Shown: one piece after another, positions 1 through 64,000 of the stretch
Numbering within the stretch: position 1 is the first letter of the stretch
How the letters are laid out: every line of letters starts with the position of its first letter
DNA from: Chitinophaga pinensis
GTDB lineage: Bacteria; Bacteroidota; Bacteroidia; NS11-12g; UBA9320
DNA length: 64,000 nt
Assembly (NCBI GenBank): GCA_945897885.1
Contig: CAMDGU010000001.1
Coordinates: forward strand, 1 to 64,000
Direction: 5' to 3'
The notes under the pieces: model-generated
Told to the model about the DNA's origin: nothing
What the model saw: only the letters and a program-made list of their open reading frames with translations
Databases searched by the model: none
Position numbers and translations under genes: made by a program

Positions 1-2
1 CA

Positions 3-3000
3 GCCCAAACCGATACGGCATCCTATCCTTATTGGATAGATATGATGCAAAATGAAAAAGTTAATTTTTTTCAAACACAAAGGGCATTTGAGTTGTATTG
101 GCAAAATCGCCCCGTAGAAAAAGGATCAGGCTGGAAAGCTTTTAAACGCTGGGAATATAGCACATACTTGCGAACCGATATTAAAGGAAATATAACCCAC
201 GAGGCCACTTATTATTATAATATCAAACAATGGGACAGTGCCAATGCTCCCAAAAAATCAAAATATGCTACTCAGGCAGCTATATGCTTTTCAAATGGAT
301 TGTGGAAAGAGTTGGGGCCATTAAAATATCCAACCAATAATACAGGGCAGCCTACAGGCATGGGGCGCATCAATGCCTTGGCGTTTCATCCAAAAGATAG
401 CAATATACTCTATGCCGGGGCTCCCGCTGGAGGGCTTTGGGTAAGCAAAAATTATGGAAAAACCTGGGAGTGTGATACGGATACCTTGCCCACTCTTGGT
501 ATTTCTTCTATAGCTATTGATGCCAATGCACCTGATACCATATATATTGGCACCGGCGACCGGGATGCAAGTGATGCATCTAGCCTTGGTGTTATGTGGA
601 GCAAGGATGCGGGAAAAACATGGTTCAGCCGTAATTCAGGAATGGGCTCGTTAACAGTTGGTAGATTAATAATCAACCCTAAAAATTCAGCAGTATTACT
701 GGCAGCAACCAATAATGGAATTTACCGATCCTCTAATTATGGCAGTAGCTGGACTCAACGAGTTGGCGGAAATTTTAAAGATGTGGTATTCTCGGCGGGT
801 AGTCCCAATATTGTTTTTGCTACTGCCAGTGGTTTGTTTTATAAATCAACGGATAATGGAGTTACATGGACGGGTATTACCTCAGGTTTGCCCACCACAG
901 GTATTTCTCGTGGGGTAATTGCTGTAACCCCGGCCGATACCAACTATGTTTACTTTTTGGAAACAAGTGGTTCTGTTTTTAAGGGCATGTATCGCAGTAC
1001 TGATAAAGGGAATAATTTTAGTACCCAAAGCACCACACCAAACATTATGGATTACAGTAATAATGGGTCAGGAAGTGGCGGACAGGCTTGGTATGATTTG
1101 GATGTAGCGGCCGATCCCAATAATAAAGATGTAGTTTACAGTTGCGGCGTTAATATTTTTAAATCAATAAATGGCGGCAGCACTTGGACCATTAATGCCC
1201 ATTGGGTAGGTTCGGGAGCACCTGCAGTTCATGCCGACCATCATGTAATGGAATATAACCCACACAACAAAAACCTTTTTACAGGATGCGATGGGGGTGT
1301 TTATTATACCCGAAACGGTGGCACTGCCTGGAACAATATTTCTTCAGGATTGGGAGTTTCTCAAATTTATAAATTGGGCCAAAGTGCTACTAATAAAAAT
1401 GTAGTGATGAACGGCTATCAAGATAATGGTTCTGCCCGTTATGATGGTAGTTTTACCACGGTATTTGGAGGAGATGGAATGGATTGTTTGGTTGATTTTA
1501 CAGATGAATCCGTTGGTTTTGGAGAGCTTTATTATGGAGACATTTTTAGGGTTAAAAATAATAATTCGCAAGGATACATAGCTGGTAATGGTAAAAATGG
1601 AATAAATGAAGGTGGAGCATGGGTTACACCCTTTGTTTTAAAAGCCAATGATGCCAATGCCATGTTCATTGGTTATAAAAATATTTGGCGTAGTTCAAAT
1701 GTAAAAGCCTCATCAACGGCTTCCGTTACTTGGACCAAAATTTCGAACAGCTTAGCCGGAACAAATAGCAATAATTTTAACTTTTTGGAAAGTAATATTG
1801 CCCAACCCAATATGCTATACGCCGCTCGTGGCGATGCTAAATTATTTAAAACTTCCAACGCAAATTCTGCTAGCCCAGTTTGGATTGATTTAACGTCTAC
1901 CTTACCAAATACTGCTACAGTAAGTACCATTGAAACAGATAGTAAAGACAGCAATGTAGTTTATATTTCCCAGTCTAATAGAATTTATAAATCCACCAAT
2001 CAGGGTGCTAGTTGGACCAATATTACAAGCAATTTGCCAAGTGCACCTTATCTTACCATATTAATAGATACGATTAGTAATAAGGAAGAAATATATGTCG
2101 GTGGATGGGCAGGAGTGTATTATAAGGATAATACTATGACCAATTGGGTTAAATACAGTTATGGTTTACCCAAAGCTACGAGGGTTCAGGATTTAGAAAT
2201 TTATTATTCACCTTCAGGTAAGACCCAAAGCCACTTAATTTGCGCTACCTATGGCCGGGGAAATTGGGTTACCCCTTTACGAGATACAAACAAAGTGCCC
2301 GTGGCCAAGTTTGATATAAAGGATACTGCTGTGTGTACTCTAACTTCGGTTCAATTAACAAGTACTTCCGAAAATTTACCCAGTGTTTTCCTATGGCAGA
2401 TTAGCCCCAAATCCTATTCATTTGCCGCAGGAACAGATAGTACTTCAGAAAATCCTAATGTGGTTTTTACAGATAAAGCCAAATACAGTATAACTCTAAT
2501 TGCTGAGAACTGTATGGGTAAGGATACCACAAGCCGCAATTTAGTAATTGAAACTTATGACACAACCCGAAGGTCTAAATGCATACCTACAACCACAAAT
2601 ACAGGTTGGTCAATGGGGATTACAGATTTTAAACTTTATGGACAAACACACAAAAGCCTTTATACCAAGGATGAAGGTCCTTATTTAGATTTAACATGTA
2701 CTAAAATTTTTAAACTAAAGGCCGATACATTTTATATCGTAAACATTATAACCAATCCAAGCAACAATGAATATGTAAGAGGATGGATTGATTTTAATGA
2801 TAACGGTGATTTTACCGATGCCGGAGAATTGGTAATACAAACCCCTACAGCCAAAACCCATTTAGATACTATAACTATTCCAACAAATGTGGTGTTGAAT
2901 AAACCGTTAAGGATGCGAATTATGAGTGATTTTAACACTTTTTCAAATCCTTGTGCTACACTAGGTTATGGTCAAACGCAAGATTATGCTGTATATATTG

Positions 3001-5300
3001 ATTTACCTATCATTGATGCAAAAGCTGATAAAGATTCGGTATGTGCTTACAGTACGGTAATGATAAAGGATAGTTCACAAGGAAATTTTGCAACCTATAG
3101 TTGGGATTTTGGGGCATCTGCTACACCGCAAACAGCTAATGGAAAAGGGCCTCATTCAGTAAGGTTTGACAGTACCGGATATCGCAAAATTTCGTTGTTG
3201 GTAAACGGGCAATACTCCGCCACATTTGATAGTTTGGTTTTTGTGAAACCATCGCCAAAATTGGGTTATGTGCATTTGCCAAGTCCCACCGGATATTGCG
3301 AGGGATTGAGTGACAGCCTAATTACCAGCGACACAAATAACTTGAACTTGAAATACCAATGGTTTAAAAATAACATACCAAATACTAATAAAACCGGTAA
3401 ACTAAAATTAAATAATCTTAACCTTTCTGATTCAGGATTTTATGCTTTGAAAGGAACATTTCAAGGATGTTCAGATACCACAGTTCCCTTTAAATTATAT
3501 GTATTTGCCCAACCTAAAGCAGGTTTTTTAATTAATGATACTGATCAATGTATTTATAAAAATTCTTTTAAGCTTACTTCTACTGCAAAAATAAATAAGG
3601 ATAGCATTTATTATTTTTATCAATGGGGCAATTCGGCAAATTCTAAAGCAATTAATCCAGTGCATAGTTATGTAATATCTCAGAAATATATTATAAAGCA
3701 GAATGTTTTTACAATTCATAATTGCAAAGATTCAATAAGTAAAAAAGTAGAAACTTTTGCTCAACCATCAGCAACTTATAATTCATCAGCTAAAGCTTAT
3801 TGTTTTAAAGAACAGGCCTTTTCATTTTCTTCAACGGCTTCGGTTTCAAGTGGGTCGATAATTAAAAATTATTGGAATACTGCAGCAGGAGTAGCTAAGG
3901 ATTCAGGAACGGTTTTTAAACCAAACTATACCATTGCAGGAGCGTATAAAATTAAGTTAATAGCCGTTTCAGATAACTTTTGCACTGATTCTACTACTAT
4001 TTTAGTCAACGTATATCCAAATCCGGTATCAGGATTTACGGTAAATGATACTGACCAGTGTATAAATACCAATCAATTTTTATTTACAAATACTACATCA
4101 TTAGCTTTAGGAACAGTAATTAATTCACTATGGAAATTAGGCGATGCAACAACCTCATCATTGTCAGGTACCGTTACCAAAACCTACGGAGTCGATGGCA
4201 ATTTTTTAGTTTCTTTAATGTCCGAATCAGATAAGGGATGTAAAGATACATTTGAAAAAATGGTATATGTTTACCCAAAACCTCAAGCCGCATTTTATAA
4301 CCTTAATTTTAATCAATGTTTATTAGGTAATGGTTATAATTTTAAAGATAGTTCAATCATAAGCAGTGGCATTATTACCAGCCATTTCTGGAATTTTGGT
4401 GATAATACCACTGCTAGTTTAAATAATGCTGCCCATGCATATCTATCAGATGGAACGTATAGAGGCTATTTAAAAGTAACAAGTGATAAAGGCTGTGCCG
4501 ATAGTGTTTTGTTTACAAGTATTTTACATCCAAGTCCAACCGCTGATTTTACCTTTAATTTGGCATGTGTTGATGATACAACTTACTTTAGGGATAACAG
4601 TTCCTTGGCAAGTGGAAGTATAACCAATTATCGATGGTATTTAGAAGCAGGAGATAGCCGATTAACCCAAAATGGTTCCAAATCTTATAAAAAGTTTGGA
4701 AGTAAATTGGTGTCGCTAGTGGTAACAAGTGCTAATGGGTGTAAGGATTCCATAAGCAAAGCCGTAACAGTGTTTGATAAACCAAAAGCATCCTTCAGTT
4801 GGTCATTAGAACCCATAGGCGGAACAAATACCATATTGCGTTTGTTTGATAAGAGCCTAAATGCTAATTCATGGCAATGGACTGACGGATTTTTGAACAG
4901 TGGCTCAGGAGCTAATGTTGATTTTAATTACACAGATTCGGCCTCGGTATGGGTAATATTAAATGTAACAAATACCGATGGGTGCACAGACACTGCCGTT
5001 CAGTTTGTAAATATAAATCCAAAAGTAGTTTTGTATTTCCCAACTATTTTCTCACCAAATGGTGATTTACTTAACGATGTTTTGAAACTAGAAGGAGTGG
5101 ATTATGTTAAAAGTTATAGCCTTACTATTTTTAACCGTTGGGGCGAATTGGTTTTTCAATCCAATAATCCAAAAAATTACTGGAATGGTTATTATAAAAA
5201 CACAGAACTTCCAACAGGAGCTTACCCCTACAGTATTGAAATAATAGATTTGGCAGGAAATAAAATTAGTAAAAAAGGAATAGTACAGTTGGTGAGGTAA
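3..5300 (+). CDS. Giant T9SS-exported surface protein with BNR/Asp-box, GEVED and PKD-like domains (5' end outside window)
   Basis: The frame is open from base 3, so the first visible Met (42) is probably not the start; signal peptide and N-terminus lie to the left. About 1,765 residues are visible. Residues ~120-770 carry repeated Asp-box motifs (SKDAGKTW, SSNYGSSW, STDNGVTW, SINGGSTW, STNQGASW), typical of sortilin/BNR-type beta-propellers. A GEVED-like segment (WIDFNDNGDFTDAGELV) is near residue 930, followed by several PKD/Ig-like units with WDFG- or FWNFGD-type strands and paired cysteines. The last ~90 residues (FPTIFSPNGDLLNDV, IFNRWGELVF) are a type B (CHU_C, gliding-associated) T9SS sorting domain. 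Family knowledge: such proteins are exported by T9SS and attached to or released from the cell surface. Ligand and enzymatic activity cannot be told from sequence. Confidence 0.9.
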   Translation, partial: AQTDTASYPYWIDMMQNEKVNFFQTQRAFELYWQNRPVEKGSGWKAFKRWEYSTYLRTDIKGNITHEATYYYNIKQWDSANAPKKSKYATQAAICFSNGLWKELGPLKYPTNNTGQPTGMGRINALAFHPKDSNILYAGAPAGGLWVSKNYGKTWECDTDTLPTLGISSIAIDANAPDTIYIGTGDRDASDASSLGVMWSKDAGKTWFSRNSGMGSLTVGRLIINPKNSAVLLAATNNGIYRSSNYGSSWTQRVGGNFKDVVFSAGSPNIVFATASGLFYKSTDNGVTWTGITSGLPTTGISRGVIAVTPADTNYVYFLETSGSVFKGMYRSTDKGNNFSTQSTTPNIMDYSNNGSGSGGQAWYDLDVAADPNNKDVVYSCGVNIFKSINGGSTWTINAHWVGSGAPAVHADHHVMEYNPHNKNLFTGCDGGVYYTRNGGTAWNNISSGLGVSQIYKLGQSATNKNVVMNGYQDNGSARYDGSFTTVFGGDGMDCLVDFTDESVGFGELYYGDIFRVKNNNSQGYIAGNGKNGINEGGAWVTPFVLKANDANAMFIGYKNIWRSSNVKASSTASVTWTKISNSLAGTNSNNFNFLESNIAQPNMLYAARGDAKLFKTSNANSASPVWIDLTSTLPNTATVSTIETDSKDSNVVYISQSNRIYKSTNQGASWTNITSNLPSAPYLTILIDTISNKEEIYVGGWAGVYYKDNTMTNWVKYSYGLPKATRVQDLEIYYSPSGKTQSHLICATYGRGNWVTPLRDTNKVPVAKFDIKDTAVCTLTSVQLTSTSENLPSVFLWQISPKSYSFAAGTDSTSENPNVVFTDKAKYSITLIAENCMGKDTTSRNLVIETYDTTRRSKCIPTTTNTGWSMGITDFKLYGQTHKSLYTKDEGPYLDLTCTKIFKLKADTFYIVNIITNPSNNEYVRGWIDFNDNGDFTDAGELVIQTPTAKTHLDTITIPTNVVLNKPLRMRIMSDFNTFSNPCATLGYGQTQDYAVYIDLPIIDAKADKDSVCAYSTVMIKDSSQGNFATYSWDFGASATPQTANGKGPHSVRFDSTGYRKISLLVNGQYSATFDSLVFVKPSPKLGYVHLPSPTGYCEGLSDSLITSDTNNLNLKYQWFKNNIPNTNKTGKLKLNNLNLSDSGFYALKGTFQGCSDTTVPFKLYVFAQPKAGFLINDTDQCIYKNSFKLTSTAKINKDSIYYFYQWGNSANSKAINPVHSYVISQKYIIKQNVFTIHNCKDSISKKVETFAQPSATYNSSAKAYCFKEQAFSFSSTASVSSGSIIKNYWNTAAGVAKDSGTVFKPNYTIAGAYKIKLIAVSDNFCTDSTTILVNVYPNPVSGFTVNDTDQCINTNQFLFTNTTSLALGTVINSLWKLGDATTSSLSGTVTKTYGVDGNFLVSLMSESDKGCKDTFEKMVYVYPKPQAAFYNLNFNQCLLGNGYNFKDSSIISSGIITSHFWNFGDNTTASLNNAAHAYLSDGTYRGYLKVTSDKGCADSVLFTSILHPSPTADFTFNLACVDDTTYFRDNSSLASGSITNYRWYLEAGDSRLTQNGSKSYKKFGSKLVSLVVTSANGCKDSISKAVTVFDKPKASFSWSLEPIGGTNTILRLFDKSLNANSWQWTDGFLNSGSGANVDFNYTDSASVWVILNVTNTDGCTDTAVQFVNINPKVVLYFPTIFSPNGDLLNDVLKLEGVDYVKSYSLTIFNRWGELVFQSNNPKNYWNGYYKNTELPTGAYPYSIEIIDLAGNKISKKGIVQLVR

Positions 5301-5333
5301 TGAATTACTATTGATTACTTGAAAAAATTATAA

Positions 5334-6203
5334 ATGAAATTTAAATTATGGTCGCTAATCCTTTTCATTTGTTGGGGTGTTAACTTGTATGCCAATGTAA
5401 CTCCCCGCTACAAGGCTCATTTATATGTTAAATATTTTGTTGTTAATGGCGATTCTGCTTTAAAAAATGGAGAGCATGAAATAGAGGTTTATTTTTTTGA
5501 AGAAAGTGAATTAACGCCGGTTTGCCAAGGCAAGGATGGGGATGTTGTAGTAAGAATGATGGGAAGACCAGTTTGGCGTGATGGGCACATTTCACATCGG
5601 TTTATTTCAACCTTTTATTTTCGAAAAAATGGCACCGACCGTTGGAATAAAATTTTTGATAGAGATATTTATAATTGGAAATTCAAATCTGAAAAACAAG
5701 ATTCCTTGTACTTAAAAAGTGAATCATCCTCCAGTAATGAGTTTGGAAGTTTTTTTCAATCCTTTAGTGTTAAAATTGAATTATTGAATTCAAAATATGA
5801 GGTAGCCGAAGACAGTACTTTTGTTGCAGCTTTTGTTTTTGAACCTTTTAAAATTAGGATTGAAGGAAAAGAGTTGAAATTGAAGGCAAATCGATTTGAG
5901 GTAAAGGGTAAAACTACAGATAAAATCAGTATAGGTAAGAAGGATGATTTATCCGTTACCTACAAGATTTATGAAGGCACTGCCAAAAGCAATACCGATT
6001 TTGAAGTCAAACTGTTTTTTACCTATTTTGATAAAAACGCTTTAAAATTTGTGACTACAGATTTATCCAGTAATTATGTTAATAAAAGTGACCCGGATTT
6101 TAGAACTTCTGTAGCAAGCTACAATGATGATGGGTCAGAAAGTTTATATATTGAATATTGTTCTTCCGTAAATCGAATTTTTAATTCCAAAATTAAATTT
6201 TGA
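5334..6203 (+). CDS. Secreted protein of unknown function
   Basis: 289 residues beginning with a clear Sec signal peptide (short basic start, hydrophobic LWSLILFICWGVNLYA, likely cleavage after ANA/YAN-type residues near 20). The mature part is rich in alternating hydrophobic and charged residues consistent with beta structure. I recognise no domain and no sorting domain at the C-terminus. It lies 33 bp after the giant surface protein on the same strand and could be co-transcribed with it. Its 3' end overlaps the convergent uvrC gene by 11 bp, so the two transcripts must overlap. Function unknown. Confidence 0.75.
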   Translation: MKFKLWSLILFICWGVNLYANVTPRYKAHLYVKYFVVNGDSALKNGEHEIEVYFFEESELTPVCQGKDGDVVVRMMGRPVWRDGHISHRFISTFYFRKNGTDRWNKIFDRDIYNWKFKSEKQDSLYLKSESSSSNEFGSFFQSFSVKIELLNSKYEVAEDSTFVAAFVFEPFKIRIEGKELKLKANRFEVKGKTTDKISIGKKDDLSVTYKIYEGTAKSNTDFEVKLFFTYFDKNALKFVTTDLSSNYVNKSDPDFRTSVASYNDDGSESLYIEYCSSVNRIFNSKIKF

Positions 6204-7989
6204 AATACTCCATCAAAATTTTAGCTCTCACTTTTCCAACCACCTTTTCTATTTCTTCAAAGGGTTGAGATTTTAGGTTTTTGATGCTTTTAAAATGCTT
6301 TAACAAAAGTTTGGCAGTTTCTTCTCCTATGCCTTTTATTTGGGTAAGTTCTGTTCCAAGGCTGCCTTTGCTGCGGCGGTTGCGGTGTTGGGTTATCCCA
6401 AACCGATGAGCCTCATCACGCAGTTGTTGTATTATTTTTAAGGTTTCCGATTTTTTATCAATATACAGCGGCAAAGGATCTTCGGGATAATACAATTCTT
6501 CTAACCTTTTGGCTATTCCTATAACGGCAAATTTTCCATACACACCCACTTCTTTCATGGCCTGCACGGCATGACTGAGCTGGCCTTTTCCCCCATCAAT
6601 AATTACCAAATCGGGCAGGGGTTCATTTTCTTCAACAAGTCGATTGTAGCGGCGGGTTATTACTTCGTGCATGGTGGCAAAATCATCGGGGCCTACCACG
6701 GTTTTTACATTAAAAATTCGGTAATCTTTTTTTGAAGCTTTTCCATCTCTAAAAACCACACAGGCCGAAACCGGGTAATTCCCCTGGATATTTGAATTGT
6801 CAAAACACTCAATATATTTAGGTTGAACCTTCAGTTTTAAATCCTCCTGCATTTGAGTCATCAGTCGATTTACTTTTAGTTCTGGATCTAATTTATCGTA
6901 TTGTTCCAATTTCTCTTTTTTAAAGTGGAGTAAATTGGTCATGCTTATTTCAAGCAGTTTTAGTTTATCTCCGGCCTTTGGAACGGTAAATTTCAAAGTT
7001 TCATCATTAATTTCAACGGCAAATGGAATAATGATTTCTTTGGCATTACTACCATGCCGTTCCCGCATTTCAACAATGGCCAATTCCAAAATTTCGGCAT
7101 CGGTTTCGTCCAGAACCTTGCGGTATTCAATGGTTTGCGTTTGGATAATCATGCCATTTACGATTTTAAGGTAATTTACAAAAGCAAATTGCTGAGAGGT
7201 GCTGATATTAAACACATCCACATTGGTAATGGTAATGCTAACCACGGTAGATTTACCTTGATAATTATTAAGGCGTTCTAATTTATCTTTAAACAAAGCG
7301 GCTTGCTCAAAGCGCAAATCGCTGGAGGCTCTGAGCATTTGGTCTTTTAAATGATTTTTTACTTCGGCAAGATTTCCTCGAAGCACATTTTTAATACTTC
7401 GGATGGATTCCATGTATTCTTGCTCTGTTTCCAAACCTTCGCAAGCTCCACGGCAGTTACCAATCTGGTATTCCAAACACACTTTAAATTTATGGGCTTC
7501 AATGTTTTTATCGCTCAATACATAATTGCAATTGCGGATGGGGTAAAGTTGTTTTACCAAATCCAAAACAATGCGCATTACATAAGGCGAGGAATAGGGG
7601 CCAAAATATTCGGAACCGTCTTTAATTGGGTTTCGCATGGCATATATTTTTGGAAACCGCTCATTCGTAACGCGTATTACAGGAAACGATTTGTCATCTT
7701 TTAGGCTAACATTATACCGTGGCTTAAATTCTTTAATAAGGCTGCTTTCAAGTAAAAGCGCATCTATTTCCGTTTTAACAACTGTAAATTCAATCCGTAT
7801 TATTTTGGAAACCAAAACTTCTGTTTTTCGGTTTTCAAAATGCTGCTTGGTAAAATAACTACTGACTCTTTTTTTTAGATTTTTGGCTTTGCCAATGTAA
7901 AGAAGAGTGTCTGTTGTATCAAAATACTTATATATTCCAGGTTTCTCCGGAAGGTTGGTAATAATTTCTTTAAGGGATTCAGGTTTCAA
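6193..7989 (-). CDS. uvrC: UvrABC excinuclease subunit C
   Basis: 598 residues, the usual UvrC length. The N-terminal GIY-YIG nuclease domain is visible (PGIYKYFDTTDTLLYIGKAK, residues ~17-37) and makes the 3' incision. The Cys-containing segment CLEYQIGNCRGAC follows near 170-182, then a UVR motif region (~205-240), the RNase H-like endonuclease domain (IECFDNSNIQG, LVIIDGGKGQL) for the 5' incision, and a C-terminal helix-hairpin-helix (IKGIGEETAKLLLKHF). It acts with UvrA/UvrB in nucleotide excision repair; neither is in this window, although mfd is. It follows frr on the minus strand across an 84-bp gap containing a long hairpin. Confidence 0.97.
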   Translation of the reverse strand: MKPESLKEIITNLPEKPGIYKYFDTTDTLLYIGKAKNLKKRVSSYFTKQHFENRKTEVLVSKIIRIEFTVVKTEIDALLLESSLIKEFKPRYNVSLKDDKSFPVIRVTNERFPKIYAMRNPIKDGSEYFGPYSSPYVMRIVLDLVKQLYPIRNCNYVLSDKNIEAHKFKVCLEYQIGNCRGACEGLETEQEYMESIRSIKNVLRGNLAEVKNHLKDQMLRASSDLRFEQAALFKDKLERLNNYQGKSTVVSITITNVDVFNISTSQQFAFVNYLKIVNGMIIQTQTIEYRKVLDETDAEILELAIVEMRERHGSNAKEIIIPFAVEINDETLKFTVPKAGDKLKLLEISMTNLLHFKKEKLEQYDKLDPELKVNRLMTQMQEDLKLKVQPKYIECFDNSNIQGNYPVSACVVFRDGKASKKDYRIFNVKTVVGPDDFATMHEVITRRYNRLVEENEPLPDLVIIDGGKGQLSHAVQAMKEVGVYGKFAVIGIAKRLEELYYPEDPLPLYIDKKSETLKIIQQLRDEAHRFGITQHRNRRSKGSLGTELTQIKGIGEETAKLLLKHFKSIKNLKSQPFEEIEKVVGKVRAKILMEYFKI

Positions 7990-7999
7990 TTATTTGAAA

Positions 8000-8066
8000 A
8001 TTTGAAAATTTGGAGATTTGGAAATGAGAGCAAAAAAATAATTTCCAAATCTCTAAATTTCCAAAT
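8000..8066. repeat. Long AT-rich inverted repeat (hairpin) between frr and uvrC
   Basis: Bases 8000-8025 pair with 8041-8066: 26 positions with one A/C mismatch and one G-T pair, around a 15-nt loop. The arms are built from reiterated attTGGAAATTTG-like words. On the minus strand it lies after the frr stop and just before the uvrC start. It has no U-tract, so a simple intrinsic terminator is unlikely; transcript-end protection, attenuation or a dispersed intergenic repeat are alternatives. Confidence 0.75.
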
Positions 8067-8073
8067 CATCGAA

Positions 8074-8634
8074 TTATACCGTCATAATATCCTTTTCTTT
8101 TTCAGCCATTACCTCATCTACTTTTTTGATAAAACCGTCTACCATTTTTTGGATACCGGCTTCAGCATCTTTGGCTTCATCTTCACTAAGTCCATCCTTT
8201 TGAAGTTTCTTAATTTTTTCAATACTATCTTTTCGAATATTTCGGATGGCTATTTTAGAATTTTCGGCTTCGTGTTTTGCCTGTTTTACCAATCCCGCTC
8301 TTCGCTCTTCAGTAAGTGGTGGCACAGCAATCATAATTATTACTCCGTCATTTTGAGGGTTGAGGCCTAAGTTGGCAGCCATTATAGCTTTTTCAATTAC
8401 AGGTATCATTGTTTTTTCCCAAGGCTGAACTACAATGGTACGAGCATCTGGCGTATTAACATTGGCTATTTGATTTAAAGGAACATTAGAGCCATAATAT
8501 TCAACCATAACGCCGTCAAGAACTGATGGCATTGCCTTTCCGGCTCTTAATCTTGAAAATTCGATTCGCAGGTGTTCTATGGACTTATCCATATGTTCGC
8601 GGGTGTAATTGGCTATTTCTTTCAGGTCACTCAT
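8074..8634 (-). CDS. frr: Ribosome recycling factor
   Basis: 186 residues from the Met at 8634 (MSDLKEIANYTREHMDKSIE), matching the usual ~185. An upstream in-frame Met at 8667 would add 11 residues that homologues lack. Recognisable RRF features include LRAGKAMPSVLDGVMVEYYG, the VQPWEKTMIPVIEKAI region and the charged helix RRAGLVKQAKHEAENSKIAI. With EF-G the protein splits post-termination ribosomes into subunits. pyrH, a frequent neighbour, is absent; here frr is followed by uvrC. A Bacteroidota-type promoter box lies 19 bp upstream of the chosen start, which would put the transcription start close to the Met at 8634 and downstream of the Met at 8667. Confidence 0.96.
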   Translation of the reverse strand: MSDLKEIANYTREHMDKSIEHLRIEFSRLRAGKAMPSVLDGVMVEYYGSNVPLNQIANVNTPDARTIVVQPWEKTMIPVIEKAIMAANLGLNPQNDGVIIMIAVPPLTEERRAGLVKQAKHEAENSKIAIRNIRKDSIEKIKKLQKDGLSEDEAKDAEAGIQKMVDGFIKKVDEVMAEKEKDIMTV

Positions 8635-8652
8635 ACATTCAAAATATTTTGG

Positions 8653-8686
8653 CAAAAATAAAGACAAACCTTAAAAAAAAATCAAA
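8653..8686 (-). promoter_or_regulatory. Putative frr promoter (TTTG ... TATTTTTG)
   Basis: Read on the minus strand, TTTG (8686-8683) is followed after 22 nt by TATTTTTG (8660-8653), an exact match to the Bacteroidota -7 box TAnnTTTG. The spacing is slightly longer than the usual ~19-20 nt. The position supports the frr start at 8634. Confidence 0.5.
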
Positions 8687-8758
8687 TTTGGGTTTTCAAA
8701 TGTCAATTTATTACAAACAAGTAACCATGTGAATAAAAAACATCTGAAAGGGCTGTTT

Positions 8759-9736
8759 TTAGTAATTAAGTTGAACACTAATCAGGCTTAAAATTAGAAC
8801 AATAAAAAGTAAATTTTTTAACCAACCACTGCCTTTTTCATCTTGAAAATAGTTAGTAGCAAAAACTGTTATGGGAATTACTGTAAGGGCCATATTGTAC
8901 CAGAGATTTAATTCCTGAAACACAATAACGAGCACACCTACTAGCCAAATTAACCCAAAAACACTTGCAAAGCGACGTGTTTTGTTTGTGGTTTTGGGAC
9001 TTTGAAACTGATAATGAATAAAAGCAAAAAATGAAACAATCAATAGCGTTATGAGGAGAAGAAAAAATCGTTCCTGCCAGTGGCTATAGTTTAGTTCAAG
9101 ATTAAGTGGGGTAAAGCTGAAAAATAATCCAAACCGGTCAAACTGACCAATAAGATAATAAACACAAGCGGTGATAAACATTACAATAAATGAGGAAAGG
9201 AGCAACATGCTTATGCTATTAGAACTATGGCTGTAAATAATAATTATGCCTATTAGTAAAAACGGGATAAAAAAAATAGCCTCTTTGCTAAATAAAAGAG
9301 AAAGCCCTATAAGCGTTCCAATATCAAGAAATATTGCCCCAGGATTTTTTCCTATATCTTGTAACTTTAGCATTCTGTCAATTATCAGAATTAGAAAAAA
9401 ATTAAGAAAAGAGGCAGGATTTAAATAAAACTGTTCACTATAAACCCCGGCCAACATAGTGTAAAGAATAAATGTAAAAAAGGATCGCCCCGTGTTAACG
9501 TTATGTATATTTAAGACAAATGTCAAAAGCCCTGCCTGTAAAAAGATAAATAACAATCCTAAAATGATATCCAAATTTGGATAAGCCACAAACGACATTT
9601 TTAAAGAAGCGAACAATGGCGTATAAGTAACCTGCGGAAAATCAGGTACGGGTTCAAAAAAAATTTTTGAAATAACGATAACTATTAAGCCTAAAATAAT
9701 GCCGCCGGTGCCTCTGCTCCTTATGATTTGTATCAT
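8759..9736 (-). CDS. Polytopic membrane protein, DUF6427-like
   Basis: 325 residues with about nine hydrophobic segments and a short basic N-terminus (MIQIIRSRGTGG). The pattern of helices and the QFYLNPASFLNFFLILIIDRML segment resemble the uncharacterised DUF6427 family of Bacteroidota, from memory of the family rather than a search. The start ATG overlaps the TGA of the upstream gene (ATGA), implying translational coupling. It is the last member of a three-gene unit beginning with an amino-acid permease. Function unknown; an inner-membrane role is all the sequence supports. Confidence 0.65.
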   Translation of the reverse strand: MIQIIRSRGTGGIILGLIVIVISKIFFEPVPDFPQVTYTPLFASLKMSFVAYPNLDIILGLLFIFLQAGLLTFVLNIHNVNTGRSFFTFILYTMLAGVYSEQFYLNPASFLNFFLILIIDRMLKLQDIGKNPGAIFLDIGTLIGLSLLFSKEAIFFIPFLLIGIIIIYSHSSNSISMLLLSSFIVMFITACVYYLIGQFDRFGLFFSFTPLNLELNYSHWQERFFLLLITLLIVSFFAFIHYQFQSPKTTNKTRRFASVFGLIWLVGVLVIVFQELNLWYNMALTVIPITVFATNYFQDEKGSGWLKNLLFIVLILSLISVQLNY

Positions 9737-11184
9737 TGCTTAAAGGTGATTTTTAAAAGGGCAAACTTACGGTCTTTTAGAACAGGAACAATAATTTTAT
9801 CACTCGAAATCTGCTTTCCTTCAGCCGGAATAATAAACGCATTCATTTCATCCCCCTTTGCTGCTACCCTAGTGTCCCGTTGCCCATTGGTTAAAAAACT
9901 CGCATAAACAATATCACCACCGGAAGCAATTGGATCGTTAAAAAACAAGTAAATAGCCGTTTCAATAACTGAAACAAATACTGAACTAAGCATGCCCCCG
10001 TCATTCACGGTATTTTGGTTTTTGATAACCCAGTTTTCCCATGATAATTTGCCCAAACTGTCAAAATTTTGAACAAGAATATTTTCGAAAGTAAAAACAT
10101 TTTTACCCTGTGGCGAAGCTACCCCGTTTACCACCATTATATCTTGTTCTTTTTGGTTAAACGTGTTTTCACTTATCATTAAAAAACCACCATCCGAACG
10201 GCTAACTAATTTTATTGGTAAATAAGTAGAGGGCAAGAATCTTGTTTGTGACTTTGTTTCTCCCACAAGTTCTTTTAAAATAGATTGAGAAAATGGTAAC
10301 CGATTTATTTTTAAAGTATCAGAACTAATATTATTCCATATAACCGAAAAACTGCCTTCAAACCCATTTTCAATATCTGATGTGTAGAATCCTGCAAGTC
10401 CTTTTAAATCGGTTATGGGATTGTAAAATAGAATTGCTTTTTCAAAGCGATAGTTTGAATCAGATAGAAGCGTTGTCTTTTTTTGGTCGTAAATGGCTGT
10501 ATTACTAATGCCTTTTTTATCTTTCTTGGTGCTAAGAAGTAGGGTAAATTTTAAATGTTTATCAAAAATAACATCTTCAATTTTTTCAATATTTGATGCC
10601 AAGTCAAAACTAAATTCACCTTCATCTATTTTGTTTATTTTTTGGTCAATAATGGTATAGCGATTGCTGTTTTGCTTGCTATCAGTAAACACATAATTTA
10701 ATAGTAGGTAATGTTTATGGTCGGGTGAAGGTTTTATAAAAAACGAAAGCTCGTCTAAAGAGTGGGGATGAATGGTAGTGGTTATTAATAAATCAGGTTG
10801 AGCCGTTTCAAGATTGCTATTTAAAATGGAGGCAATTATGCGATAGTTATTTAGTTTGTTGTCAAAAATCTGTTTGATGAGTAGAATACCATTTTCATTT
10901 ATATCTGAATAAAGAATGCGGGTGTTTTTTAGTAAAAAACTATTGCTCGCTTCTAAGCCCAGGTTATGACGGTATTTTTCTAAAACAACAAATTTGGAAA
11001 GTAGCTTATTGCGATGGCGAAGAACATAAATTCCTGATTCATCTTCACCAATTATGGTTGTAAAAATAGAATTACCTCTTAGTTTTTGGGTATTACTCCA
11101 TTCCAGGGTTTGGGCAAATGCTGCGAATGATGAATAAATCAACAACAGCAGAAGTCCCAATAATTTTAAACCTTTCTGGTTCAT
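9733..11184 (-). CDS. Exported protein of unknown function, coupled to a permease
   Basis: 483 residues with a Sec signal peptide (MNQKGLKLLGLLLLLIYSSF, cleavage near AAFAQ at ~25). The mature protein is rich in beta-strand-like segments and repeats such as FDSLGKLSWENWVI, reminiscent of periplasmic propeller-like sensor proteins, but I see no diagnostic motif. Its ATG overlaps the stop of the permease upstream and its TGA overlaps the ATG of the membrane protein downstream, so the three genes are almost certainly one operon. The arrangement suggests a common envelope function, not a known one. Confidence 0.7.
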   Translation of the reverse strand: MNQKGLKLLGLLLLLIYSSFAAFAQTLEWSNTQKLRGNSIFTTIIGEDESGIYVLRHRNKLLSKFVVLEKYRHNLGLEASNSFLLKNTRILYSDINENGILLIKQIFDNKLNNYRIIASILNSNLETAQPDLLITTTIHPHSLDELSFFIKPSPDHKHYLLLNYVFTDSKQNSNRYTIIDQKINKIDEGEFSFDLASNIEKIEDVIFDKHLKFTLLLSTKKDKKGISNTAIYDQKKTTLLSDSNYRFEKAILFYNPITDLKGLAGFYTSDIENGFEGSFSVIWNNISSDTLKINRLPFSQSILKELVGETKSQTRFLPSTYLPIKLVSRSDGGFLMISENTFNQKEQDIMVVNGVASPQGKNVFTFENILVQNFDSLGKLSWENWVIKNQNTVNDGGMLSSVFVSVIETAIYLFFNDPIASGGDIVYASFLTNGQRDTRVAAKGDEMNAFIIPAEGKQISSDKIIVPVLKDRKFALLKITFKQ

Positions 11185-12635
11185 TCAGTATTTTTTCTAC
11201 TTCGTTTTATTAAGAAATACGAAAGTATACCAATACCAATGATGCTTATTGCAATTCGGCTGGTTTCCCATTTATAAACCAATAAATCAACTGAAATTAA
11301 ACCTGCCAAAACGATGTACAATATTGGCAATACCGGATAAAACAAGGTTTTATAAGGGCGTTCGGCATCAGGGCGTTTTCTTCTTAAAACAATAATTCCG
11401 GCTATAGTTACCACATAAAATAACAAAGATGCAAATGTTGTGTAATCTAAAAGTTTTCCATAGGTGCCGCTAAGGCATAATACACTGGCCCAAACGGCTT
11501 GCATAACGATGGCATTTCCCGGAACACTTCTTTTGTTTAAAGTGGCAGCTTGTTTAAAAAAAAGTTTGTCTTTAGCCATGGCATAATACAATCGGGCTCC
11601 GGCCATTATCAGTCCATTGTTACATCCAAATGTACTTACCATTATCATCACGGCCATAATAATAACGGCGGTACTTCCAAAAATCACACCCGCCGCAGCT
11701 ACTCCAACCCGTTCATTTTCGGCCCACATTATACCGCGACTAATAATATCAGTACCAACAGGATTTCCATCTACAGGTAATAGCATAAAGTATGAAACAT
11801 TAGCCATAAAATAAAGTAACACCACAATACCGGTTCCTATCATTAAACTATATGGAATATTGCGTTGCGGATTTTTAACTTCTCCTGCTGTATAGGTTAT
11901 ATTGTTCCAGGCATCGCAACTAAATAACGAACCAACCATGGCAAGTCCTATAACAATAGCCAATTGGCCGCCTTGTAATGATTCTTTTAAAATTCCTGTT
12001 CCGTTAATAGTAGTAGTTCGTGCATCCCAAAATTGCGACCAGTTAATGGAAAAAGCTTCACTATTTAATCCAACATAAATACCGGCTATGATTAGAAAAA
12101 GTAAGGAACCTATTTTGGCAATGGTAAAAATTCCTTGTACCACTTTTGCATTTTTTACCCCCAATAAATTATTGCCCGAAAGCAGCCAGATTAAGGCTAC
12201 ACCAATTAGTTGCTGTGAGTTTATTTGTATAAATCCTAAATTTAAAAGCACATTTTCGGGACTAATCCACGGGACAAGAACCCCTGAAAATTTAGCAAAA
12301 GCAATGGCTACAGCAGCAATTACTCCCGTTTGCACTACAAAAAACGTAATAAGTCCAAAAACAAATCCGGTGCCTTTGCCATAAGCTTCGGCCAAATAAA
12401 CATATTGGCCACCCGCTTTTGGAAACATACCTGCTAATTCACCGTAACCCAAGGCTGCCATTAATGTTAAAATACCGGTGATAAGCCAAACAATTAATAT
12501 CCAACCCGGTGAACCAAGCTGCTGCGACATACTGGCTGTAACAATAAAAATACCCGACCCAATCATGGAGCCTGCTACCAGCATACTGCTGTCAAATAAG
12601 CCTAATTCTTTTTTAAAATGTGTGGTTTCCGACAT
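11181..12635 (-). CDS. APC-superfamily amino-acid permease
   Basis: 484 residues with about 12 hydrophobic segments. The first helix carries the GSGIF sequence (DSSMLVAGSMIGSGIFIVTA), the substrate-binding unwound region of APC transporters. Other family-like segments include the TAGEVKNPQRNIPYSL loop and the C-terminal RRKRPDAERPYKT motif of amino-acid/polyamine or exchanger-type (LAT-like) members. It acts in the inner membrane, importing or exchanging amino acids; the substrate cannot be read from sequence. It is first in a three-gene, 4-bp-overlapping operon, with a TATGTTTG promoter box just upstream. Confidence 0.9.
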   Translation of the reverse strand: MSETTHFKKELGLFDSSMLVAGSMIGSGIFIVTASMSQQLGSPGWILIVWLITGILTLMAALGYGELAGMFPKAGGQYVYLAEAYGKGTGFVFGLITFFVVQTGVIAAVAIAFAKFSGVLVPWISPENVLLNLGFIQINSQQLIGVALIWLLSGNNLLGVKNAKVVQGIFTIAKIGSLLFLIIAGIYVGLNSEAFSINWSQFWDARTTTINGTGILKESLQGGQLAIVIGLAMVGSLFSCDAWNNITYTAGEVKNPQRNIPYSLMIGTGIVVLLYFMANVSYFMLLPVDGNPVGTDIISRGIMWAENERVGVAAAGVIFGSTAVIIMAVMIMVSTFGCNNGLIMAGARLYYAMAKDKLFFKQAATLNKRSVPGNAIVMQAVWASVLCLSGTYGKLLDYTTFASLLFYVVTIAGIIVLRRKRPDAERPYKTLFYPVLPILYIVLAGLISVDLLVYKWETSRIAISIIGIGILSYFLIKRSRKNTE

Positions 12636-12648
12636 AATTTAGAGTGGT

Positions 12649-12656
12649 CAAACATA
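12649..12656 (-). promoter_or_regulatory. -7 promoter box TATGTTTG of the permease operon
   Basis: On the minus strand an exact TAnnTTTG box lies 13 bp before the permease ATG. No TTTG -33 element is seen at the normal distance, so the call rests on the -7 box and position only. A start a few bases after the box gives a very short leader. Confidence 0.45.
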
Positions 12657-12700
12657 GGTCTTTTTAAAATAAAAAATGAATGGGAGCTAAAAAGTATCTC

Positions 12701-13222
12701 TTAAACTTTGTTAATCTTATAGTTTGTAAAGTCGGTATTTGGAGGATTTTCCAATCCTAACATGCGGCCCATGGTAATTAGCTGCCCGCGGTGATAAGTG
12801 CTATGATTCATGGCATGTTGAATGTAATCATAAACTGGCAAAGTGCCTTTTAACCAAGGTGTATCGATAGTTCGATTTTCTTCTAATTGTTCCTCGGTTA
12901 ACGAATGAGCAAAAGTTTCAAATTTTAGAGATTGATTGATGATTCCTTCAAAAAAAGCTTCAAAATTTTCATCAAATTCTTTTCTGAACGGTTCAAATTC
13001 AAGGTGTTTTAAAAAGGATAGCCAAAAGCGCTCTGCATTCCAAATATGTAAAAAAGTGGATTTGATAGTCGAAAAACTAGAAGGTATTTTTTGAGTTAAT
13101 ATCTCCGGACTTTTATCTTTTATCCAAACAATTATTTGATGATTAGCCCAAACATTGTAGGTCGTTAAGTCGGTTGTTAAGTTTTTTAGGCTCAAAATTT
13201 TTAGGTTATTTTTATGTTTCAA
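12701..13222 (-). CDS. DinB-family (DinB/YfiT-like four-helix) protein
   Basis: 173 residues. The family signature is the metal-binding histidine set: a His in STIKSTFLHIWNAERFW (~59) and the HAMNHSTYHRGQ motif near residues 136-147, here all present. DinB/YfiT-like proteins are four-helix bundles that bind a divalent metal; many act as thiol-dependent transferases, but the substrate of this one is unknown. Residues 1-20 look loosely conserved, so translation may start downstream of 13222. It is divergent from the transglutaminase-like gene with a 78-bp intergenic region. Confidence 0.8.
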   Translation of the reverse strand: MKHKNNLKILSLKNLTTDLTTYNVWANHQIIVWIKDKSPEILTQKIPSSFSTIKSTFLHIWNAERFWLSFLKHLEFEPFRKEFDENFEAFFEGIINQSLKFETFAHSLTEEQLEENRTIDTPWLKGTLPVYDYIQHAMNHSTYHRGQLITMGRMLGLENPPNTDFTNYKINKV

Positions 13223-13287
13223 ATATGCTTAAAAATAGTGTTAAAAAATAGGCTGATTTTACGAATAATAATTGTTTTTCAAAGCTT

Positions 13288-13295
13288 TACCTTTG
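13288..13295 (+). promoter_or_regulatory. TACCTTTG box abutting the transglutaminase-like start
   Basis: An exact TAnnTTTG box ends 5 bp before the ATG at 13301. If used, transcription would start at or next to the start codon, giving a leaderless or nearly leaderless mRNA. No convincing -33 element is present, so this may be chance. Confidence 0.35.
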
Positions 13296-13300
13296 CATGA

Positions 13301-14047
13301 ATGAGCCGTTTTAAGATTGTATTTACTTCTGTTTTAATCCTGATACTTTTGGGAGGAAGTTTTTATATCAATAAAAATCAAGTTCATTATTTGCCATCTA
13401 ACAGCATCATGATAAAAGACAATGATTTGCCGGCTCCTCCGCGAATCAGTTTTAATGTTTCGCAGCAGCGACAAGCATTTATTAAAGATTTGTTTAAGGG
13501 GTGTAATCTGAGTGGTGAAAAGAAACAATTGTTAGATGCCTGTGACTTTAGCAGCCCGGATGTAAGAGATTTTGCAATAAGAATGGCGGGTAATTCACCA
13601 GGAACCTTTAACCTTGGACAAGTGTGTGACATGTTTGATCATTGTTTTAGCAACTGGAAATATGTGAACGACCCCAAAGGCGAAAATTATGTGGCCACCG
13701 CCAGTTCTACTATTTTAAATAATTTTAATGGGGATTGCGATGATTTTGCGGTAATAATTTGTTCATCCATAATGGCAATAGGAGGGGAAGCTCGCATCAG
13801 TTATGCCTAAAAGGGTAAAAAAGGGCATGCATTTACCGAAGTAAACTTGGGTAATACACCTCAAGAAATAGTAACGGATTATTTAATAAAACGCTATAAG
13901 CTAAAAACGGTAAATGGCAAACGCGATAAATCAGGTAACTGGTGGCTAAATATGGATTGGTTTGGAGGGTATCCGGGTGGAAACTACTTTAAATACAGCC
14001 ATGGTCAAAGGTTTTATGTCCTTCAAAATTATTGCGAGGCGATTTAA
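13301..14047 (+). pseudogene. Transglutaminase-like membrane-anchored protein, interrupted by an in-frame TAA
   Basis: One frame spans 13301-14047 with a single TAA at 13808-13810 (codon 170). The N-terminus has a hydrophobic segment (FTSVLILILLGGSFYI), a signal anchor. Before the stop is the transglutaminase-like nucleophile region NGDCDDFAVI (Cys146); after it come GKKGHAFTEV (His176) and WWLNMDW (Asp219), the other two members of a Cys-His-Asp triad in the right order and spacing. The stop therefore separates Cys from His. A CAA-to-TAA change would explain it. Without read-through, the product is a 169-residue fragment lacking two catalytic residues. Alternatives are a base-calling error or rare suppression. 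A Met at 13847 could start an unlikely C-terminal fragment. Confidence 0.8.
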
Positions 14048-14100
14048 ATTAATTAGGAATTTTCAATTAGGAATCTGGAATTAACGTAACTCAATAACTT

Positions 14101-14148
14101 AATAACCAATTAACCCAATAACCTATTAACCCAATAACTCACTAATCA
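14101..14148. repeat. 16-bp AT-rich tandem repeat, three units
   Basis: Units at 14101-14116 (aataaccaattaaccc), 14117-14132 (one substitution) and a degenerate third at 14133-14148, ending 1 bp before the ATG of the next gene. Immediately upstream (14050-14085) the word aattaggaat occurs twice. No coding potential; possible replication-slippage tract within the 5' leader. Confidence 0.8.
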
Positions 14149-14149
14149 A

Positions 14150-14536
14150 ATGTTAACACCAAAAGAAAAATATAGAAGCAATCTCAACTTTACAGTGGTT
14201 ACTTTTTTTATACTGGTAAGTTTGGCCACCGGGTTTTATTTAGGATTAATATCCTCTAAGGGGGGAATTATAGAAACGGACACGGGCAGCAATTCGGTTT
14301 ATCAAAATATATGGCAGTATCGAAGTGATATTTTTAACCTTCTGTTAATAGCCATTGCTTTTGTTTTTATAGTACTATTGGCCTTGGTGGTAATTGGCCG
14401 AAACCGCCTTAATAGAGATGATAATGAAGAAATTGAAGGTTTGGAGCGGCTTGGTGAATTGTTTAAAAAAGGCCTGCTAACCCGTGAGGAGTTTGACAGA
14501 AAGAAAGCAGACTTAATGAATGATGAAGATCGGTAG
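14150..14536 (+). CDS. Small membrane protein with C-terminal SHOCT-like motif
   Basis: 128 residues with two transmembrane segments (FTVVTFFILVSLATGFYLGL, and the second around residues 65-85) and a C-terminal helix pair LERLGELFKKGLLTREEFDR that matches the short SHOCT/oligomerisation-type motif. The loop between the helices is polar and would be periplasmic if the N-terminus is inside. Specific role unknown. The gene is bracketed by AT-rich tandem repeats on both sides (14101-14148 and 14604-14659), and the only upstream region is repeat sequence. Confidence 0.75.
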   Translation: MLTPKEKYRSNLNFTVVTFFILVSLATGFYLGLISSKGGIIETDTGSNSVYQNIWQYRSDIFNLLLIAIAFVFIVLLALVVIGRNRLNRDDNEEIEGLERLGELFKKGLLTREEFDRKKADLMNDEDR

Positions 14537-14603
14537 GTTAACTACAAATTAGGAATTAGGAATCTGCAATTAGGAATGTCGAATTCGAATTACGAAGTTT
14601 TTT

Positions 14604-14659
14604 AACCTTTCTACTTTAACCTTTCTACTTTAACCTTTTAACTTTAACCTTTTAGTTTT
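14604..14659. repeat. 14-bp tandem repeat, four units
   Basis: Units of aacctttctacttt begin at 14604, 14618, 14632 and 14646, the last two diverged. The final unit overlaps the stop codon of the convergent SixA-like gene. The segment before it (14545-14580) has three aattaggaat-type words also seen at 14050-14085. Confidence 0.8.
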
Positions 14660-15146
14660 TAACTTTCTTCGGCCAACTATACCATTCCAGTTTTCCTTTG
14701 TGGGCTGCTATTTCATCCCAGCTATCTATATCAAATGTAAAAATTCCCATACCGCAAGTTGGCAAGTCATCAATGGTAGCATTTCCAATATAATTGAAGA
14801 GCTCAGTAATACCTGGGTTGTGGGCAATTATTGCTAAATAATCTACTGCCGCATTGGTGTGGGCTATTTCGTATAAAAGAACCTTATATGAGGCAAGGTA
14901 TAATTTTTCAAAACTTTCAATTTTTTCTTTTTTCCAGTTAAGGTGATTAGCTAAATGTTTGGCAGTTTGCCTGGTTCGCTTGGCAGCGCTTATTTTTATT
15001 AAGCCGGGCATAAATTTTACTTTTTTTAAACGGTCACTCATCAGCTCGCAATCTTCTTCACCGCGGTTGGTTAGCCTTCTTTCAAAATCATTGTCAAATC
15101 CGTGTTGTTCGGTTTTGGCATGGCGAATAAGGAGAAGATATTTCAT
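14652..15146 (-). CDS. SixA-like histidine phosphatase
   Basis: 164 residues. It begins MKYLLLIRHAKTE, the RHG-type motif of the histidine phosphatase superfamily with nucleophile His9. AAKRTRQTAKHLANHL carries a conserved Arg and IIAHNPGITEL the second catalytic His. Size and the AHNPG motif fit the small SixA branch, which removes phosphate from phosphohistidine or small substrates in the cytoplasm; target unknown. It is convergent with the SHOCT gene and its 3' end runs into the 14-bp repeat. A TAAATTTG box (15161-15154, minus strand) lies 8 bp before the start. Confidence 0.88.
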   Translation of the reverse strand: MKYLLLIRHAKTEQHGFDNDFERRLTNRGEEDCELMSDRLKKVKFMPGLIKISAAKRTRQTAKHLANHLNWKKEKIESFEKLYLASYKVLLYEIAHTNAAVDYLAIIAHNPGITELFNYIGNATIDDLPTCGMGIFTFDIDSWDEIAAHKGKLEWYSWPKKVKN

Positions 15147-15211
15147 GATGCCGCAAATTTAAAGGCTTTGACAGATTAAAAGAGATTATTTTTTAGCAAT
15201 TAGCTGCGATT

Positions 15212-15440
15212 GTCATCCCGACAATAGGAGGGATCTAGTTTGGTAGATAAGAGATTCCTCGTGCCTCGGAATGACAAGGGGGTGGAATGACAAAAATTGC
15301 GATCGTCATCCCGACAATAGGAGGGATCTTGTTTGGTGGATAAGAGATTCTTCGTGCCTCGTAATGACAAGGGTTGTAGAATGACAAATACTCGGAATGG
15401 CAATGGCTGCGATTGTCATCCCGAGGCACGAGGGATCTCA
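15212..15440. repeat. Left array of 64-bp palindromic repeats (two complete copies plus a left half)
   Basis: Complete copies lie at 15212-15275 and 15305-15368, each starting gtcatcccga and ending (g)aatgac. The two ends are imperfect inverted complements (~24-bp arms with several mismatches) around a loop containing gtttggtRgataagag. The copies repeat with a 93-bp period, separated by a 29-nt spacer that itself contains a ggaatgac remnant. At 15415-15440 there is only the left half (gtcatcccgaggcacgag...), after which the GIY-YIG gene region begins. The 331-bp stretch 15147-15477 holds no other gene; minus-strand open frames across it are translations of the repeat. Confidence 0.92.
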
Positions 15441-15456
15441 AGTGTCATGATTTTTT

Positions 15457-15464
15457 TAATTTTG
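15457..15464 (+). promoter_or_regulatory. -7 promoter box TAATTTTG of the GIY-YIG gene
   Basis: Exact TAnnTTTG match 13 bp upstream of the ATG at 15478, inside the split palindrome. No clear TTTG -33 element at normal spacing. It indicates that the element could carry its own promoter. Confidence 0.4.
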
Positions 15465-15477
15465 AAATAAAAATCTT

Positions 15478-15789
15478 ATGAAACCAATAGGAATGCATAA
15501 TTACTATGTTTACATACTGACCAATTCATTAAAATCAGTTTTGTACATTGGTGTTACAAATGATTTATATAGAAGATTAAAAGAGCATTATCAGGATTCT
15601 AAAACTGAAAAGAAGACGTTTGCCGGTAAATACAATTGTTATAATCTTATTTACTATGAATATTTTCAATTTATTAATCATGCAATTGATAGAGAAAAGG
15701 AGTTGAAGGCTTGGAGAAGGTCAAAGAAAGTTGAATTGGTAGAGAATGTAAATCCAGATTGGAAATTTTTGAACGATGAAATTGAGTGA
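15478..15789 (+). CDS. Single-domain GIY-YIG nuclease
   Basis: 103 residues, essentially one GIY-YIG domain. Visible are YVY (10-12) and YIG (23-25), NDLYRRLKEH with conserved Arg32/33 and His37, and the REKELKAW helix with the metal-binding Glu (73 or 75). The C-terminal NPDW matches the UPF0213/YhbQ-like small family. All expected catalytic residues are present, so it should be active on DNA, but no target is known. A Met at 15493 is an alternative start. There is no second domain that would give DNA specificity. The gene lies between the halves of a palindromic repeat and starts 62 bp after the 5' half begins. Its role in spreading those repeats is inference. Confidence 0.88.
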   Translation: MKPIGMHNYYVYILTNSLKSVLYIGVTNDLYRRLKEHYQDSKTEKKTFAGKYNCYNLIYYEYFQFINHAIDREKELKAWRRSKKVELVENVNPDWKFLNDEIE

Positions 15790-15800
15790 TTTTTTATTAT

Positions 15801-16020
15801 GGTAGATAAGAGATTTCTATTGCCTCGGAATGACATTGCCTCGAAATGACAAAGTTTGCGATTGTCATCCCAACGAAAGGAGGGATCTTGTTTGGTAGAT
15901 AAGAGATTCCTCGTGCCTCGGAATGACAAGGGGGTGGAATGACAAAAATTGCGATTGTCATCCCGACGAAAGGAGGGATCTTGTTTGGTGGATAAGAGAT
16001 TCCTCGTGCCTCGGAATGAC
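15801..16020. repeat. Right array of palindromic repeats (right half plus two complete copies)
   Basis: Directly after the GIY-YIG stop is a right half only (15801-15834), followed by a 16-bp tandem duplication of its end (15835-15850). Complete 64-bp copies lie at 15864-15927 and 15957-16020, again with 93-bp period and the same 29-nt spacer as the left array. The first copy of each pair has ggtagataag and the second ggtggataag, whereas acaatagg versus acgaaagg distinguishes left from right array. From 16021 to 16147 there is a last ggaatgac remnant, a run of eight G at 16089-16096 and an AT-rich leader to the next gene; I see no gene there. Confidence 0.92.
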
Positions 16021-16147
16021 AAGGGGGTGGAATGACAAATTGCTGGAAAGTCAAATCTAAAAGTTATGTCATATTTCGGTCACGAATAGGGGGGGGTAAA
16101 ATCCACACTTTTTTTAAACGTGTTTCGCCGTCAAAAATTTATAAAAT

Positions 16148-16513
16148 ATGAAAAAACTATTCGCAATCTCCCTTTTTATGCTAACCTTAGCTTTAGTAAA
16201 CTGTAAAGACAAATCTACAGATGACCCAACCCCTGCAAAAACTTTGAACAAAAGTTTGTTTACTAATAAGCATTGGAATGTGGTACAAGGGTCAAACTCA
16301 ATTAGTCATTATTTTAGGAATGATGGTAATTATTGTTCAACGGATGGCCAATTAGTTCTTGGTACATGGCAATGGTTAAATAATTCAGATAGTTTGGAGA
16401 CAGTTGAACCCTCATTTGGTAGAGCAGTATTATATGTTGAATATTGCACTGATACAGAAATGAAAATGAAAATATCTAACACAGGTGCTTGGAAAATTTA
16501 CACCAAACAATAA
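16148..16513 (+). CDS. Small lipoprotein of unknown function
   Basis: 121 residues with a lipoprotein signal (MKKLFAISLFMLTLALVNC, lipid-modified Cys19) and a polar linker DKSTDDPTPAKT. The mature part (NKHWNVVQGSNSISHYFRND, GTWQWLNNSD) resembles the small beta-barrel lipocalin-like modules common in Bacteroidota lipoproteins, where a W in GxW starts the fold; this is a weak resemblance. Expected in the envelope, attached to a membrane. It is monocistronic: repeats upstream and a strong terminator 24 bp downstream. Confidence 0.75.
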   Translation: MKKLFAISLFMLTLALVNCKDKSTDDPTPAKTLNKSLFTNKHWNVVQGSNSISHYFRNDGNYCSTDGQLVLGTWQWLNNSDSLETVEPSFGRAVLYVEYCTDTEMKMKISNTGAWKIYTKQ

Positions 16514-16536
16514 ACCACCAACTAATAAGAAAATCC

Positions 16537-16566
16537 AAAAGCCCAAACCGAAACGTTTGGGCTTTT
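16537..16566. terminator. Bidirectional intrinsic terminator
   Basis: Perfect 12-bp stem 16537-16548 / 16555-16566 (aaaagcccaaac and its complement) with a 6-nt loop, followed by further T residues on the plus strand and flanked by an A-run that gives T residues on the minus strand. It lies between the convergent lipoprotein and DUF423 genes and can serve both. Confidence 0.92.
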
Positions 16567-16575
16567 TTTATAGCT

Positions 16576-16977
16576 TTATTTTTTTGAAGCTTTTAAAAAC
16601 AAAACCCCAACCCAAATCCAGCAAGCCATCATGCACAAGCCGCCAATGGGGGTAATGGCACCAACCCATTTATATCCATCAATACCAAACACCGGCCGCA
16701 AGGCTAAAAAATAAACCGTGCCGCAAAAAATAAGGACACCAAGTCGTAATAAAAATATAGGCGTATTAAGTTTTACCTCCGTGGTATGGCTCATTATACC
16801 CAAAGCCAATAATCCCAAACAACCATAAAACTGGTACTTTACGGCAGTTTCAAAAATTTGAAGATTTTCAACCGGTAATTTTTCTTTAAGATAATGAGCC
16901 CCAAACGCTCCAAACATAATAGCTACCGCTAGCCCAAATGCCCCGCGATAAATGGTTTGTGAAGAAATTTTATTCAT
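16576..16977 (-). CDS. DUF423 (YgdD-like) inner-membrane protein
   Basis: 133 residues from the Met at 16977; an upstream Met at 17016 adds 13 residues that precede the family's usual start. Four hydrophobic segments and the family signatures GAFGAHYLKEKL, ETAVKYQFYGCLGLLALGI and TPIGGLCMMACW identify DUF423. The function of this family is not established. A TACCTTTG promoter box lies at 17021-17014 on the minus strand, and the gene diverges from the lipoprotein gene starting at 17037 with only 59 bp between starts. Confidence 0.9.
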   Translation of the reverse strand: MNKISSQTIYRGAFGLAVAIMFGAFGAHYLKEKLPVENLQIFETAVKYQFYGCLGLLALGIMSHTTEVKLNTPIFLLRLGVLIFCGTVYFLALRPVFGIDGYKWVGAITPIGGLCMMACWIWVGVLFLKASKK

Positions 16978-17013
16978 GATATTGTTATTTGTTGCCAATG
17001 AAGTGCGAAATTG

Positions 17014-17021
17014 CAAAGGTA
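17014..17021 (-). promoter_or_regulatory. -7 promoter box TACCTTTG of DUF423
   Basis: Exact TAnnTTTG on the minus strand, 36 bp upstream of the DUF423 start; a TTTG at 17047-17044 is 22 nt further upstream, an acceptable though long -33 spacing. It supports the short DUF423 start because the Met at 17016 lies inside the box. Confidence 0.5.
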
Positions 17022-17036
17022 TTTTTTAAAACAAAC

Positions 17037-18677
17037 ATGTTCTCAAAAATTAAAACTCTATTTTGGTGTTTGGTAGGATTGGTAGCGTTGCAAAACTGCA
17101 CCCCCGAAGAACTTTTAACCAAAGGCTTTACCATGGATGATATTAATCCGGAGTATGCCATTCCATTGGTAAGCGATGAACTATCGCTGGATGATTTGGT
17201 AAAAGGTGATTTTGCGTTTGTAAAAAAACACAGTGATGGTTTTATGTCGCTGGTGTATCGTGGGCAAATGTTTTCATCCACAGCCGGAGAGGCTATTACC
17301 ATCCCCGATCAAAATTTTAACCAAACCATTGTTTTGAATACGCTTCAAGCCAATGCATTAACCAATGGCCAAGCTCAAACCATCAGTTTTCAAAGCAATA
17401 AAACATTTTCTTTAGGCAGCCGCGAAATTGATTCGTTGTGGCTTAAAGCCGGTGCTTTGGCGGCCACCATAAGTAGTGAAATAAAAACAGGTGGAAACCT
17501 TAAACTTACGTTTGAAGATGCCAAAAATTTGGGAACGGTGCTAAGTCTTAATGTGCCTTTTACCTATGGCGGCACTACCCCAATTATTGCCAATGGAAAT
17601 ACCGCATTAGCAGGCTATAAATGGAACATGAGCAATGGCGGACTTGGGTATAATAATGTAAGCATAAAATTTGAACTTACACTTAATGCCACAACCGAAA
17701 CCGTTTTGGCCGGCGACCAAATGAGCATTGATATGGGTTTTAAAGGAATTAAGTTCAGCCGATTTTATGGATACATTGGGCAAGTTAATTTGTTGAACGG
17801 AGGCGATACCATTGACCTATCAATATTTGATAATGGTTTTGATGGAACCTTTACCATTGAAGACCCAAAGGTTAAGATTATGTGCAGTAATTCATTTGGA
17901 GTACCTGTAAAAGCTGGATTCACAAAATTGGCAGGTTATTCCAAAGGCCCTGGAGGATTTGAAATCGATATTACTGGAATTCCTGACCCCTTTCAGGTTA
18001 ATACTCCCACTATATCGCAAATTGGCCTCATGGTTTATGATTCGGCACTTTTAGACAAAAACGTGAGCAATATTAAAACCATTATAAACCAAAAGCCAAA
18101 GCAAGTTGTATTTCAAACATATGTGGACCTAAACCCTAATGGAAAAACACAACGAAATTTTATAACTGATAACAGTCAGATTAAATTTATAGTAGATGTG
18201 GAACTGCCATTGTATGGCAGTGCCCGTGATTTTGTGCTTGAAAAAGAACAAGACCTGGATTTGAAAATGCCCGATCAGGAGATGATTGAAAATATAATGT
18301 TGCGCTTTACTGGAACCAATGGGTATCCTATTGATTTGGCAACACAGGTTTATCTTTTAGATTCATTTGGTGTAACCTTTGATTCTATTTTTGTAGATAA
18401 ATCCTATAAATTTTTGGAAGCAGCGGCCATAGGAGTAGATGGTAAAGTGACGACACCAACCAAAAAAACAACCGATGTAATTTTTGATTTGCAGCGGGCC
18501 AAGCGATTAAGCAGGCTAAGTAAAGTGAGATTTAGAGCCGAGCTGGGAACAACCAGTGCCGGAGGTACTTACCCCAGTGTAAAGCTTTACAGCAATTATG
18601 TGTTGGGCATAAAAATAGGGATAAAGGCAAAGTTGAAAATCAACACCGATTTGATAGATAGTTTAGGTAAAAAGTAA
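17037..18677 (+). CDS. Large lipoprotein of unknown function
   Basis: 546 residues from the Met at 17037, chosen because it opens a proper lipoprotein signal (MFSKIKTLFWCLVGLVALQNC, Cys21); the upstream Met at 16989 would bury it. The mature protein is long, beta-rich, and has a repeated phrase style (NMSNGGLGYNNVSIKFELTL, GDTIDLSIFDNGFDGTFTIE) consistent with stacked beta domains. No recognised enzymatic motif. It is followed after 12 bp by a DUF5723 outer-membrane protein gene, forming a likely pair: an envelope lipoprotein and a probable outer-membrane barrel. Confidence 0.75.
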   Translation: MFSKIKTLFWCLVGLVALQNCTPEELLTKGFTMDDINPEYAIPLVSDELSLDDLVKGDFAFVKKHSDGFMSLVYRGQMFSSTAGEAITIPDQNFNQTIVLNTLQANALTNGQAQTISFQSNKTFSLGSREIDSLWLKAGALAATISSEIKTGGNLKLTFEDAKNLGTVLSLNVPFTYGGTTPIIANGNTALAGYKWNMSNGGLGYNNVSIKFELTLNATTETVLAGDQMSIDMGFKGIKFSRFYGYIGQVNLLNGGDTIDLSIFDNGFDGTFTIEDPKVKIMCSNSFGVPVKAGFTKLAGYSKGPGGFEIDITGIPDPFQVNTPTISQIGLMVYDSALLDKNVSNIKTIINQKPKQVVFQTYVDLNPNGKTQRNFITDNSQIKFIVDVELPLYGSARDFVLEKEQDLDLKMPDQEMIENIMLRFTGTNGYPIDLATQVYLLDSFGVTFDSIFVDKSYKFLEAAAIGVDGKVTTPTKKTTDVIFDLQRAKRLSRLSKVRFRAELGTTSAGGTYPSVKLYSNYVLGIKIGIKAKLKINTDLIDSLGKK

Positions 18678-18689
18678 GGAGAAAGAATC

Positions 18690-20081
18690 ATGATAAAGAA
18701 ACTAATTATTTTAAATTTGATGATAGTGGGTATGATGGCTCAGGTAAATGCTCAGCACAACCTTACCATGTACAATATGCATACTTTACCACAACGCATA
18801 CAGGTAAATCCGGCCCAAATCCCCGATTCACATTTTTTTATAAGCATGCCCGGTTTTTCATCCGTACATGTGCTGTATGGCAATGATGGTTTTAAGCTTA
18901 AAAATTTGGTATCGGTTGATGATTCAAACCGATTGGCCATTCATCCTTTAGATTTATTTAATGCTTTAAATAAAAACAACCGAATAAGCATGGATGTGAA
19001 CTATGACATTATAAATTTTGGATTTAAGGTCCGTAAAAGTTATTTCACTGTATCTGCCGGCGAAAAAATTCAAAGTCAGGTTAGTTTTCCAAAAGACTTT
19101 ATGGGATTATTTATTATTGGCAATGCAGGAACTAATTTGGGTGAAGATTTGAATTTTAATTTCGGATTTGATGCAATGGCTTATAATGACATAAGCGCTA
19201 CCTATTCCCGTTCGTTTTTAAAAGATAAGTTGAGATTGGGTGTAAAAGGGTCTTATTTAAATGGGATTTTAAACGTGAATACAGAAAAAAGTGATTTAAT
19301 TTTTAATACCCATCCCGATGATTTTCATTACACCGTTAGAACAGATTTTAAAGTAAACACCTCTAGTATTATTGATACTTTGAACACAAATTTTAATGCA
19401 GATAAATTTGATTACAATATTTTAAAAGGCAGAAATAAAGGGATGGCTCTTAGTTTTGGAGCTACCTATCAAATCATTCCTAAAGTGGTATTATCCGCAA
19501 GCATTGTAGATTTGGGCTATATTGATTGGAAAGATAACGTTCAAAATTATGAAACAGCCGACCCAAACAAGAAGACCGAATTTTATGGACTGCAGATGAA
19601 AGATTTTTTTAGTAAAAATCCCAATACGGATTCAATTTTTAAAGATGTGATAGACACCTTGGTTGATAAACTGAAAATGAAAAATACCCATTATTCTTAC
19701 CGCACAAATCTGCCAACCAAGTTTTATTTAGGTGGAAATTTTTGGATAACCAAACGCCATAATTTTGGAGTATTGTTTTACGGTAATTATTACCAAAAGA
19801 AATTAAACCCGGCCATTACACTTTCCTATAATGGGAAAATTACAAAGCTTTTAGGCGTTTCGGTTAGCTATTCCATGATTAATAAATCATTTGTTAATGG
19901 CGGAGTAGGGTTGACTTTAAATGGAGGGCCATTTCAATATTATGTAGTAGCCGATAATATTTTGGGCATGATAAAATATAAGGATGCTAATACAATTGAC
20001 ATAAGAACCGGTATCAATTTTACCTTTAGACGCAAAGACAAACAAGCCGGTTTGAGCGGCAAGTCGAAAAAATTGGGTTAG
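18690..20081 (+). CDS. DUF5723 family probable outer-membrane beta-barrel protein
   Basis: 463 residues with signal peptide (MIKKLIILNLMIVGMMAQVN, cleavage near AQ at 21-22). The N-terminal NMHTLPQRIQVNPAQIPDSH phrase (Asn-Pro-Ala after an export signal) and alternating amphipathic strands to the C-terminus match the DUF5723/PorV-like barrel style of Bacteroidota. It has one of the few purine-rich ribosome-binding sites here (aaggag, 8 bp before the ATG). Located between the lipoprotein and the SpoIIM-like gene, all on one strand with short gaps. Function unknown; outer-membrane location is inferred. Confidence 0.75.
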   Translation: MIKKLIILNLMIVGMMAQVNAQHNLTMYNMHTLPQRIQVNPAQIPDSHFFISMPGFSSVHVLYGNDGFKLKNLVSVDDSNRLAIHPLDLFNALNKNNRISMDVNYDIINFGFKVRKSYFTVSAGEKIQSQVSFPKDFMGLFIIGNAGTNLGEDLNFNFGFDAMAYNDISATYSRSFLKDKLRLGVKGSYLNGILNVNTEKSDLIFNTHPDDFHYTVRTDFKVNTSSIIDTLNTNFNADKFDYNILKGRNKGMALSFGATYQIIPKVVLSASIVDLGYIDWKDNVQNYETADPNKKTEFYGLQMKDFFSKNPNTDSIFKDVIDTLVDKLKMKNTHYSYRTNLPTKFYLGGNFWITKRHNFGVLFYGNYYQKKLNPAITLSYNGKITKLLGVSVSYSMINKSFVNGGVGLTLNGGPFQYYVVADNILGMIKYKDANTIDIRTGINFTFRRKDKQAGLSGKSKKLG

Positions 20082-20127
20082 TTCTATTTTGCTCTTAGTT
20101 TTAAAAAGGCAGTATAAAAAACTAAAA

Positions 20128-21948
20128 GTGAAAGAATCGTCTTTTATAAATCAGAATAAGGAAAACTGGAAACACTATGAAAAAGTGTTGAAAGAAAAAT
20201 CTACAAAGCCCGATGAGCTGAATGACCTTTTTATACAGGTAACCGACGATCTTTCTTATTCCCGCTCCTTTTATCCCAATCGGTCGGTACGGGTGTATTT
20301 AAATGGCCTTGCTCAGCAGGTTTTTTTAAAGCTTTACACTAACAAAAAACGCAAACAATCCTTTATTGTTAAATTTTTTAAAGAGGAATTGCCTGCCATA
20401 CTATATGCCGCACGAAAGGAACTGTTGGTTTGTTTTTTGGTATTTATAGTAACCTTTTTAGTTGGTGTTTTTAGCAGCAGGCATGAGGCGGGATTTGCCA
20501 GGCAAATTTTAGGCAACCGCTATGTAGAAATGACTAACGAATACATTAAAGAAGGAAAACCGATGAATGTGTATGCAGAAGGAGATAAACTGTCAGCATT
20601 TTTAGGAATAGCCTATAATAACCTTCGGGTAGATATGCTAACCTTTGCCACAGGATTGCTATTGGCTATAGGAACCTTGTTTGTGCTGGCATACAATGGA
20701 GTGATGGTGGGGGTATTTCAATATTTTTTTTATGGTACAGGTTATTTTACGTTCACCGTTTTAACCATTTGGCTGCACGGCACTTTAGAAATATTTACAA
20801 TGATTTTATCTGCTACGGCAGGTTTGGTTTTTGGAAAAGGATTAGTGTTTCCGGGAACCTACACCCGTGGGCAAGCTTTTAGATTATCAGCTATAAAGGG
20901 GGTGAAAATACTATTAGCTGTAATTCCGCTAACTCTTGCAGCGGCATTTATTGAAGCATTTATAACAGGACAAACCAATGCTCCGCTTTATCTTAAAGCA
21001 TCGCTCATAGTGTTTTCTCTGCTTTTTATTGTGTTTTATTTTGTGTGGTTTCCGTGGTTTAAATATTCTAAAACCGACTTGCCTCCGGAGGCACATGAGT
21101 TACCGCCAATTAACGATACGAAATTGGTGCTGGATGATATTAAAACTGCCGGCGAGGTGGTGGCAGATACATTCAGAATTTGGAAGAAATATCTGAACAT
21201 ACTAATTCCACTTTCCTTTGGGGTAGGATTTACAGTAGTTTTGGCAACCTATTTTTCTCAATCACGACATATTCAATATCAGTTTTTTGGGGTGCCAAGC
21301 GATTTTTTTGAAATTATAAAATTATTGAAAATTAATTTTTGGTTCAGAGATGGGTATTACAAACTATGGCCTGTTTTTATTGGGGTATTTTCGCTTTTTG
21401 TGGTGTTTGTTCAAAGTTATTTTTTTGCAAAAAACCTTTGGATTAATTTAGATAATAAATCCAAATTTATGAGAATGACATCCTCATTTTTACTTATTAC
21501 TTTAGCATTGTTTAGCTATTATTTCAATGATGGTTTTTTGTTTTTTGCGCTTTATTTTTTTGTAATATTTCCTGCAGTTATAACTATTTCATCCCATATT
21601 TTAAATCAAGGTTTTATTGATATTATGAATGGCACGGGTTATTATTTTAAAGCGGCATTTAGGTCAAATACATTGAATTTAACCCTGCTTATTCTTTTGT
21701 TTATTTTTTATTTAGTGGCATCATCGCCAATTCTGAATTTTATAATAGAAGCGTTAAATAGTGGGCTAAAAATTTCAGATGGTTTATATATAGAAATTCA
21801 GAAGGTTATTATTTTAACACTAGGAATTACCACATTTCTAGGTATTTTGCCCCTCTATATTTTTGCCAATACATTACATTATTTTTCGGTAAAGGAAAAG
21901 GTTACAGCTCAAAATTTAAGAACCCATTTGGAAAAAATATGGAAGTAA
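20128..21948 (+). CDS. SpoIIM-domain membrane protein with extra C-terminal membrane module
   Basis: 606 residues from a GTG at 20128 (MKESSFINQNKENWKHYEKV); the frame is open to a TTG at 20089, but homologues I recall start at the ESSFI-type segment. Residues ~1-315 match the stage II sporulation protein M domain: a cytosolic helical start, a hydrophobic helix, the FSSRHEAGFARQILGNRYVE stretch and the GVMVGVFQYFFYGTGYFTFT helices with H-G-T-L-E. A second half (~330-606) has about six more helices and is not part of the minimal SpoIIM domain. In non-sporulating bacteria these genes lie beside DUF4129, DUF4350, MoxR and DUF58. Here DUF4129 and DUF4350 follow; function unproven. Confidence 0.82.
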   Translation: MKESSFINQNKENWKHYEKVLKEKSTKPDELNDLFIQVTDDLSYSRSFYPNRSVRVYLNGLAQQVFLKLYTNKKRKQSFIVKFFKEELPAILYAARKELLVCFLVFIVTFLVGVFSSRHEAGFARQILGNRYVEMTNEYIKEGKPMNVYAEGDKLSAFLGIAYNNLRVDMLTFATGLLLAIGTLFVLAYNGVMVGVFQYFFYGTGYFTFTVLTIWLHGTLEIFTMILSATAGLVFGKGLVFPGTYTRGQAFRLSAIKGVKILLAVIPLTLAAAFIEAFITGQTNAPLYLKASLIVFSLLFIVFYFVWFPWFKYSKTDLPPEAHELPPINDTKLVLDDIKTAGEVVADTFRIWKKYLNILIPLSFGVGFTVVLATYFSQSRHIQYQFFGVPSDFFEIIKLLKINFWFRDGYYKLWPVFIGVFSLFVVFVQSYFFAKNLWINLDNKSKFMRMTSSFLLITLALFSYYFNDGFLFFALYFFVIFPAVITISSHILNQGFIDIMNGTGYYFKAAFRSNTLNLTLLILLFIFYLVASSPILNFIIEALNSGLKISDGLYIEIQKVIILTLGITTFLGILPLYIFANTLHYFSVKEKVTAQNLRTHLEKIWK

Positions 21949-22652
21949 AAGAGATTGGGTTTGGTAAATTTTTGAAACTTGTTATTTCCATAGCATTTTT
22001 TTTAAACAACTGCTTTGCTCGTTCAGCAGATTTAACCGAGCAATATTTACAAAATAAACCTTCGGGAAATTCTTTAAATGAAACGCAGTGGCAAAAACTG
22101 AAGGATGATTATAAGTATAAAGTACCTAAGGCAGATAAGTCAAAAAAGAAAGAAATAAAGAATGTAGGTAATATTAACTTTGGCGGGGGAGTTCTTAAGA
22201 TTTTGGCTTATGTTTTCATTTTTATCATTTTTGCCGTACTAATTTATTGGATAGCACGAAATGGTTTTTTTGGAAGCAAACAATTAAAGAAAGGAGCATT
22301 TCAATACGATATAAATATAGAACCAGAGGACATTAATGCCTTAAAAATAGATACTTTGTTGGCGCAAGCCTTAATAAATAAAGATTTTAGACTGGCCACA
22401 CGATTGCGATTTTTAGAATTGCTTCAGTTATTAAATCAAAAAGGTTTGATCCATTGGAAACGCGATAAAACGAATCTTAATTATAAACATCAGCTTGAAG
22501 GAACGGCCATACAACTTTTGTTTTGGCAGCTGTGCCATAGTTATGAAAGAGTTTGGTATGGCAATTACAGTTTGGATGAAAAAGCGTATCAAAATGTAAG
22601 CGAAAGATTTGATTCCTTATTTTCAATGCTTAATGCTAAAGCAAATGTTTAA
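21939..22652 (+). CDS. DUF4129-domain membrane protein
   Basis: 237 residues. A hydrophobic N-terminus (FLKLVISIAFFLNNCFA) serves as signal peptide or anchor, then a lysine-rich region, a transmembrane helix (ILAYVFIFIIFAVLIYWIA, ~92-110), and the cytoplasmic DUF4129 signature DFRLATRLRFLELLQLLNQK-GLIHWKRDKTNLNY. Overlaps the SpoIIM-like gene by 10 bp and is overlapped by the next gene by 8 bp, so all three are co-translated. Members of this family accompany MoxR-type AAA+ ATPase operons. Confidence 0.82.
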   Translation: MEVKEIGFGKFLKLVISIAFFLNNCFARSADLTEQYLQNKPSGNSLNETQWQKLKDDYKYKVPKADKSKKKEIKNVGNINFGGGVLKILAYVFIFIIFAVLIYWIARNGFFGSKQLKKGAFQYDINIEPEDINALKIDTLLAQALINKDFRLATRLRFLELLQLLNQKGLIHWKRDKTNLNYKHQLEGTAIQLLFWQLCHSYERVWYGNYSLDEKAYQNVSERFDSLFSMLNAKANV

Positions 22653-23931
22653 AAGAAATTGGCCATTGATAATAGCAGGAATAGTAGTGCTGTGTATGGC
22701 AGTTTTTTTTTACTATGTTTACAGTAAAAGTCCAACATATAATTGGTCTCAAAACTACAGCCACACAAGCGATAGCCCTTATGGAAATGAACTTTTATAT
22801 AAAGTAATCAAAAAATTATATCCAGAAAAAAGTTTCACTACAGTGGAAGAACCACTTATTTACAACGGGAAATTTAATGATAGAAAGAGTAAAAACGATA
22901 TCTACTTTTATAGCGGGTATAGTTTTTCACCCGATAGAAGTACCATTGCATCCCTCTATAATTTTATAAATAAAGGAAATCAGGTTTTTATTGCTTCCAA
23001 TTCAATCTCGCAGCATTTCTTAGATAGTTTGTTGAATCCTCAAAAAGCTTCAGAATATCCTCAAAGTAATATTTTAACAAGTATTCAATGCATGAATTAT
23101 AATCCCAATTTGATTCATCCCTATCTCAAATTAACTAAAAGTCCCGCTGTCAGTTTTAGATTTTTTGAAGCAATGGTTCCAATGGATGCTAATTATTTAT
23201 CCGAAGATGTGATACAAAATCAATTTCAAAATCACACATATTATAAAATTGGTTACATCAATATTTCAAAAAAAGAACGGTATACGAATTATGTTAAAGT
23301 TAAAGTAGGGGAGGGGTGGCTTCACTTGTACACCACACCTTTGGTTTTTAGTAATTATTATTTGCGCCAAAAATCAGTTTTCGAGTATTCTCAAAAGCTT
23401 TTTGTACACTTAGAACCTGGAAATATATTTTGGCATGTAAATTCTTATGTAAATGAAAGCGTTATTGAAAATCAGGGCGATAGACAAAGAAGTCCTTTTG
23501 GCGTATTGCTTTCTTTTAGTTCGTTTAGATACGCATGGTATAGCTTTTTGGTAGCCATCGTTTTATTTTCCATGTTTGGTTTTAAGAGAAGACAAAGGCC
23601 AATACCGGTTTTGCAAAAAAATACAAATACGTCGGTTGAATTTGCACAAACCATAACCAAGTTATATTTAGCAGATGGCAAGCACAAAAATATTTCAGAA
23701 CAAAAGTTTCGTTATTTTTTCAATTTTGTGAGAACCAAGTTTGGAGTAAACCTTAAAGCAAGCTCAGAAAATGAAAAGCGAAGGCTTGCGGCAATTAGTA
23801 AAGTGCCTCTGGAAAATATTAATAGAATAATGTTCAATTACACAAAAATGGAATCTTTGCCTGATACAACTGTCGAGGAATTAAATGAATCGGTAAAATT
23901 GATAAATGAATTTTATCAGAATTCGAGGTAA
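22645..23931 (+). CDS. DUF4350-domain membrane protein
   Basis: 428 residues from the ATG at 22645, which overlaps the previous stop (ATGTTTAA); the earlier Met at 22609 is inside that gene. It opens with a transmembrane helix (WPLIIAGIVVLCMAVFFYYV), then a periplasmic alpha/beta part with the DUF4350-like phrase SPYGNELLYKVIKKLYP and DRSTIASLYNFINKGNQVFI, a second helix near 300-320, and a cytoplasmic C-terminus. Its stop is 1 bp from the convergent response-regulator stop. This is where MoxR and DUF58 genes normally follow, but they do not. Confidence 0.8.
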   Translation: MFKRNWPLIIAGIVVLCMAVFFYYVYSKSPTYNWSQNYSHTSDSPYGNELLYKVIKKLYPEKSFTTVEEPLIYNGKFNDRKSKNDIYFYSGYSFSPDRSTIASLYNFINKGNQVFIASNSISQHFLDSLLNPQKASEYPQSNILTSIQCMNYNPNLIHPYLKLTKSPAVSFRFFEAMVPMDANYLSEDVIQNQFQNHTYYKIGYINISKKERYTNYVKVKVGEGWLHLYTTPLVFSNYYLRQKSVFEYSQKLFVHLEPGNIFWHVNSYVNESVIENQGDRQRSPFGVLLSFSSFRYAWYSFLVAIVLFSMFGFKRRQRPIPVLQKNTNTSVEFAQTITKLYLADGKHKNISEQKFRYFFNFVRTKFGVNLKASSENEKRRLAAISKVPLENINRIMFNYTKMESLPDTTVEELNESVKLINEFYQNSR

Positions 23932-23932
23932 C

Positions 23933-24400
23933 CTAAGAAAGTAATTTTTGTCTTAGGTAAAACTCAAGTTGCTCATTGGTAGTCATCAGCTTACCTGTTA
24001 ATTCTTCTTTTTCACGCTTGAGTTTATAAATTGAAAAAGCTTTATTAATTGTGCTTCTTAATTCGTCGTCATTCCAAGGTTTTTGAAGGTAACAATAAAT
24101 CTGACCAATATTTATTGCATCTTTAAGTGCCTCCATATCCGAAAATCCTGTAAGCATAATTCGTATTTGGTCTGGATAGTCTTTTACAGCTTGAGCTAGT
24201 AATTCAGAACCTGTGGTTACAGGCATACGTTGATCTGTAATTAAAACATGGATTTCGTTTTGGGCAAGAATTTCTTTAGCCACTGCAGCTGAAATAGCAG
24301 TAAAAATTGTAAAATCACGCCGAAATGATGCCTTAAAAGCAATCAGATTGTTCTCTTCGTCATCTAAATATAATACGTGGATTTTCTGATTTTCTTCCAA
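23933..24400 (-). CDS. Stand-alone response regulator receiver
   Basis: 155 residues. A complete receiver (REC) domain: acidic pair Asp13/Asp14, phospho-acceptor Asp56 in ITDQRMP, Thr84 in MLTGFSD, Lys107 in LQKPWND. After it there is only a helical tail (~115-155) that looks coiled-coil, with no DNA-binding or enzymatic output. The QKPW motif is typical of receivers in RpfG-like/regulator families. It could act by protein contact or as a phosphate sink. No histidine kinase is adjacent. Convergent with the DUF4350 gene. Confidence 0.88.
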   Translation of the reverse strand: MEENQKIHVLYLDDEENNLIAFKASFRRDFTIFTAISAAVAKEILAQNEIHVLITDQRMPVTTGSELLAQAVKDYPDQIRIMLTGFSDMEALKDAINIGQIYCYLQKPWNDDELRSTINKAFSIYKLKREKEELTGKLMTTNEQLEFYLRQKLLS

Positions 24401-24702
24401 TTTAAATTAATTAATACTGTCCTTAGTTTATTTTTTGTGTAGGTAGATATTGTTTAAATACCCTAACTACCCTGAGGCTTATTTAAAAATAATAAAACTT
24501 TGTTAAAAATAATTTTTTGTTACCCAAAACGCTCAAAAAGTTATTTTGTGGTTGTGAATTTTTCAATTGCAAACCTAAAGGACCGGCTCGAAAGAAGGAT
24601 GATTTAAGATTATCCTCTTATTTTAATTCGTGAAATAATAATTTAAATGAGATAATTAGTAATATACGAATTTAGTTTAATTGGATGTTTAATATTTTAA
24701 TT
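24401..24702. other. Gene-free intergenic region
   Basis: 302 bases between the response regulator start and the mfd stop. AT-rich with long T and A runs. I see no tRNA, no convincing open frame, no strong hairpin and no exact TAnnTTTG box on the minus strand. It must contain the response-regulator promoter and the mfd 3' end, but I cannot place them. Confidence 0.6.
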
Positions 24703-27700
24703 TTATGATTCCATCTCCGCCAACAACCCCAAAGCTTCCCCTAATCCTGTAATATCTGTAATTTTTAAAGTTAGTAAATCTTTGGTTTGTTTCAGCACCG
24801 CTTTGTTTGGGTTTTTACGTATGTATTCCAGAATACGGCCAAATATTTCACCCTGAAAATAGCGGTCGTCTTTGGTAAACCAGCCGGTGAGAGATTTTTG
24901 CCGCAAGGCTATTTTTTCAAAACCAAGGCAGCGTCCGAGCCATTTTAGTTTTACACTGCGTATAAGGTCGTTTACCTGCCGAGGCATGGTGCCAAAGCGG
25001 TCTTTCATGCGGCCGGCAAATTGTTCAAGGTCTTGTTTGTTGGTTATCCGTGCCAATTCGTTATATAAACTTAACCGTTCGCTAATATTGCGGATGTACT
25101 GGTCGGGTATCATTATGTCGAGGTCGGTTTCTATCTGGCAATCGCGTATGGTAGGCTCATCGCTGTGCTCAAACATATCATAAAATTCTTCCTCTTTCAG
25201 TTCCTTAATGGCTTCGTCCAGTATTTTATGATACATCTCAAAACCAATATCGCTTATAAACCCGCTTTGTTCACCACCCAATAAATTACCCGCACCACGT
25301 ATGTCCAAATCGCGCATAGCCACATTAAATCCGCTTCCCAAATCGCTAAATTCTTCAATAGCCTTGAGGCGGCGTTTGGCTTCATCGGTAAGACTTTGCA
25401 GCGGTGGTCCAAACAGATAACAGTAGGCTTTTTTATTGCTTCGTCCCACCCGGCCACGCATTTGGTGCAGGTCGCTCAGGCCAAAGTAATGGGCATTATT
25501 TATTATCATGGTATTGGCATTGCTTATATCCAATCCCGATTCGATAATAGTAGTAGCTACCAGCACATCGTATTCTGCCTCTACAAATTTTAGCATTACA
25601 TCTTCCAGGGCATCGCCGCTTAACTGGCCATGACCCACACATACACGGGCTCGTGGACAAAGTTCCTCAATAAGGCGAGCCATTTCATAAATATCCTTTA
25701 CGCGGTTGTGTACAAAAAATACTTGTCCGCCACGGGCTATTTCATGGTCAATGGCCGATTTTAAAAATTCTTTATTAAACACATGCAGCTCGGTAGTTAC
25801 CGATTGGCGGTTGGGTGGGGGAGTGCTTATAATGGATAAATCACGGGCTCCCATAATACTAAAATGTAAGGTACGAGGAATTGGCGTGGCCGTGAGGGTT
25901 AAGGTATCTACATTTATTCGCAGTTCCTTTAACCGGTCTTTGGCACCTACCCCAAATTTTTGCTCTTCATCTATGATTAATAACCCAAGGTCTTTAAATT
26001 TTATGTCTTTGCTTAGTAACTTGTGAGTTCCAATGATGATATCCACTTTGCCATCTGCCAAATTTTTAAGGGTTTCCTTTTGCTGTTTTGCTGTTCTAAA
26101 ACGGCTTATGTAATCAACCTTTACCGGAAAATCGTGCAATCGTTCTCTAAAGGTTTTATAATGTTGCTGCGCTAAAATAGTGGTAGGAACCAACACAGCG
26201 ACTTGTTTATTATCGCAACAGGTTTTAAAAGCCGAACGAATGGCAACTTCAGTTTTCCCAAATCCTACATCGCCACATACCAGTCGGTCCATAGGGTGCG
26301 GTGATTCCAAATCACGTTTCACATCATCAATGGCTTTGGCCTGATCGGGGGTGTCTTCATACATAAAGCTGGCTTCCAGCTCTGTCATCATATAATTATC
26401 CTGCGAAAAACTATACCCCGGCTGGGTTTTGCGTTTGGCATAAAGTAATATTAAATCGCGGGCAATATCCTTAACCTTCGATTTGGTTTTGCGTTTCAGG
26501 TTTTGCCAGGCATCGCTTCCCAGTTTGTTTAAAGTAGGCTCGGTTCCTTCCTTTCCGCTGTATTTCGAAATTTTGTGCAGCGAATGGATATTGACATACA
26601 GGAGGTCGTTGTTTTTATAACTAATCCTTACGGCTTCCTGCATGGTACCGGCCATTTCTATTTTTTGAAGACCTTCAAATTTTCCAACCCCGTGGTCAAT
26701 ATGCACCACATAATCTCCTGGGGTAAGGTCTCGAAGTTCTTTTAACGTTAAAGCCTGATTACGGGTGTAACGGGTTTTGGTTTTAAACCGGTAATATTTA
26801 TTAAAAATTTGGTGCTCGGTGTAATAGGCCATTTTACCATCGCCATCCATAAACCCTTTGGAAAGGCCTTGGTATACAGGGGTAAAGTTTAAATTGGCAC
26901 TTAAATCTTCAAAAATGGATTGCAGTCGTTCAATCTGTTTTCCGGTTTCAGAAAAAACAAGATTGGTGATTTTAGATTGGTCATTTTGCCTTAAGTGACT
27001 TATTAATAAATCAAAACTTTTATCAAACGAGGGTTGAGGCGTAATTTTAAAATCAACCACTTCACCGGCTTTAAAAACGGTTCTTGGGCCATTTTCTATA
27101 ACTCTAAACCTACTAATTTTAGTTTGAATAAAATTGGGAGGATCAAACAACACGGCAGGGGAGGTTAGTCCCTCCGAAATATCCTTATCATCAAAAAAAT
27201 GATGGGCTTTATCAATACCATGATGAATGATATCAAGACTTAGCTGCAAATCTTCGGTAAAAATAAGACAGTCGTCGGCTACGTAATCCCAAATGGTAGT
27301 GCGTTCGGATATGATTTCATCTTTGGTAACGTTGGGAACAATGCTGGCAAATTGAAGGTCACGCACCGAAAGCTGCGAAATGGGGTCAAAGGCTCTTATG
27401 GATTCTATAGCGTTTCCATCCAGCTCTATTCTATACGGAAAATCAAAGGAGAACGAAAATACATCTATAATTCCCCCGCGGATGGAATATTGTCCAGGCT
27501 CATAAACAAAATCTACCCGTTCAAAATGGTATTCGTTTAAAAATTCGATGATAAAATCCACATCAAACTTATCACCTATGTTTATTTCAACCCTGTTTTT
27601 TTTAAGGTCTTCGTGCGGAATAACCGTTTCCGCCAAAGCTTCGGGATAGGTTATAAGGATGTAGGGATTTTTACGTTTGTATAAACCATTTAAAATTTCA

Positions 27701-28014
27701 GTTCGTTGCTGAATATTGAACGAATCGGGCTGGTGTATGTAAAATGGTTTGGTAAACGAATCGGGTAAAAAAAGAACCTTGTTGTCGCCAATCAGGTTTT
27801 CAATATCCGATTTAAAATAATTGGCAGATTCCTTATCAGGCAATATGGCCACAATGGATTTGCCATAGTTTTGAAATAATCCGGCCACAATAAATGCGTT
27901 GGAACTACCGGTTGCATTTTGAACATTGGTATTGGCGTAAGTCTGCACCGATTCCAATAGTGAACGGAAATTACGGCCACTGCAAAAATGATCTAAAACG
28001 AGTTTGGCGTTCAA
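24703..28014 (-). CDS. mfd: Transcription-repair coupling factor
   Basis: 1,103 residues, normal for Mfd. The N-terminal UvrB-homology region is followed by the RNA polymerase-interaction domain (DYVVHIDHGVGKFEGLQKIE, ~430-450), the translocase module with Walker A VCGDVGFGKTEVAIR (~580), DEEQ box (LLIIDEEQKFG) and motif VI (QMRGRVGRSNKKAYCYLF), and the C-terminal TRCF domain. It removes stalled RNA polymerase at lesions and recruits UvrA; uvrC is in the same window but not linked. A TACTTTTG box lies 22 bp before the start. Confidence 0.97.
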   Translation of the reverse strand: MNAKLVLDHFCSGRNFRSLLESVQTYANTNVQNATGSSNAFIVAGLFQNYGKSIVAILPDKESANYFKSDIENLIGDNKVLFLPDSFTKPFYIHQPDSFNIQQRTEILNGLYKRKNPYILITYPEALAETVIPHEDLKKNRVEINIGDKFDVDFIIEFLNEYHFERVDFVYEPGQYSIRGGIIDVFSFSFDFPYRIELDGNAIESIRAFDPISQLSVRDLQFASIVPNVTKDEIISERTTIWDYVADDCLIFTEDLQLSLDIIHHGIDKAHHFFDDKDISEGLTSPAVLFDPPNFIQTKISRFRVIENGPRTVFKAGEVVDFKITPQPSFDKSFDLLISHLRQNDQSKITNLVFSETGKQIERLQSIFEDLSANLNFTPVYQGLSKGFMDGDGKMAYYTEHQIFNKYYRFKTKTRYTRNQALTLKELRDLTPGDYVVHIDHGVGKFEGLQKIEMAGTMQEAVRISYKNNDLLYVNIHSLHKISKYSGKEGTEPTLNKLGSDAWQNLKRKTKSKVKDIARDLILLYAKRKTQPGYSFSQDNYMMTELEASFMYEDTPDQAKAIDDVKRDLESPHPMDRLVCGDVGFGKTEVAIRSAFKTCCDNKQVAVLVPTTILAQQHYKTFRERLHDFPVKVDYISRFRTAKQQKETLKNLADGKVDIIIGTHKLLSKDIKFKDLGLLIIDEEQKFGVGAKDRLKELRINVDTLTLTATPIPRTLHFSIMGARDLSIISTPPPNRQSVTTELHVFNKEFLKSAIDHEIARGGQVFFVHNRVKDIYEMARLIEELCPRARVCVGHGQLSGDALEDVMLKFVEAEYDVLVATTIIESGLDISNANTMIINNAHYFGLSDLHQMRGRVGRSNKKAYCYLFGPPLQSLTDEAKRRLKAIEEFSDLGSGFNVAMRDLDIRGAGNLLGGEQSGFISDIGFEMYHKILDEAIKELKEEEFYDMFEHSDEPTIRDCQIETDLDIMIPDQYIRNISERLSLYNELARITNKQDLEQFAGRMKDRFGTMPRQVNDLIRSVKLKWLGRCLGFEKIALRQKSLTGWFTKDDRYFQGEIFGRILEYIRKNPNKAVLKQTKDLLTLKITDITGLGEALGLLAEMES

Positions 28015-28036
28015 ATGCCTTTAAAAATTAGAGGTG

Positions 28037-28044
28037 CAAAAGTA
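28037..28044 (-). promoter_or_regulatory. -7 promoter box TACTTTTG of mfd
   Basis: Exact TAnnTTTG on the minus strand, 22 bp upstream of the mfd start, giving a leader of about 15 nt. No clear -33 TTTG. Confidence 0.45.
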
Positions 28045-28108
28045 AGTCTGAATTGGAGAGATTAGTGACTTTGATTGTAAGATTCGGGATATTTTATGAA
28101 TAGGTAAT

Positions 28109-28858
28109 TTAACTAAAGTTTTTTCTAAAACGTCTATATAGATTGTGTTCGCCTAGCACCCACCAAGCTTTTTGTTCAACAGTTAAACCAAAAGGAGTAA
28201 TTGCGTAATTTTTAATGTGCTCCGCTATGGCATCTTCATCATCCGAAACCATATACAACAACTTGTCTTCCTCTGAAATAGTGCCTCTTTGGCACATCAT
28301 ATTAATATACTGGGTAAGTTCGTCATGAAATCCTGTGCTGTAAATTGCAACGGGGAATCGCCTTATTTTATTCGTTTGAATAAGGGTTAAGGCTTCAAAT
28401 AATTCGTCCATAGTGCCATATCCCCCCGGAAAAACGACAAAACCATAAGAGTACTTTATAAGCAATGTCTTTCTAACAAAGAAATAGCGAATATTTACAG
28501 TTTTATCAACGTAAGGATTGGGTTTTTGCTCAAAAGGCAACTCGATATTACAACCTACTGAGCGGCCTCCAACTTCTTTGGCCCCTCTATTGGCTGCTTC
28601 CATTATTCCCGGGCCACCACCTGTCATTATGGTAAATCCAAGCTGGGCTATCTTGCCCGAAAGAGATTGTGCTTTTTTATAATATTCATGGTCTTCATTA
28701 AATCGGGCTGAACCAAATACTGTAATACATGGTCCTACAAAATGCAATGTTCTGAATCCTTTAATAAATTGAAACGTAATTTTTAACACATACCATAGGT
28801 CTTTGATCCTTGATTGTGGGCCATCTAAAAACTTTATTTCTTCTTTTGGGTTTGGCAT
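28109..28858 (-). CDS. LOG-family (TIGR00730) Rossmann-fold protein
   Basis: 249 residues with the two hallmark motifs of LOG/lysine-decarboxylase-like proteins: GGGPGIMEAANRGA and PGGYGTMDELFEALTLIQT. Many family members hydrolyse nucleoside monophosphates, including cytokinin precursors, to a base and ribose 5-phosphate; the PGGxGTxxE motif carries the phosphate-binding and catalytic residues. The physiological substrate here is unknown. An exact TAATTTTG box lies at 28870-28863 (minus strand), only 4 bp before the start, so a leaderless transcript is possible. It runs towards mfd with a 94-bp gap. Confidence 0.9.
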   Translation of the reverse strand: MPNPKEEIKFLDGPQSRIKDLWYVLKITFQFIKGFRTLHFVGPCITVFGSARFNEDHEYYKKAQSLSGKIAQLGFTIMTGGGPGIMEAANRGAKEVGGRSVGCNIELPFEQKPNPYVDKTVNIRYFFVRKTLLIKYSYGFVVFPGGYGTMDELFEALTLIQTNKIRRFPVAIYSTGFHDELTQYINMMCQRGTISEEDKLLYMVSDDEDAIAEHIKNYAITPFGLTVEQKAWWVLGEHNLYRRFRKNFS

Positions 28859-29015
28859 AGTGCAAAATTAAAGTAAATACCATCAGGTTAAAAAAATTGC
28901 TTAGTCAACATTAATAGGGCTTTTGCTTTAAATTTAATCTGATAAAAAACATTCTAAAAAAATGCTTGATTAATAAAGATATTAATATTTATTTTGCGCT
29001 CCTTAAAAATACAAA

Positions 29016-29210
29016 ATGATAATAGTAAACGTTAAAGAAAACGAATCATTAGACAAAGCGATTAAAAAGTTCAAGAAGAAGTTTGAAAAAACTGGGGTTG
29101 TAAGAGAATTGAGAGAACGTCAAGCTTTTACTAAGCCAAGTATTAAACGTAGAATGCAAGTAATTAAAGCTACTTACAAGCAAACTATGCAACAAGAAGA
29201 AAGTAACTAA
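29016..29210 (+). CDS. rpsU: 30S ribosomal protein S21
   Basis: 64 residues, MIIVNVKENESLDKAIKKFK followed by a basic helix-rich region, the normal size and sequence for S21. It binds 16S rRNA near the anti-Shine-Dalgarno region in the small subunit; in Bacteroidota S21 helps sequester the anti-SD. It precedes the Xer recombinase and hpf genes on one strand, a common Bacteroidota order. A near-consensus promoter (tattttg) is ~20 bp upstream. Confidence 0.95.
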   Translation: MIIVNVKENESLDKAIKKFKKKFEKTGVVRELRERQAFTKPSIKRRMQVIKATYKQTMQQEESN

Positions 29211-29252
29211 TTGTTTAAGAAATTATATGTAATTTGCCCATGCTAATAAAGT

Positions 29253-30140
29253 ATGGGCATTTTTTTTATAGATCAATTTTTAGAATATCTTCAATACCAA
29301 CGAAAATTCAGTCAGCATACCCTACTTGCTTACAAAAATGACTTAATTGAATTTCAAAAATTTGCTTCAGTAAGTTTCGAAATTTTAAAACCTCAAGAAG
29401 TAAAGAGCGAAATGGTTCGTTCGTTTGTAAGTGATTTGATAGGAAAAGGTTTGGAACCTGTTTCAGTTAGGAGAAAAGTTTCATCTCTCCGTTCCTATTT
29501 TAAGTATTTGCAAAAAGAACAAATTCTCAATAACAACCCAATCATTAATCTGCCAAGGTTAAAATTACCCAAAAAGCTTCCTGTAGTTATTAGCAATGAA
29601 AGTATGGATTCAGTTTTTGAGAAACCATTGGTTAATTCTTCATACCTAGAAAACCTTAATCAAATTATTATATGTATACTTTATGGCACCGGAATAAGGC
29701 GGGCAGAACTTATTGGTTTAAAGGAATCAAATGTAGATTTGGTAAATCGACAGATAAAAGTTTTTGGAAAACGAAGCAAAGAGAGGATTATTCCAATTAA
29801 TGTTGAGTTAGCAGAACAAATATCAGCTTTCATCGAATCCAAGAGAAAAAAAGAAATCTATTCTGACAATCTGCTCGTTACTAGAAAGGGCGATATTTTA
29901 TACCCCGGTTATATTTATAATGTGGTAAAAAATACTTTAACTTTGCATCAGGTTAATGGTAAAAGAAGTCCTCATATATTGAGGCATACCTACGCAACCC
30001 GATTGCTGCAGAACGGTGCAGAACTATTAAGTGTAAAAGAATTGTTAGGGCATTCAAGCCTTGCTTCTACTCAGGTTTATACGCATGTTAATATTGAAGA
30101 CTTAAAAAAAATTTATAAGAAAAATCACCCAAAACAATAA
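29253..30140 (+). CDS. Tyrosine recombinase, XerC/XerD type
   Basis: 295 residues, the Xer size. Residues 1-90 form the SAM-like N-terminal core-binding domain (FLEYLQYQRKFSQHTLLAYK). The catalytic domain has Arg in GTGIRRAELIGL, Lys in KVFGKRSKERIIPI, the HILRHTYATRLL box, His in LGHSSLASTQVY and the nucleophile Tyr in that segment (VYTHV). It resolves chromosome dimers at dif sites with a partner. Which of XerC or XerD it is cannot be decided here. Immediately upstream of hpf (7 bp), downstream of rpsU. Confidence 0.92.
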   Translation: MGIFFIDQFLEYLQYQRKFSQHTLLAYKNDLIEFQKFASVSFEILKPQEVKSEMVRSFVSDLIGKGLEPVSVRRKVSSLRSYFKYLQKEQILNNNPIINLPRLKLPKKLPVVISNESMDSVFEKPLVNSSYLENLNQIIICILYGTGIRRAELIGLKESNVDLVNRQIKVFGKRSKERIIPINVELAEQISAFIESKRKKEIYSDNLLVTRKGDILYPGYIYNVVKNTLTLHQVNGKRSPHILRHTYATRLLQNGAELLSVKELLGHSSLASTQVYTHVNIEDLKKIYKKNHPKQ

Positions 30141-30147
30141 CATATTT

Positions 30148-30450
30148 ATGAACATTAAAATCCAATCCATTCATTTCGATGCTGACAAAAAGCTAATTGA
30201 TTACATAACGGCCAAAGTTGAAAAACTGGAACACTTTCATGACAGGATACTTGACGCCAATGTTTATCTTAAATTGAATAATCATCGAACAAAAGATAAC
30301 AAACATGTAGAAGTTAAAATAAATGTTTTGCATAATACACTCTTTAAAGAAGCAGAGGCTAATTCTTTCGAAGCCGCGTCAGACATGGTTGTTGAAGCAT
30401 TAAAAATTCAAATTAAGAAGCACAAAGAATTACTTTCAGAAAAATCTTAA
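30148..30450 (+). CDS. hpf: Ribosome hibernation factor, short HPF/RaiA type
   Basis: 100 residues with the family's beta-alpha-beta-beta-beta-alpha fold: MNIKIQSIHFDADKKLIDYI, the EHFHDRILDANVYLKLNN strand and AASDMVVEALKIQIKKHKEL helix. The length is the short form, lacking the C-terminal dimerisation domain of long HPF. It binds the 30S decoding region in stationary phase and promotes or stabilises inactive ribosomes. Last gene of the rpsU-xer-hpf group, before the tRNA cluster. Confidence 0.9.
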   Translation: MNIKIQSIHFDADKKLIDYITAKVEKLEHFHDRILDANVYLKLNNHRTKDNKHVEVKINVLHNTLFKEAEANSFEAASDMVVEALKIQIKKHKELLSEKS

Positions 30451-30466
30451 AAAAAATCAAGGAACA

Positions 30467-30498
30467 CTTGAACTTTTAAATATTTAGACATACTTTTG
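30467..30498 (+). promoter_or_regulatory. Putative promoter of the tRNA-tuf operon
   Basis: CTTG (30467-30470), a near -33 element, is followed after 20 nt by TACTTTTG (30491-30498), an exact TAnnTTTG box. Transcription would start near 30505, about 45 nt before the first tRNA. This is the best candidate to drive the four tRNAs and tuf. Confidence 0.6.
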
Positions 30499-30549
30499 CA
30501 GTCCTTAAAAATAGTGATATCAAAAATCATTACTTTTTTTGAGGAAAAA

Positions 30550-30622
30550 GCCACTTTAGCTCAGCTGGTAGAGCAACTGATTTGTAATCAGTAGGTCATT
30601 GGTTCGATCCCGATAAGTGGCT
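30550..30622 (+). tRNA. tRNA-Thr (TGT)
   Basis: 73 nt. Acceptor GCCACTT pairs with AAGTGGC, anticodon stem actga/tcagt, loop TTTGTAA gives anticodon TGT at 30583-30585, T-arm with GGTTCGATCC. No CCA is encoded. Confidence 0.96.
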
Positions 30623-30708
30623 CTTTTTATTTGATAGGGATTGGTGTGGTGGAATTGCGTTTTTTGACATATTGAAACATTTCAAAAGGGGAATTGCCAA
30701 ATTGCAAT

Positions 30709-30789
30709 GGGGAGTTACCAGAGTGGCCAAATGGGGCAGACTGTAAATCTGCTGCGAGAGCTTCGGTGGTTCGAATCCACCACTCCCCA
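30709..30789 (+). tRNA. tRNA-Tyr (GTA)
   Basis: 81 nt with a long variable arm (class II), as expected for bacterial Tyr. Acceptor GGGGAGT pairs with ACTCCCC, anticodon stem gcaga/tctgc, anticodon GTA at 30743-30745. Confidence 0.96.
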
Positions 30790-30807
30790 CATTTTAAAAT
30801 TAATTTT

Positions 30808-30880
30808 GCGGGAGTAGCTCAGTTGGTAGAGCGACAGCCTTCCAAGCTGTAGGTCGCCGGTTCGAACCTGGTCTCCCGCT
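30808..30880 (+). tRNA. tRNA-Gly (TCC)
   Basis: 73 nt. Acceptor GCGGGAG pairs with CTCCCGC, anticodon stem acagc/gctgt, anticodon TCC at 30841-30843. Confidence 0.96.
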
Positions 30881-30893
30881 CTAAATTTACCAG

Positions 30894-30965
<72 letters not shown>

Positions 30966-31064
30966 CTAGCTTAGTTTTAAAACGAAATAAAAATGTTTCA
31001 ATATAAAAAAGACAATTTATAGTTAAATAAATATTTTTAAAACAATAATTAAACAAATACCAAA

Positions 31065-32252
31065 ATGGCAAAAGAAAAATTCGACCGGTCAAAACCGCAC
31101 GTAAACATCGGTACAATTGGTCACGTTGACCACGGTAAAACAACCTTGACCGCTGCTATCACTCAAGTATTAGCACAAAAAGGTTTATCTGAGATGAGAT
31201 CTTTCGACTCAATTGACTCTGCACCGGAAGAAAAAGAACGTGGTATTACTATTAATACTGCTCACGTTGAATATTCTACCGCTAATCGTCACTATGCTCA
31301 CGTTGACTGTCCAGGTCACGCGGATTATGTTAAAAACATGGTAACGGGTGCTGCTCAAATGGATGGTGCAATTATCGTAGTTGCAGCAACTGACGGACCA
31401 ATGCCTCAAACAAAAGAACATATCCTTCTTGCACGTCAGGTTGGCGTTCCACGATTGGTTGTTTTTATGAACAAAGTGGATATGGTTGATGATGCAGAAA
31501 TTTTAGAAATCGTTGAGATGGAAATCCGTGATTTGTTAAAATTCTATGAATTTGATGCTGATAATACTCCTATTATTCAAGGTTCAGCCTTGGGTGGTCT
31601 TAATGGAGATCCAAAATGGGTAGATAAAATTATGGATTTAATGGATGCAGTTGATAACTGGATTCCAATTCCTCCACGTTTAACGGACCTTCCTTTCCTA
31701 ATGCCTGTAGAAGATGTATTCTCGATTACTGGTCGTGGTACTGTTGCTACCGGACGTATCGAAAGAGGTGTAATCAACGTTGGTGATGCTGTAGAAATCA
31801 TTGGTATGGGTGCTGAAAATTTAACTTCAACTTGTACTGGTGTTGAAATGTTCCGCAAACTTCTTGATAGAGGTGAAGCTGGTGATAACGCTGGTTTGTT
31901 GTTACGTGGTATTGACAAAACAATGATCCGCAGAGGTATGGTTATCTGTGCTCCTAAATCAGTAACCCCGCACAAAAAATGTAAAGCTGAAGTATACGTG
32001 CTTTCAAAAGAAGAAGGTGGACGTCACACTCCATTCTTTAATAAATATCGTCCTCAATTCTATTTCCGTACAACTGACGTTACAGGTGAAATCACCTTAC
32101 CAGCAGGAACTGAAATGGTAATGCCAGGCGATAACTTAACAATCACCGTAGATCTTTTAAGTCCAATTGCGATGGAAAAAGGTTTAAAGTTTGCTATCCG
32201 CGAGGGTGGAAGAACTGTAGGTGCAGGACAAGTAACCGAAATATTAGATTAA
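31065..32252 (+). CDS. tuf: Elongation factor Tu
   Basis: 395 residues. G1 motif GHVDHGKTT (~19-27), switch [12 protein letters not shown]4 NKVDMVD and G5 SALGG region are all present, followed by the two beta-barrel domains. It delivers aminoacyl-tRNA to the ribosome as a GTP complex. Located directly after the four tRNAs, without rpsL-rpsG-fusA, and before tRNA-Trp-secE-nusG, a normal Bacteroidota arrangement. The gene uses noticeably more C- and G-ending codons (GTT/GGT, CGT) than the accessory genes, as expected for high expression. Confidence 0.98.
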
Positions 32253-32271
32253 TATATAACTGATATTACAG

Positions 32272-32342
32272 ACGGACATAGTTCAATGGTAGAATAGAGG
32301 TCTCCAAAACCTTTGATCAGGGTTCGAATCCTTGTGTCCGTG
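32272..32342 (+). tRNA. tRNA-Trp (CCA)
   Basis: 71 nt. Acceptor ACGGACA pairs with TGTCCGT, discriminator G, anticodon loop CTCCAAA with anticodon CCA. It lies in the 102-bp gap between tuf and secE. Confidence 0.95.
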
Positions 32343-32354
32343 CTAATTAAATAA

Positions 32355-32549
32355 ATGGAAAAGATAAAATTACTGTGGCATAATACCATGGATGAGCTTC
32401 TGAACAAAGTGTCATGGCCATCATGGGATGAGTTAAGAACTAGTACAATTATTGTATTGGTTGCAGCACTTATCTTTGGTATAATTATTTATGCTATAGA
32501 CACCACGTTTGGATTTACGTCCAACATGTTTTATAAATTTATGGAGTAA
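32355..32549 (+). CDS. secE: Preprotein translocase subunit SecE
   Basis: 64 residues, the short single-helix SecE form. DELLNKVSWPSWDELRTSTI is the conserved amphipathic helix and SecE signature, followed by one transmembrane helix (IIVLVAALIFGIIIYAI). It clamps SecY in the inner-membrane translocon. Starts 12 bp after tRNA-Trp; nusG follows 5 bp downstream. Confidence 0.94.
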   Translation: MEKIKLLWHNTMDELLNKVSWPSWDELRTSTIIVLVAALIFGIIIYAIDTTFGFTSNMFYKFME

Positions 32550-32554
32550 GTTAG

Positions 32555-33106
32555 ATGGAGAGGTCTCAGGAGGAATATAAATGGTATGTGGTAAGAGCCA
32601 TAAGTGGTCAGGAGCGCAAGGTAAAAGCTATGATTGAATCAGAACTTGCCCGTGAAAAAATTGCGCACAACGTGCCAACCATTTTGATCCCAATGGAGAA
32701 AGTTTATGAAATAAAAAACGGTAAAAAAGCATCGAAAGAGAAAAGTTTTTATCCGGGATATATACTTATTAATGCCAATTTAGTTGGAGAGGTTGTTCCA
32801 ACCATAAAGGCAATAAATGGAGTTGTTGGTTTTTTAGGAACACAAGGAGTTCCTATTCCACTTCGTCAATCCGAAGTAAATAGAATATTAGGAGCGGTTG
32901 ATGAAAATAATGAAAAAGGAGAGTCAAACATTGAGCCATTTATCTTAGGCGAATTTGTTAAAGTAATCGACGGCCCTTTCAATGGATTTAGTGGTGTTAT
33001 AGAAGAAATTAACGACGAGAAGAAAAAATTAAAAGTGATGGTGAAAATTTTTGGAAGAAAAACTCCTTTAGAGTTGAATTACGTACAAGTAGAAAAAGAA
33101 CAATAA
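32555..33106 (+). CDS. nusG: Transcription antitermination factor NusG
   Basis: 183 residues: NGN domain ([30 protein letters not shown]) and C-terminal KOW domain ([20 protein letters not shown]). It binds RNA polymerase and couples to ribosomal S10 and Rho. The stop is 1 bp before the rplK start, indicating coupled expression. Confidence 0.96.
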
Positions 33107-33107
33107 A

Positions 33108-33548
33108 ATGGCAAAACAAGTATCAGGTTTCGTAAAATTACAAGTAAAAGGCGGACAGGCGAATCCTGCACCTCCGATTGGTCCGGCACTAGGATCAAAA
33201 GGTGTAAACATAATGGAATTTTGCAAGCAATTTAACGCCCGTACTCAAGAGAAGCAAGGGAAAATATTGCCTGTTATTATCACGGTTTATTCAGATAAGT
33301 CATTTGATTTCATTATAAAAACACCTCCTGTGGCAGCACAATTATTAGAGGTTACCAAAATTCAAAAAGGTTCAGATCAATCAAACCGTAAGCGTGCGGC
33401 AAGTGTAACGCCAGAGCAGGTTCGTAAGATTGCTGAAGACAAAATGCCAGATTTAAATTGTTTTACTGTAGATGCTGCTGTGAAAATGGTTGAAGGTACA
33501 GCAAGGAGTATGGGTATAGCAGTAACGGGTAGTTCTAGTACAAATTAA
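33108..33548 (+). CDS. rplK: 50S ribosomal protein L11
   Basis: 146 residues, [20 protein letters not shown] with the proline-rich [20 protein letters not shown] that binds the GTPase-associated rRNA and thiostrepton site. C-terminal rRNA-binding domain ends with [10 protein letters not shown]. Normal length and context. Confidence 0.97.
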
Positions 33549-33562
33549 TATTTTTTAAAGAA

Positions 33563-34252
33563 ATGACCAAATTAACAAAAAACAGGAAAGTGGTTTTATC
33601 CAAGTATGATAAGACTAAAGTTTATACTTTAAAGGAAGCTACTGAGGTAGTTAAAAATATTACATTTACTAAATTCGATTCATCTGTTGATATTGATGTC
33701 AAGTTAGGAGTTGACCCACGCCAAGCCAATCAAATGGTTAGAGGAAGTGTTGCTTTGCCTCATGGAACAGGTAAAGATGTAAAAGTTTTAGTTCTTTGCA
33801 CACCTGATAAAGAAGAAGAAGCAAAAGCTGCCGGAGCTGATTTTGTAGGATTAGACGATTATATTGAAAAAATTTCCAATGGTTGGGTATCGGTTGATGT
33901 TATAATAACAATGCCAAGTATCATGGGTAAGTTAGGGCGCTTAGGTAAAATACTTGGACCTCGTAACTTAATGCCAAATCCAAAAACTGGAACCGTAACA
34001 ATGGATATAACCAAGGCTGTAAAAGATGTTAAAGCTGGTAAAATTGATTTCAAGGTAGATAAGACCGGTATAATTCATACTGCTGTTGGAAAGGTTAGTT
34101 TTAATTCTGACAAGATTCTTGAAAACGCGAAGGAAGTTATAGATACAATTACTAAGTTGAAGCCATCGGCATCTAAGGGAACTTATTTACAAAGTATTAC
34201 TTTGTCAAGTTCAATGAGTCCTGGTATAAAAGTTGATGTTAAATCAATATAG
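33563..34252 (+). CDS. rplA: 50S ribosomal protein L1
   Basis: 229 residues. Two-domain L1 with the conserved MPNPKTGTV loop ([19 protein letters not shown] just before). In many bacteria L1 also represses its own operon by binding the mRNA; no leader structure was checked here. Follows rplK by 14 bp. Confidence 0.97.
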
Positions 34253-34277
34253 GTAATAATATATAAATAGATTAAGA

Positions 34278-34793
34278 ATGACCAGGGAAGAAAAAAATAA
34301 TGTAGTAAATGAACTAACTGAGTATTTTACAAATTACAAGTTTGTTTATGTTACCGATTCATCAGCTATGAGTGCTGTGGATACAAACAACATGCGAAGA
34401 GTTTTTTTTAATAAAAACATCAAGATGCGCGTTGCTAAAAATACCTTAATAATAAAAGCTCTTGAAAAATCAAAGGTTGATTTTAAAGAATTAACTGATA
34501 CACTAACAGGATCAACAGCCCTATTATTTGCTGAAAATGCAAAGGATGCAGCTAAAGCTATTAGTGAGTATCGCAAGAAGGGTGCTAAGCCTCAGTTAAA
34601 AGGAGCTTATATCGATTCTGATGTTTTTATTGGGGATGATAAATTAGATGTTTTATCAAATCTTAAGAGCAAGGAAGATTTAGTTGCAGATATAGTAGCA
34701 TTGTTACAATCTCCAGCTAAGAATGTAATTTCAGCACTTCAATCAGGTGGTGGAAAGATTGCAGGTATAGTTAAAACATTATCTGAGCGTTAA
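34278..34793 (+). CDS. rplJ: 50S ribosomal protein L10
   Basis: 171 residues: N-terminal rRNA-binding domain (VYVTDSSAMSAVDTNNMRR, MRVAKNTLIIKALEK) and C-terminal helix that anchors L7/L12 dimers. It forms the base of the stalk. 25 bp after rplA, 44 bp before rplL. Confidence 0.96.
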   Translation: MTREEKNNVVNELTEYFTNYKFVYVTDSSAMSAVDTNNMRRVFFNKNIKMRVAKNTLIIKALEKSKVDFKELTDTLTGSTALLFAENAKDAAKAISEYRKKGAKPQLKGAYIDSDVFIGDDKLDVLSNLKSKEDLVADIVALLQSPAKNVISALQSGGGKIAGIVKTLSER

Positions 34794-34837
34794 AAATTAA
34801 TCATTAAAACAAAACAAAAATTTTTTAAATAAATAAA

Positions 34838-35215
34838 ATGGCAGACTTAAAAGCATTTGCAGAACAACTTGTAAATTTAACCGTAAAAGAAGTAAACGAA
34901 TTAGCTTCTATTTTGAAGGATGAGTATGGTATCGAGCCAGCGGCAGCGGTAGCAGTAGCAGCGCCAGCAGGTGGTGGTGGTGCAGCAGCAGAAGCAGCTG
35001 AGCAAACCGAATTCACCGTAATCCTTAAACATGCTGGTGCATCTAAATTAAATGTGGTTAAGTTAGTAAAAGACTTAACTGGTCTAGGCCTTAAAGAAGC
35101 AAAAGATTTAGTTGACGCTGCTCCAAAAGAGATTAAAGCTAATGTTTCTAAAGAAGAAGCTAACGATCTTAAATCTCGTCTAGAGGAAGCAGGGGCTGAA
35201 GTAGAAGTTAAGTAA
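34838..35215 (+). CDS. rplL: 50S ribosomal protein L7/L12
   Basis: 125 residues. N-terminal dimerisation helices, an Ala/Gly-rich hinge ([19 protein letters not shown], ~47-65) and the C-terminal factor-binding domain ([20 protein letters not shown]). It recruits translation GTPases. A hairpin follows 20 bp after the stop. Confidence 0.97.
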
Positions 35216-35235
35216 TACGAACTCAACTTATTAAA

Positions 35236-35268
35236 CGAAAGACCCCGGATTATTCCGAGGGTCTATCG
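35236..35268 (+). terminator. Hairpin between rplL and rpoB (possible attenuator)
   Basis: Stem of bases 35236-35249 with 35254-35268, one bulged A and one A/A mismatch, 4-nt loop, GC-rich centre (gaccccgga). The U-rich stretch follows only after some 20 nt, so it is more likely a partial terminator, attenuator or processing site than a full stop. Comparable elements between these genes are known in other bacteria. Confidence 0.6.
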
Positions 35269-35323
35269 TTGTTTATATACATTTATTTTTATTTTTTAAC
35301 TTTTTTTTTAATTTCTTATAGTC

Positions 35324-38300
35324 TTGTCAAAAAATATCACATCCACTGAAAGGGTTAATTTTGCAAGTATCGGGAAGGTAATTGATTACCCTGATTTTCT
35401 CGATATTCAAGTACAATCATTCGGAGAATTTTTCCAATTGGAAACTTCTTCAGAGAACAGAAAAAACGAAGGCTTATTTAAAGTTTTTGCCGAGAATTTC
35501 CCTATAACGGATACTCGAAATATTTTCGTTTTGGAATTTTTGGATTACTTTGTTGATCCACCAAGATACAATACAGATGAGTGTATTGAAAGGGGGCTGA
35601 CTTATGCTGTTCCTTTAAAAGCTAAACTAAAACTTTCATGCAACGATATAGAACACGAAGATTTTGAAACTATCGTTCAGGATGTTTATTTAGGACCTAT
35701 TCCCTACATGACACCAAGTGGAACCTTTATTATTAATGGTGCCGAACGTGTTATTGTTTCACAATTGCACCGTTCTCCAGGGGTGTTTTTCGGACAAACT
35801 TACCATTCAAACGGAACGAAACTTTATTCGGCACGTATTATTCCTTTTAAAGGTAGTTGGATAGAATTTGCAACGGATGTAAACAATGTAATGTATGCTT
35901 ATATTGATCGAAAAAAGAAGTTTCCTGTTACTACACTCTTACGTGCCATAGGTTACGAAACGGATAAAGATATTCTTGATATCTTTGGTTTGGCTGAGGA
36001 AATAAAGGTAAGTAAATCAGGGCTTAAGAAGGTTTTAGGTCGTAGGTTGGCAGCAAGGGTTCTTCGTAGTTGGATTGAAGATTTTGTGGATGAGGATACA
36101 GGAGAGGTTGTTTCTATAGAAAGAAATGAAATTATAATCGAGCGTGATACTATTTTAGAGGATCGTCAAATAGATGATATTATTGAGGCAGGCGTTAAAA
36201 CTATAATTTTAACACGTGAGGATGATAATAAAAATGATTTTGCAATAATTCAAAATACGTTACAGAAAGACACTTCAAACTCTGGAAAAGAAGCCGTTGA
36301 GCATATTTATCGTCAATTGCGTAATACTGATCCACCGGATGAGGAAACCGCACGTGGTATTATTGAAAGGCTTTTCTTCTCTGATAAGCGTTATGACTTA
36401 GGAGATGTAGGACGTTATAGAATTAATAAAAAATTAAAACTTGATATTCCTATGGAAACAAAGGTTTTAACAAAACCTGATATTATTTCCATCATCAAGT
36501 TTTTGATCGATTTGAGTAATTCACGTACTGACGTGGATGATATTGACCATTTAAGTAATAGAAGGGTAAGAACAGTTGGCGAACAATTGTATGCGCAATT
36601 TGGAGTAGGATTGGCTCGTATGGCTCGTACAATTCGTGAAAGAATGAATATTCGTGATAATGAGGTTTTCACCCCAACAGATTTGATTAATGCAAGAACG
36701 TTAGCTTCTGTAATTAATTCGTTTTTTGGAACCAATCAGTTATCTCAATTTATGGATCAAACGAATCCATTGGCTGAAATAACTCACAAACGCCGATTAT
36801 CGGCACTTGGACCCGGTGGACTTTCAAGAGACAGAGCTGGTTTTGAGGTTCGTGACGTTCACTATACTCACTACGGTCGTTTATGTACGATTGAAACTCC
36901 AGAGGGACCAAATATTGGTTTGATATCTTCACTTTGTGTACATGCTAAAATTAACACTCTTGGTTTTATTGAAACTCCCTACAGAAAAGTGGAAGGTGGA
37001 AAAGTAGATACGAAGGGTGGAGTGGTTTATTTAAGTGCTGAGGAGGAAGATGGTAAGATAATTGCCCAGGCTAATGCACAATTAGATTCAAGTGGAAATT
37101 TCCAAACAAATGAGGTGAAAGCCAGATTTGAAGGGGATTTTCCAATGGTAGAGCCATCCAAATTACAATTTATGGATGTGGCTCCTAATCAAATTGTGTC
37201 AATAGCGGCATCTTTAATTCCATTTTTGGAACATGATGATGCTAACCGTGCTTTGATGGGATCGAATATGCAACGTCAGGCTGTTCCTTTATTTAGACCT
37301 GAATCTCCTATTGTTGGTACAGGTTTGGAAAAGAAAGTAGCAACAGACTCAAGAACATTGTATCTAGCTGACGGAGAAGGAGTAGTAGAATATGTAGACG
37401 CAACTGAGATAAGAATTCGCTATATTCATACTGAAGAAATGGAATTAGCATCTTTTGGTGGAGAAGTTAAATCCTATAAACTTACTAAGTTCCGTCGTAC
37501 AAATCAAAATACAACTGTAAACTTACGTCCAATTGTTAGTAAAGGACAAAAAGTTAAAGCAGGTGATGTATTGGTAGAAGGCTATGCTACTCAACTAGGA
37601 GAATTGGCATTAGGAAGAAACCTTATGGTAGCTTTTATGCCTTGGCAAGGGTATAACTTTGAGGATGCGATTGTAATATCTGAAAAAGTAGTGAAAGAAG
37701 ATTATTTTACGTCTTTACATATTACCGAGTATGATTTAGAAGTTCGTGATACCAAACGTGGTGAAGAAGAATTAACCAATGATATTCCAAATGTTAGTGA
37801 AGAAGCTACAAAAAATTTGGATGAAAATGGTTTAATTAGAATTGGTGCCAGAGTAAAAGAAGGTGATATCTTAATTGGTAAAATAACCCCTAAAGGTGAA
37901 ACTGAACCATCACCTGAGGAAAAACTATTACGTGCTATTTTTGGTGATAAGGCAGGCGATGTGAAGGATGCTTCTTACAAAGCACCTCCAAGCACTGAAG
38001 GTATAATAGTAGATAAAAAATTATTTAAGAGAACTAAAAAAGACAAAACCTCTAAGGCTGAAGAAAAAGGTCAATTAGTTAAGATAGAAGCGGAGCACGA
38101 AAAAAATATTGCTAAGCTAAAATCAATTCTTATTGATAAATTATTTAAAGTAGTTAATGGAAAAACATCCCAAGGTGTATACAATATTTATGGTGAAGAA
38201 GTTATCTCTAAAGGTACTAAATTTACTTTAAAAAATATTGGAGACATCGATTTCAGTATTGTTTCATACAATAACTGGACGACGGATTCTGAAAAAAATG

Positions 38301-39136
38301 CTTTAATTGTTAGTATTTTTAATAATTACAAGTATAAGTACAATGATATCACAACTGAATTTAAGCGTAAATATTATGCAATCAGTGTAGGAGATGAACT
38401 ACCAACAGGAATTCTTAAGATGGCTAAAGTTTATATTGCCCACAAGCGTAAGCTTAAAGTTGGTGATAAAATGGCCGGTCGTCACGGAAATAAAGGTATA
38501 GTAGCCAAAATCGTTCCTGAAGAGGATATGCCTTTCTTAGAAGATGGTACCCCTGTTGATATCGTTCTTAACCCCCTTGGTGTGCCTTCTCGTATGAACT
38601 TAGGACAGATTTATGAAACTGTATTAGGTTGGGCTGGTAAAGAATTAGGATTAAAGTTTGCTACTCCAATTTTTGATGGTGCTAGCGGTGATGAGATTTG
38701 TGAATATGTTGAAAAAGCAAAACTTCCTAAGTGGGGATATACTCACCTTTACAATGGTTTAACAGGTGAGAGATTTGACCAAAAGACTACTGTGGGTGTT
38801 ATTTATATGCTTAAATTAGGTCACTTAGTTGATGACAAGATGCACGCAAGAAGTATCGGACCATATTCACTTATAACACAACAGCCTTTGGGTGGTAAAG
38901 CTCAATTTGGTGGTCAGCGATTTGGAGAGATGGAGGTTTGGGCACTAGAAGCATTTGGTGCAGCTAATATTCTACGCGAAATTTTAACCATAAAATCAGA
39001 TGATATTATGGGACGTGCCAAAGCTTACGAAGCAATTGTTAAAGGAGATAATCTTGGCGAGCCGGGAATTCCAGAATCCTTCAACGTATTGGTGCACGAA
39101 TTACGAGGATTAGGATTAGATGTAACATTTGAATAA
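35324..39136 (+). CDS. rpoB: RNA polymerase beta subunit
   Basis: 1,270 residues starting at a TTG; the N-terminus [20 protein letters not shown] matches Bacteroidota RpoB. Visible are the rifampicin-pocket segment ([20 protein letters not shown] then LSALGPGG) with the sensitive-type residues, the [10 protein letters not shown] active-site motif, and the C-terminal [20 protein letters not shown]. Catalytic core subunit. 26 bp upstream of rpoC. Confidence 0.98.
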
Positions 39137-39162
39137 CTATTTTTTATTTTTAAGAAGAAAAC

Positions 39163-42100
39163 ATGTCATTTAATAAAAAAGATTTAAGATTAAAAAGCAA
39201 TTTCACCCAAATTAGAATAAGTTTAGCTTCGCCTGAAATTATTCTGCAGCGTTCATACGGTGAAGTAATAAAACCAGAAACAATTAACTACCGTTCATAT
39301 AAACCAGAAATGGGGGGATTATTCTGTGAAAGAATATTCGGACCTGTTAAGGATTATGAATGTCATTGCGGTAAATACAAACGTATTCGCTATAAGGGAA
39401 TCGTTTGTGACCGCTGTGGTGTAGAGGTAACCGAGAAAAAAGTTAGACGCGAAAGAATGGGCCACATTGAATTAGTGGTTCCCGTAGCCCATATTTGGTA
39501 TTTCCGTTCATTACCCAATAAAATAGGTTACTTACTAGGTTTACCAACAAAAAAATTGGATATGCTTATTTACTACGAACGCTATGTAGTAATTCAAGCG
39601 GGTGTAAAGGCTGAAGATGGTGTGAATTATCTTGACTTTTTAACTGAAGAGGAATATTTAGATATACTTGATACATTACCAAAGGATAATTTTTACTTAG
39701 ATGATAAAGACCCTAATAAATTTATCGCCAAAATGGGTGGTGATGCAATGTGGGAGTTATTATCACGTATTAAGTTAGATGAACTTTCTTATGGTTTAAG
39801 ACATCAGGCTGCAAATGAAACTTCACAACAACGTAAAGCAGAGGCTTTAAAGCGTTTGAAAGTAATTAGCAGTTTCCGTGATTCAAATTCTCGTTTTGAA
39901 AATCGTCCCGAGTGGATGATTTTGAAAATGTTACCTGTTATTCCTCCTGAATTACGTCCTTTAGTCCCATTAGAAGGTGGACGTTTTGCGACATCGGATT
40001 TAAATGATTTGTATCGTCGTGTTATTATTCGTAACAACCGTTTAAAGCGATTGATAGAAATTAAAGCTCCTGAAGTAATTTTACGTAACGAAAAGCGTAT
40101 GCTTCAAGAGTCGGTAGATTCATTATTGGATAATACCCGTCGGGCAAATGCTGTAAAATCAGAAGGTAACCGTCCATTAAAATCTTTAAGTGATATGCTA
40201 AAAGGTAAGCAGGGCCGTTTCCGTCAAAATCTTTTAGGAAAAAGGGTTGACTACTCTGGTCGTTCGGTAATTGTGGTAGGACCATGGTTGAAATTACATG
40301 AGTGTGGTTTGCCTAAAGGTATGGCTGCAGAGTTATTTAAACCTTTTATTATTCGTCGTTTAATTGAACGTGGGGTTGTAAAAACAGTTAAATCTGCTAA
40401 GAAAATAGTTGACAGAAAAGACCCTGTAATATGGGAAATTCTTGAAAATATATTGAAAGGACACCCTATTATGTTAAACAGGGCTCCTACACTTCACAGA
40501 TTGGGTATCCAATCTTTCCAACCAAAATTGGTTGAAGGAAAAGCTATTCAATTGCATCCATTAACTTGTACAGGTTTTAACGCGGATTTTGACGGTGACC
40601 AGATGGCTGTTCACGTCCCTTTGGGACATGCAGCAATTTTGGAAGCTCAACTTTTAATGCTTGCACCTCATAATATTTTGAATCCTGCTAATGGTGCTCC
40701 TATTGCCGTTCCCTCTCAGGACATGGTTTTGGGCTTGTATTACATGACCAAAATTAGAAAAAGCACTAAAGAGCATCCTGTAAAAGGTGAAGGCATGACT
40801 TTCTATTCAGACGAAGAAGTTACTATAGCCTTCAACGAAGGAAAAATAGATCTTCACGCAATTATCAAGATTAAAACTGTCGTTCGTGAGAATAAAGAAT
40901 TAGTTACTAAAATAATTGAAACAGGAGTTGGTAGAGTATTGTTCAATCAATTTGTACCAAAAGAAGTTGGATTTATCAATTTGGTTTTAACCAAAAAATC
41001 ACTAAGAGATATTATTGGAGATTTGGTAAAAATGACAGGAATTGCTGTAACTGCTGAGTTTCTTGATAATATTAAAGACCTAGGATTTAAATTCTCTTTC
41101 AAAGGTGGATTATCATTTAACATTGCTGATATTCCTGTTCCTGTAGAAAAGGATAGTTTGGTGGCTAACGCTAAAAAAGAAGTTGAAGAAGTTTGGAGTA
41201 ATTATAATAATGGATTTATAACGAACAACGAACGATACAATCAGGTAATTGACATCTGGACACGTGTAAACTCAAAAGTTTCTGATGCCCTTATTAAACA
41301 ATTAACTGGTGACAACCAAGGATTTAATCCAATATTTATGATGTTGGATTCAGGAGCGAGGGGTTCTAAAGAGCAGATTCGTCAGTTGGGTGGTATGAGG
41401 GGATTGATGGCAAAACCACAAAAGAAAGTTGGTGGAGGCGGAGGTGAAATTATCGAGAATCCGATTTTATCAAACTTTAAAGACGGACTTTCGGTATTAG
41501 AATACTTTATTTCTACCCACGGTGCTCGTAAAGGTTTGGCGGATACGGCTTTGAAAACAGCTGATGCGGGTTATTTAACACGTCGTTTACATGATGTGGC
41601 ACAAGATGTTGTAATCTCAATTGAGGATTGCCAAACATTGCGTGGTATTGAAATGACTGCCTTAAAAGATAATGAAGAAGTTGTAGAATCATTGTACGAA
41701 AGAATTTTAGGGCGTTCTTGTCTCTATGATATTCATAATCCATTAACAGGCGAACTAATTTGTGTAGCCGGTTCTGAACTTACTGAAGATATTTGTGAGC
41801 AAATAGAAAATTCACCTATTGAAACTGTAGAAATTCGTTCAGTACTTACTTGCGAATCTAAAGCGGGTGTTTGTGTAAAATGTTACGGAAGAAACTTAGC
41901 TTCGGGTAGAGTGGTTCAAAATGGTGAAGCTGTGGGTGTAATTGCTGCACAGTCAATCGGTGAACCGGGAACTCAGCTTACACTTCGTACATTCCACACG
42001 GGTGGTGCGGCTTCGGGTATTGCATCTGAGTCTACCATGTTTGCAAAATTTGGAGGAAGAGCTGAATTTGATGGCGTAAAAACTGTTAAAACAACCGATG

Positions 42101-43476
42101 ATGATGGTGAAGAAATTACTGTAGTAATTGGTCGTTCAGGTGAGGTAAGAATTATGGATGACAAAGAAGCTGATCCAATTATTACAATGAACATTCCTTA
42201 CGGTGCACATTTATTAATCAAAGACGGTCAAAAAATTAATAAAGGTGATGCGGTTTGTAAGTGGGATCCATTTAACGCGGTAATTGTTAGTGATGTTCCC
42301 GGAAAAGTATTGTACAAGGACATCGTTGACGGATTAACTTACCGTGAAGAAATAGACGAGCAAACAGGTCACGTAGAAAAGGTGATGATTGAGAGCAAGG
42401 ACAAAAAACTGGTTCCTGTTCTTGAATTAACCGGAAAAGGTGATGAAATTATTAAAGAATTTAACTTACCTGTTGGTGCACATATCGTTGTTGAAAATGG
42501 AGAAAAAATCAAAATAGGAACTATTTTGGTGAAAATTCCAAGAACGCTTGGTAAAACAGGTGATATCACAGGAGGTTTGCCACGTGTAACAGAATTATTT
42601 GAAGCACGTAACCCTTCAAACCCTGCCATTGTTTCTGAGATTGAAGGTATCGTAATTTACGGTGGTATCAAACGTGGAAACAGGGAGATTACCATCGAAT
42701 CAAAAGATGGCTTAAAGAAAAAGTACTTAGTACCTTTATCTAAGCACATTTTGGTTCAGGATGGTGACTTTATAAAAGCAGGTTTCCCATTATCAGATGG
42801 TGCTATTACTCCGCAGGATATTTTAAGTATTCAAGGACCAGGTGCTGTTCAACGTTATATCCTTAATGGTATTCAAGAGGTTTACCGTTTACAAGGTGTA
42901 AAAATTAACGATAAGCATATTGAGGTTATCGTTCGCCAGATGATGCAAAAAGTACAGATTGTAGAACCTGGAGATACAAAATTCCTTGAAGGTGAATATG
43001 TTGAAAAACTTGACTTTAAAGAAGAAAACGACCATATCTATGATCAAAAAGTAGTTGTGGAAGAAGGAGATAGCACGAATTTAAAACCAGGACAGATTGT
43101 AAGTTTACGTCGTTTGCGTGATGAAAACTCAATGCTACGTCGTAAGGACATGAAAATTGTTCAGGTTCGTGATGCTGTTCCAGCTACATCCTCTCCATTG
43201 TTGATGGGTATTACCCGTTCATCATTGGGTACATACAGTTGGTTAAGTGCTGCATCGTTCCAGGAAACAACCAAAGTATTAAACGAAGCTGCAATTGCCG
43301 GTAAAGTTGATGAAATGTTAGGTTTGAAAGAAAACGTAATTACAGGACATCTTATTCCAGCCGGCACCGGAATGAGAAGCTACCAAAATTTGGTTGTAGG
43401 TTCTCGTGAGGAGTACGATCTTCTTATGGCTTCAAAGGAGGCAGATAAGGAAGAAGTTGTAGAAATGTCACAATAG
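39163..43476 (+). CDS. rpoC: RNA polymerase beta' subunit
   Basis: 1,437 residues. N-terminal zinc-binding cysteines 67, 69, 82 and 85 ([20 protein letters not shown]), the absolutely conserved NADFDGDQM metal-binding loop of the active site near residue 475, the second zinc site ([13 protein letters not shown]) and the trigger-loop region are all present. Forms the catalytic clamp with beta. The small DUF3467 gene follows. Confidence 0.98.
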
Positions 43477-43488
43477 AATTTAGACTTT

Positions 43489-43527
43489 TAGATGTTAGAT
43501 ATAAGATTTTTTTATATCTAACATCTA
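43489..43527. repeat. Perfect 15-bp inverted repeat after rpoC
   Basis: Bases 43489-43503 (tagatgttagatata) pair perfectly with 43513-43527 around a 9-nt loop. A third, partial copy of the right arm (ctaataatctaacatcc) follows at 43532-43548. AT-rich, with no terminal U-run, so probably a processing or spacer structure rather than a terminator. Confidence 0.75.
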
Positions 43528-43558
43528 ATTTCTAATAATCTAACATCCTTTTAAAAAA

Positions 43559-43873
43559 ATGGCAAATAAAGAAAACGAAAATCAAATAGATATTGAATTA
43601 TCAGAAGAAGTAGCCGAAGGGATTTATTCTAATTTAGCTATCATATCTCATTCCAATGCTGAGTTTGTAGTGGATTTTGTAAGAATGCTTCCAGGAGTGC
43701 CAAAAGCAAAAGTTAAGTCACGAATTGTTTTAACACCTCAGCATGCCAAACGCTTATTACTGGCATTGGGTGAAAATATCAATAAGTACGAAGATATTTT
43801 TGGAACTATAGAAATGCATGAAGGTCAGCAAGGATTCCCAATGAATTTTAGCGGGCCAATGGGCGAAGCTTAG
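43559..43873 (+). CDS. DUF3467 small protein
   Basis: 104 residues. VAEGIYSNLAIISHSNAEFV and the FVRMLPGVPKAKVKSRIVLT motif identify DUF3467, a small protein found next to rpoC in Bacteroidota. No experimental function that I can name. 82 bp after rpoC, with a perfect inverted repeat between them, and followed by a terminator. Confidence 0.92.
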   Translation: MANKENENQIDIELSEEVAEGIYSNLAIISHSNAEFVVDFVRMLPGVPKAKVKSRIVLTPQHAKRLLLALGENINKYEDIFGTIEMHEGQQGFPMNFSGPMGEA

Positions 43874-43891
43874 AAAAATTTATAAATGCTT

Positions 43892-43929
43892 AAAAAAAGG
43901 TTTGGTTCTGTAAGAATCAAACCTTTTTT
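43892..43929 (+). terminator. Intrinsic terminator after the rpo block
   Basis: Stem 43892-43908 / 43914-43929 (aaaaaaaggtttggttc with its complement, one G-T pair), 5-nt loop, ending in a T-run. It closes the rpoBC-DUF3467 transcript. Confidence 0.88.
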
Positions 43930-44070
43930 ATTTCAACGATTTTATGTTTTGCCGCATCATTATTAATGGTAAGAAATGCCATATTAATGCAAAAGTTTGT
44001 AAAAACATCAGATTAGGTCGCAACCTATTGTATGTTTAGCTATCTAATCTTAAATGAACAAGCCAAACAC

Positions 44071-47000
44071 ATGAATCTAAAATTACTTGCATTAGTATTT
44101 AGTCTATTTTTCTGCTTTACTTCTAAGGCTAATCATTTAGTAGGAGGAGAAATAACTTATAAGTATTTAGGCAGTCAGAAATTTGACGTTACTTTTAAAT
44201 TTTATAGAGATTGCAGGGGAGGATCTTTAATTTCACCAAGCTTTAAATTGTTAGATGTAAATACAACTAAAGAATTAAAGCTTAATGCAAGTTTGGTAGG
44301 TATTCGTGATATTTCCAATGTATGTGATACATTTACTAAAAAGTGTAATCCTTCAAATAAACCCATAAGCACTTCTGCACCAATATTTGAGGAGCATGTT
44401 TATACCTATCAAATTGACTTTAATGGAAATGAATCAAGTTTTAATAAAGTCTGCCTATTAAAAATAGGAATGGGACAATGTTGCAGGCCTTCTAATTTGA
44501 CTACAGGTGGGTCTGGTAATGATTTTTGGGTTACAGCCAGTCTAAATTTATGCACTGCACAAAGAAATTCTTCTCCAGTTTTTTTAACTTCTCCAGTTTT
44601 AAGCCTCTGTTGCAACCAACCAGCATATTTTAGTTATACAGCGGCTGACACTATCGATAGAGATTCACTTTCATATTCACTAACCGAACCAATGCAAAAT
44701 TGGTTTAACAAAGTGGATTGGTCATCTTCACGCAACTTTAAAAGCCCATTAGAAGACTATTGGCCAATAGGTTATGATAAAAGGAAAGGAGCTAATCCTA
44801 ATGTTAATCCCCCAATTGGGACTTATTTTGATGAATACGATGGAGGAATTATTTTTACACCAACCAATTGTTCGGAGATAACAAAATTGGCTATAAAAGT
44901 AATCGAATGGCGAAAAGACAGTATAGGTAATATAAAGTTATAGGAGATATTACACGTGATATCATTTTAAATATTATTACTTGTCCTGATAATAATTCTC
45001 CACTGCTTTATGGACCTTACAAATATGAAGTATGTGCAGGAAATCAAATTTGTTTTACTATTACATCAGATGATAAACAGTTTATACCTGCCCCACCCAA
45101 AAAACCGAGTCCACCAGATACTGTATCCCTGAGTTGGAATAATCCTATTAAAAATGCTTCATTGAGTATTATTGATCCTAAAGAGAGACTTCAAAAAATA
45201 AGATTTTGTTGGACGCCAAAGGAGTCTGACGTAAGTGATATTCCACATGTATTTAAAGTAACAGCTGAAGATAATCATTGCCCTAGTGGTTTAAGGACAA
45301 TTAAATCTTATTCAATTCGGGTTAAGCCAATTGCAAAAGCAAAGTTTTTAACAAAAGCAATTGCAGATAACAAGGTAGCTTTGGAAAGTCAGGTTATTAA
45401 AAACAGTGGAACTCCAATTTATTTATGGGAAATTGTTGATACATCAGGAAAAGTTATTTCTAATACCAACAGTTTCTATTTTTTAAAAACAAAATCACAT
45501 AAATCGTTTTCATCTAAGGATACTGTTGTTTTCAGAAAAAAGGGAATATACTTTATTCGTCATACAATAAATTATTCACCAGGGAATTGTCCTTCAATGT
45601 ATTTTGATACGGTAAAAGTACCAGAGGTTATGGATATTACATTCTTAATTACTTCAGATACAGCGGTTTGCATAGGGGCTGGGCTTGATTTTAATGCTAA
45701 GGTTATAAATGCAATAGCACCCTATACCTTTAAATGGGGAAAAGGAACACCTACGTCATCAAACTATTTATATTATAAAGTTCTTTGCGACAGTCTAATG
45801 GAATTGGAGGTAACTGACGCAAAAGGTCAAAAGATGTATAGTTGGTGTAATATAAAAATATTAAAAAGTACCTTAGATGCAGGATTAAATAAAGTCGTTT
45901 GTAAAAGCGACAGTATTTCTTTAATTGCTGTTGCAACAAATTTTTCCAAGGCTATTTCATGGTCTTGGTTTTTCAAAGGGATTAATATAGGTAGTCAAAA
46001 TATGACTAAGGCTTCCGCATCAGGCTACTATTTTGTTGAAGCTAAAGATAGTTCTGGATGTTTTTCAAAGGACAGTGTTTTGGTGACAAATTTTCCAACT
46101 CCTACCATCAAAATTTATGACAGCAGTTATTGTCAGAATAAAAATACTTTAAATCAAATAGAATTGATAAAATCGCCAAGCAACATCAATCTTTATAAAA
46201 ATGTGCAATGGCAACTTTTAAAGACTTTGAAAAACGCTAAAGGGTTGGATAATAACCTTTCCGATTTGCTTTCGGATTTAGATACAACCACAAAATATAA
46301 TTTTTCGCTTACCTTTGATAAATCAAGAGTAAGCCTCGGAACAAAAAGCAAGGATTCTTTAATTTTTTCAATTCAAGTTACTGATTCAAACAAATGCAAG
46401 GCTAATGACACTATAATTATTGTTATTCAAAAATCGCCAACGCAGAATTTTAAATATCAAAATATAAAATTTTGCAGAAGTGAAGTTGTGGATTTGGATA
46501 GTTTGGTAAATGAGGATGGTGAAAGCCGGAAATGGTTTAAAGTAAACGAACCGGGTTATAGTGTTTATCCGTTAATCGGTGAAGTAAAAGATGGAATAAT
46601 CAATTCTTCAAATTTTAATAAACAAGGCGGATTTTATAAAGTAAACTTGTTATCAAAAACAGGAGATTGTGAAACTAAAGGCTACTTGGATTTAGATGTA
46701 ATACCAATGCCAATCCCATTAATTGTAAAAACGGAGCTTAAAGATTCTGTTAAATTTACAGATAAATCATTGTATCAAACATCACGTTTTTGGTATTTGG
46801 ATACTTTGTTTGTATCAAATGGCGTGAATATTACTTTATATAAAAATGTAGCAACAGGTAAATCAATAATGTTAAGATTATCTAATTTTAAATGTTCTAT
46901 GGACACCGTCTTTTCTTATAAAATGCTTGAAATGAGTTCTTTCAAAAATGATTTAATAACTATCTATCCCAATCCGGTCACCCAAAATCTAACCATAGAA

Positions 47001-47180
47001 ATAGGGGAAAGGAAACCTTACCAGTTGAAGGTATTAAATGTGCTTGGTCAAATTGTATTACAAAAGGATGTTTATTTACCTGAAGAAACTTTGGATGTAG
47101 CGAATTTTAGTAATGGGGTTTATACATTAGAAATTTCAGATAAGGATATTACGAGTCGATTGAAATTTATAAAGGAGTAA
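44071..47180 (+). pseudogene. Frameshifted large T9SS type A cargo protein
   Basis: Read in one frame from the signal-peptide Met at 44071 (MNLKLLALVFSLFFCFTSKA) the protein ends at 44943 after SIGNIKL. The continuation IGDITRDIILNIITCPDNNS is in the -1 frame and runs to 47180. Restoring one base (aagtta to aaggtta near 44937) gives an uninterrupted ~1,037-residue protein collinear with the intact paralogue at 58453-61569. Domains: N-terminal HLVGGEITYKYLGSQKFDVT plus FYRDCRGG family module, then Ig/PKD-like units, then a type A T9SS sorting domain (IYPNPVTQNLTIEI to the end). Either a real deletion or a consensus error. No classical slippery heptamer is present. Confidence 0.85.
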
Positions 47181-47246
47181 TTTTTTAAAGTTTTTTTTGT
47201 AAACAAAAGGGCAATAAACATTCCTTAAAAATCATTAAAATTTTCC

Positions 47247-47278
47247 CTTGCCTATTTATTCTAAAAAATTAATCTTTG
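47247..47278 (+). promoter_or_regulatory. Putative acpP promoter
   Basis: CTTG (47247-47250) and AATCTTTG (47271-47278, one mismatch from TAnnTTTG) separated by 20 nt; transcription would start near 47285, giving an ~18-nt leader for the acpP ATG at 47303. Confidence 0.5.
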
Positions 47279-47302
47279 CCCAATAATATAAAACTAAAAA
47301 AA

Positions 47303-47539
47303 ATGTCAGACATTTCATCACGCGTTAAAGCCATTATAGTTGACAAACTTGGCGTAGAAGAATCAGAAGTTACAACAGAAGCCAGTTTCACAAACGATCT
47401 TGGAGCTGATTCATTAGACACTGTAGAGTTAATCATGGAATTTGAAAAAGAATTCAATATTGCTATTCCAGACGACCAAGCTGAAAAGATTGGAACAGTT
47501 GGTCAGGCAGTAGATTATATTTCAGCAAACGTAAAGTAA
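47303..47539 (+). CDS. acpP: Acyl carrier protein
   Basis: 78 residues from [12 protein letters not shown]; an upstream in-frame Met at 47276 lies within the promoter region and is unlikely. The phosphopantetheine attachment site [10 protein letters not shown] has Ser37. Carries acyl intermediates in type II fatty acid synthesis, working with FabF encoded 7 bp downstream. Confidence 0.97.
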
Positions 47540-47546
47540 AAATCTT

Positions 47547-48788
47547 TTGAAACGAGTAGTTGTAACAGGTATTGGTGCCCTTACGCCCATTGGTAATACC
47601 GCTCCTGACTATTGGGAAGCGCTTTGCAATGGTGTTAGTGGTGCCAACCTCATCACTCGTTTTGATGCCGAAAAATTTAAAACAAAATTTGCCTGCGAGA
47701 TAAAAAACTTCGATGTTCAAAATTATATGGATAGAAAAGAAGTTCGCCGTATGGATCCTTTTGCTCAGTATGCCATGGTTTCGGCAGATGAGGCTATTGC
47801 GGATGCCGGAATAGTAGGCAAATTTAATCCTGACCGTACCGGTGTAATCTGGGGGTCGGGTATTGGTGGACTCACTACATTTTTAAAAGAATGTACTGAT
47901 TTTGCCAAAGGAGATGGTACACCACGTTTTAGTCCGTTCTTCATTCCTATGATGATATCGGATATTGCAGGTGGCCATATTTCTATTAAATACGGTTTAA
48001 GAGGTCCTAATTTTACAACCGTTTCAGCGTGTGCTTCCAGCAACAACGCTATTTTTGATGCTTTTAAATACATACAACAGGGGATTTCGGATGTTATCAT
48101 CACCGGAGGTTCTGAAGCGTGTGTAAATGAAGCTGCCATGGGTGGTTTTAATTCTATGAAAGCATTGAGCGAACGGAACGATGATTTTTTAACAGCCTCT
48201 CGACCCTTTGATAAAGACCGTGATGGTTTTGTGTTAGGCGAAGGTGCCGCTTGTTTGGTATTGGAAAGTTTAGACCATGCCTTAGCTAGAGGTGCAAAAA
48301 TATATGCTGAAGTAGCCGGTGGCGGACTATCAGCAGATGCTTATCACATTTCAGCCCCACATCCTGAAGGTATTGGCGTAATAAATGTAATGAACATTGC
48401 ATTGGCCGATGCTGGAATGAAACCTGAAGATATTGATTATATCAATGTTCATGGCACCAGTACTCCTTTGGGAGATATTGCAGAAACCATTGCCATAAAA
48501 AGTGTTTTTGGAGAACATGCTTATAATCTGAATATAAGTTCTTCAAAATCTATGACCGGGCATTTGCTTGGAGGAGCCGGAGCTATAGAAGCAGTTGCTT
48601 CTATAATGGCTATTAAAGAGGATATTGTACCACCAACTATTAACCATTTTACGGACGACCCTGAATTGGATGCTCGTCTTAACTTTACGTTTAATAAGGC
48701 TCAGAAACGGGTTGTGAATACAGCCTTGAGTAATACATTTGGTTTTGGTGGCCATAATGTTTCCGTTATCTTTAAGAAATATATTTAA
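47547..48788 (+). CDS. fabF: 3-oxoacyl-ACP synthase II
   Basis: 413 residues from a TTG start (MKRVVVTGIGALTPIG). The condensing-enzyme active site has Cys in TVSACASSNNAIF (~163), His in NVHGTSTPLGD and His in GHLLGGAGAIEA. Elongates acyl-ACP with malonyl-ACP. acpP-fabF-rnc is a standard Bacteroidota unit, here with 3-7 bp gaps. Confidence 0.97.
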   Translation: MKRVVVTGIGALTPIGNTAPDYWEALCNGVSGANLITRFDAEKFKTKFACEIKNFDVQNYMDRKEVRRMDPFAQYAMVSADEAIADAGIVGKFNPDRTGVIWGSGIGGLTTFLKECTDFAKGDGTPRFSPFFIPMMISDIAGGHISIKYGLRGPNFTTVSACASSNNAIFDAFKYIQQGISDVIITGGSEACVNEAAMGGFNSMKALSERNDDFLTASRPFDKDRDGFVLGEGAACLVLESLDHALARGAKIYAEVAGGGLSADAYHISAPHPEGIGVINVMNIALADAGMKPEDIDYINVHGTSTPLGDIAETIAIKSVFGEHAYNLNISSSKSMTGHLLGGAGAIEAVASIMAIKEDIVPPTINHFTDDPELDARLNFTFNKAQKRVVNTALSNTFGFGGHNVSVIFKKYI

Positions 48789-48791
48789 ATT

Positions 48792-49550
48792 TTGAGCCGA
48801 AAAGGGCTGATACCATTTTTATTTAGGAATAGAGAAGATAAAGCTTTTGCAAAATTATTGCGAGGTGTTACCGGTGTGTATCCTGTAAATTTAAAATTGT
48901 ATCATCAAGCCTTTATGCATAACTCGGCGGTAGTTCATAAAAATACTGAACGCTATAGCAATGAACGGCTCGAATTTTTAGGTGATGCCGTAATTGATTT
49001 GGTAGTAGCCGAATTTGTTTTTAAAAAATTTCCGGGTAAAGGCGAAGGGTATCTTACCGAAATGCGTTCAAAAATTGTGAGTCGAGAGCAACTTTCCAGC
49101 ATTGCCCGAAAACTTGGGATTGAAAAATTTTTAACGCTTAACGATTCACTTCGTAAAACAAAAACCACCAATATTTATGGAATAGCCGGCAATGCACTGG
49201 AGGCTTTTACCGGAGCAGTATATTTAGACCACGGCTTTAATGTGGCTCGAAAGTTTGTTATTAATAAACTTATGAGGCCTTATATTGATATTGAGAATTT
49301 AGATAATATTCACGAAAATTATAAAAGTATCTTAATTCAATGGGGTCAAAAAAACAAAAAGGTTGTTGATTTTAGGCTGATAGAAGAAGTGATAGACCGC
49401 CATGGTAAACTCTTTAAAATTGGCGTTTACATTGACGATGAACTTTTGTTAGATGCCTTGCATCAAACCAAGAAAAAAGCCGAACAAACTGTTTCTGAAA
49501 AGGCCATAGCCCATTTGCAATTAAATATTACCGAGTACAAACTTACCTAA
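48792..49550 (+). CDS. rnc: Ribonuclease III
   Basis: 252 residues from a TTG start 3 bp after fabF. RNase III signature ERLEFLGDAVIDLVV, the second acidic cluster GNALEAFTGAVYLD, and a C-terminal double-stranded RNA-binding domain (NYKSILIQWGQKNKKVVDFR to ALHQTKKKAEQTVSEKAI). Cleaves double-stranded RNA in rRNA and mRNA maturation. Confidence 0.96.
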   Translation: MSRKGLIPFLFRNREDKAFAKLLRGVTGVYPVNLKLYHQAFMHNSAVVHKNTERYSNERLEFLGDAVIDLVVAEFVFKKFPGKGEGYLTEMRSKIVSREQLSSIARKLGIEKFLTLNDSLRKTKTTNIYGIAGNALEAFTGAVYLDHGFNVARKFVINKLMRPYIDIENLDNIHENYKSILIQWGQKNKKVVDFRLIEEVIDRHGKLFKIGVYIDDELLLDALHQTKKKAEQTVSEKAIAHLQLNITEYKLT

Positions 49551-49553
49551 ACC

Positions 49554-50060
49554 ATGCGGGTACTGTTTTTTACAGGGCTTTTTTTTCTTTCAATTTTAGG
49601 TAAAGCACAGCATTATAATTTTTCGGCAGGGGTAAAATTAGATGATTCATTTATTGCCCTTACAGCTCAAAAGCGGGTAGCCAAGCAAACCACTTTGGAA
49701 GCAATGCTTCCTCTTTCCAATAATGATATTTCATTGGTGCTATTGGGAAAACAACATTACCGGGTTATTGGAAACCGAATGAATATTTATACCGGAGGTG
49801 GCATTCATGTAGCTCAAAACTATGACCTTGGTAAAATGGCAGGACTTGATTTTATTGGCGGTGCTGAGTATACCTTCTTTTTTATTCCCTATACTATTTC
49901 GTTTGATTTTAGACCTTATGTAGATTTTAAGAAAAATTATTCCGCCTATCATTTGCAATCAGGATTTTCTATTCGGTACATTATTGATGAACGGGAACCT
50001 TTAAAAGATTGGCTGCAAAAGCTTAAAAAAAGTAAAAAGTGGCGGGATTTGGAGTTTTAA
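49554..50060 (+). CDS. Small secreted, probable outer-membrane beta-barrel protein
   Basis: 168 residues with signal peptide (MRVLFFTGLFFLSILGKAQ, cleavage after KA-Q near 19) and amphipathic strands (HYNFSAGVKLDDSFIALTAQ, YRVIGNRMNIYTGGGIHVAQ, TISFDFRPYVDFKKNYSAYH). This is the pattern of a small outer-membrane barrel. It sits 3 bp after rnc, so it is probably co-transcribed with the fatty-acid/RNase III unit; such a gene is a frequent but uncharacterised follower in Bacteroidota. Confidence 0.65.
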   Translation: MRVLFFTGLFFLSILGKAQHYNFSAGVKLDDSFIALTAQKRVAKQTTLEAMLPLSNNDISLVLLGKQHYRVIGNRMNIYTGGGIHVAQNYDLGKMAGLDFIGGAEYTFFFIPYTISFDFRPYVDFKKNYSAYHLQSGFSIRYIIDEREPLKDWLQKLKKSKKWRDLEF

Positions 50061-50179
50061 AATGTTTGAATTTTACCGGCACCTTGGGTTTATTATTTAA
50101 TACAAAAGTAAGGTGGTGGATATTTTTATTGAGTTTGAACCTTCTTAAAAAGGAATTTAGTAATTAGCAGAAAACTTAG

Positions 50180-50187
50180 TATGTTTG
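50180..50187 (+). promoter_or_regulatory. TATGTTTG box before the frameshifted lipoprotein
   Basis: Exact TAnnTTTG ending 4 bp before the ATG at 50192, so any transcript would be nearly leaderless. TTTA at 50156-50159 is a degenerate -33 candidate at 20-nt spacing. Confidence 0.35.
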
Positions 50188-50191
50188 ATAA

Positions 50192-50876
50192 ATGAAGTTA
50201 TTGATTAAAATTTCTTTTATACTTCTGTTAGCCATTTCGGCAATCACTTTGCACTGCTGCAAGCCTGATGACGAAATAGGTAAAACCTACGGGCCTTATA
50301 CCTTGGGTGAAGCCCGCGATTATATTGATTTTAAAACCCGGTAGCTGGTGGGTGTATCAAAATAATAAAAATGGTTTATATGATACTTTAGTATTAAAAA
50401 GTATTAGTATCAGAAGCAAAACGTTTACCGGAAAAAATACAGTAATTAAGGATATGGTCAATATGCTTATTTATAGTACTACAACAAAGTATGAGTATGA
50501 ATATTATACTTTTGGGGCAAATCCAGACCTACCTGCAAAATCGTTAGCCCCCCCTTACTCAATTGATTTACGACTGGGTAAATCGAAAGCTGGAGATTAT
50601 AATGGGGAAACAGTAACTTTCTTTTATCCATTTGATAAAAATCACAAAGGAAACATTTCAATGTTTGAATCCAGTTTAATTCATAAAGATACAACGATAG
50701 TGCTTCCAAAATACACAATTGACAGTGTTGTAGTTTTTAAATGTAAAGATGATGCTTGCTGGGATTCCTATGATACAAAATATTATTGGGGTAAAAACAT
50801 AGGGCTAGTAAAAAAGGAAAGAATAAATAACTCAGAAAGCTGGGATTTGGTAAACTATCATATTGAAAAACAATAA
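50192..50876 (+). pseudogene. Frameshifted lipoprotein gene of unknown function
   Basis: ATG 50192 opens a lipoprotein signal peptide (MKLLIKISFILLLAISAITL then HCC, lipid Cys22) and reads to KPDDEIGKTYGPYTLGEARD-YIDFK before stopping at 50342-50344. The rest is in another frame and continues PGSWWVYQNNKNGLYDTLVL to 50876. Removing one A from the run at 50333-50336 joins the two parts as ...YIDFKPGSWWVYQNN, about 227 residues. A +1 insertion in a four-A run is a common sequencing error. A stand-alone reading from the Met at 50307 would lack any export signal, which argues against it. Function unknown. Confidence 0.8.
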
Positions 50877-50944
50877 CTAAAATGATAACAGAGGATAACC
50901 CTCTTTTTGGGTTAGGTTAGATGAATTGTTTATGAATTGCTTAA

Positions 50945-52642
50945 TTATTTTCCCCGTTTAAAAACCTTAAAACCTCCTTTATCCAATACCAACTGAAACC
51001 TTTGGTTGGTGTCCATTCCCTGGGTATTGGTAATTTTATAAACTAAATACACCGGCTTATCAAGCTCACCTTCCAAAAACCATTGTTTTTTAAAACTGTT
51101 TAGTTCGTTCCGCTGCTGTTCACTTAGCTCTCCTGCTGTATTTATTCTTTGTGTATTTAAATAATTTAAAGTTTCCTGATACAGTTTGTCCGATTTTTTT
51201 GGAGCGTTTTTATCCGTATAATAGTAATGGGCATAGCTTTTAAAACCTACGGTTTCAATGTATATTTCTTTGTTTTGCAATCCTTTATAAAAATTAATAA
51301 TACTCCCCTGAACGTGATTTTCAACCTTTGGGATAACCAATACACTGAAAATAAAAAGGAACAAAGCGTTTCCAATTAAAAGTAATTTAACGGCCTTGGC
51401 GGATTTTAGCTGGTAAATAAAACTAAGAATTAACAGCGCAAGAAACAGCAATCCAAGTATCCATTCCCAACCCAACCAAGCGGTAGGAGTTAGAATATTT
51501 GCTACAGCAAAATCATCGTTGATATTTGTTACCAAATAGTTTTTTATAGCAGAATTACTACTCATTAAAGGAATCAGGATAAAAATAGCACTGTAGATAA
51601 AACCAATAAAACCAATCATTATTTTTTGCCAAAGCTTTAAAAATCCGTTGGATTGATGCAAACCCCATGCTCCTAAAAAGGTTAGTGGTAAATAGCACAA
51701 GGATGAATAATGAACAATTTTGGTGGTAACCATGGAAAATAAAACCAATACCACCCAGAACAATATTTTCATCCATTTTACAAAAGATTCAATGTTTGAA
51801 TTGTTGGTTTTGAAAATATAGGGCAAAGCGATAATGGCCGCAGGAAAACACCCGATAAGAAGCACCACAGGATGATAAAACCATGGTTGGCCATGAGAGG
51901 CTACGGGATGTAAAAATAAGTCAACCTGGTACTTTAAAAATTCGCTGGTAAACCAAAAGCCATTTGCCAGCCAATCAGGCAAAAACCAAAGTAATGGAAT
52001 AATGAGCATAGAACCCGTTAATGCCAATAAATCAATGAAGCTGAAAAAAGGTTTAAATTTATTAATTATTAAATAAACTAGGCCGCATAACCCGACTATT
52101 AAAACAGCTACCGGGCCTTTGGTAAGTAAAGCTAATCCTAAAAACAAACCACTCAATCCAAAGTTTTTGGTTCTGTTGGTTGATTTATTAGTACCCAAAT
52201 AGAGTTGAACAATTCCAAGAAAAATGAAGAGGTTGAACCATGGGTCGATTATGCCACTCTTAAAGTAAAAATGAGGAGTGATGGAGCCAATATAAAGTAG
52301 CAACCACCACCAGGCTATCTTAGTATTAAATAGTTTTTTGCCGTAGTAATATAAAATGTTTAAGGTAAATATTCCGCAAACTGCATTTGGCAGTCGAGCT
52401 GAAAATTCACTAACACCAAATAGTTTCATAGCAGCTACTTGCATCCAAAAAAACAAAGGCGGTTTTTCCCAAAAAGGTTCAAAATTTATTTGAACACGGC
52501 TGTAATTTTGGGTTAAAATCATTTCGCGAGCTGCTTCGGCAAAGTTTATTTCATCCCAATCAAATAAATGAACTGCCCCCAAAAAGGGGATAAAAAGCAG
52601 GGCAGAAAATAAGGTAATTATTAAATGGGGATATTTTTTCAT
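50945..52642 (-). CDS. GT39-like membrane glycosyltransferase (ArnT/PMT superfamily)
   Basis: 565 residues with about 11 transmembrane segments. The first periplasmic loop has the acidic motif FDWDEINFAEAAREMI (Asp-Glu), followed by FWEKPPLFFWMQVAAMKLFG and FGVSEFSARLP, standard in ArnT- and PMT-like transferases that use a polyprenyl-phosphate sugar donor. The acceptor (lipid A, cell-surface glycan or protein) is unknown. Its ATG overlaps the TGA of the PAP2 phosphatase gene upstream, and a PAP2 enzyme could recycle the lipid carrier; that link is inference. Confidence 0.88.
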   Translation of the reverse strand: MKKYPHLIITLFSALLFIPFLGAVHLFDWDEINFAEAAREMILTQNYSRVQINFEPFWEKPPLFFWMQVAAMKLFGVSEFSARLPNAVCGIFTLNILYYYGKKLFNTKIAWWWLLLYIGSITPHFYFKSGIIDPWFNLFIFLGIVQLYLGTNKSTNRTKNFGLSGLFLGLALLTKGPVAVLIVGLCGLVYLIINKFKPFFSFIDLLALTGSMLIIPLLWFLPDWLANGFWFTSEFLKYQVDLFLHPVASHGQPWFYHPVVLLIGCFPAAIIALPYIFKTNNSNIESFVKWMKILFWVVLVLFSMVTTKIVHYSSLCYLPLTFLGAWGLHQSNGFLKLWQKIMIGFIGFIYSAIFILIPLMSSNSAIKNYLVTNINDDFAVANILTPTAWLGWEWILGLLFLALLILSFIYQLKSAKAVKLLLIGNALFLFIFSVLVIPKVENHVQGSIINFYKGLQNKEIYIETVGFKSYAHYYYTDKNAPKKSDKLYQETLNYLNTQRINTAGELSEQQRNELNSFKKQWFLEGELDKPVYLVYKITNTQGMDTNQRFQLVLDKGGFKVFKRGK

Positions 52643-53274
52643 GCTTTATTTTTAGGTATCCAAGTTAAACCTGCAGCCAATCCTGCGGCTAACAAACCAA
52701 TAGTAGCTCCTCCAATGACATCTTCAATAAAATGCTGTTGAAGATAGATGCGACTTAATCCTACGCCAATGGCCATAAGGATAACAACAATGCTAACTGC
52801 TTTATTATTAAACCAAAATGCCAAAGCCAAAGCCATGGCAAATGCTGCCGAAGAATGTCCTGATGGAAAGCTATTGTATTCATGAACCTTTACACCTTCT
52901 GTGAAAACCAGATTGAATTTTTCTAGAACCAACTTTGGCCGATTGTAGTCAAAAATTAAAAACTTAAAAAAAATGGTAATCAAGGTATTGAAAATAAAAG
53001 TAGCCGCCAATCTAATCGTAAATGTTATGCTTTTTAAAAACCAAACAAGCAGTAATCCCAAAGGAACTAAAATCCACTCTTCACCAAAATGGGTGTAATA
53101 CTTAAAGAAAAAACCTATACCGTTGTGATAATGATTGCTTAACCAAATATTGAAATGACCATAGGGTGTAATAACTATGCTAGCTGTGCTAACCATAATA
53201 AAATATACCCATAACAGAAGCACCCAGCGGTGTTCCATAAATAACCTTTTATTAAACCATAGCCATTTTAACAT
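52639..53274 (-). CDS. PAP2-family membrane phosphatase
   Basis: 211 residues from the Met at 53274 (MLKWLWFNKRLFMEHRWVLL); a longer reading to 53430 would overlap the divergent START-like gene by 83 bp and is rejected. The three phosphatase motifs are complete: KFLIFDYNRP, FPSGHSSAAF, and SRIYLQQHFIEDVIGG. About six transmembrane helices. It dephosphorylates lipid phosphates, possibly undecaprenyl pyrophosphate. Translationally coupled to the glycosyltransferase. Confidence 0.9.
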   Translation of the reverse strand: MLKWLWFNKRLFMEHRWVLLLWVYFIMVSTASIVITPYGHFNIWLSNHYHNGIGFFFKYYTHFGEEWILVPLGLLLVWFLKSITFTIRLAATFIFNTLITIFFKFLIFDYNRPKLVLEKFNLVFTEGVKVHEYNSFPSGHSSAAFAMALALAFWFNNKAVSIVVILMAIGVGLSRIYLQQHFIEDVIGGATIGLLAAGLAAGLTWIPKNKA

Positions 53275-53347
53275 TTTTTTAATATATTCGCGAACTTTAA
53301 AAAAATTATACCGAAAGAATGTATGATTTTTAAGAGTTTTTAAAAGT

Positions 53348-53752
53348 ATGCAAAGTTCTAAAATAAATGACAAGCGACAAAGGGTAGAATTGGAATTTCC
53401 AATGCACTGTTCAGCGAATACTTTATACACCTATATTTCATCACCTTCAGGTCTTTCTTCCTGGTTTGCTGATGATGTTTCCGTACATGGTAGTAACTAT
53501 GTTTTTAAATGGGATGATGGTGAAACAATGGAAGGTGAGCTTGTTAAAAATCAAAATCGTAAGCATGTTAAATTTCGTTGGGTTACTGGTCCAAATGTTA
53601 ATGAAACTTTAGAATTTATTATTCATAAAGATGAAGTAACCGACGACTTAGCATTAATAGTAGCTGATTATACCGAAGAGGATGATTATGATGAATTTGA
53701 AATGGTTTGGGAAAATCAGGTTCAAAATCTTAAAAATCAGATTGGAGCTTAA
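53348..53752 (+). CDS. START/SRPBCC-like small protein
   Basis: 134 residues resembling the small START-like domain proteins of Bacteroidota (RVELEFPMHCSANTLYTYIS, LSSWFADDVSVHGSNYVFKW, VWENQVQNLKNQIG). The fold forms a hydrophobic cavity and resembles AHSA1-type domains; ligand unknown. Divergent from the PAP2 gene with 73 bp between starts. Followed after 8 bp by the membrane protein below. Confidence 0.8.
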   Translation: MQSSKINDKRQRVELEFPMHCSANTLYTYISSPSGLSSWFADDVSVHGSNYVFKWDDGETMEGELVKNQNRKHVKFRWVTGPNVNETLEFIIHKDEVTDDLALIVADYTEEDDYDEFEMVWENQVQNLKNQIGA

Positions 53753-53760
53753 TTTTATTT

Positions 53761-54372
53761 ATGCTTCAATTAGCGATAGGCAGCTTAATTCTTAGCCTAA
53801 TACATGTTATAGTTCCTCACCATTGGTTGCCTTTGGCATTATTGGCTAAAAGCGAAAAATGGAATAAAAAGCAAACTATCCAGCTGGCATTAATTGTGAG
53901 TTTTGCTCATGTATTAAGTACCATAATTTTAGGCGTATTTATTGGTATAATAGGTCATGAAGCTTCGCTTAAAATGGGTGAATTTACAGAGTGGTTTGCT
54001 CCGCTTTTACTCACCTTATTTGGGATAATTTATATAAGCCTTGGTCAGCATGACCATCATCATGACGATGTTAAAATAAAAATTCATTCCTTTTCCAAAA
54101 TTGTTTTTACAATGGCCATGGCCATGTTTTTTTCACCTTGTTTAGAAATTGAAACATTTTATTTTACAGCTGGAACCTATGGGTGGCAAGGTATTTGGAC
54201 AGTTTCGGCTATCTATCTTATCATAACTTTACTTGGAATTACAATTCTTACATTATCCGGTAAAAAAACTATGGAGCGCTTCAATCTTCATTTTTTAGAA
54301 CATTATGAAAAGAAAATTACCGGTGTCATTCTAATTTTACTTGGCATTCTGTCTTACTTTGTGAAATTCTGA
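53761..54372 (+). CDS. Histidine-rich membrane protein, UreH/NicO-like
   Basis: 203 residues, about six helices. The first helix has SLIHVIVPHHWLPLALLAK and the second SFAHVLSTIILGV, positions where NicO/UreH-type metal transporters have conserved His; a cytosolic HDHHHDD cluster at ~100 could bind divalent metal. This suggests a nickel/cobalt- or similar transporter-like protein but the assignment is weak. Partner START-like gene gives no extra hint. A terminator-like region was not found; the tig promoter follows. Confidence 0.55.
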   Translation: MLQLAIGSLILSLIHVIVPHHWLPLALLAKSEKWNKKQTIQLALIVSFAHVLSTIILGVFIGIIGHEASLKMGEFTEWFAPLLLTLFGIIYISLGQHDHHHDDVKIKIHSFSKIVFTMAMAMFFSPCLEIETFYFTAGTYGWQGIWTVSAIYLIITLLGITILTLSGKKTMERFNLHFLEHYEKKITGVILILLGILSYFVKF

Positions 54373-54385
54373 CAGACTAACAGTC

Positions 54386-54417
54386 TTTGGAAAACCTTTT
54401 GTAACCCCCTAACTTTG
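54386..54417 (+). promoter_or_regulatory. Promoter of tig (TTTG-N20-TAACTTTG)
   Basis: TTTG at 54386-54389, 20 nt, then TAACTTTG at 54410-54417, both exact Bacteroidota consensus elements. Transcription would start around 54424, giving a ~20-nt leader to the GTG at 54444. The best promoter in the window. Confidence 0.7.
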
Positions 54418-54443
54418 CACATCAAAAATTTAAAACATAACTA

Positions 54444-55826
54444 GTGAACGTAGCATTTCAAAAAACCGACGATCTTAATGGCACTTTATCTGTAACATTA
54501 GAAAAAGCTGACTATGAACCCAAAGTAGACGAACAAATAAAAACATATCGTAAAAAGGCTCAAATACCGGGCTTTAGACCAGGAACCGCTCCTGTATCAA
54601 TGATTAAAAAACTTTATGGTAAATCTTTCATTGCCGATGAAGTAAATAAATTGGCTTCGGAAAAAATGTTTGGTTACCTAAAAGAAAATGATATTGATAT
54701 TTTAGGACAGCCCTTGTTAAGCCTTGATAAACCATCGGAGGTTGATTTTGAAAAATCAGAAAGTTTTACCTTTAATTTTGATTTAGGGTTAGCCCCAAAC
54801 TTTGATTTTAATATTTCGAGCAATGACAGCGTAACCAAATATGTTATTGAAGTAGATGACAAAGAGGTAGAAACTGAAATAAACAATCTTTGCCGTCGTC
54901 ATGGGGTGCTTGAAAAAGTAGAAGAAAGCACAGCCGAGTCGGATAGTATTTTAGTCATTCTTACTGAATTGGACAATGAAAATAAACCATTGGAAGGTGG
55001 TGTTGCAGGTAAAGAAACAACTGTAATTCCTGAATTAGTAAAGGATGACGCCACTAAAAACCTGTTTATGAACAAAAAAACAGGAGATAAAATCGTTGTA
55101 AATTTAAAAGCACTTTTTAATGATAACGAAACTGTTATGGCTTCTGCTACCGGTATTCCAAAAGAAGGTTTAAGTGATTTGAACGACACATTTGAAGCAG
55201 AAATAAAAAATATTCAAAAATTTACACCATCAGAAATTAACCAGGATTTATTTGATAAGGTTTTTGGACCGGGTGTGGTAACGGATGAAGAAACTTTTAA
55301 GTCAAAGGTTAAAGAAAATGTTGAAATATATTATAATTCAGAAACTGAGCACCATTTGGAGCATGAATTGGATCATTTGATAATGGAAAAGCATTCATTT
55401 TCTTTACCCGATACATTTCTTACCCGTTGGTTAATGGATGCCCATCCTGAAGCCTATACACCTGAGAATGCCAATGAAAAATATGAAAAAGAATCAGGAG
55501 CATTGCGCTACCAATTAATTCAGGAAAAAGCTATTAAATTATTTAATATTGAAATTACTGAGGATGAATTTAACCAAACAGCTTTGGGATATTCTGCCAG
55601 TTTGTTGCGCAATTATGGTATTTCAAATCCTGAATTTGCTTGGGTTGAAGAGTTTACAGAGAAACAAAAAAAGGAACAACGTTTTATGGATAAGGTAAGA
55701 GAATTAGCCATTCAACGTGCGGTGGTAAATCAAGTAAAAAATGTTGTGACGGTAGTAGAACAAAAAACCACCGTTGAAGGTTTTTATGATATGATTAAGC
55801 AACACAATCATCAGCATCATCATTAA
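54444..55826 (+). CDS. tig: Trigger factor
   Basis: 460 residues from a GTG start. Ribosome-binding signature PGFRPGTAPVSMIKKLYG (~45-62; GFRxGxxP). The middle PPIase-like region is divergent, as usual in Bacteroidota, and the C-terminal helical arms form the chaperone cavity. Ends in a His-rich tail (MIKQHNHQHHH). Folds nascent chains on the ribosome. Followed by clpP and clpX, the standard tig-clpP-clpX set. Confidence 0.95.
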   Translation: MNVAFQKTDDLNGTLSVTLEKADYEPKVDEQIKTYRKKAQIPGFRPGTAPVSMIKKLYGKSFIADEVNKLASEKMFGYLKENDIDILGQPLLSLDKPSEVDFEKSESFTFNFDLGLAPNFDFNISSNDSVTKYVIEVDDKEVETEINNLCRRHGVLEKVEESTAESDSILVILTELDNENKPLEGGVAGKETTVIPELVKDDATKNLFMNKKTGDKIVVNLKALFNDNETVMASATGIPKEGLSDLNDTFEAEIKNIQKFTPSEINQDLFDKVFGPGVVTDEETFKSKVKENVEIYYNSETEHHLEHELDHLIMEKHSFSLPDTFLTRWLMDAHPEAYTPENANEKYEKESGALRYQLIQEKAIKLFNIEITEDEFNQTALGYSASLLRNYGISNPEFAWVEEFTEKQKKEQRFMDKVRELAIQRAVVNQVKNVVTVVEQKTTVEGFYDMIKQHNHQHHH

Positions 55827-55944
55827 TTGATTTGGAAATTTGGATATGAAGGCTGAGTAAATGGCTGGTCCACTTTTCCTTAAAAATGGGTTATGTAGAT
55901 TTTTTAAAAACAAAAAATAAATTAACAATTTAAAAAAATAAAAA

Positions 55945-56610
55945 ATGAACGACGGAAGAGAATTTAAAAAATACGCTACCAAGCATTTAGGAATTAATAG
56001 CTTGCATGTAGATCATTATATTGAAAATATGACACCTTATATTTTGGAAGAACGGGAAATGAGAGTTTCTCAAATGGACATTTTTTCAAGATTAATGATG
56101 GATAGAATTATTTTTTTAGGAACAGGAATTGATGACAGTGTGGCCAATATTGTTGTAGGCCAGTTGTTGTTTTTGGATTCTTCAAATCCTGGACGTGATA
56201 TTCAAATTTATATTAATTCACCGGGAGGTTCAGTTTATGCTGGTCTTGGTATTTATGATACCATGCAATACATAACAAGTGATGTTAGTACCATTTGTAC
56301 AGGAATAGCTGCCAGTATGGGAGCTGTATTGATGTGTGCAGGTAAGAAAGGTAAGAGAACCGCTTTAAAACACTCGCGTGTAATGATTCATCAACCGTTG
56401 GGAGGAACCCAGGGGCAAGCTTCGGATATGGAGATTACAGTGAAAGAAATTCAGAAGTTAAAAAAGGAACTTTATGATATTCTAGCTTTCCATTCTGGTC
56501 AACCGTTGAAAAAAATTGAAAAGGACAGCGACCGTGATTATTGGATGACAGCGGAAGAGGCGAAGGCTTATGGCATGGTTGACGAAGTTTTGATTAAGAA
56601 AATAGTTTAA
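55945..56610 (+). CDS. clpP: ATP-dependent Clp protease proteolytic subunit
   Basis: 221 residues. Catalytic Ser124 in [11 protein letters not shown], His149 in MIHQPLGG and the Asp in EKDSDRD (~194) form the serine protease triad. Assembles into a 14-mer that degrades substrates fed by ClpX. The start ATG follows an A-rich leader. clpX begins 3 bp after its stop. Confidence 0.97.
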
Positions 56611-56613
56611 AAA

Positions 56614-57825
56614 ATGGCTCAGCCAATTTGCGCATTTTGCGGACGGCCTAAAAGCCAGGTAGGTATACTTATTACCGGAGTAGAAGGGAATATTTGCGAC
56701 GATTGCATTCATCAGGCGGTTTTAATTTTGGATGAAGATAGCTCTTCAAAAAATAAAAAAGTTCCAAAATATAAACCGTCCAAAGTTTTATTGCCTAAAG
56801 AAATTAAGGAACATCTTGATCAATGGGTTATTGGTCAGGATCAGGCAAAGAAAATACTTGCTGTGGCGGTTTATAATCATTTTAAAAGGTTGTCGGCTGA
56901 AAAGGGAGATGATGGTGTAGAGCTTGAAAAAAGCAATATACTGATGGTAGGGGAAACAGGCACAGGTAAAACCTTATTGGCCAAAACCCTTGCAAAAATA
57001 TTGGATGTTCCGTTTTGCATAGCCGATGCTACTGTATTAACAGAAGCCGGTTATGTGGGGGAGGATGTCGAAAGTATTATAACTCGCCTTTTGCAAGCTG
57101 CTAATTACAATGTAGAATCAGCTCAACGCGGAATTATTTATATTGATGAGATGGATAAAATATCCAGAAAATCAGATAATCCATCTATCACACGCGATGT
57201 TTCGGGTGAGGGAGTTCAACAAGCATTATTAAAATTATTGGAAGGCACCATCACAAATGTGCCACCTCAAGGCGGAAGAAAACATCCTGACCAAAAATAC
57301 ATTGCGGTAGATACCAGTAATATTCTTTTTATCTGTGGTGGTGCTTTTGAAGGGATTGACCGCATAATTGAACGTCGTTTAAATAAACAAACGGTAGGTT
57401 TTAAATCGGTAAATGATCGAAAATCTACGGAGGATATTTTAGAAAATGTATCAGCTACAGATTTACGCAAGTTTGGTTTGATTCCAGAAATATTAGGACG
57501 TTTGCCGGTTTTGGCTCATCTTTCACCATTGGATAAACCTACCTTAAAACGAATTTTATTAGAACCTAAAAATGCGTTATTAAAGCAATATAAAAAGTTG
57601 TTTGAACTGGAAAATAAGGAGCTTATTGTTTCTCATGAAATAATAGAACTTATTGTAGACACTGCGTTTGATTGTAAACTTGGAGCTCGTGGATTACGAA
57701 GTATTTGTGAATCTATATTTACGGATGCTATGTATGAAGCCCCATCAAGCAAAGATGATAAAGTTGAAATTAAGAAGGCATTTGTGCAAGAAAAAATTGC
57801 AAAGTTTTTTGAACAGGCGGCTTAA
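56614..57825 (+). CDS. clpX: ATP-dependent Clp protease ATP-binding subunit ClpX
   Basis: 403 residues. N-terminal zinc-binding Cys6, Cys9, Cys28, Cys31; Walker A GETGTGKT (~114); Walker [11 protein letters not shown]; the IGF-type ClpP-binding loop region and C-terminal helical subdomain with the RGLRS motif. Unfolds substrates for ClpP. Its 3' end overlaps the convergent uridine kinase gene by 4 bp. Confidence 0.97.
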
Positions 57826-58436
57826 ATAATTAGGAATTTTTTCATCCGTTCAATTACCAAATTTAATCCTACCTCAAAATCGTAGTTATTGGTTATTAAG
57901 ATATCTGCCTTTTCTTTATAAGGAAGTAAATATTTTTGATAGGAAGGAAATACTTGGCTGTGCCATTGATAATGAATTTCGGCTCTGTCCATTCCCCTTT
58001 CTTCTGAATCGCGTTTTAATCGGCGATTATATTTTATTTCCTCCTCGGCATCAATAAAGATTTTAAAATCCAGTTTGTTTTCAATATCGGATTGGCCAAT
58101 AATAAAGATACCTTCAATAAGTATTATTTTGGCTGGGTTTACCGTAATAGTGCTACCAATTTTGTTAGGATTATTAAATACATATTCTTCTATTTCCAAA
58201 CTATATCCTGCTTGTAATAGCTCTAAATCCTTTAAAAATTTTTCTAAATCAAGGCTTTCCGGTTCATCAAAGTTTATTTCACCAAGTTCATTCCTTATTT
58301 GAAGTTCTAATGGCTTGTAATAATGGTCTTGCGATAATACTGCCAGTTGCGATTCATCAAAAATTTGTTTTAACTTTTGAATCAACGTCGTTTTTCCGGA
58401 AGCACTTCCGCCTGATATTCCAACAATATAAGCCAA
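57822..58436 (-). CDS. udk: Uridine kinase family protein
   Basis: 204 residues. Walker [16 protein letters not shown] at the N-terminus, the [13 protein letters not shown] and [13 protein letters not shown] motifs, and [11 protein letters not shown] match udk/phosphoribulokinase-type kinases; the size and motifs favour uridine kinase in pyrimidine salvage over PRK. It stands alone in the minus direction between clpX and the large cargo gene. Confidence 0.9.
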
Positions 58437-58452
58437 TGTTGACAGAAACTAA

Positions 58453-61400
58453 TTACTCCGATTTAATAAAGGTAACGGCAATGTGCCCCAAGCCTGAATT
58501 GTATTTTAAATAATAAGCACCGGGTTTAATAGATTGTAAATCTATCATTTCTACTTTATTTCCTGTTATTCCGCTTAAAACTTTTTTGCCCAATACATCA
58601 TGTATTTCATAAGATGTAGGAACCCAGGCATCCATTTGTTTTAAAAATAAAACGGTATTGGCAGGATTGGGATATATCTCAATTTTTGAAGGATTAATTC
58701 TTGAAGTACTAAGGGTATTTACTAATAACGTAGTATCATTTGTACAGCCGAATTTGTCGGTTATTTCAAGTTTTATAGGTTGCATATGGGCAAATGATTT
58801 GCTCAATAACAAGGTATCAGCTGAGGTATAAAAAACGTTATTTATGTACCATTTACGGTCGGTTATATTAAAAGTGTAGTCTTTTATTTTCACTAAACCT
58901 GTGGCCATACTCACCCAAACCATTGGTTTGGGCAAGGGCAAAACATTAATTATTATTGAATCTTTACTTGTGCAGGACTCAAAAGTTGCGTCACCCCTTA
59001 TTTTGTAAAATCCAGGTTTTCCAAAAGCGGAAGCTAACAATAATCCTTTGGTTGGGGTATATGATTTCCAGTTTTCATAACCCGCACCGGTTAGCGGTGT
59101 CCAAAGAATGGAGCCTGAAGTTGAGCCATAAAGGTTAAGGTTTAATGAATCGTTGACACAGTTATTTACAGACGTTGTTGTTAGGTTAATTGTTGGATTT
59201 TTGATAAGAGAAATGGTCATATTATCTGAGCTTACACAACCGTTTGTATCAGTTGCAGTAACCCTAAAAAGTAATGAATCTTTGTTATTGAAAGGAATAA
59301 ATACTCTGGTATCATCAAATTTAATTTTGTAATTAAAACTTTTACTTGGGTCGGTATCGGTAACTAAATCAGCCAAAAAATTACTGCCACCACTTGGAGT
59401 TGCCAGTGTTTTAATCAAAAACCAATTGATTGATTTGAATTGAAGATTAGGGTTTATTGAAAATAGTTCACTTTGAACCAGTTCATTTTTGCTTTGGCAA
59501 TACGTGCCTGAAATTAAATCCACCTTTAGATTTGGATAATTTTTAAGTTCTACGGAGTCATATACTTTACAACCATTAGTATTGATAGCTGATAGAATAT
59601 AGATTCCCTTTTGAGCAGCTTTTAATGAATCATTGGTTCCCAGTTTAGTTCCGTCTTTTGTCCATTCCCAATTAAGTGTACCTGTTTTTAAATTTTTAGC
59701 TTTTAAAACTGTAGATACCCCCTCGCAGATGGTTTTATCTGTTCCAGCAGAAATACTTGGAATTTCTAATATTTTAATAATTTTAAAAGTAGAATTTGTG
59801 TTTCCATTGGCATCTTTTACACTTAAAAATAAGGTGTCATTAGCTGAATATGCTTGGTCAAAATATCCTAGAGTGTCCGATAGTATTTTGGTTTTTGTTT
59901 TCCATGAATAGGTAACCGGACGCTTGGCATTTGTAACCTTTGCTGTTATTCTGGTTTTCTGATTTTGACACACATTGGTATCTGTATAAATGTTTGCCAA
60001 TGGGTCGATACCTAATGACACTTCCAATAAATTGGTTATTTCAATACTATCCTTAATGATGGTATTGTTGCACTCTGTTTCAGAAATAAACGATTGGTTT
60101 ATAAAATATTTTCCATTTTTCTTAAAAACAATGGTGTCATTTTCAGCCGTGGAATAAACGGTATTGGAGGATTTGAAATAATAATTTCGAATATCTGCCA
60201 CATTTTTAGAAGAAACACTAATACCTGAAACATAATTGTATTTTTTGTTGCTAATACTCATCCCAACCGAGTAGGTATTGGCTTTTACTTTAGTAACAGT
60301 GGAGCTTACATTTATTTTAGGATAAACAGTAAACTTAAAAGTTTTTACCGAAGAACCCATAAATGCACAATTGTTATCGGTTGCTATAGCACTGAACATG
60401 AACGGCAATTTTTTAGAATCACCTGTGGCCGGAGTCCATTCAAACTTACCTATAGGTAGTTTTGCTGATGAATTTTGGATGCTATAACTGGCACCTTTTA
60501 TTCCTTTATCCCACGTTAAAGTAATTGTATCATTATTAATATTCGCAGCCGGAGGTGGTTGAGTAAAAGGTTGATCATCCGTGTTTATAGTAATGGTAAT
60601 TTTTTGCCCTTCACACACTTTATGATTTATTTTTGTGGTAGCTACAGGTGTATGATTTGTTTTTGTTGAAATGTATATCATATGATCCAAAACACTTTCG
60701 CCTATTTGTTCATATTTTCCATTAGTATTCTTACGCCATTCTTTTACAGCAACTGCTATAACGGTAGCTTCGCTTGTATTGACTGGCCATGCAATAAGAT
60801 TGCCGCTAACAGCATCTAAATAAATACCGTAGGGTGGATTGTTCTCTGGTTTTGGGCCATTTGCTTTGTTATACCCTGATGGATAGTAAGATGTGAAAGC
60901 ATTTTTGGCATCAAAGTTGGTTCCACTCCAATTTGTCTTTCCAGTCCAACTTGTTAAAGGGTCGGTAAAATGGTAGGATAAGGAGTCGTTATCAATAGTA
61001 TCCATAGCCATATAACTTCTCATTAATTGTTCATTAGTGGATTCAAAAAAAGAAGGTTTGAAAGTAAAAACCGGTGAAGTATTGGTGGCAGCTTTACAAA
61101 GATCGAGGGTACTATAAACCCAAAAATCATTGTTTGCAGCACCGGTGGTTATAGCCGCATTTCTGCAACATTGTCCGGTTCCTATTTGAATAACACAGCA
61201 ACTTTTGAATGCCGATTCGTTTCCATTAAAATCAAGGGTGTCGCGATAGGTTAATTCTTCCACACCTAAATTGCCTGACCCCCCTGATTTACAGGGTTTT
61301 GTTGCTTTGGAACAAATGGGGGTAATATCAACCAAACTTACCAAGGTAGCGGTAAGTTTTTTTGTGGCAGTAGTACTTGAGCATCGTATTATATATTCAG

Positions 61401-61569
61401 GTACAGACAACGGTGTGCCTCTGCAATCATTGTAAACCTTATAGGAAACTTCAAATTTGTCATTGCCTAGATATCTGTAGGATACCTGCCCGCCTAAAGG
61501 GCTTCCTGCTGAGGCCGTTAAAACAAATAGTAAATAGCCTAAAATTGAGAGAGTTATTTTTTTAAACAT
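58453..61569 (-). CDS. Large T9SS type A cargo protein (intact paralogue of 44071-47180)
   Basis: 1,038 residues from the Met at 61569 (MFKKITLSILGYLLFVLTAS, signal peptide); the Met at 61614 precedes a non-signal extension. N-terminal module SPLGGQVSYRYLGNDKFEVS and CRGTPLSVPEY is shared by a widespread Bacteroidota surface-protein family; cysteine-rich. Several Ig/PKD-like units follow, and the C-terminus (IEIYPNPANTVLFL to the end) is a type A T9SS sorting domain, different from the type B domains of the two edge genes. Collinear with the broken 44-kb gene over its full length, in opposite orientation 11 kb away. A TACTTTTG box is 30 bp upstream. Function on the surface unknown. Confidence 0.88.
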   Translation of the reverse strand: MFKKITLSILGYLLFVLTASAGSPLGGQVSYRYLGNDKFEVSYKVYNDCRGTPLSVPEYIIRCSSTTATKKLTATLVSLVDITPICSKATKPCKSGGSGNLGVEELTYRDTLDFNGNESAFKSCCVIQIGTGQCCRNAAITTGAANNDFWVYSTLDLCKAATNTSPVFTFKPSFFESTNEQLMRSYMAMDTIDNDSLSYHFTDPLTSWTGKTNWSGTNFDAKNAFTSYYPSGYNKANGPKPENNPPYGIYLDAVSGNLIAWPVNTSEATVIAVAVKEWRKNTNGKYEQIGESVLDHMIYISTKTNHTPVATTKINHKVCEGQKITITINTDDQPFTQPPPAANINNDTITLTWDKGIKGASYSIQNSSAKLPIGKFEWTPATGDSKKLPFMFSAIATDNNCAFMGSSVKTFKFTVYPKINVSSTVTKVKANTYSVGMSISNKKYNYVSGISVSSKNVADIRNYYFKSSNTVYSTAENDTIVFKKNGKYFINQSFISETECNNTIIKDSIEITNLLEVSLGIDPLANIYTDTNVCQNQKTRITAKVTNAKRPVTYSWKTKTKILSDTLGYFDQAYSANDTLFLSVKDANGNTNSTFKIIKILEIPSISAGTDKTICEGVSTVLKAKNLKTGTLNWEWTKDGTKLGTNDSLKAAQKGIYILSAINTNGCKVYDSVELKNYPNLKVDLISGTYCQSKNELVQSELFSINPNLQFKSINWFLIKTLATPSGGSNFLADLVTDTDPSKSFNYKIKFDDTRVFIPFNNKDSLLFRVTATDTNGCVSSDNMTISLIKNPTINLTTTSVNNCVNDSLNLNLYGSTSGSILWTPLTGAGYENWKSYTPTKGLLLASAFGKPGFYKIRGDATFESCTSKDSIIINVLPLPKPMVWVSMATGLVKIKDYTFNITDRKWYINNVFYTSADTLLLSKSFAHMQPIKLEITDKFGCTNDTTLLVNTLSTSRINPSKIEIYPNPANTVLFLKQMDAWVPTSYEIHDVLGKKVLSGITGNKVEMIDLQSIKPGAYYLKYNSGLGHIAVTFIKSE

Positions 61570-61599
61570 TAAATTAATGGGTTTGATATTTATTAGACT

Positions 61600-61607
61600 C
61601 AAAAGTA
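61600..61607 (-). promoter_or_regulatory. -7 promoter box TACTTTTG of the type A cargo gene
   Basis: Exact TAnnTTTG on the minus strand 30 bp upstream of the start at 61569; -33 element not clear at normal spacing. Confidence 0.45.
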
Positions 61608-61671
61608 CATTCATGGTTCCAAAAATACATTCAGGAATTGGTAATTAGTTTTAAAATATTCGTGATTTGAA

Positions 61672-64000
61672 TTAACGTATCACAATTATATTCTGAGATT
61701 TAATGTGTCTGTATCCTTTTTTATCAAAAACTTCAATTTGTACAGGATAAGCTCCTACTTGAACTAAATTTCCAAAGCTATCAGTTCCATCCCAAGGTTC
61801 GTTAATATTTGGTTTTGCAATTTGCTCACCCCATCTATTGAATACTATTAATTGATAAGAACGAATTGCAGTACCAATTGGTTCAAAAAAATCATTAATT
61901 CCATCTCCATTTGGTGAAAATTCATTCGGTATAAACAAACGAAATAAATCATTGATGGTTATTACTCGTGAAAAAGAATCCATACACCCCAAGCTGTTAT
62001 AAGCCAATAAATTTACTCTGAAAATTCCTGTATCTTTAAAGGTATAGGCTAAATTTTTTGTCGTCAAAGTATTTCCATCTCCCATCTCCCAAATATATTT
62101 AGTTGCAGATGTACTCATATTTTCGAAGGTAATATTTGGATTAGTAATAGCTGCTACCAAAGGCTGAGCTAAAAAATTAGAAATAGGATTGGGTATTACG
62201 GTAACCGCATTTGTTTGTTCGGTGCATAGTTTATTCTCTTTAGAAATTAAACTAAATATAAGGTTATTTGTTCCTAATTTGTTCAGTATGTAGGTTGCTT
62301 TTCTCCAATTGGGTAAAGTTGTATTTGTAGTATCAGTATTTTTTTTGTTCTCTAAATTCCAGCTATAGCTGAAGGACTGAGAAGGTAATTGTGATTGAAT
62401 AAATTTAGGACTAGGTGTGTTTAATTCCTGTCCCTGGCAAAAGGAATCTGGCGACAGAATAAGGGGAGCAATATTTGGTAGCACAAAAACTTGCATTGTT
62501 TTTGAGGCAATAGTACCGCATGCATCAATGGCTGAAAAACTATATACATCCCCGTGATTAGATGAGGTGCTCATTGAATTTGTATTATTAATTATTCCTG
62601 CACTATTACTTATAGTATAGCTGAATGGGCCAATTCCACCATGAGCATTGAAATGCAAATGAATAGTATCGCCAATGCATAAAAATCGATTTTTGGGTGA
62701 TAAGATAGATAACGATGAAGGTGCATAGAGCATTTTATCAAGTGTATCAGCAATCATGCATCGGTCAGAAATAACTACTTCTAATTTTTGTGACATAAGA
62801 TTTAGAGGATTAACTTTTAAAATGGCTGATTTGCTTGAAAGGATGGTGTCAAAATAAGACGAAGTGTTTAGCCTATAACGAACTAATAAATTTAAGGAAT
62901 CTGTATTTGATACTGAAATCGAAGTTTCAAAAGGTTTGTTCGTACAAATTGTATCTAAGCCTGATATTAAAACTTTGGTTTTTAATGGAGGTTTAACTAT
63001 AAATTGAAGATTAGTTGTATCAAAACATTGAGTCCAGGTAGTTAAACTGTAATTACCCGGGGCTGTTAAATCATAAGCAAATACATTATCATTTTTTAAA
63101 GCTATTACTCCATTTTGGTCATTTAATTTCCAACTAGGTGTTCCTACGCCACCCAATGCAGTTCCCGAAATTGTAAATGTTTCACCCAAGCAAAGCTGTT
63201 TTTCTGATTGGGTGGTTGAAATTACCGTTAGTTTTGGTTTTACGTCAATATTCCAATAAACAGTGTCAGCTTTGCTGCATGCATCGGTTGCAATACCTCT
63301 TACAGTGCAACTTGATAAAGGATGAACAGTATCAGCAAGTATTCTTCCATTTGTTTCCCATACTAATGAAACACTTTGACGTTTACCACCTGTGCAAACG
63401 GTTGGTAATTTTATAAAGGTATTTATACAAATACTAGTATCGTTAGGTTTACTTATTTTTAATGGTTTTCGCACTATTTGTGTAAAGGTTGCCGAGTCTA
63501 AAGGTAATGAGCAATCATCTGAAAGTATTACCGTAGCAGTAAATGATGAGTCTGCATTAAATGGTGGAATGATTTTTTGGCTGCCAATAGAATAACTGAA
63601 TTTGTATTTGGACGAATCACCTCCCTTGGCTTTAATATTTGGGTTAAAAACTGAATTATAGCAAATTGTATCTGTGGAGAAGGGTTTTAATTTTAGACTA
63701 TCGCGAACCAAAATAGTCATGGTATCTTTAAAATCTATGCACCCCGTTTTGGATACCACTACACGCAGTTGTGCTTTTTTTGAAGGTTTAATTACCACAG
63801 GAGAACAATAGTCACATCCTAATTTATAAGCGGAATAGGTAAATTTATAAATTTCACCAGTTGTGGGAGGATTGGCAGTTATTTTAAGTGTGATCCCTTG
63901 GCAAATCAATGTATCATTAAGTTTAAAATTTATATCTGGATAAATATAAATTCTTCTTTCGCTTATTTCAGTGGTAAAGGTATCATTGCATTGGCGTTGG
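61672..64000 (-). CDS. Large Ig/PKD-rich T9SS type B cargo protein (5' end outside window)
   Basis: The frame is open to the right edge (upstream of the TTG at 63909 it reads NDTFTTEISERRIYIYPDIN with no stop), so the first Met-like codon is not the true start. About 775 residues visible. It has many Ig/PKD-like units with paired cysteines (for example SKKAQLRVVVSKTGCIDFKD, CLGETFTISGTALGGVGTPS, YIWEMGDGNTLTTKN), ending in FIPNEFSPNGDGINDFFEPI and IVFNRWGEQIAKP, the type B (CHU_C) T9SS sorting domain. No enzymatic motif seen. It precedes the type A cargo gene on the same strand with a ~100-bp gap. Confidence 0.88.
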   Translation of the reverse strand, partial: QRQCNDTFTTEISERRIYIYPDINFKLNDTLICQGITLKITANPPTTGEIYKFTYSAYKLGCDYCSPVVIKPSKKAQLRVVVSKTGCIDFKDTMTILVRDSLKLKPFSTDTICYNSVFNPNIKAKGGDSSKYKFSYSIGSQKIIPPFNADSSFTATVILSDDCSLPLDSATFTQIVRKPLKISKPNDTSICINTFIKLPTVCTGGKRQSVSLVWETNGRILADTVHPLSSCTVRGIATDACSKADTVYWNIDVKPKLTVISTTQSEKQLCLGETFTISGTALGGVGTPSWKLNDQNGVIALKNDNVFAYDLTAPGNYSLTTWTQCFDTTNLQFIVKPPLKTKVLISGLDTICTNKPFETSISVSNTDSLNLLVRYRLNTSSYFDTILSSKSAILKVNPLNLMSQKLEVVISDRCMIADTLDKMLYAPSSLSILSPKNRFLCIGDTIHLHFNAHGGIGPFSYTISNSAGIINNTNSMSTSSNHGDVYSFSAIDACGTIASKTMQVFVLPNIAPLILSPDSFCQGQELNTPSPKFIQSQLPSQSFSYSWNLENKKNTDTTNTTLPNWRKATYILNKLGTNNLIFSLISKENKLCTEQTNAVTVIPNPISNFLAQPLVAAITNPNITFENMSTSATKYIWEMGDGNTLTTKNLAYTFKDTGIFRVNLLAYNSLGCMDSFSRVITINDLFRLFIPNEFSPNGDGINDFFEPIGTAIRSYQLIVFNRWGEQIAKPNINEPWDGTDSFGNLVQVGAYPVQIEVFDKKGYRHIKSQNIIVIR

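Follow-up and report, generated by a model that had tools for sequence, protein, structure and literature searches.

A small GIY-YIG endonuclease gene and the inverted, dispersed repeats that bracket it probably constitute one system, that is, a dedicated endonuclease together with its own REP hairpins, arranged like a RAYT gene and its REPINs but built around an unrelated enzyme. The gene lies in the window, by which we mean the whole stretch of 64,000 nucleotides that was analysed, and the genome that contains it (G000), Bacteroidota-like as judged from homologues, comprises 3.03 Mb in 126 contigs. A sequence-only reading of this stretch had likened the layout to RAYT/REPIN elements, an analogy that proved apt, as the gene sits between inverted, dispersed REP hairpins and encodes a different enzyme. 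It had also proposed a repeat family, whose members are indeed palindromic and dispersed but resemble the already published CGTC REPs (PMC3733652). CGTC-type REPs (GTCATTGCGAG.., GTCATCCTGAAC.. and similar) are dispersed in many bacterial genomes, and they were reported by Di Nocera et al. (2013) to "apparently lack a dedicated transposase" (PMC3733652).

The unit spans 420 bp (15415-15834) and consists of a 103-codon GIY-YIG gene bracketed by inverted 24-nt hairpin arms, which confirms the earlier placement of the gene inside the halves of a split repeat. The left REP-like arm, GTCATCCCGAGGCACGAGGGATCT (15415-15438, plus strand, GAGG-loop type), is made up of GTC-ATCCC-GAGGCACGA-GGGAT-CT, folds into a 5-bp hairpin (-2.7 kcal/mol), and has inverted matches among the dispersed copies (93% over 27 nt). 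It is followed by TAATTTTG (15457-15464, plus strand), a putative promoter box judged from its sequence only, which we take to resemble the Bacteroidota -7 box TAnnTTTG, and by the gene itself (15478-15789, plus strand, ATG to TGA), whose 103-aa product is UPF0213/COG2827-like. Downstream, a spacer remnant, TGGTAGATAAG (15800-15810, plus strand), identical to the spacer of neighbouring gene-less dimers, precedes the right arm, AGATTTCTATTGCCTCGGAATGAC (15811-15834, minus strand, GAGG type). The reverse complement of the right arm, GTC-ATTCC-GAGGCAATA-GAAAT-CT, has a partly decayed stem with one mismatch, and single-strand folding of this arm gives no stable structure. Sequence comparison places four full gene-less dimers around the gene, all on the plus strand: 15212-15275 (GAC-loop arm, spacer, GAGG-loop arm), 15305-15368, 15864-15927 (with one changed position, CCCAAC), and 15957-16020. 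A solitary half arm (GTCATTTCGAGGCAA on the minus strand) occupies 15836-15850, and the whole REP/GIY block extends from 15193 to 16062. Intergenic 14-bp tandem repeats (AATTAGGAATCTGC, TTTAACCTTTCTAC) adjoin the block at 14051-14085 and 14540-14670.

This layout also suits a homing element, in which the GIY-YIG gene would parasitise CGTC-REP dimers, cutting intact ones, being copied by recombination into their loop and leaving gene-less dimers unmoved. The gene does occupy the loop position of a dimer, the spacer remnant persists beside the right arm, orphan dimers exist without the gene, and GIY-YIG enzymes are classical homing nucleases. Set against this, both arms flanking the gene in the window are of the GAGG type, unlike the mixed gene-less dimers.

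Dimers were found 25 times in G000 with the pattern GTCATNNNGA..TCNNNATGAC, compared with 0 for the reversed control pattern, and an alignment search returned 36 stretches similar to the dimer. The conserved unit is the single 24-nt arm, composed of GTC, a stem strand ATnnn, a loop starting with GA, the complementary strand n'n'n'AT, and then CT. In 21 of 24 dimers a GAC-loop arm is paired with a GAGG-loop arm (heterodimers). The first stem pair is complementary within the arm in 42 of 45 cases, where 15.5 would be expected if the positions were independent, and the variable triplet is common to both arms in just 2 of 21 dimers. A single conserved palindrome of 64 bp was ruled out, since covariation occurs within arms and none is seen between arms; the 64-bp unit is a pair of independent inverted REPs, head to head. 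What stands of the earlier description as an imperfect palindrome is thus a dispersed repeat with inverted halves, whereas the conserved element is the hairpin of each arm.

The same signature extends to arms beside GIY-YIG genes in general. When arms were extracted across GIY loci by their ends alone, with no stem requirement, the three variable pairs were complementary in 134, 137, and 134 of 146 arms (expected 54, 80, and 73). Among 73 distinct 26-nt arms, pairing holds in 92.1% of cells, and cells changed on both sides number 124, compared with 32.7 in shuffles (0 of 500 shuffles reach 124); shifting the stem partner by one base abolishes the signal. Because arm stems covary across GIY loci, selection on a hairpin of the REP kind is indicated. 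This support comes from covariation and not from energy, since the window's arms, folded as single strands, have energies within the usual range of shuffles. An arm from the alphaproteobacteria does form a strong fold (-10.1 kcal/mol, z -4.9).

GIY loci were gathered by protein search alone, blind to their flanks. In the 80 loci that come from named genomes, the density of strict GTC hairpins is 5.57/kb within 0-100 bp of the gene versus 0.09/kb at 1-3 kb, a ratio of about 60. Such a hairpin lies within 300 bp at 56 of 74 loci, including 37 with hairpins on both sides, and where full flanks were available (178 loci) the two arms most often face inward (+/-, 54 loci; others 14, 12, and 9). An inverted repeat scoring at least 12 spans the gene at 121 of 165 GIY loci, as against 6 of 165 random spans from the same loci (P=8e-36); homologues elsewhere thus lie between halves of palindromic repeat families, and the refuting outcome named in the sequence-only reading, flanks without kinship to any repeat family, was looked for and did not appear. 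About one quarter of GIY loci have no clear spanning inverted repeat. The first strict hairpin detector overlooked long-loop arms, and the loci scored as 'none' proved on inspection to carry mostly longer-loop arms or other inverted repeats.

In an outgroup of tRNA-side GIY-YIG genes, a spanning repeat was present at only 2 of 8 loci. Members of this group (L047-L052, L054, L062, L063) adjoin a tRNA gene (Met, Phe, Asp, Lys, Asn, Cys, or Glu) and a terminator, and downstream of them there is often a partial tRNA 3' half, with the T arm replaced by new sequence or a palindrome, and often a second terminator copy. It probably represents a second kind of small element, one associated with tRNA genes.

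Within single genomes, the two arms beside a gene are more similar to each other than to the arms of paralogues in 42 of 50 comparisons (Wilcoxon P 2.8e-8). Since arms match within a gene and differ between paralogues of the same genome, each enzyme appears to have its own repeat type. Furthermore, when mapped on the enzyme tree, the long-stem and short-stem labels require 8 changes, compared with a mean of 32 and a minimum of 26 in 300 shuffles, a comparison that includes host relatedness; yet several genomes hold both clades, each with its matching arm. Enzyme clade predicts hairpin class. The possession of a separate repeat type by each enzyme also tells against the homing element described above, which is the main rival and is weakly disfavoured; we regard it as a distinctly less probable account, although one to be taken seriously. 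Locus L255 (G204:C31:265000-277000) belongs to a genome with 17 GIY-YIG matches, several of them in a tandem-like array with GTCATCCCGACGATAGGAGGGATCT arms.

The reading of a dedicated enzyme with its own hairpins is further informed by where homology ends. Among 26 element pairs at non-orthologous sites, the right homology boundary falls 0 to +2 nt from the arm edge in 14, and the left boundary falls -5 to 0 from the arm edge in 11. In Sinorhizobium meliloti and Shinella (L174/L176), identity runs from the left CGTC through the right GAC, and the pair L089/L207 is a further example of homology ending at the outer arm edges. In G004 and G006, two genomes of the same genus, the flanking genes are conserved and the orthologous space between them lacks the block 15193-16062; G006, empty at this site, has 13 dimers elsewhere. 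The proposal that the halves act as the ends of a 420-bp element was upheld by these boundaries and empty sites, and the comparison of empty with filled orthologous sites suggested with it found the block absent from both sister genomes. Neither a target-site duplication nor a single-dimer insertion event was resolved in these comparisons. A duplicate in Pedobacter (G354) was considered as a clean, arm-bounded transposition and ruled out, because the 536-bp copy overshoots both arms by 64 bp. This sequence occurs twice with 98% identity (L253 1954-2489, L254 1953-2488) and has AATGGCACAC-type edges; it seems nested in a larger repeat, and the GIY/REP cassette may ride there in another mobile repeat.

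The protein belongs to the GIY-YIG nucleases. A profile search matched it to PF01541 (E=2.7e-16) and gave no Y1 match, and its score against TIGR01453 was far under the cut-off of that model. It is the product of the sole small GIY-YIG gene in G000, the two other matches lying in large proteins. Y12, Y23, G25, R33, H37, and E73 are invariant across 17 homologues, and we take the tyrosine, R33, H37, and E73 of the window protein to be its catalytic residues. Its AlphaFold2 model has a pLDDT of 91.7, and among solved structures the closest by profile are the UPF0213 proteins 1zg2 and 1ywl together with SLX1, the last of which is also a relative in fold. With a single domain, a length within about 80-110 aa, and the catalytic Tyr, Arg, and Glu, it can be assigned to UPF0213/COG2827. 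In substantially diverged GIY gene pairs dN/dS is about 0.04-0.17, so that these proteins appear to be kept functional by purifying selection. For the small GIY-YIG proteins of UPF0213/COG2827, neither a function nor an association with repeats was found in the literature searched.

Such a protein might instead be a housekeeping, UvrC-like repair enzyme of UPF0213/COG2827 that processes REP hairpins or cruciforms and adjoins REPs for regulation, not mobility. Caulobacter crescentus, which is listed as a CGTC-positive species (PMC3733652), has three small COG2827 genes, one of which carries an SOS box (PMC1839093), and the SOS box, together with the SLX1-like fold, would suit a repair role. A patchy presence (193 of 296 genomes), with up to 17 copies in one genome, and the occurrence of gene and arms together at non-orthologous sites argue against it, and we consider this explanation improbable.

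The REP-rich genomes do carry Y1_Tnp (RAYT-type) genes, three of them in G000, which raises the alternative that the repeats are mobilised by a resident Y1 tyrosine transposase (RAYT), with the GIY-YIG gene as a passenger. A GTC arm was found within 300 bp of a Y1/RAYT-type gene at 0 of 24 loci in REP-rich genomes, and several Y1 loci carry different inverted repeats of their own; ownership of the GTC repeats by Y1/RAYT enzymes was rejected on these grounds. Moreover, the complete genome G095 contains 51 dimers and no Y1 gene, and the survey of CGTC REPs found no CGTC-flanked tyrosine transposase (PMC3733652), all of which leaves the passenger explanation scarcely credible. In the genus of the window, the repeat on either side of Y1/RAYT-type genes (L265, G000:C7:38280-38624; L267 in G006) is an unrelated one (..GCCCCGTAGGGGCTACC..), and one genome thus seems to house two REP systems side by side, each with a different enzyme.

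It could also be supposed that REPs moved by some other enzyme prefer to insert near dispensable intergenic genes and so settle passively round a neutral GIY-YIG gene. REPs cluster in intergenic space (PMC3733652), and some genomes have them without the gene, as passive settling would allow. It is already strongly disfavoured, and very unlikely in our estimate, given that the arms point inward and match their own partner over those of paralogues, that enzyme clade predicts hairpin class, that homology stops at arm edges, and that the 24 Y1-type genes sharing REP-rich genomes have attracted none of these arms.

Whole-genome comparisons link the dimers to the gene and indicate that the two can part. 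Among 296 class members, at least 3 dimers are present in 34 of the 138 that have a strong GIY match and in 9 of the 158 that do not (odds ratio 5.4, P 4e-6, phylogeny not corrected for). Counts of dispersed arms reached, for example, 153 for Pedobacter jejuensis and 81 for Balneola sp. EhC07, and the reversed control gave 0. Some genomes have many dimers and no small GIY-YIG gene: the 51 similar dimers of G095 (C1; L259, L262) are accompanied by GIY domains only in large UvrC/DnaQ-like proteins, and this complete genome has no small GIY-YIG gene. They represent an orphan REP family, from which it follows that the enzyme is dispensable for dimer persistence and has been lost or acts transiently; dimers can outlive, or move without, a resident enzyme.

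The layout takes its clearest form in alphaproteobacterial loci, where it reads cgtc-ATCCTCGGG-CTTGA-CCCGAGGAT-cca, gene, inverted copy. These arms are canonical CGTC-REPs and lie no more than about 60 bp from the gene in Sinorhizobium meliloti, Neorhizobium, Shinella, Rhizobium, Novosphingobium aromaticivorans pNL2, and Sphingobium; the sample is small (8 of 10 plasmid-collection loci), and two rhizobial loci (L181, L182) have no CGTC arms. Additional plasmid copies in Planktothrix, a cyanobacterium, and Spirosoma sit amid GTCAT-type repeats that the detector of that survey left unscored. On plasmid p1 of Planktothrix agardhii (L178), GTCATTCTGAG repeats surround the GIY-YIG gene, which has a type IIL restriction gene (MmeI) on one side and drmA, a DISARM gene, on the other. 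Labels represented by single metagenome bins (Treponema, Elusimicrobiales, Mesoaciditogaceae, and others) may be binning errors and were not relied on. The recurrence of this layout in such distant bacteria makes the GIY-YIG enzyme the probable driver of a widespread repeat family that had been regarded as having none.

In the mechanism that we envisage, the autonomous copy would be a cassette of about 0.4 kb, [GTC hairpin]-gene-[inverted GTC hairpin], and the gene-less dimers would be non-autonomous relatives of it, in the way that REPINs are related to RAYT genes. The enzyme would recognise the GTC tag and the hairpin when extruded in single-stranded or cruciform DNA, for example during replication, and would cut at or beside the hairpin; a structure-specific substrate is plausible in view of the SLX1-like fold. 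GIY-YIG enzymes hydrolyse DNA and are not known for any joining of strands, so spreading would depend on host repair, which might copy the REP-bounded segment into or from the break in a homing-like gene conversion, unlike the strand transfer of RAYTs. Taken as a whole, we lean towards a hitherto unrecognised, minimal class of mobile elements, in which single-gene GIY-YIG cassettes of this size generate and maintain CGTC-type REP/REPIN families in several phyla by cleaving the hairpin and having host repair copy the segment, a class whose evolution would be separate from that of the RAYT/GTAG system.

The question of which enzyme serves CGTC REPs, a named open one, now has a specific candidate family, whose members are annotated merely as GIY-YIG or UvrC-like nucleases, and tractable hosts make it directly testable. 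The results suggest that two unrelated nucleases have each come to be coupled to REPs in this way; should cleavage be demonstrated, a stand-alone hydrolytic nuclease would sustain a dispersed repeat family without transposase chemistry. Searches confined to open-access papers returned none that connects GIY-YIG genes with REPs, so priority is uncertain.

Among known systems, the closest in the repeats themselves are the CGTC REPs, which have a CGTC or TGTC tag, stems starting with AT, and head-to-head dimers, and occur in Bacteroidetes and mainly in alphaproteobacteria (PMC3733652). The arms described here share the tag and the AT-starting stem (TGTCAT in the window, CGTCAT in alphaproteobacteria), the head-to-head and often heterodimeric arrangement (as in the G000 dimers), and hosts that include Bacteroidetes and alphaproteobacteria. 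The tail after the stem is CT in the window and CCA beside alphaproteobacterial GIY-YIG genes. Published CGTC REPs have an 8-9 bp stem and a 4-5 nt loop, whereas the window arms have 5 bp and a 9-10 nt loop starting with GA; the window arms are therefore classed as CGTC-like, a short-stem variant, while the long-stem arms of many relatives have the published stem and loop lengths. Finally, the CGTC REPs were reported without a dedicated transposase, and here such repeats flank GIY-YIG genes.

With the RAYT/REP/REPIN system (REPtron), the GIY-YIG system shares a small single-gene unit between inverted REP hairpins, many dispersed gene-less dimers, and an enzyme that is matched by clade to hairpin type and usually present in few copies per genome. 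RAYTs work on REP hairpins in their single-stranded form (PMC8266576). They are Y1/HUH transposases (PF01797) with a GTAG tag and strand-transfer chemistry, whereas the present enzyme is a GIY-YIG hydrolase (PF01541) with a GTC (TGTC/CGTC) tag, from which no strand transfer is expected; as enzyme and tag differ, the system is not a RAYT. Other UPF0213/COG2827 proteins (PDB 1zg2, 1ywl; Caulobacter) resemble the window enzyme in fold, size, and catalytic residues but differ in that the window enzyme is linked to REP hairpins. GIY-YIG homing endonucleases of the I-TevI, group I intron type share the catalytic domain and possibly a homing-like spread, while the window gene, free-standing in a REP loop, has REP hairpin flanks and no intron, intein, or DNA-binding tail. 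SLX1, whose substrates are branched DNA, is the nearest well-studied fold, although it serves in eukaryotic repair, carries additional domains and has SLX4 as its partner.
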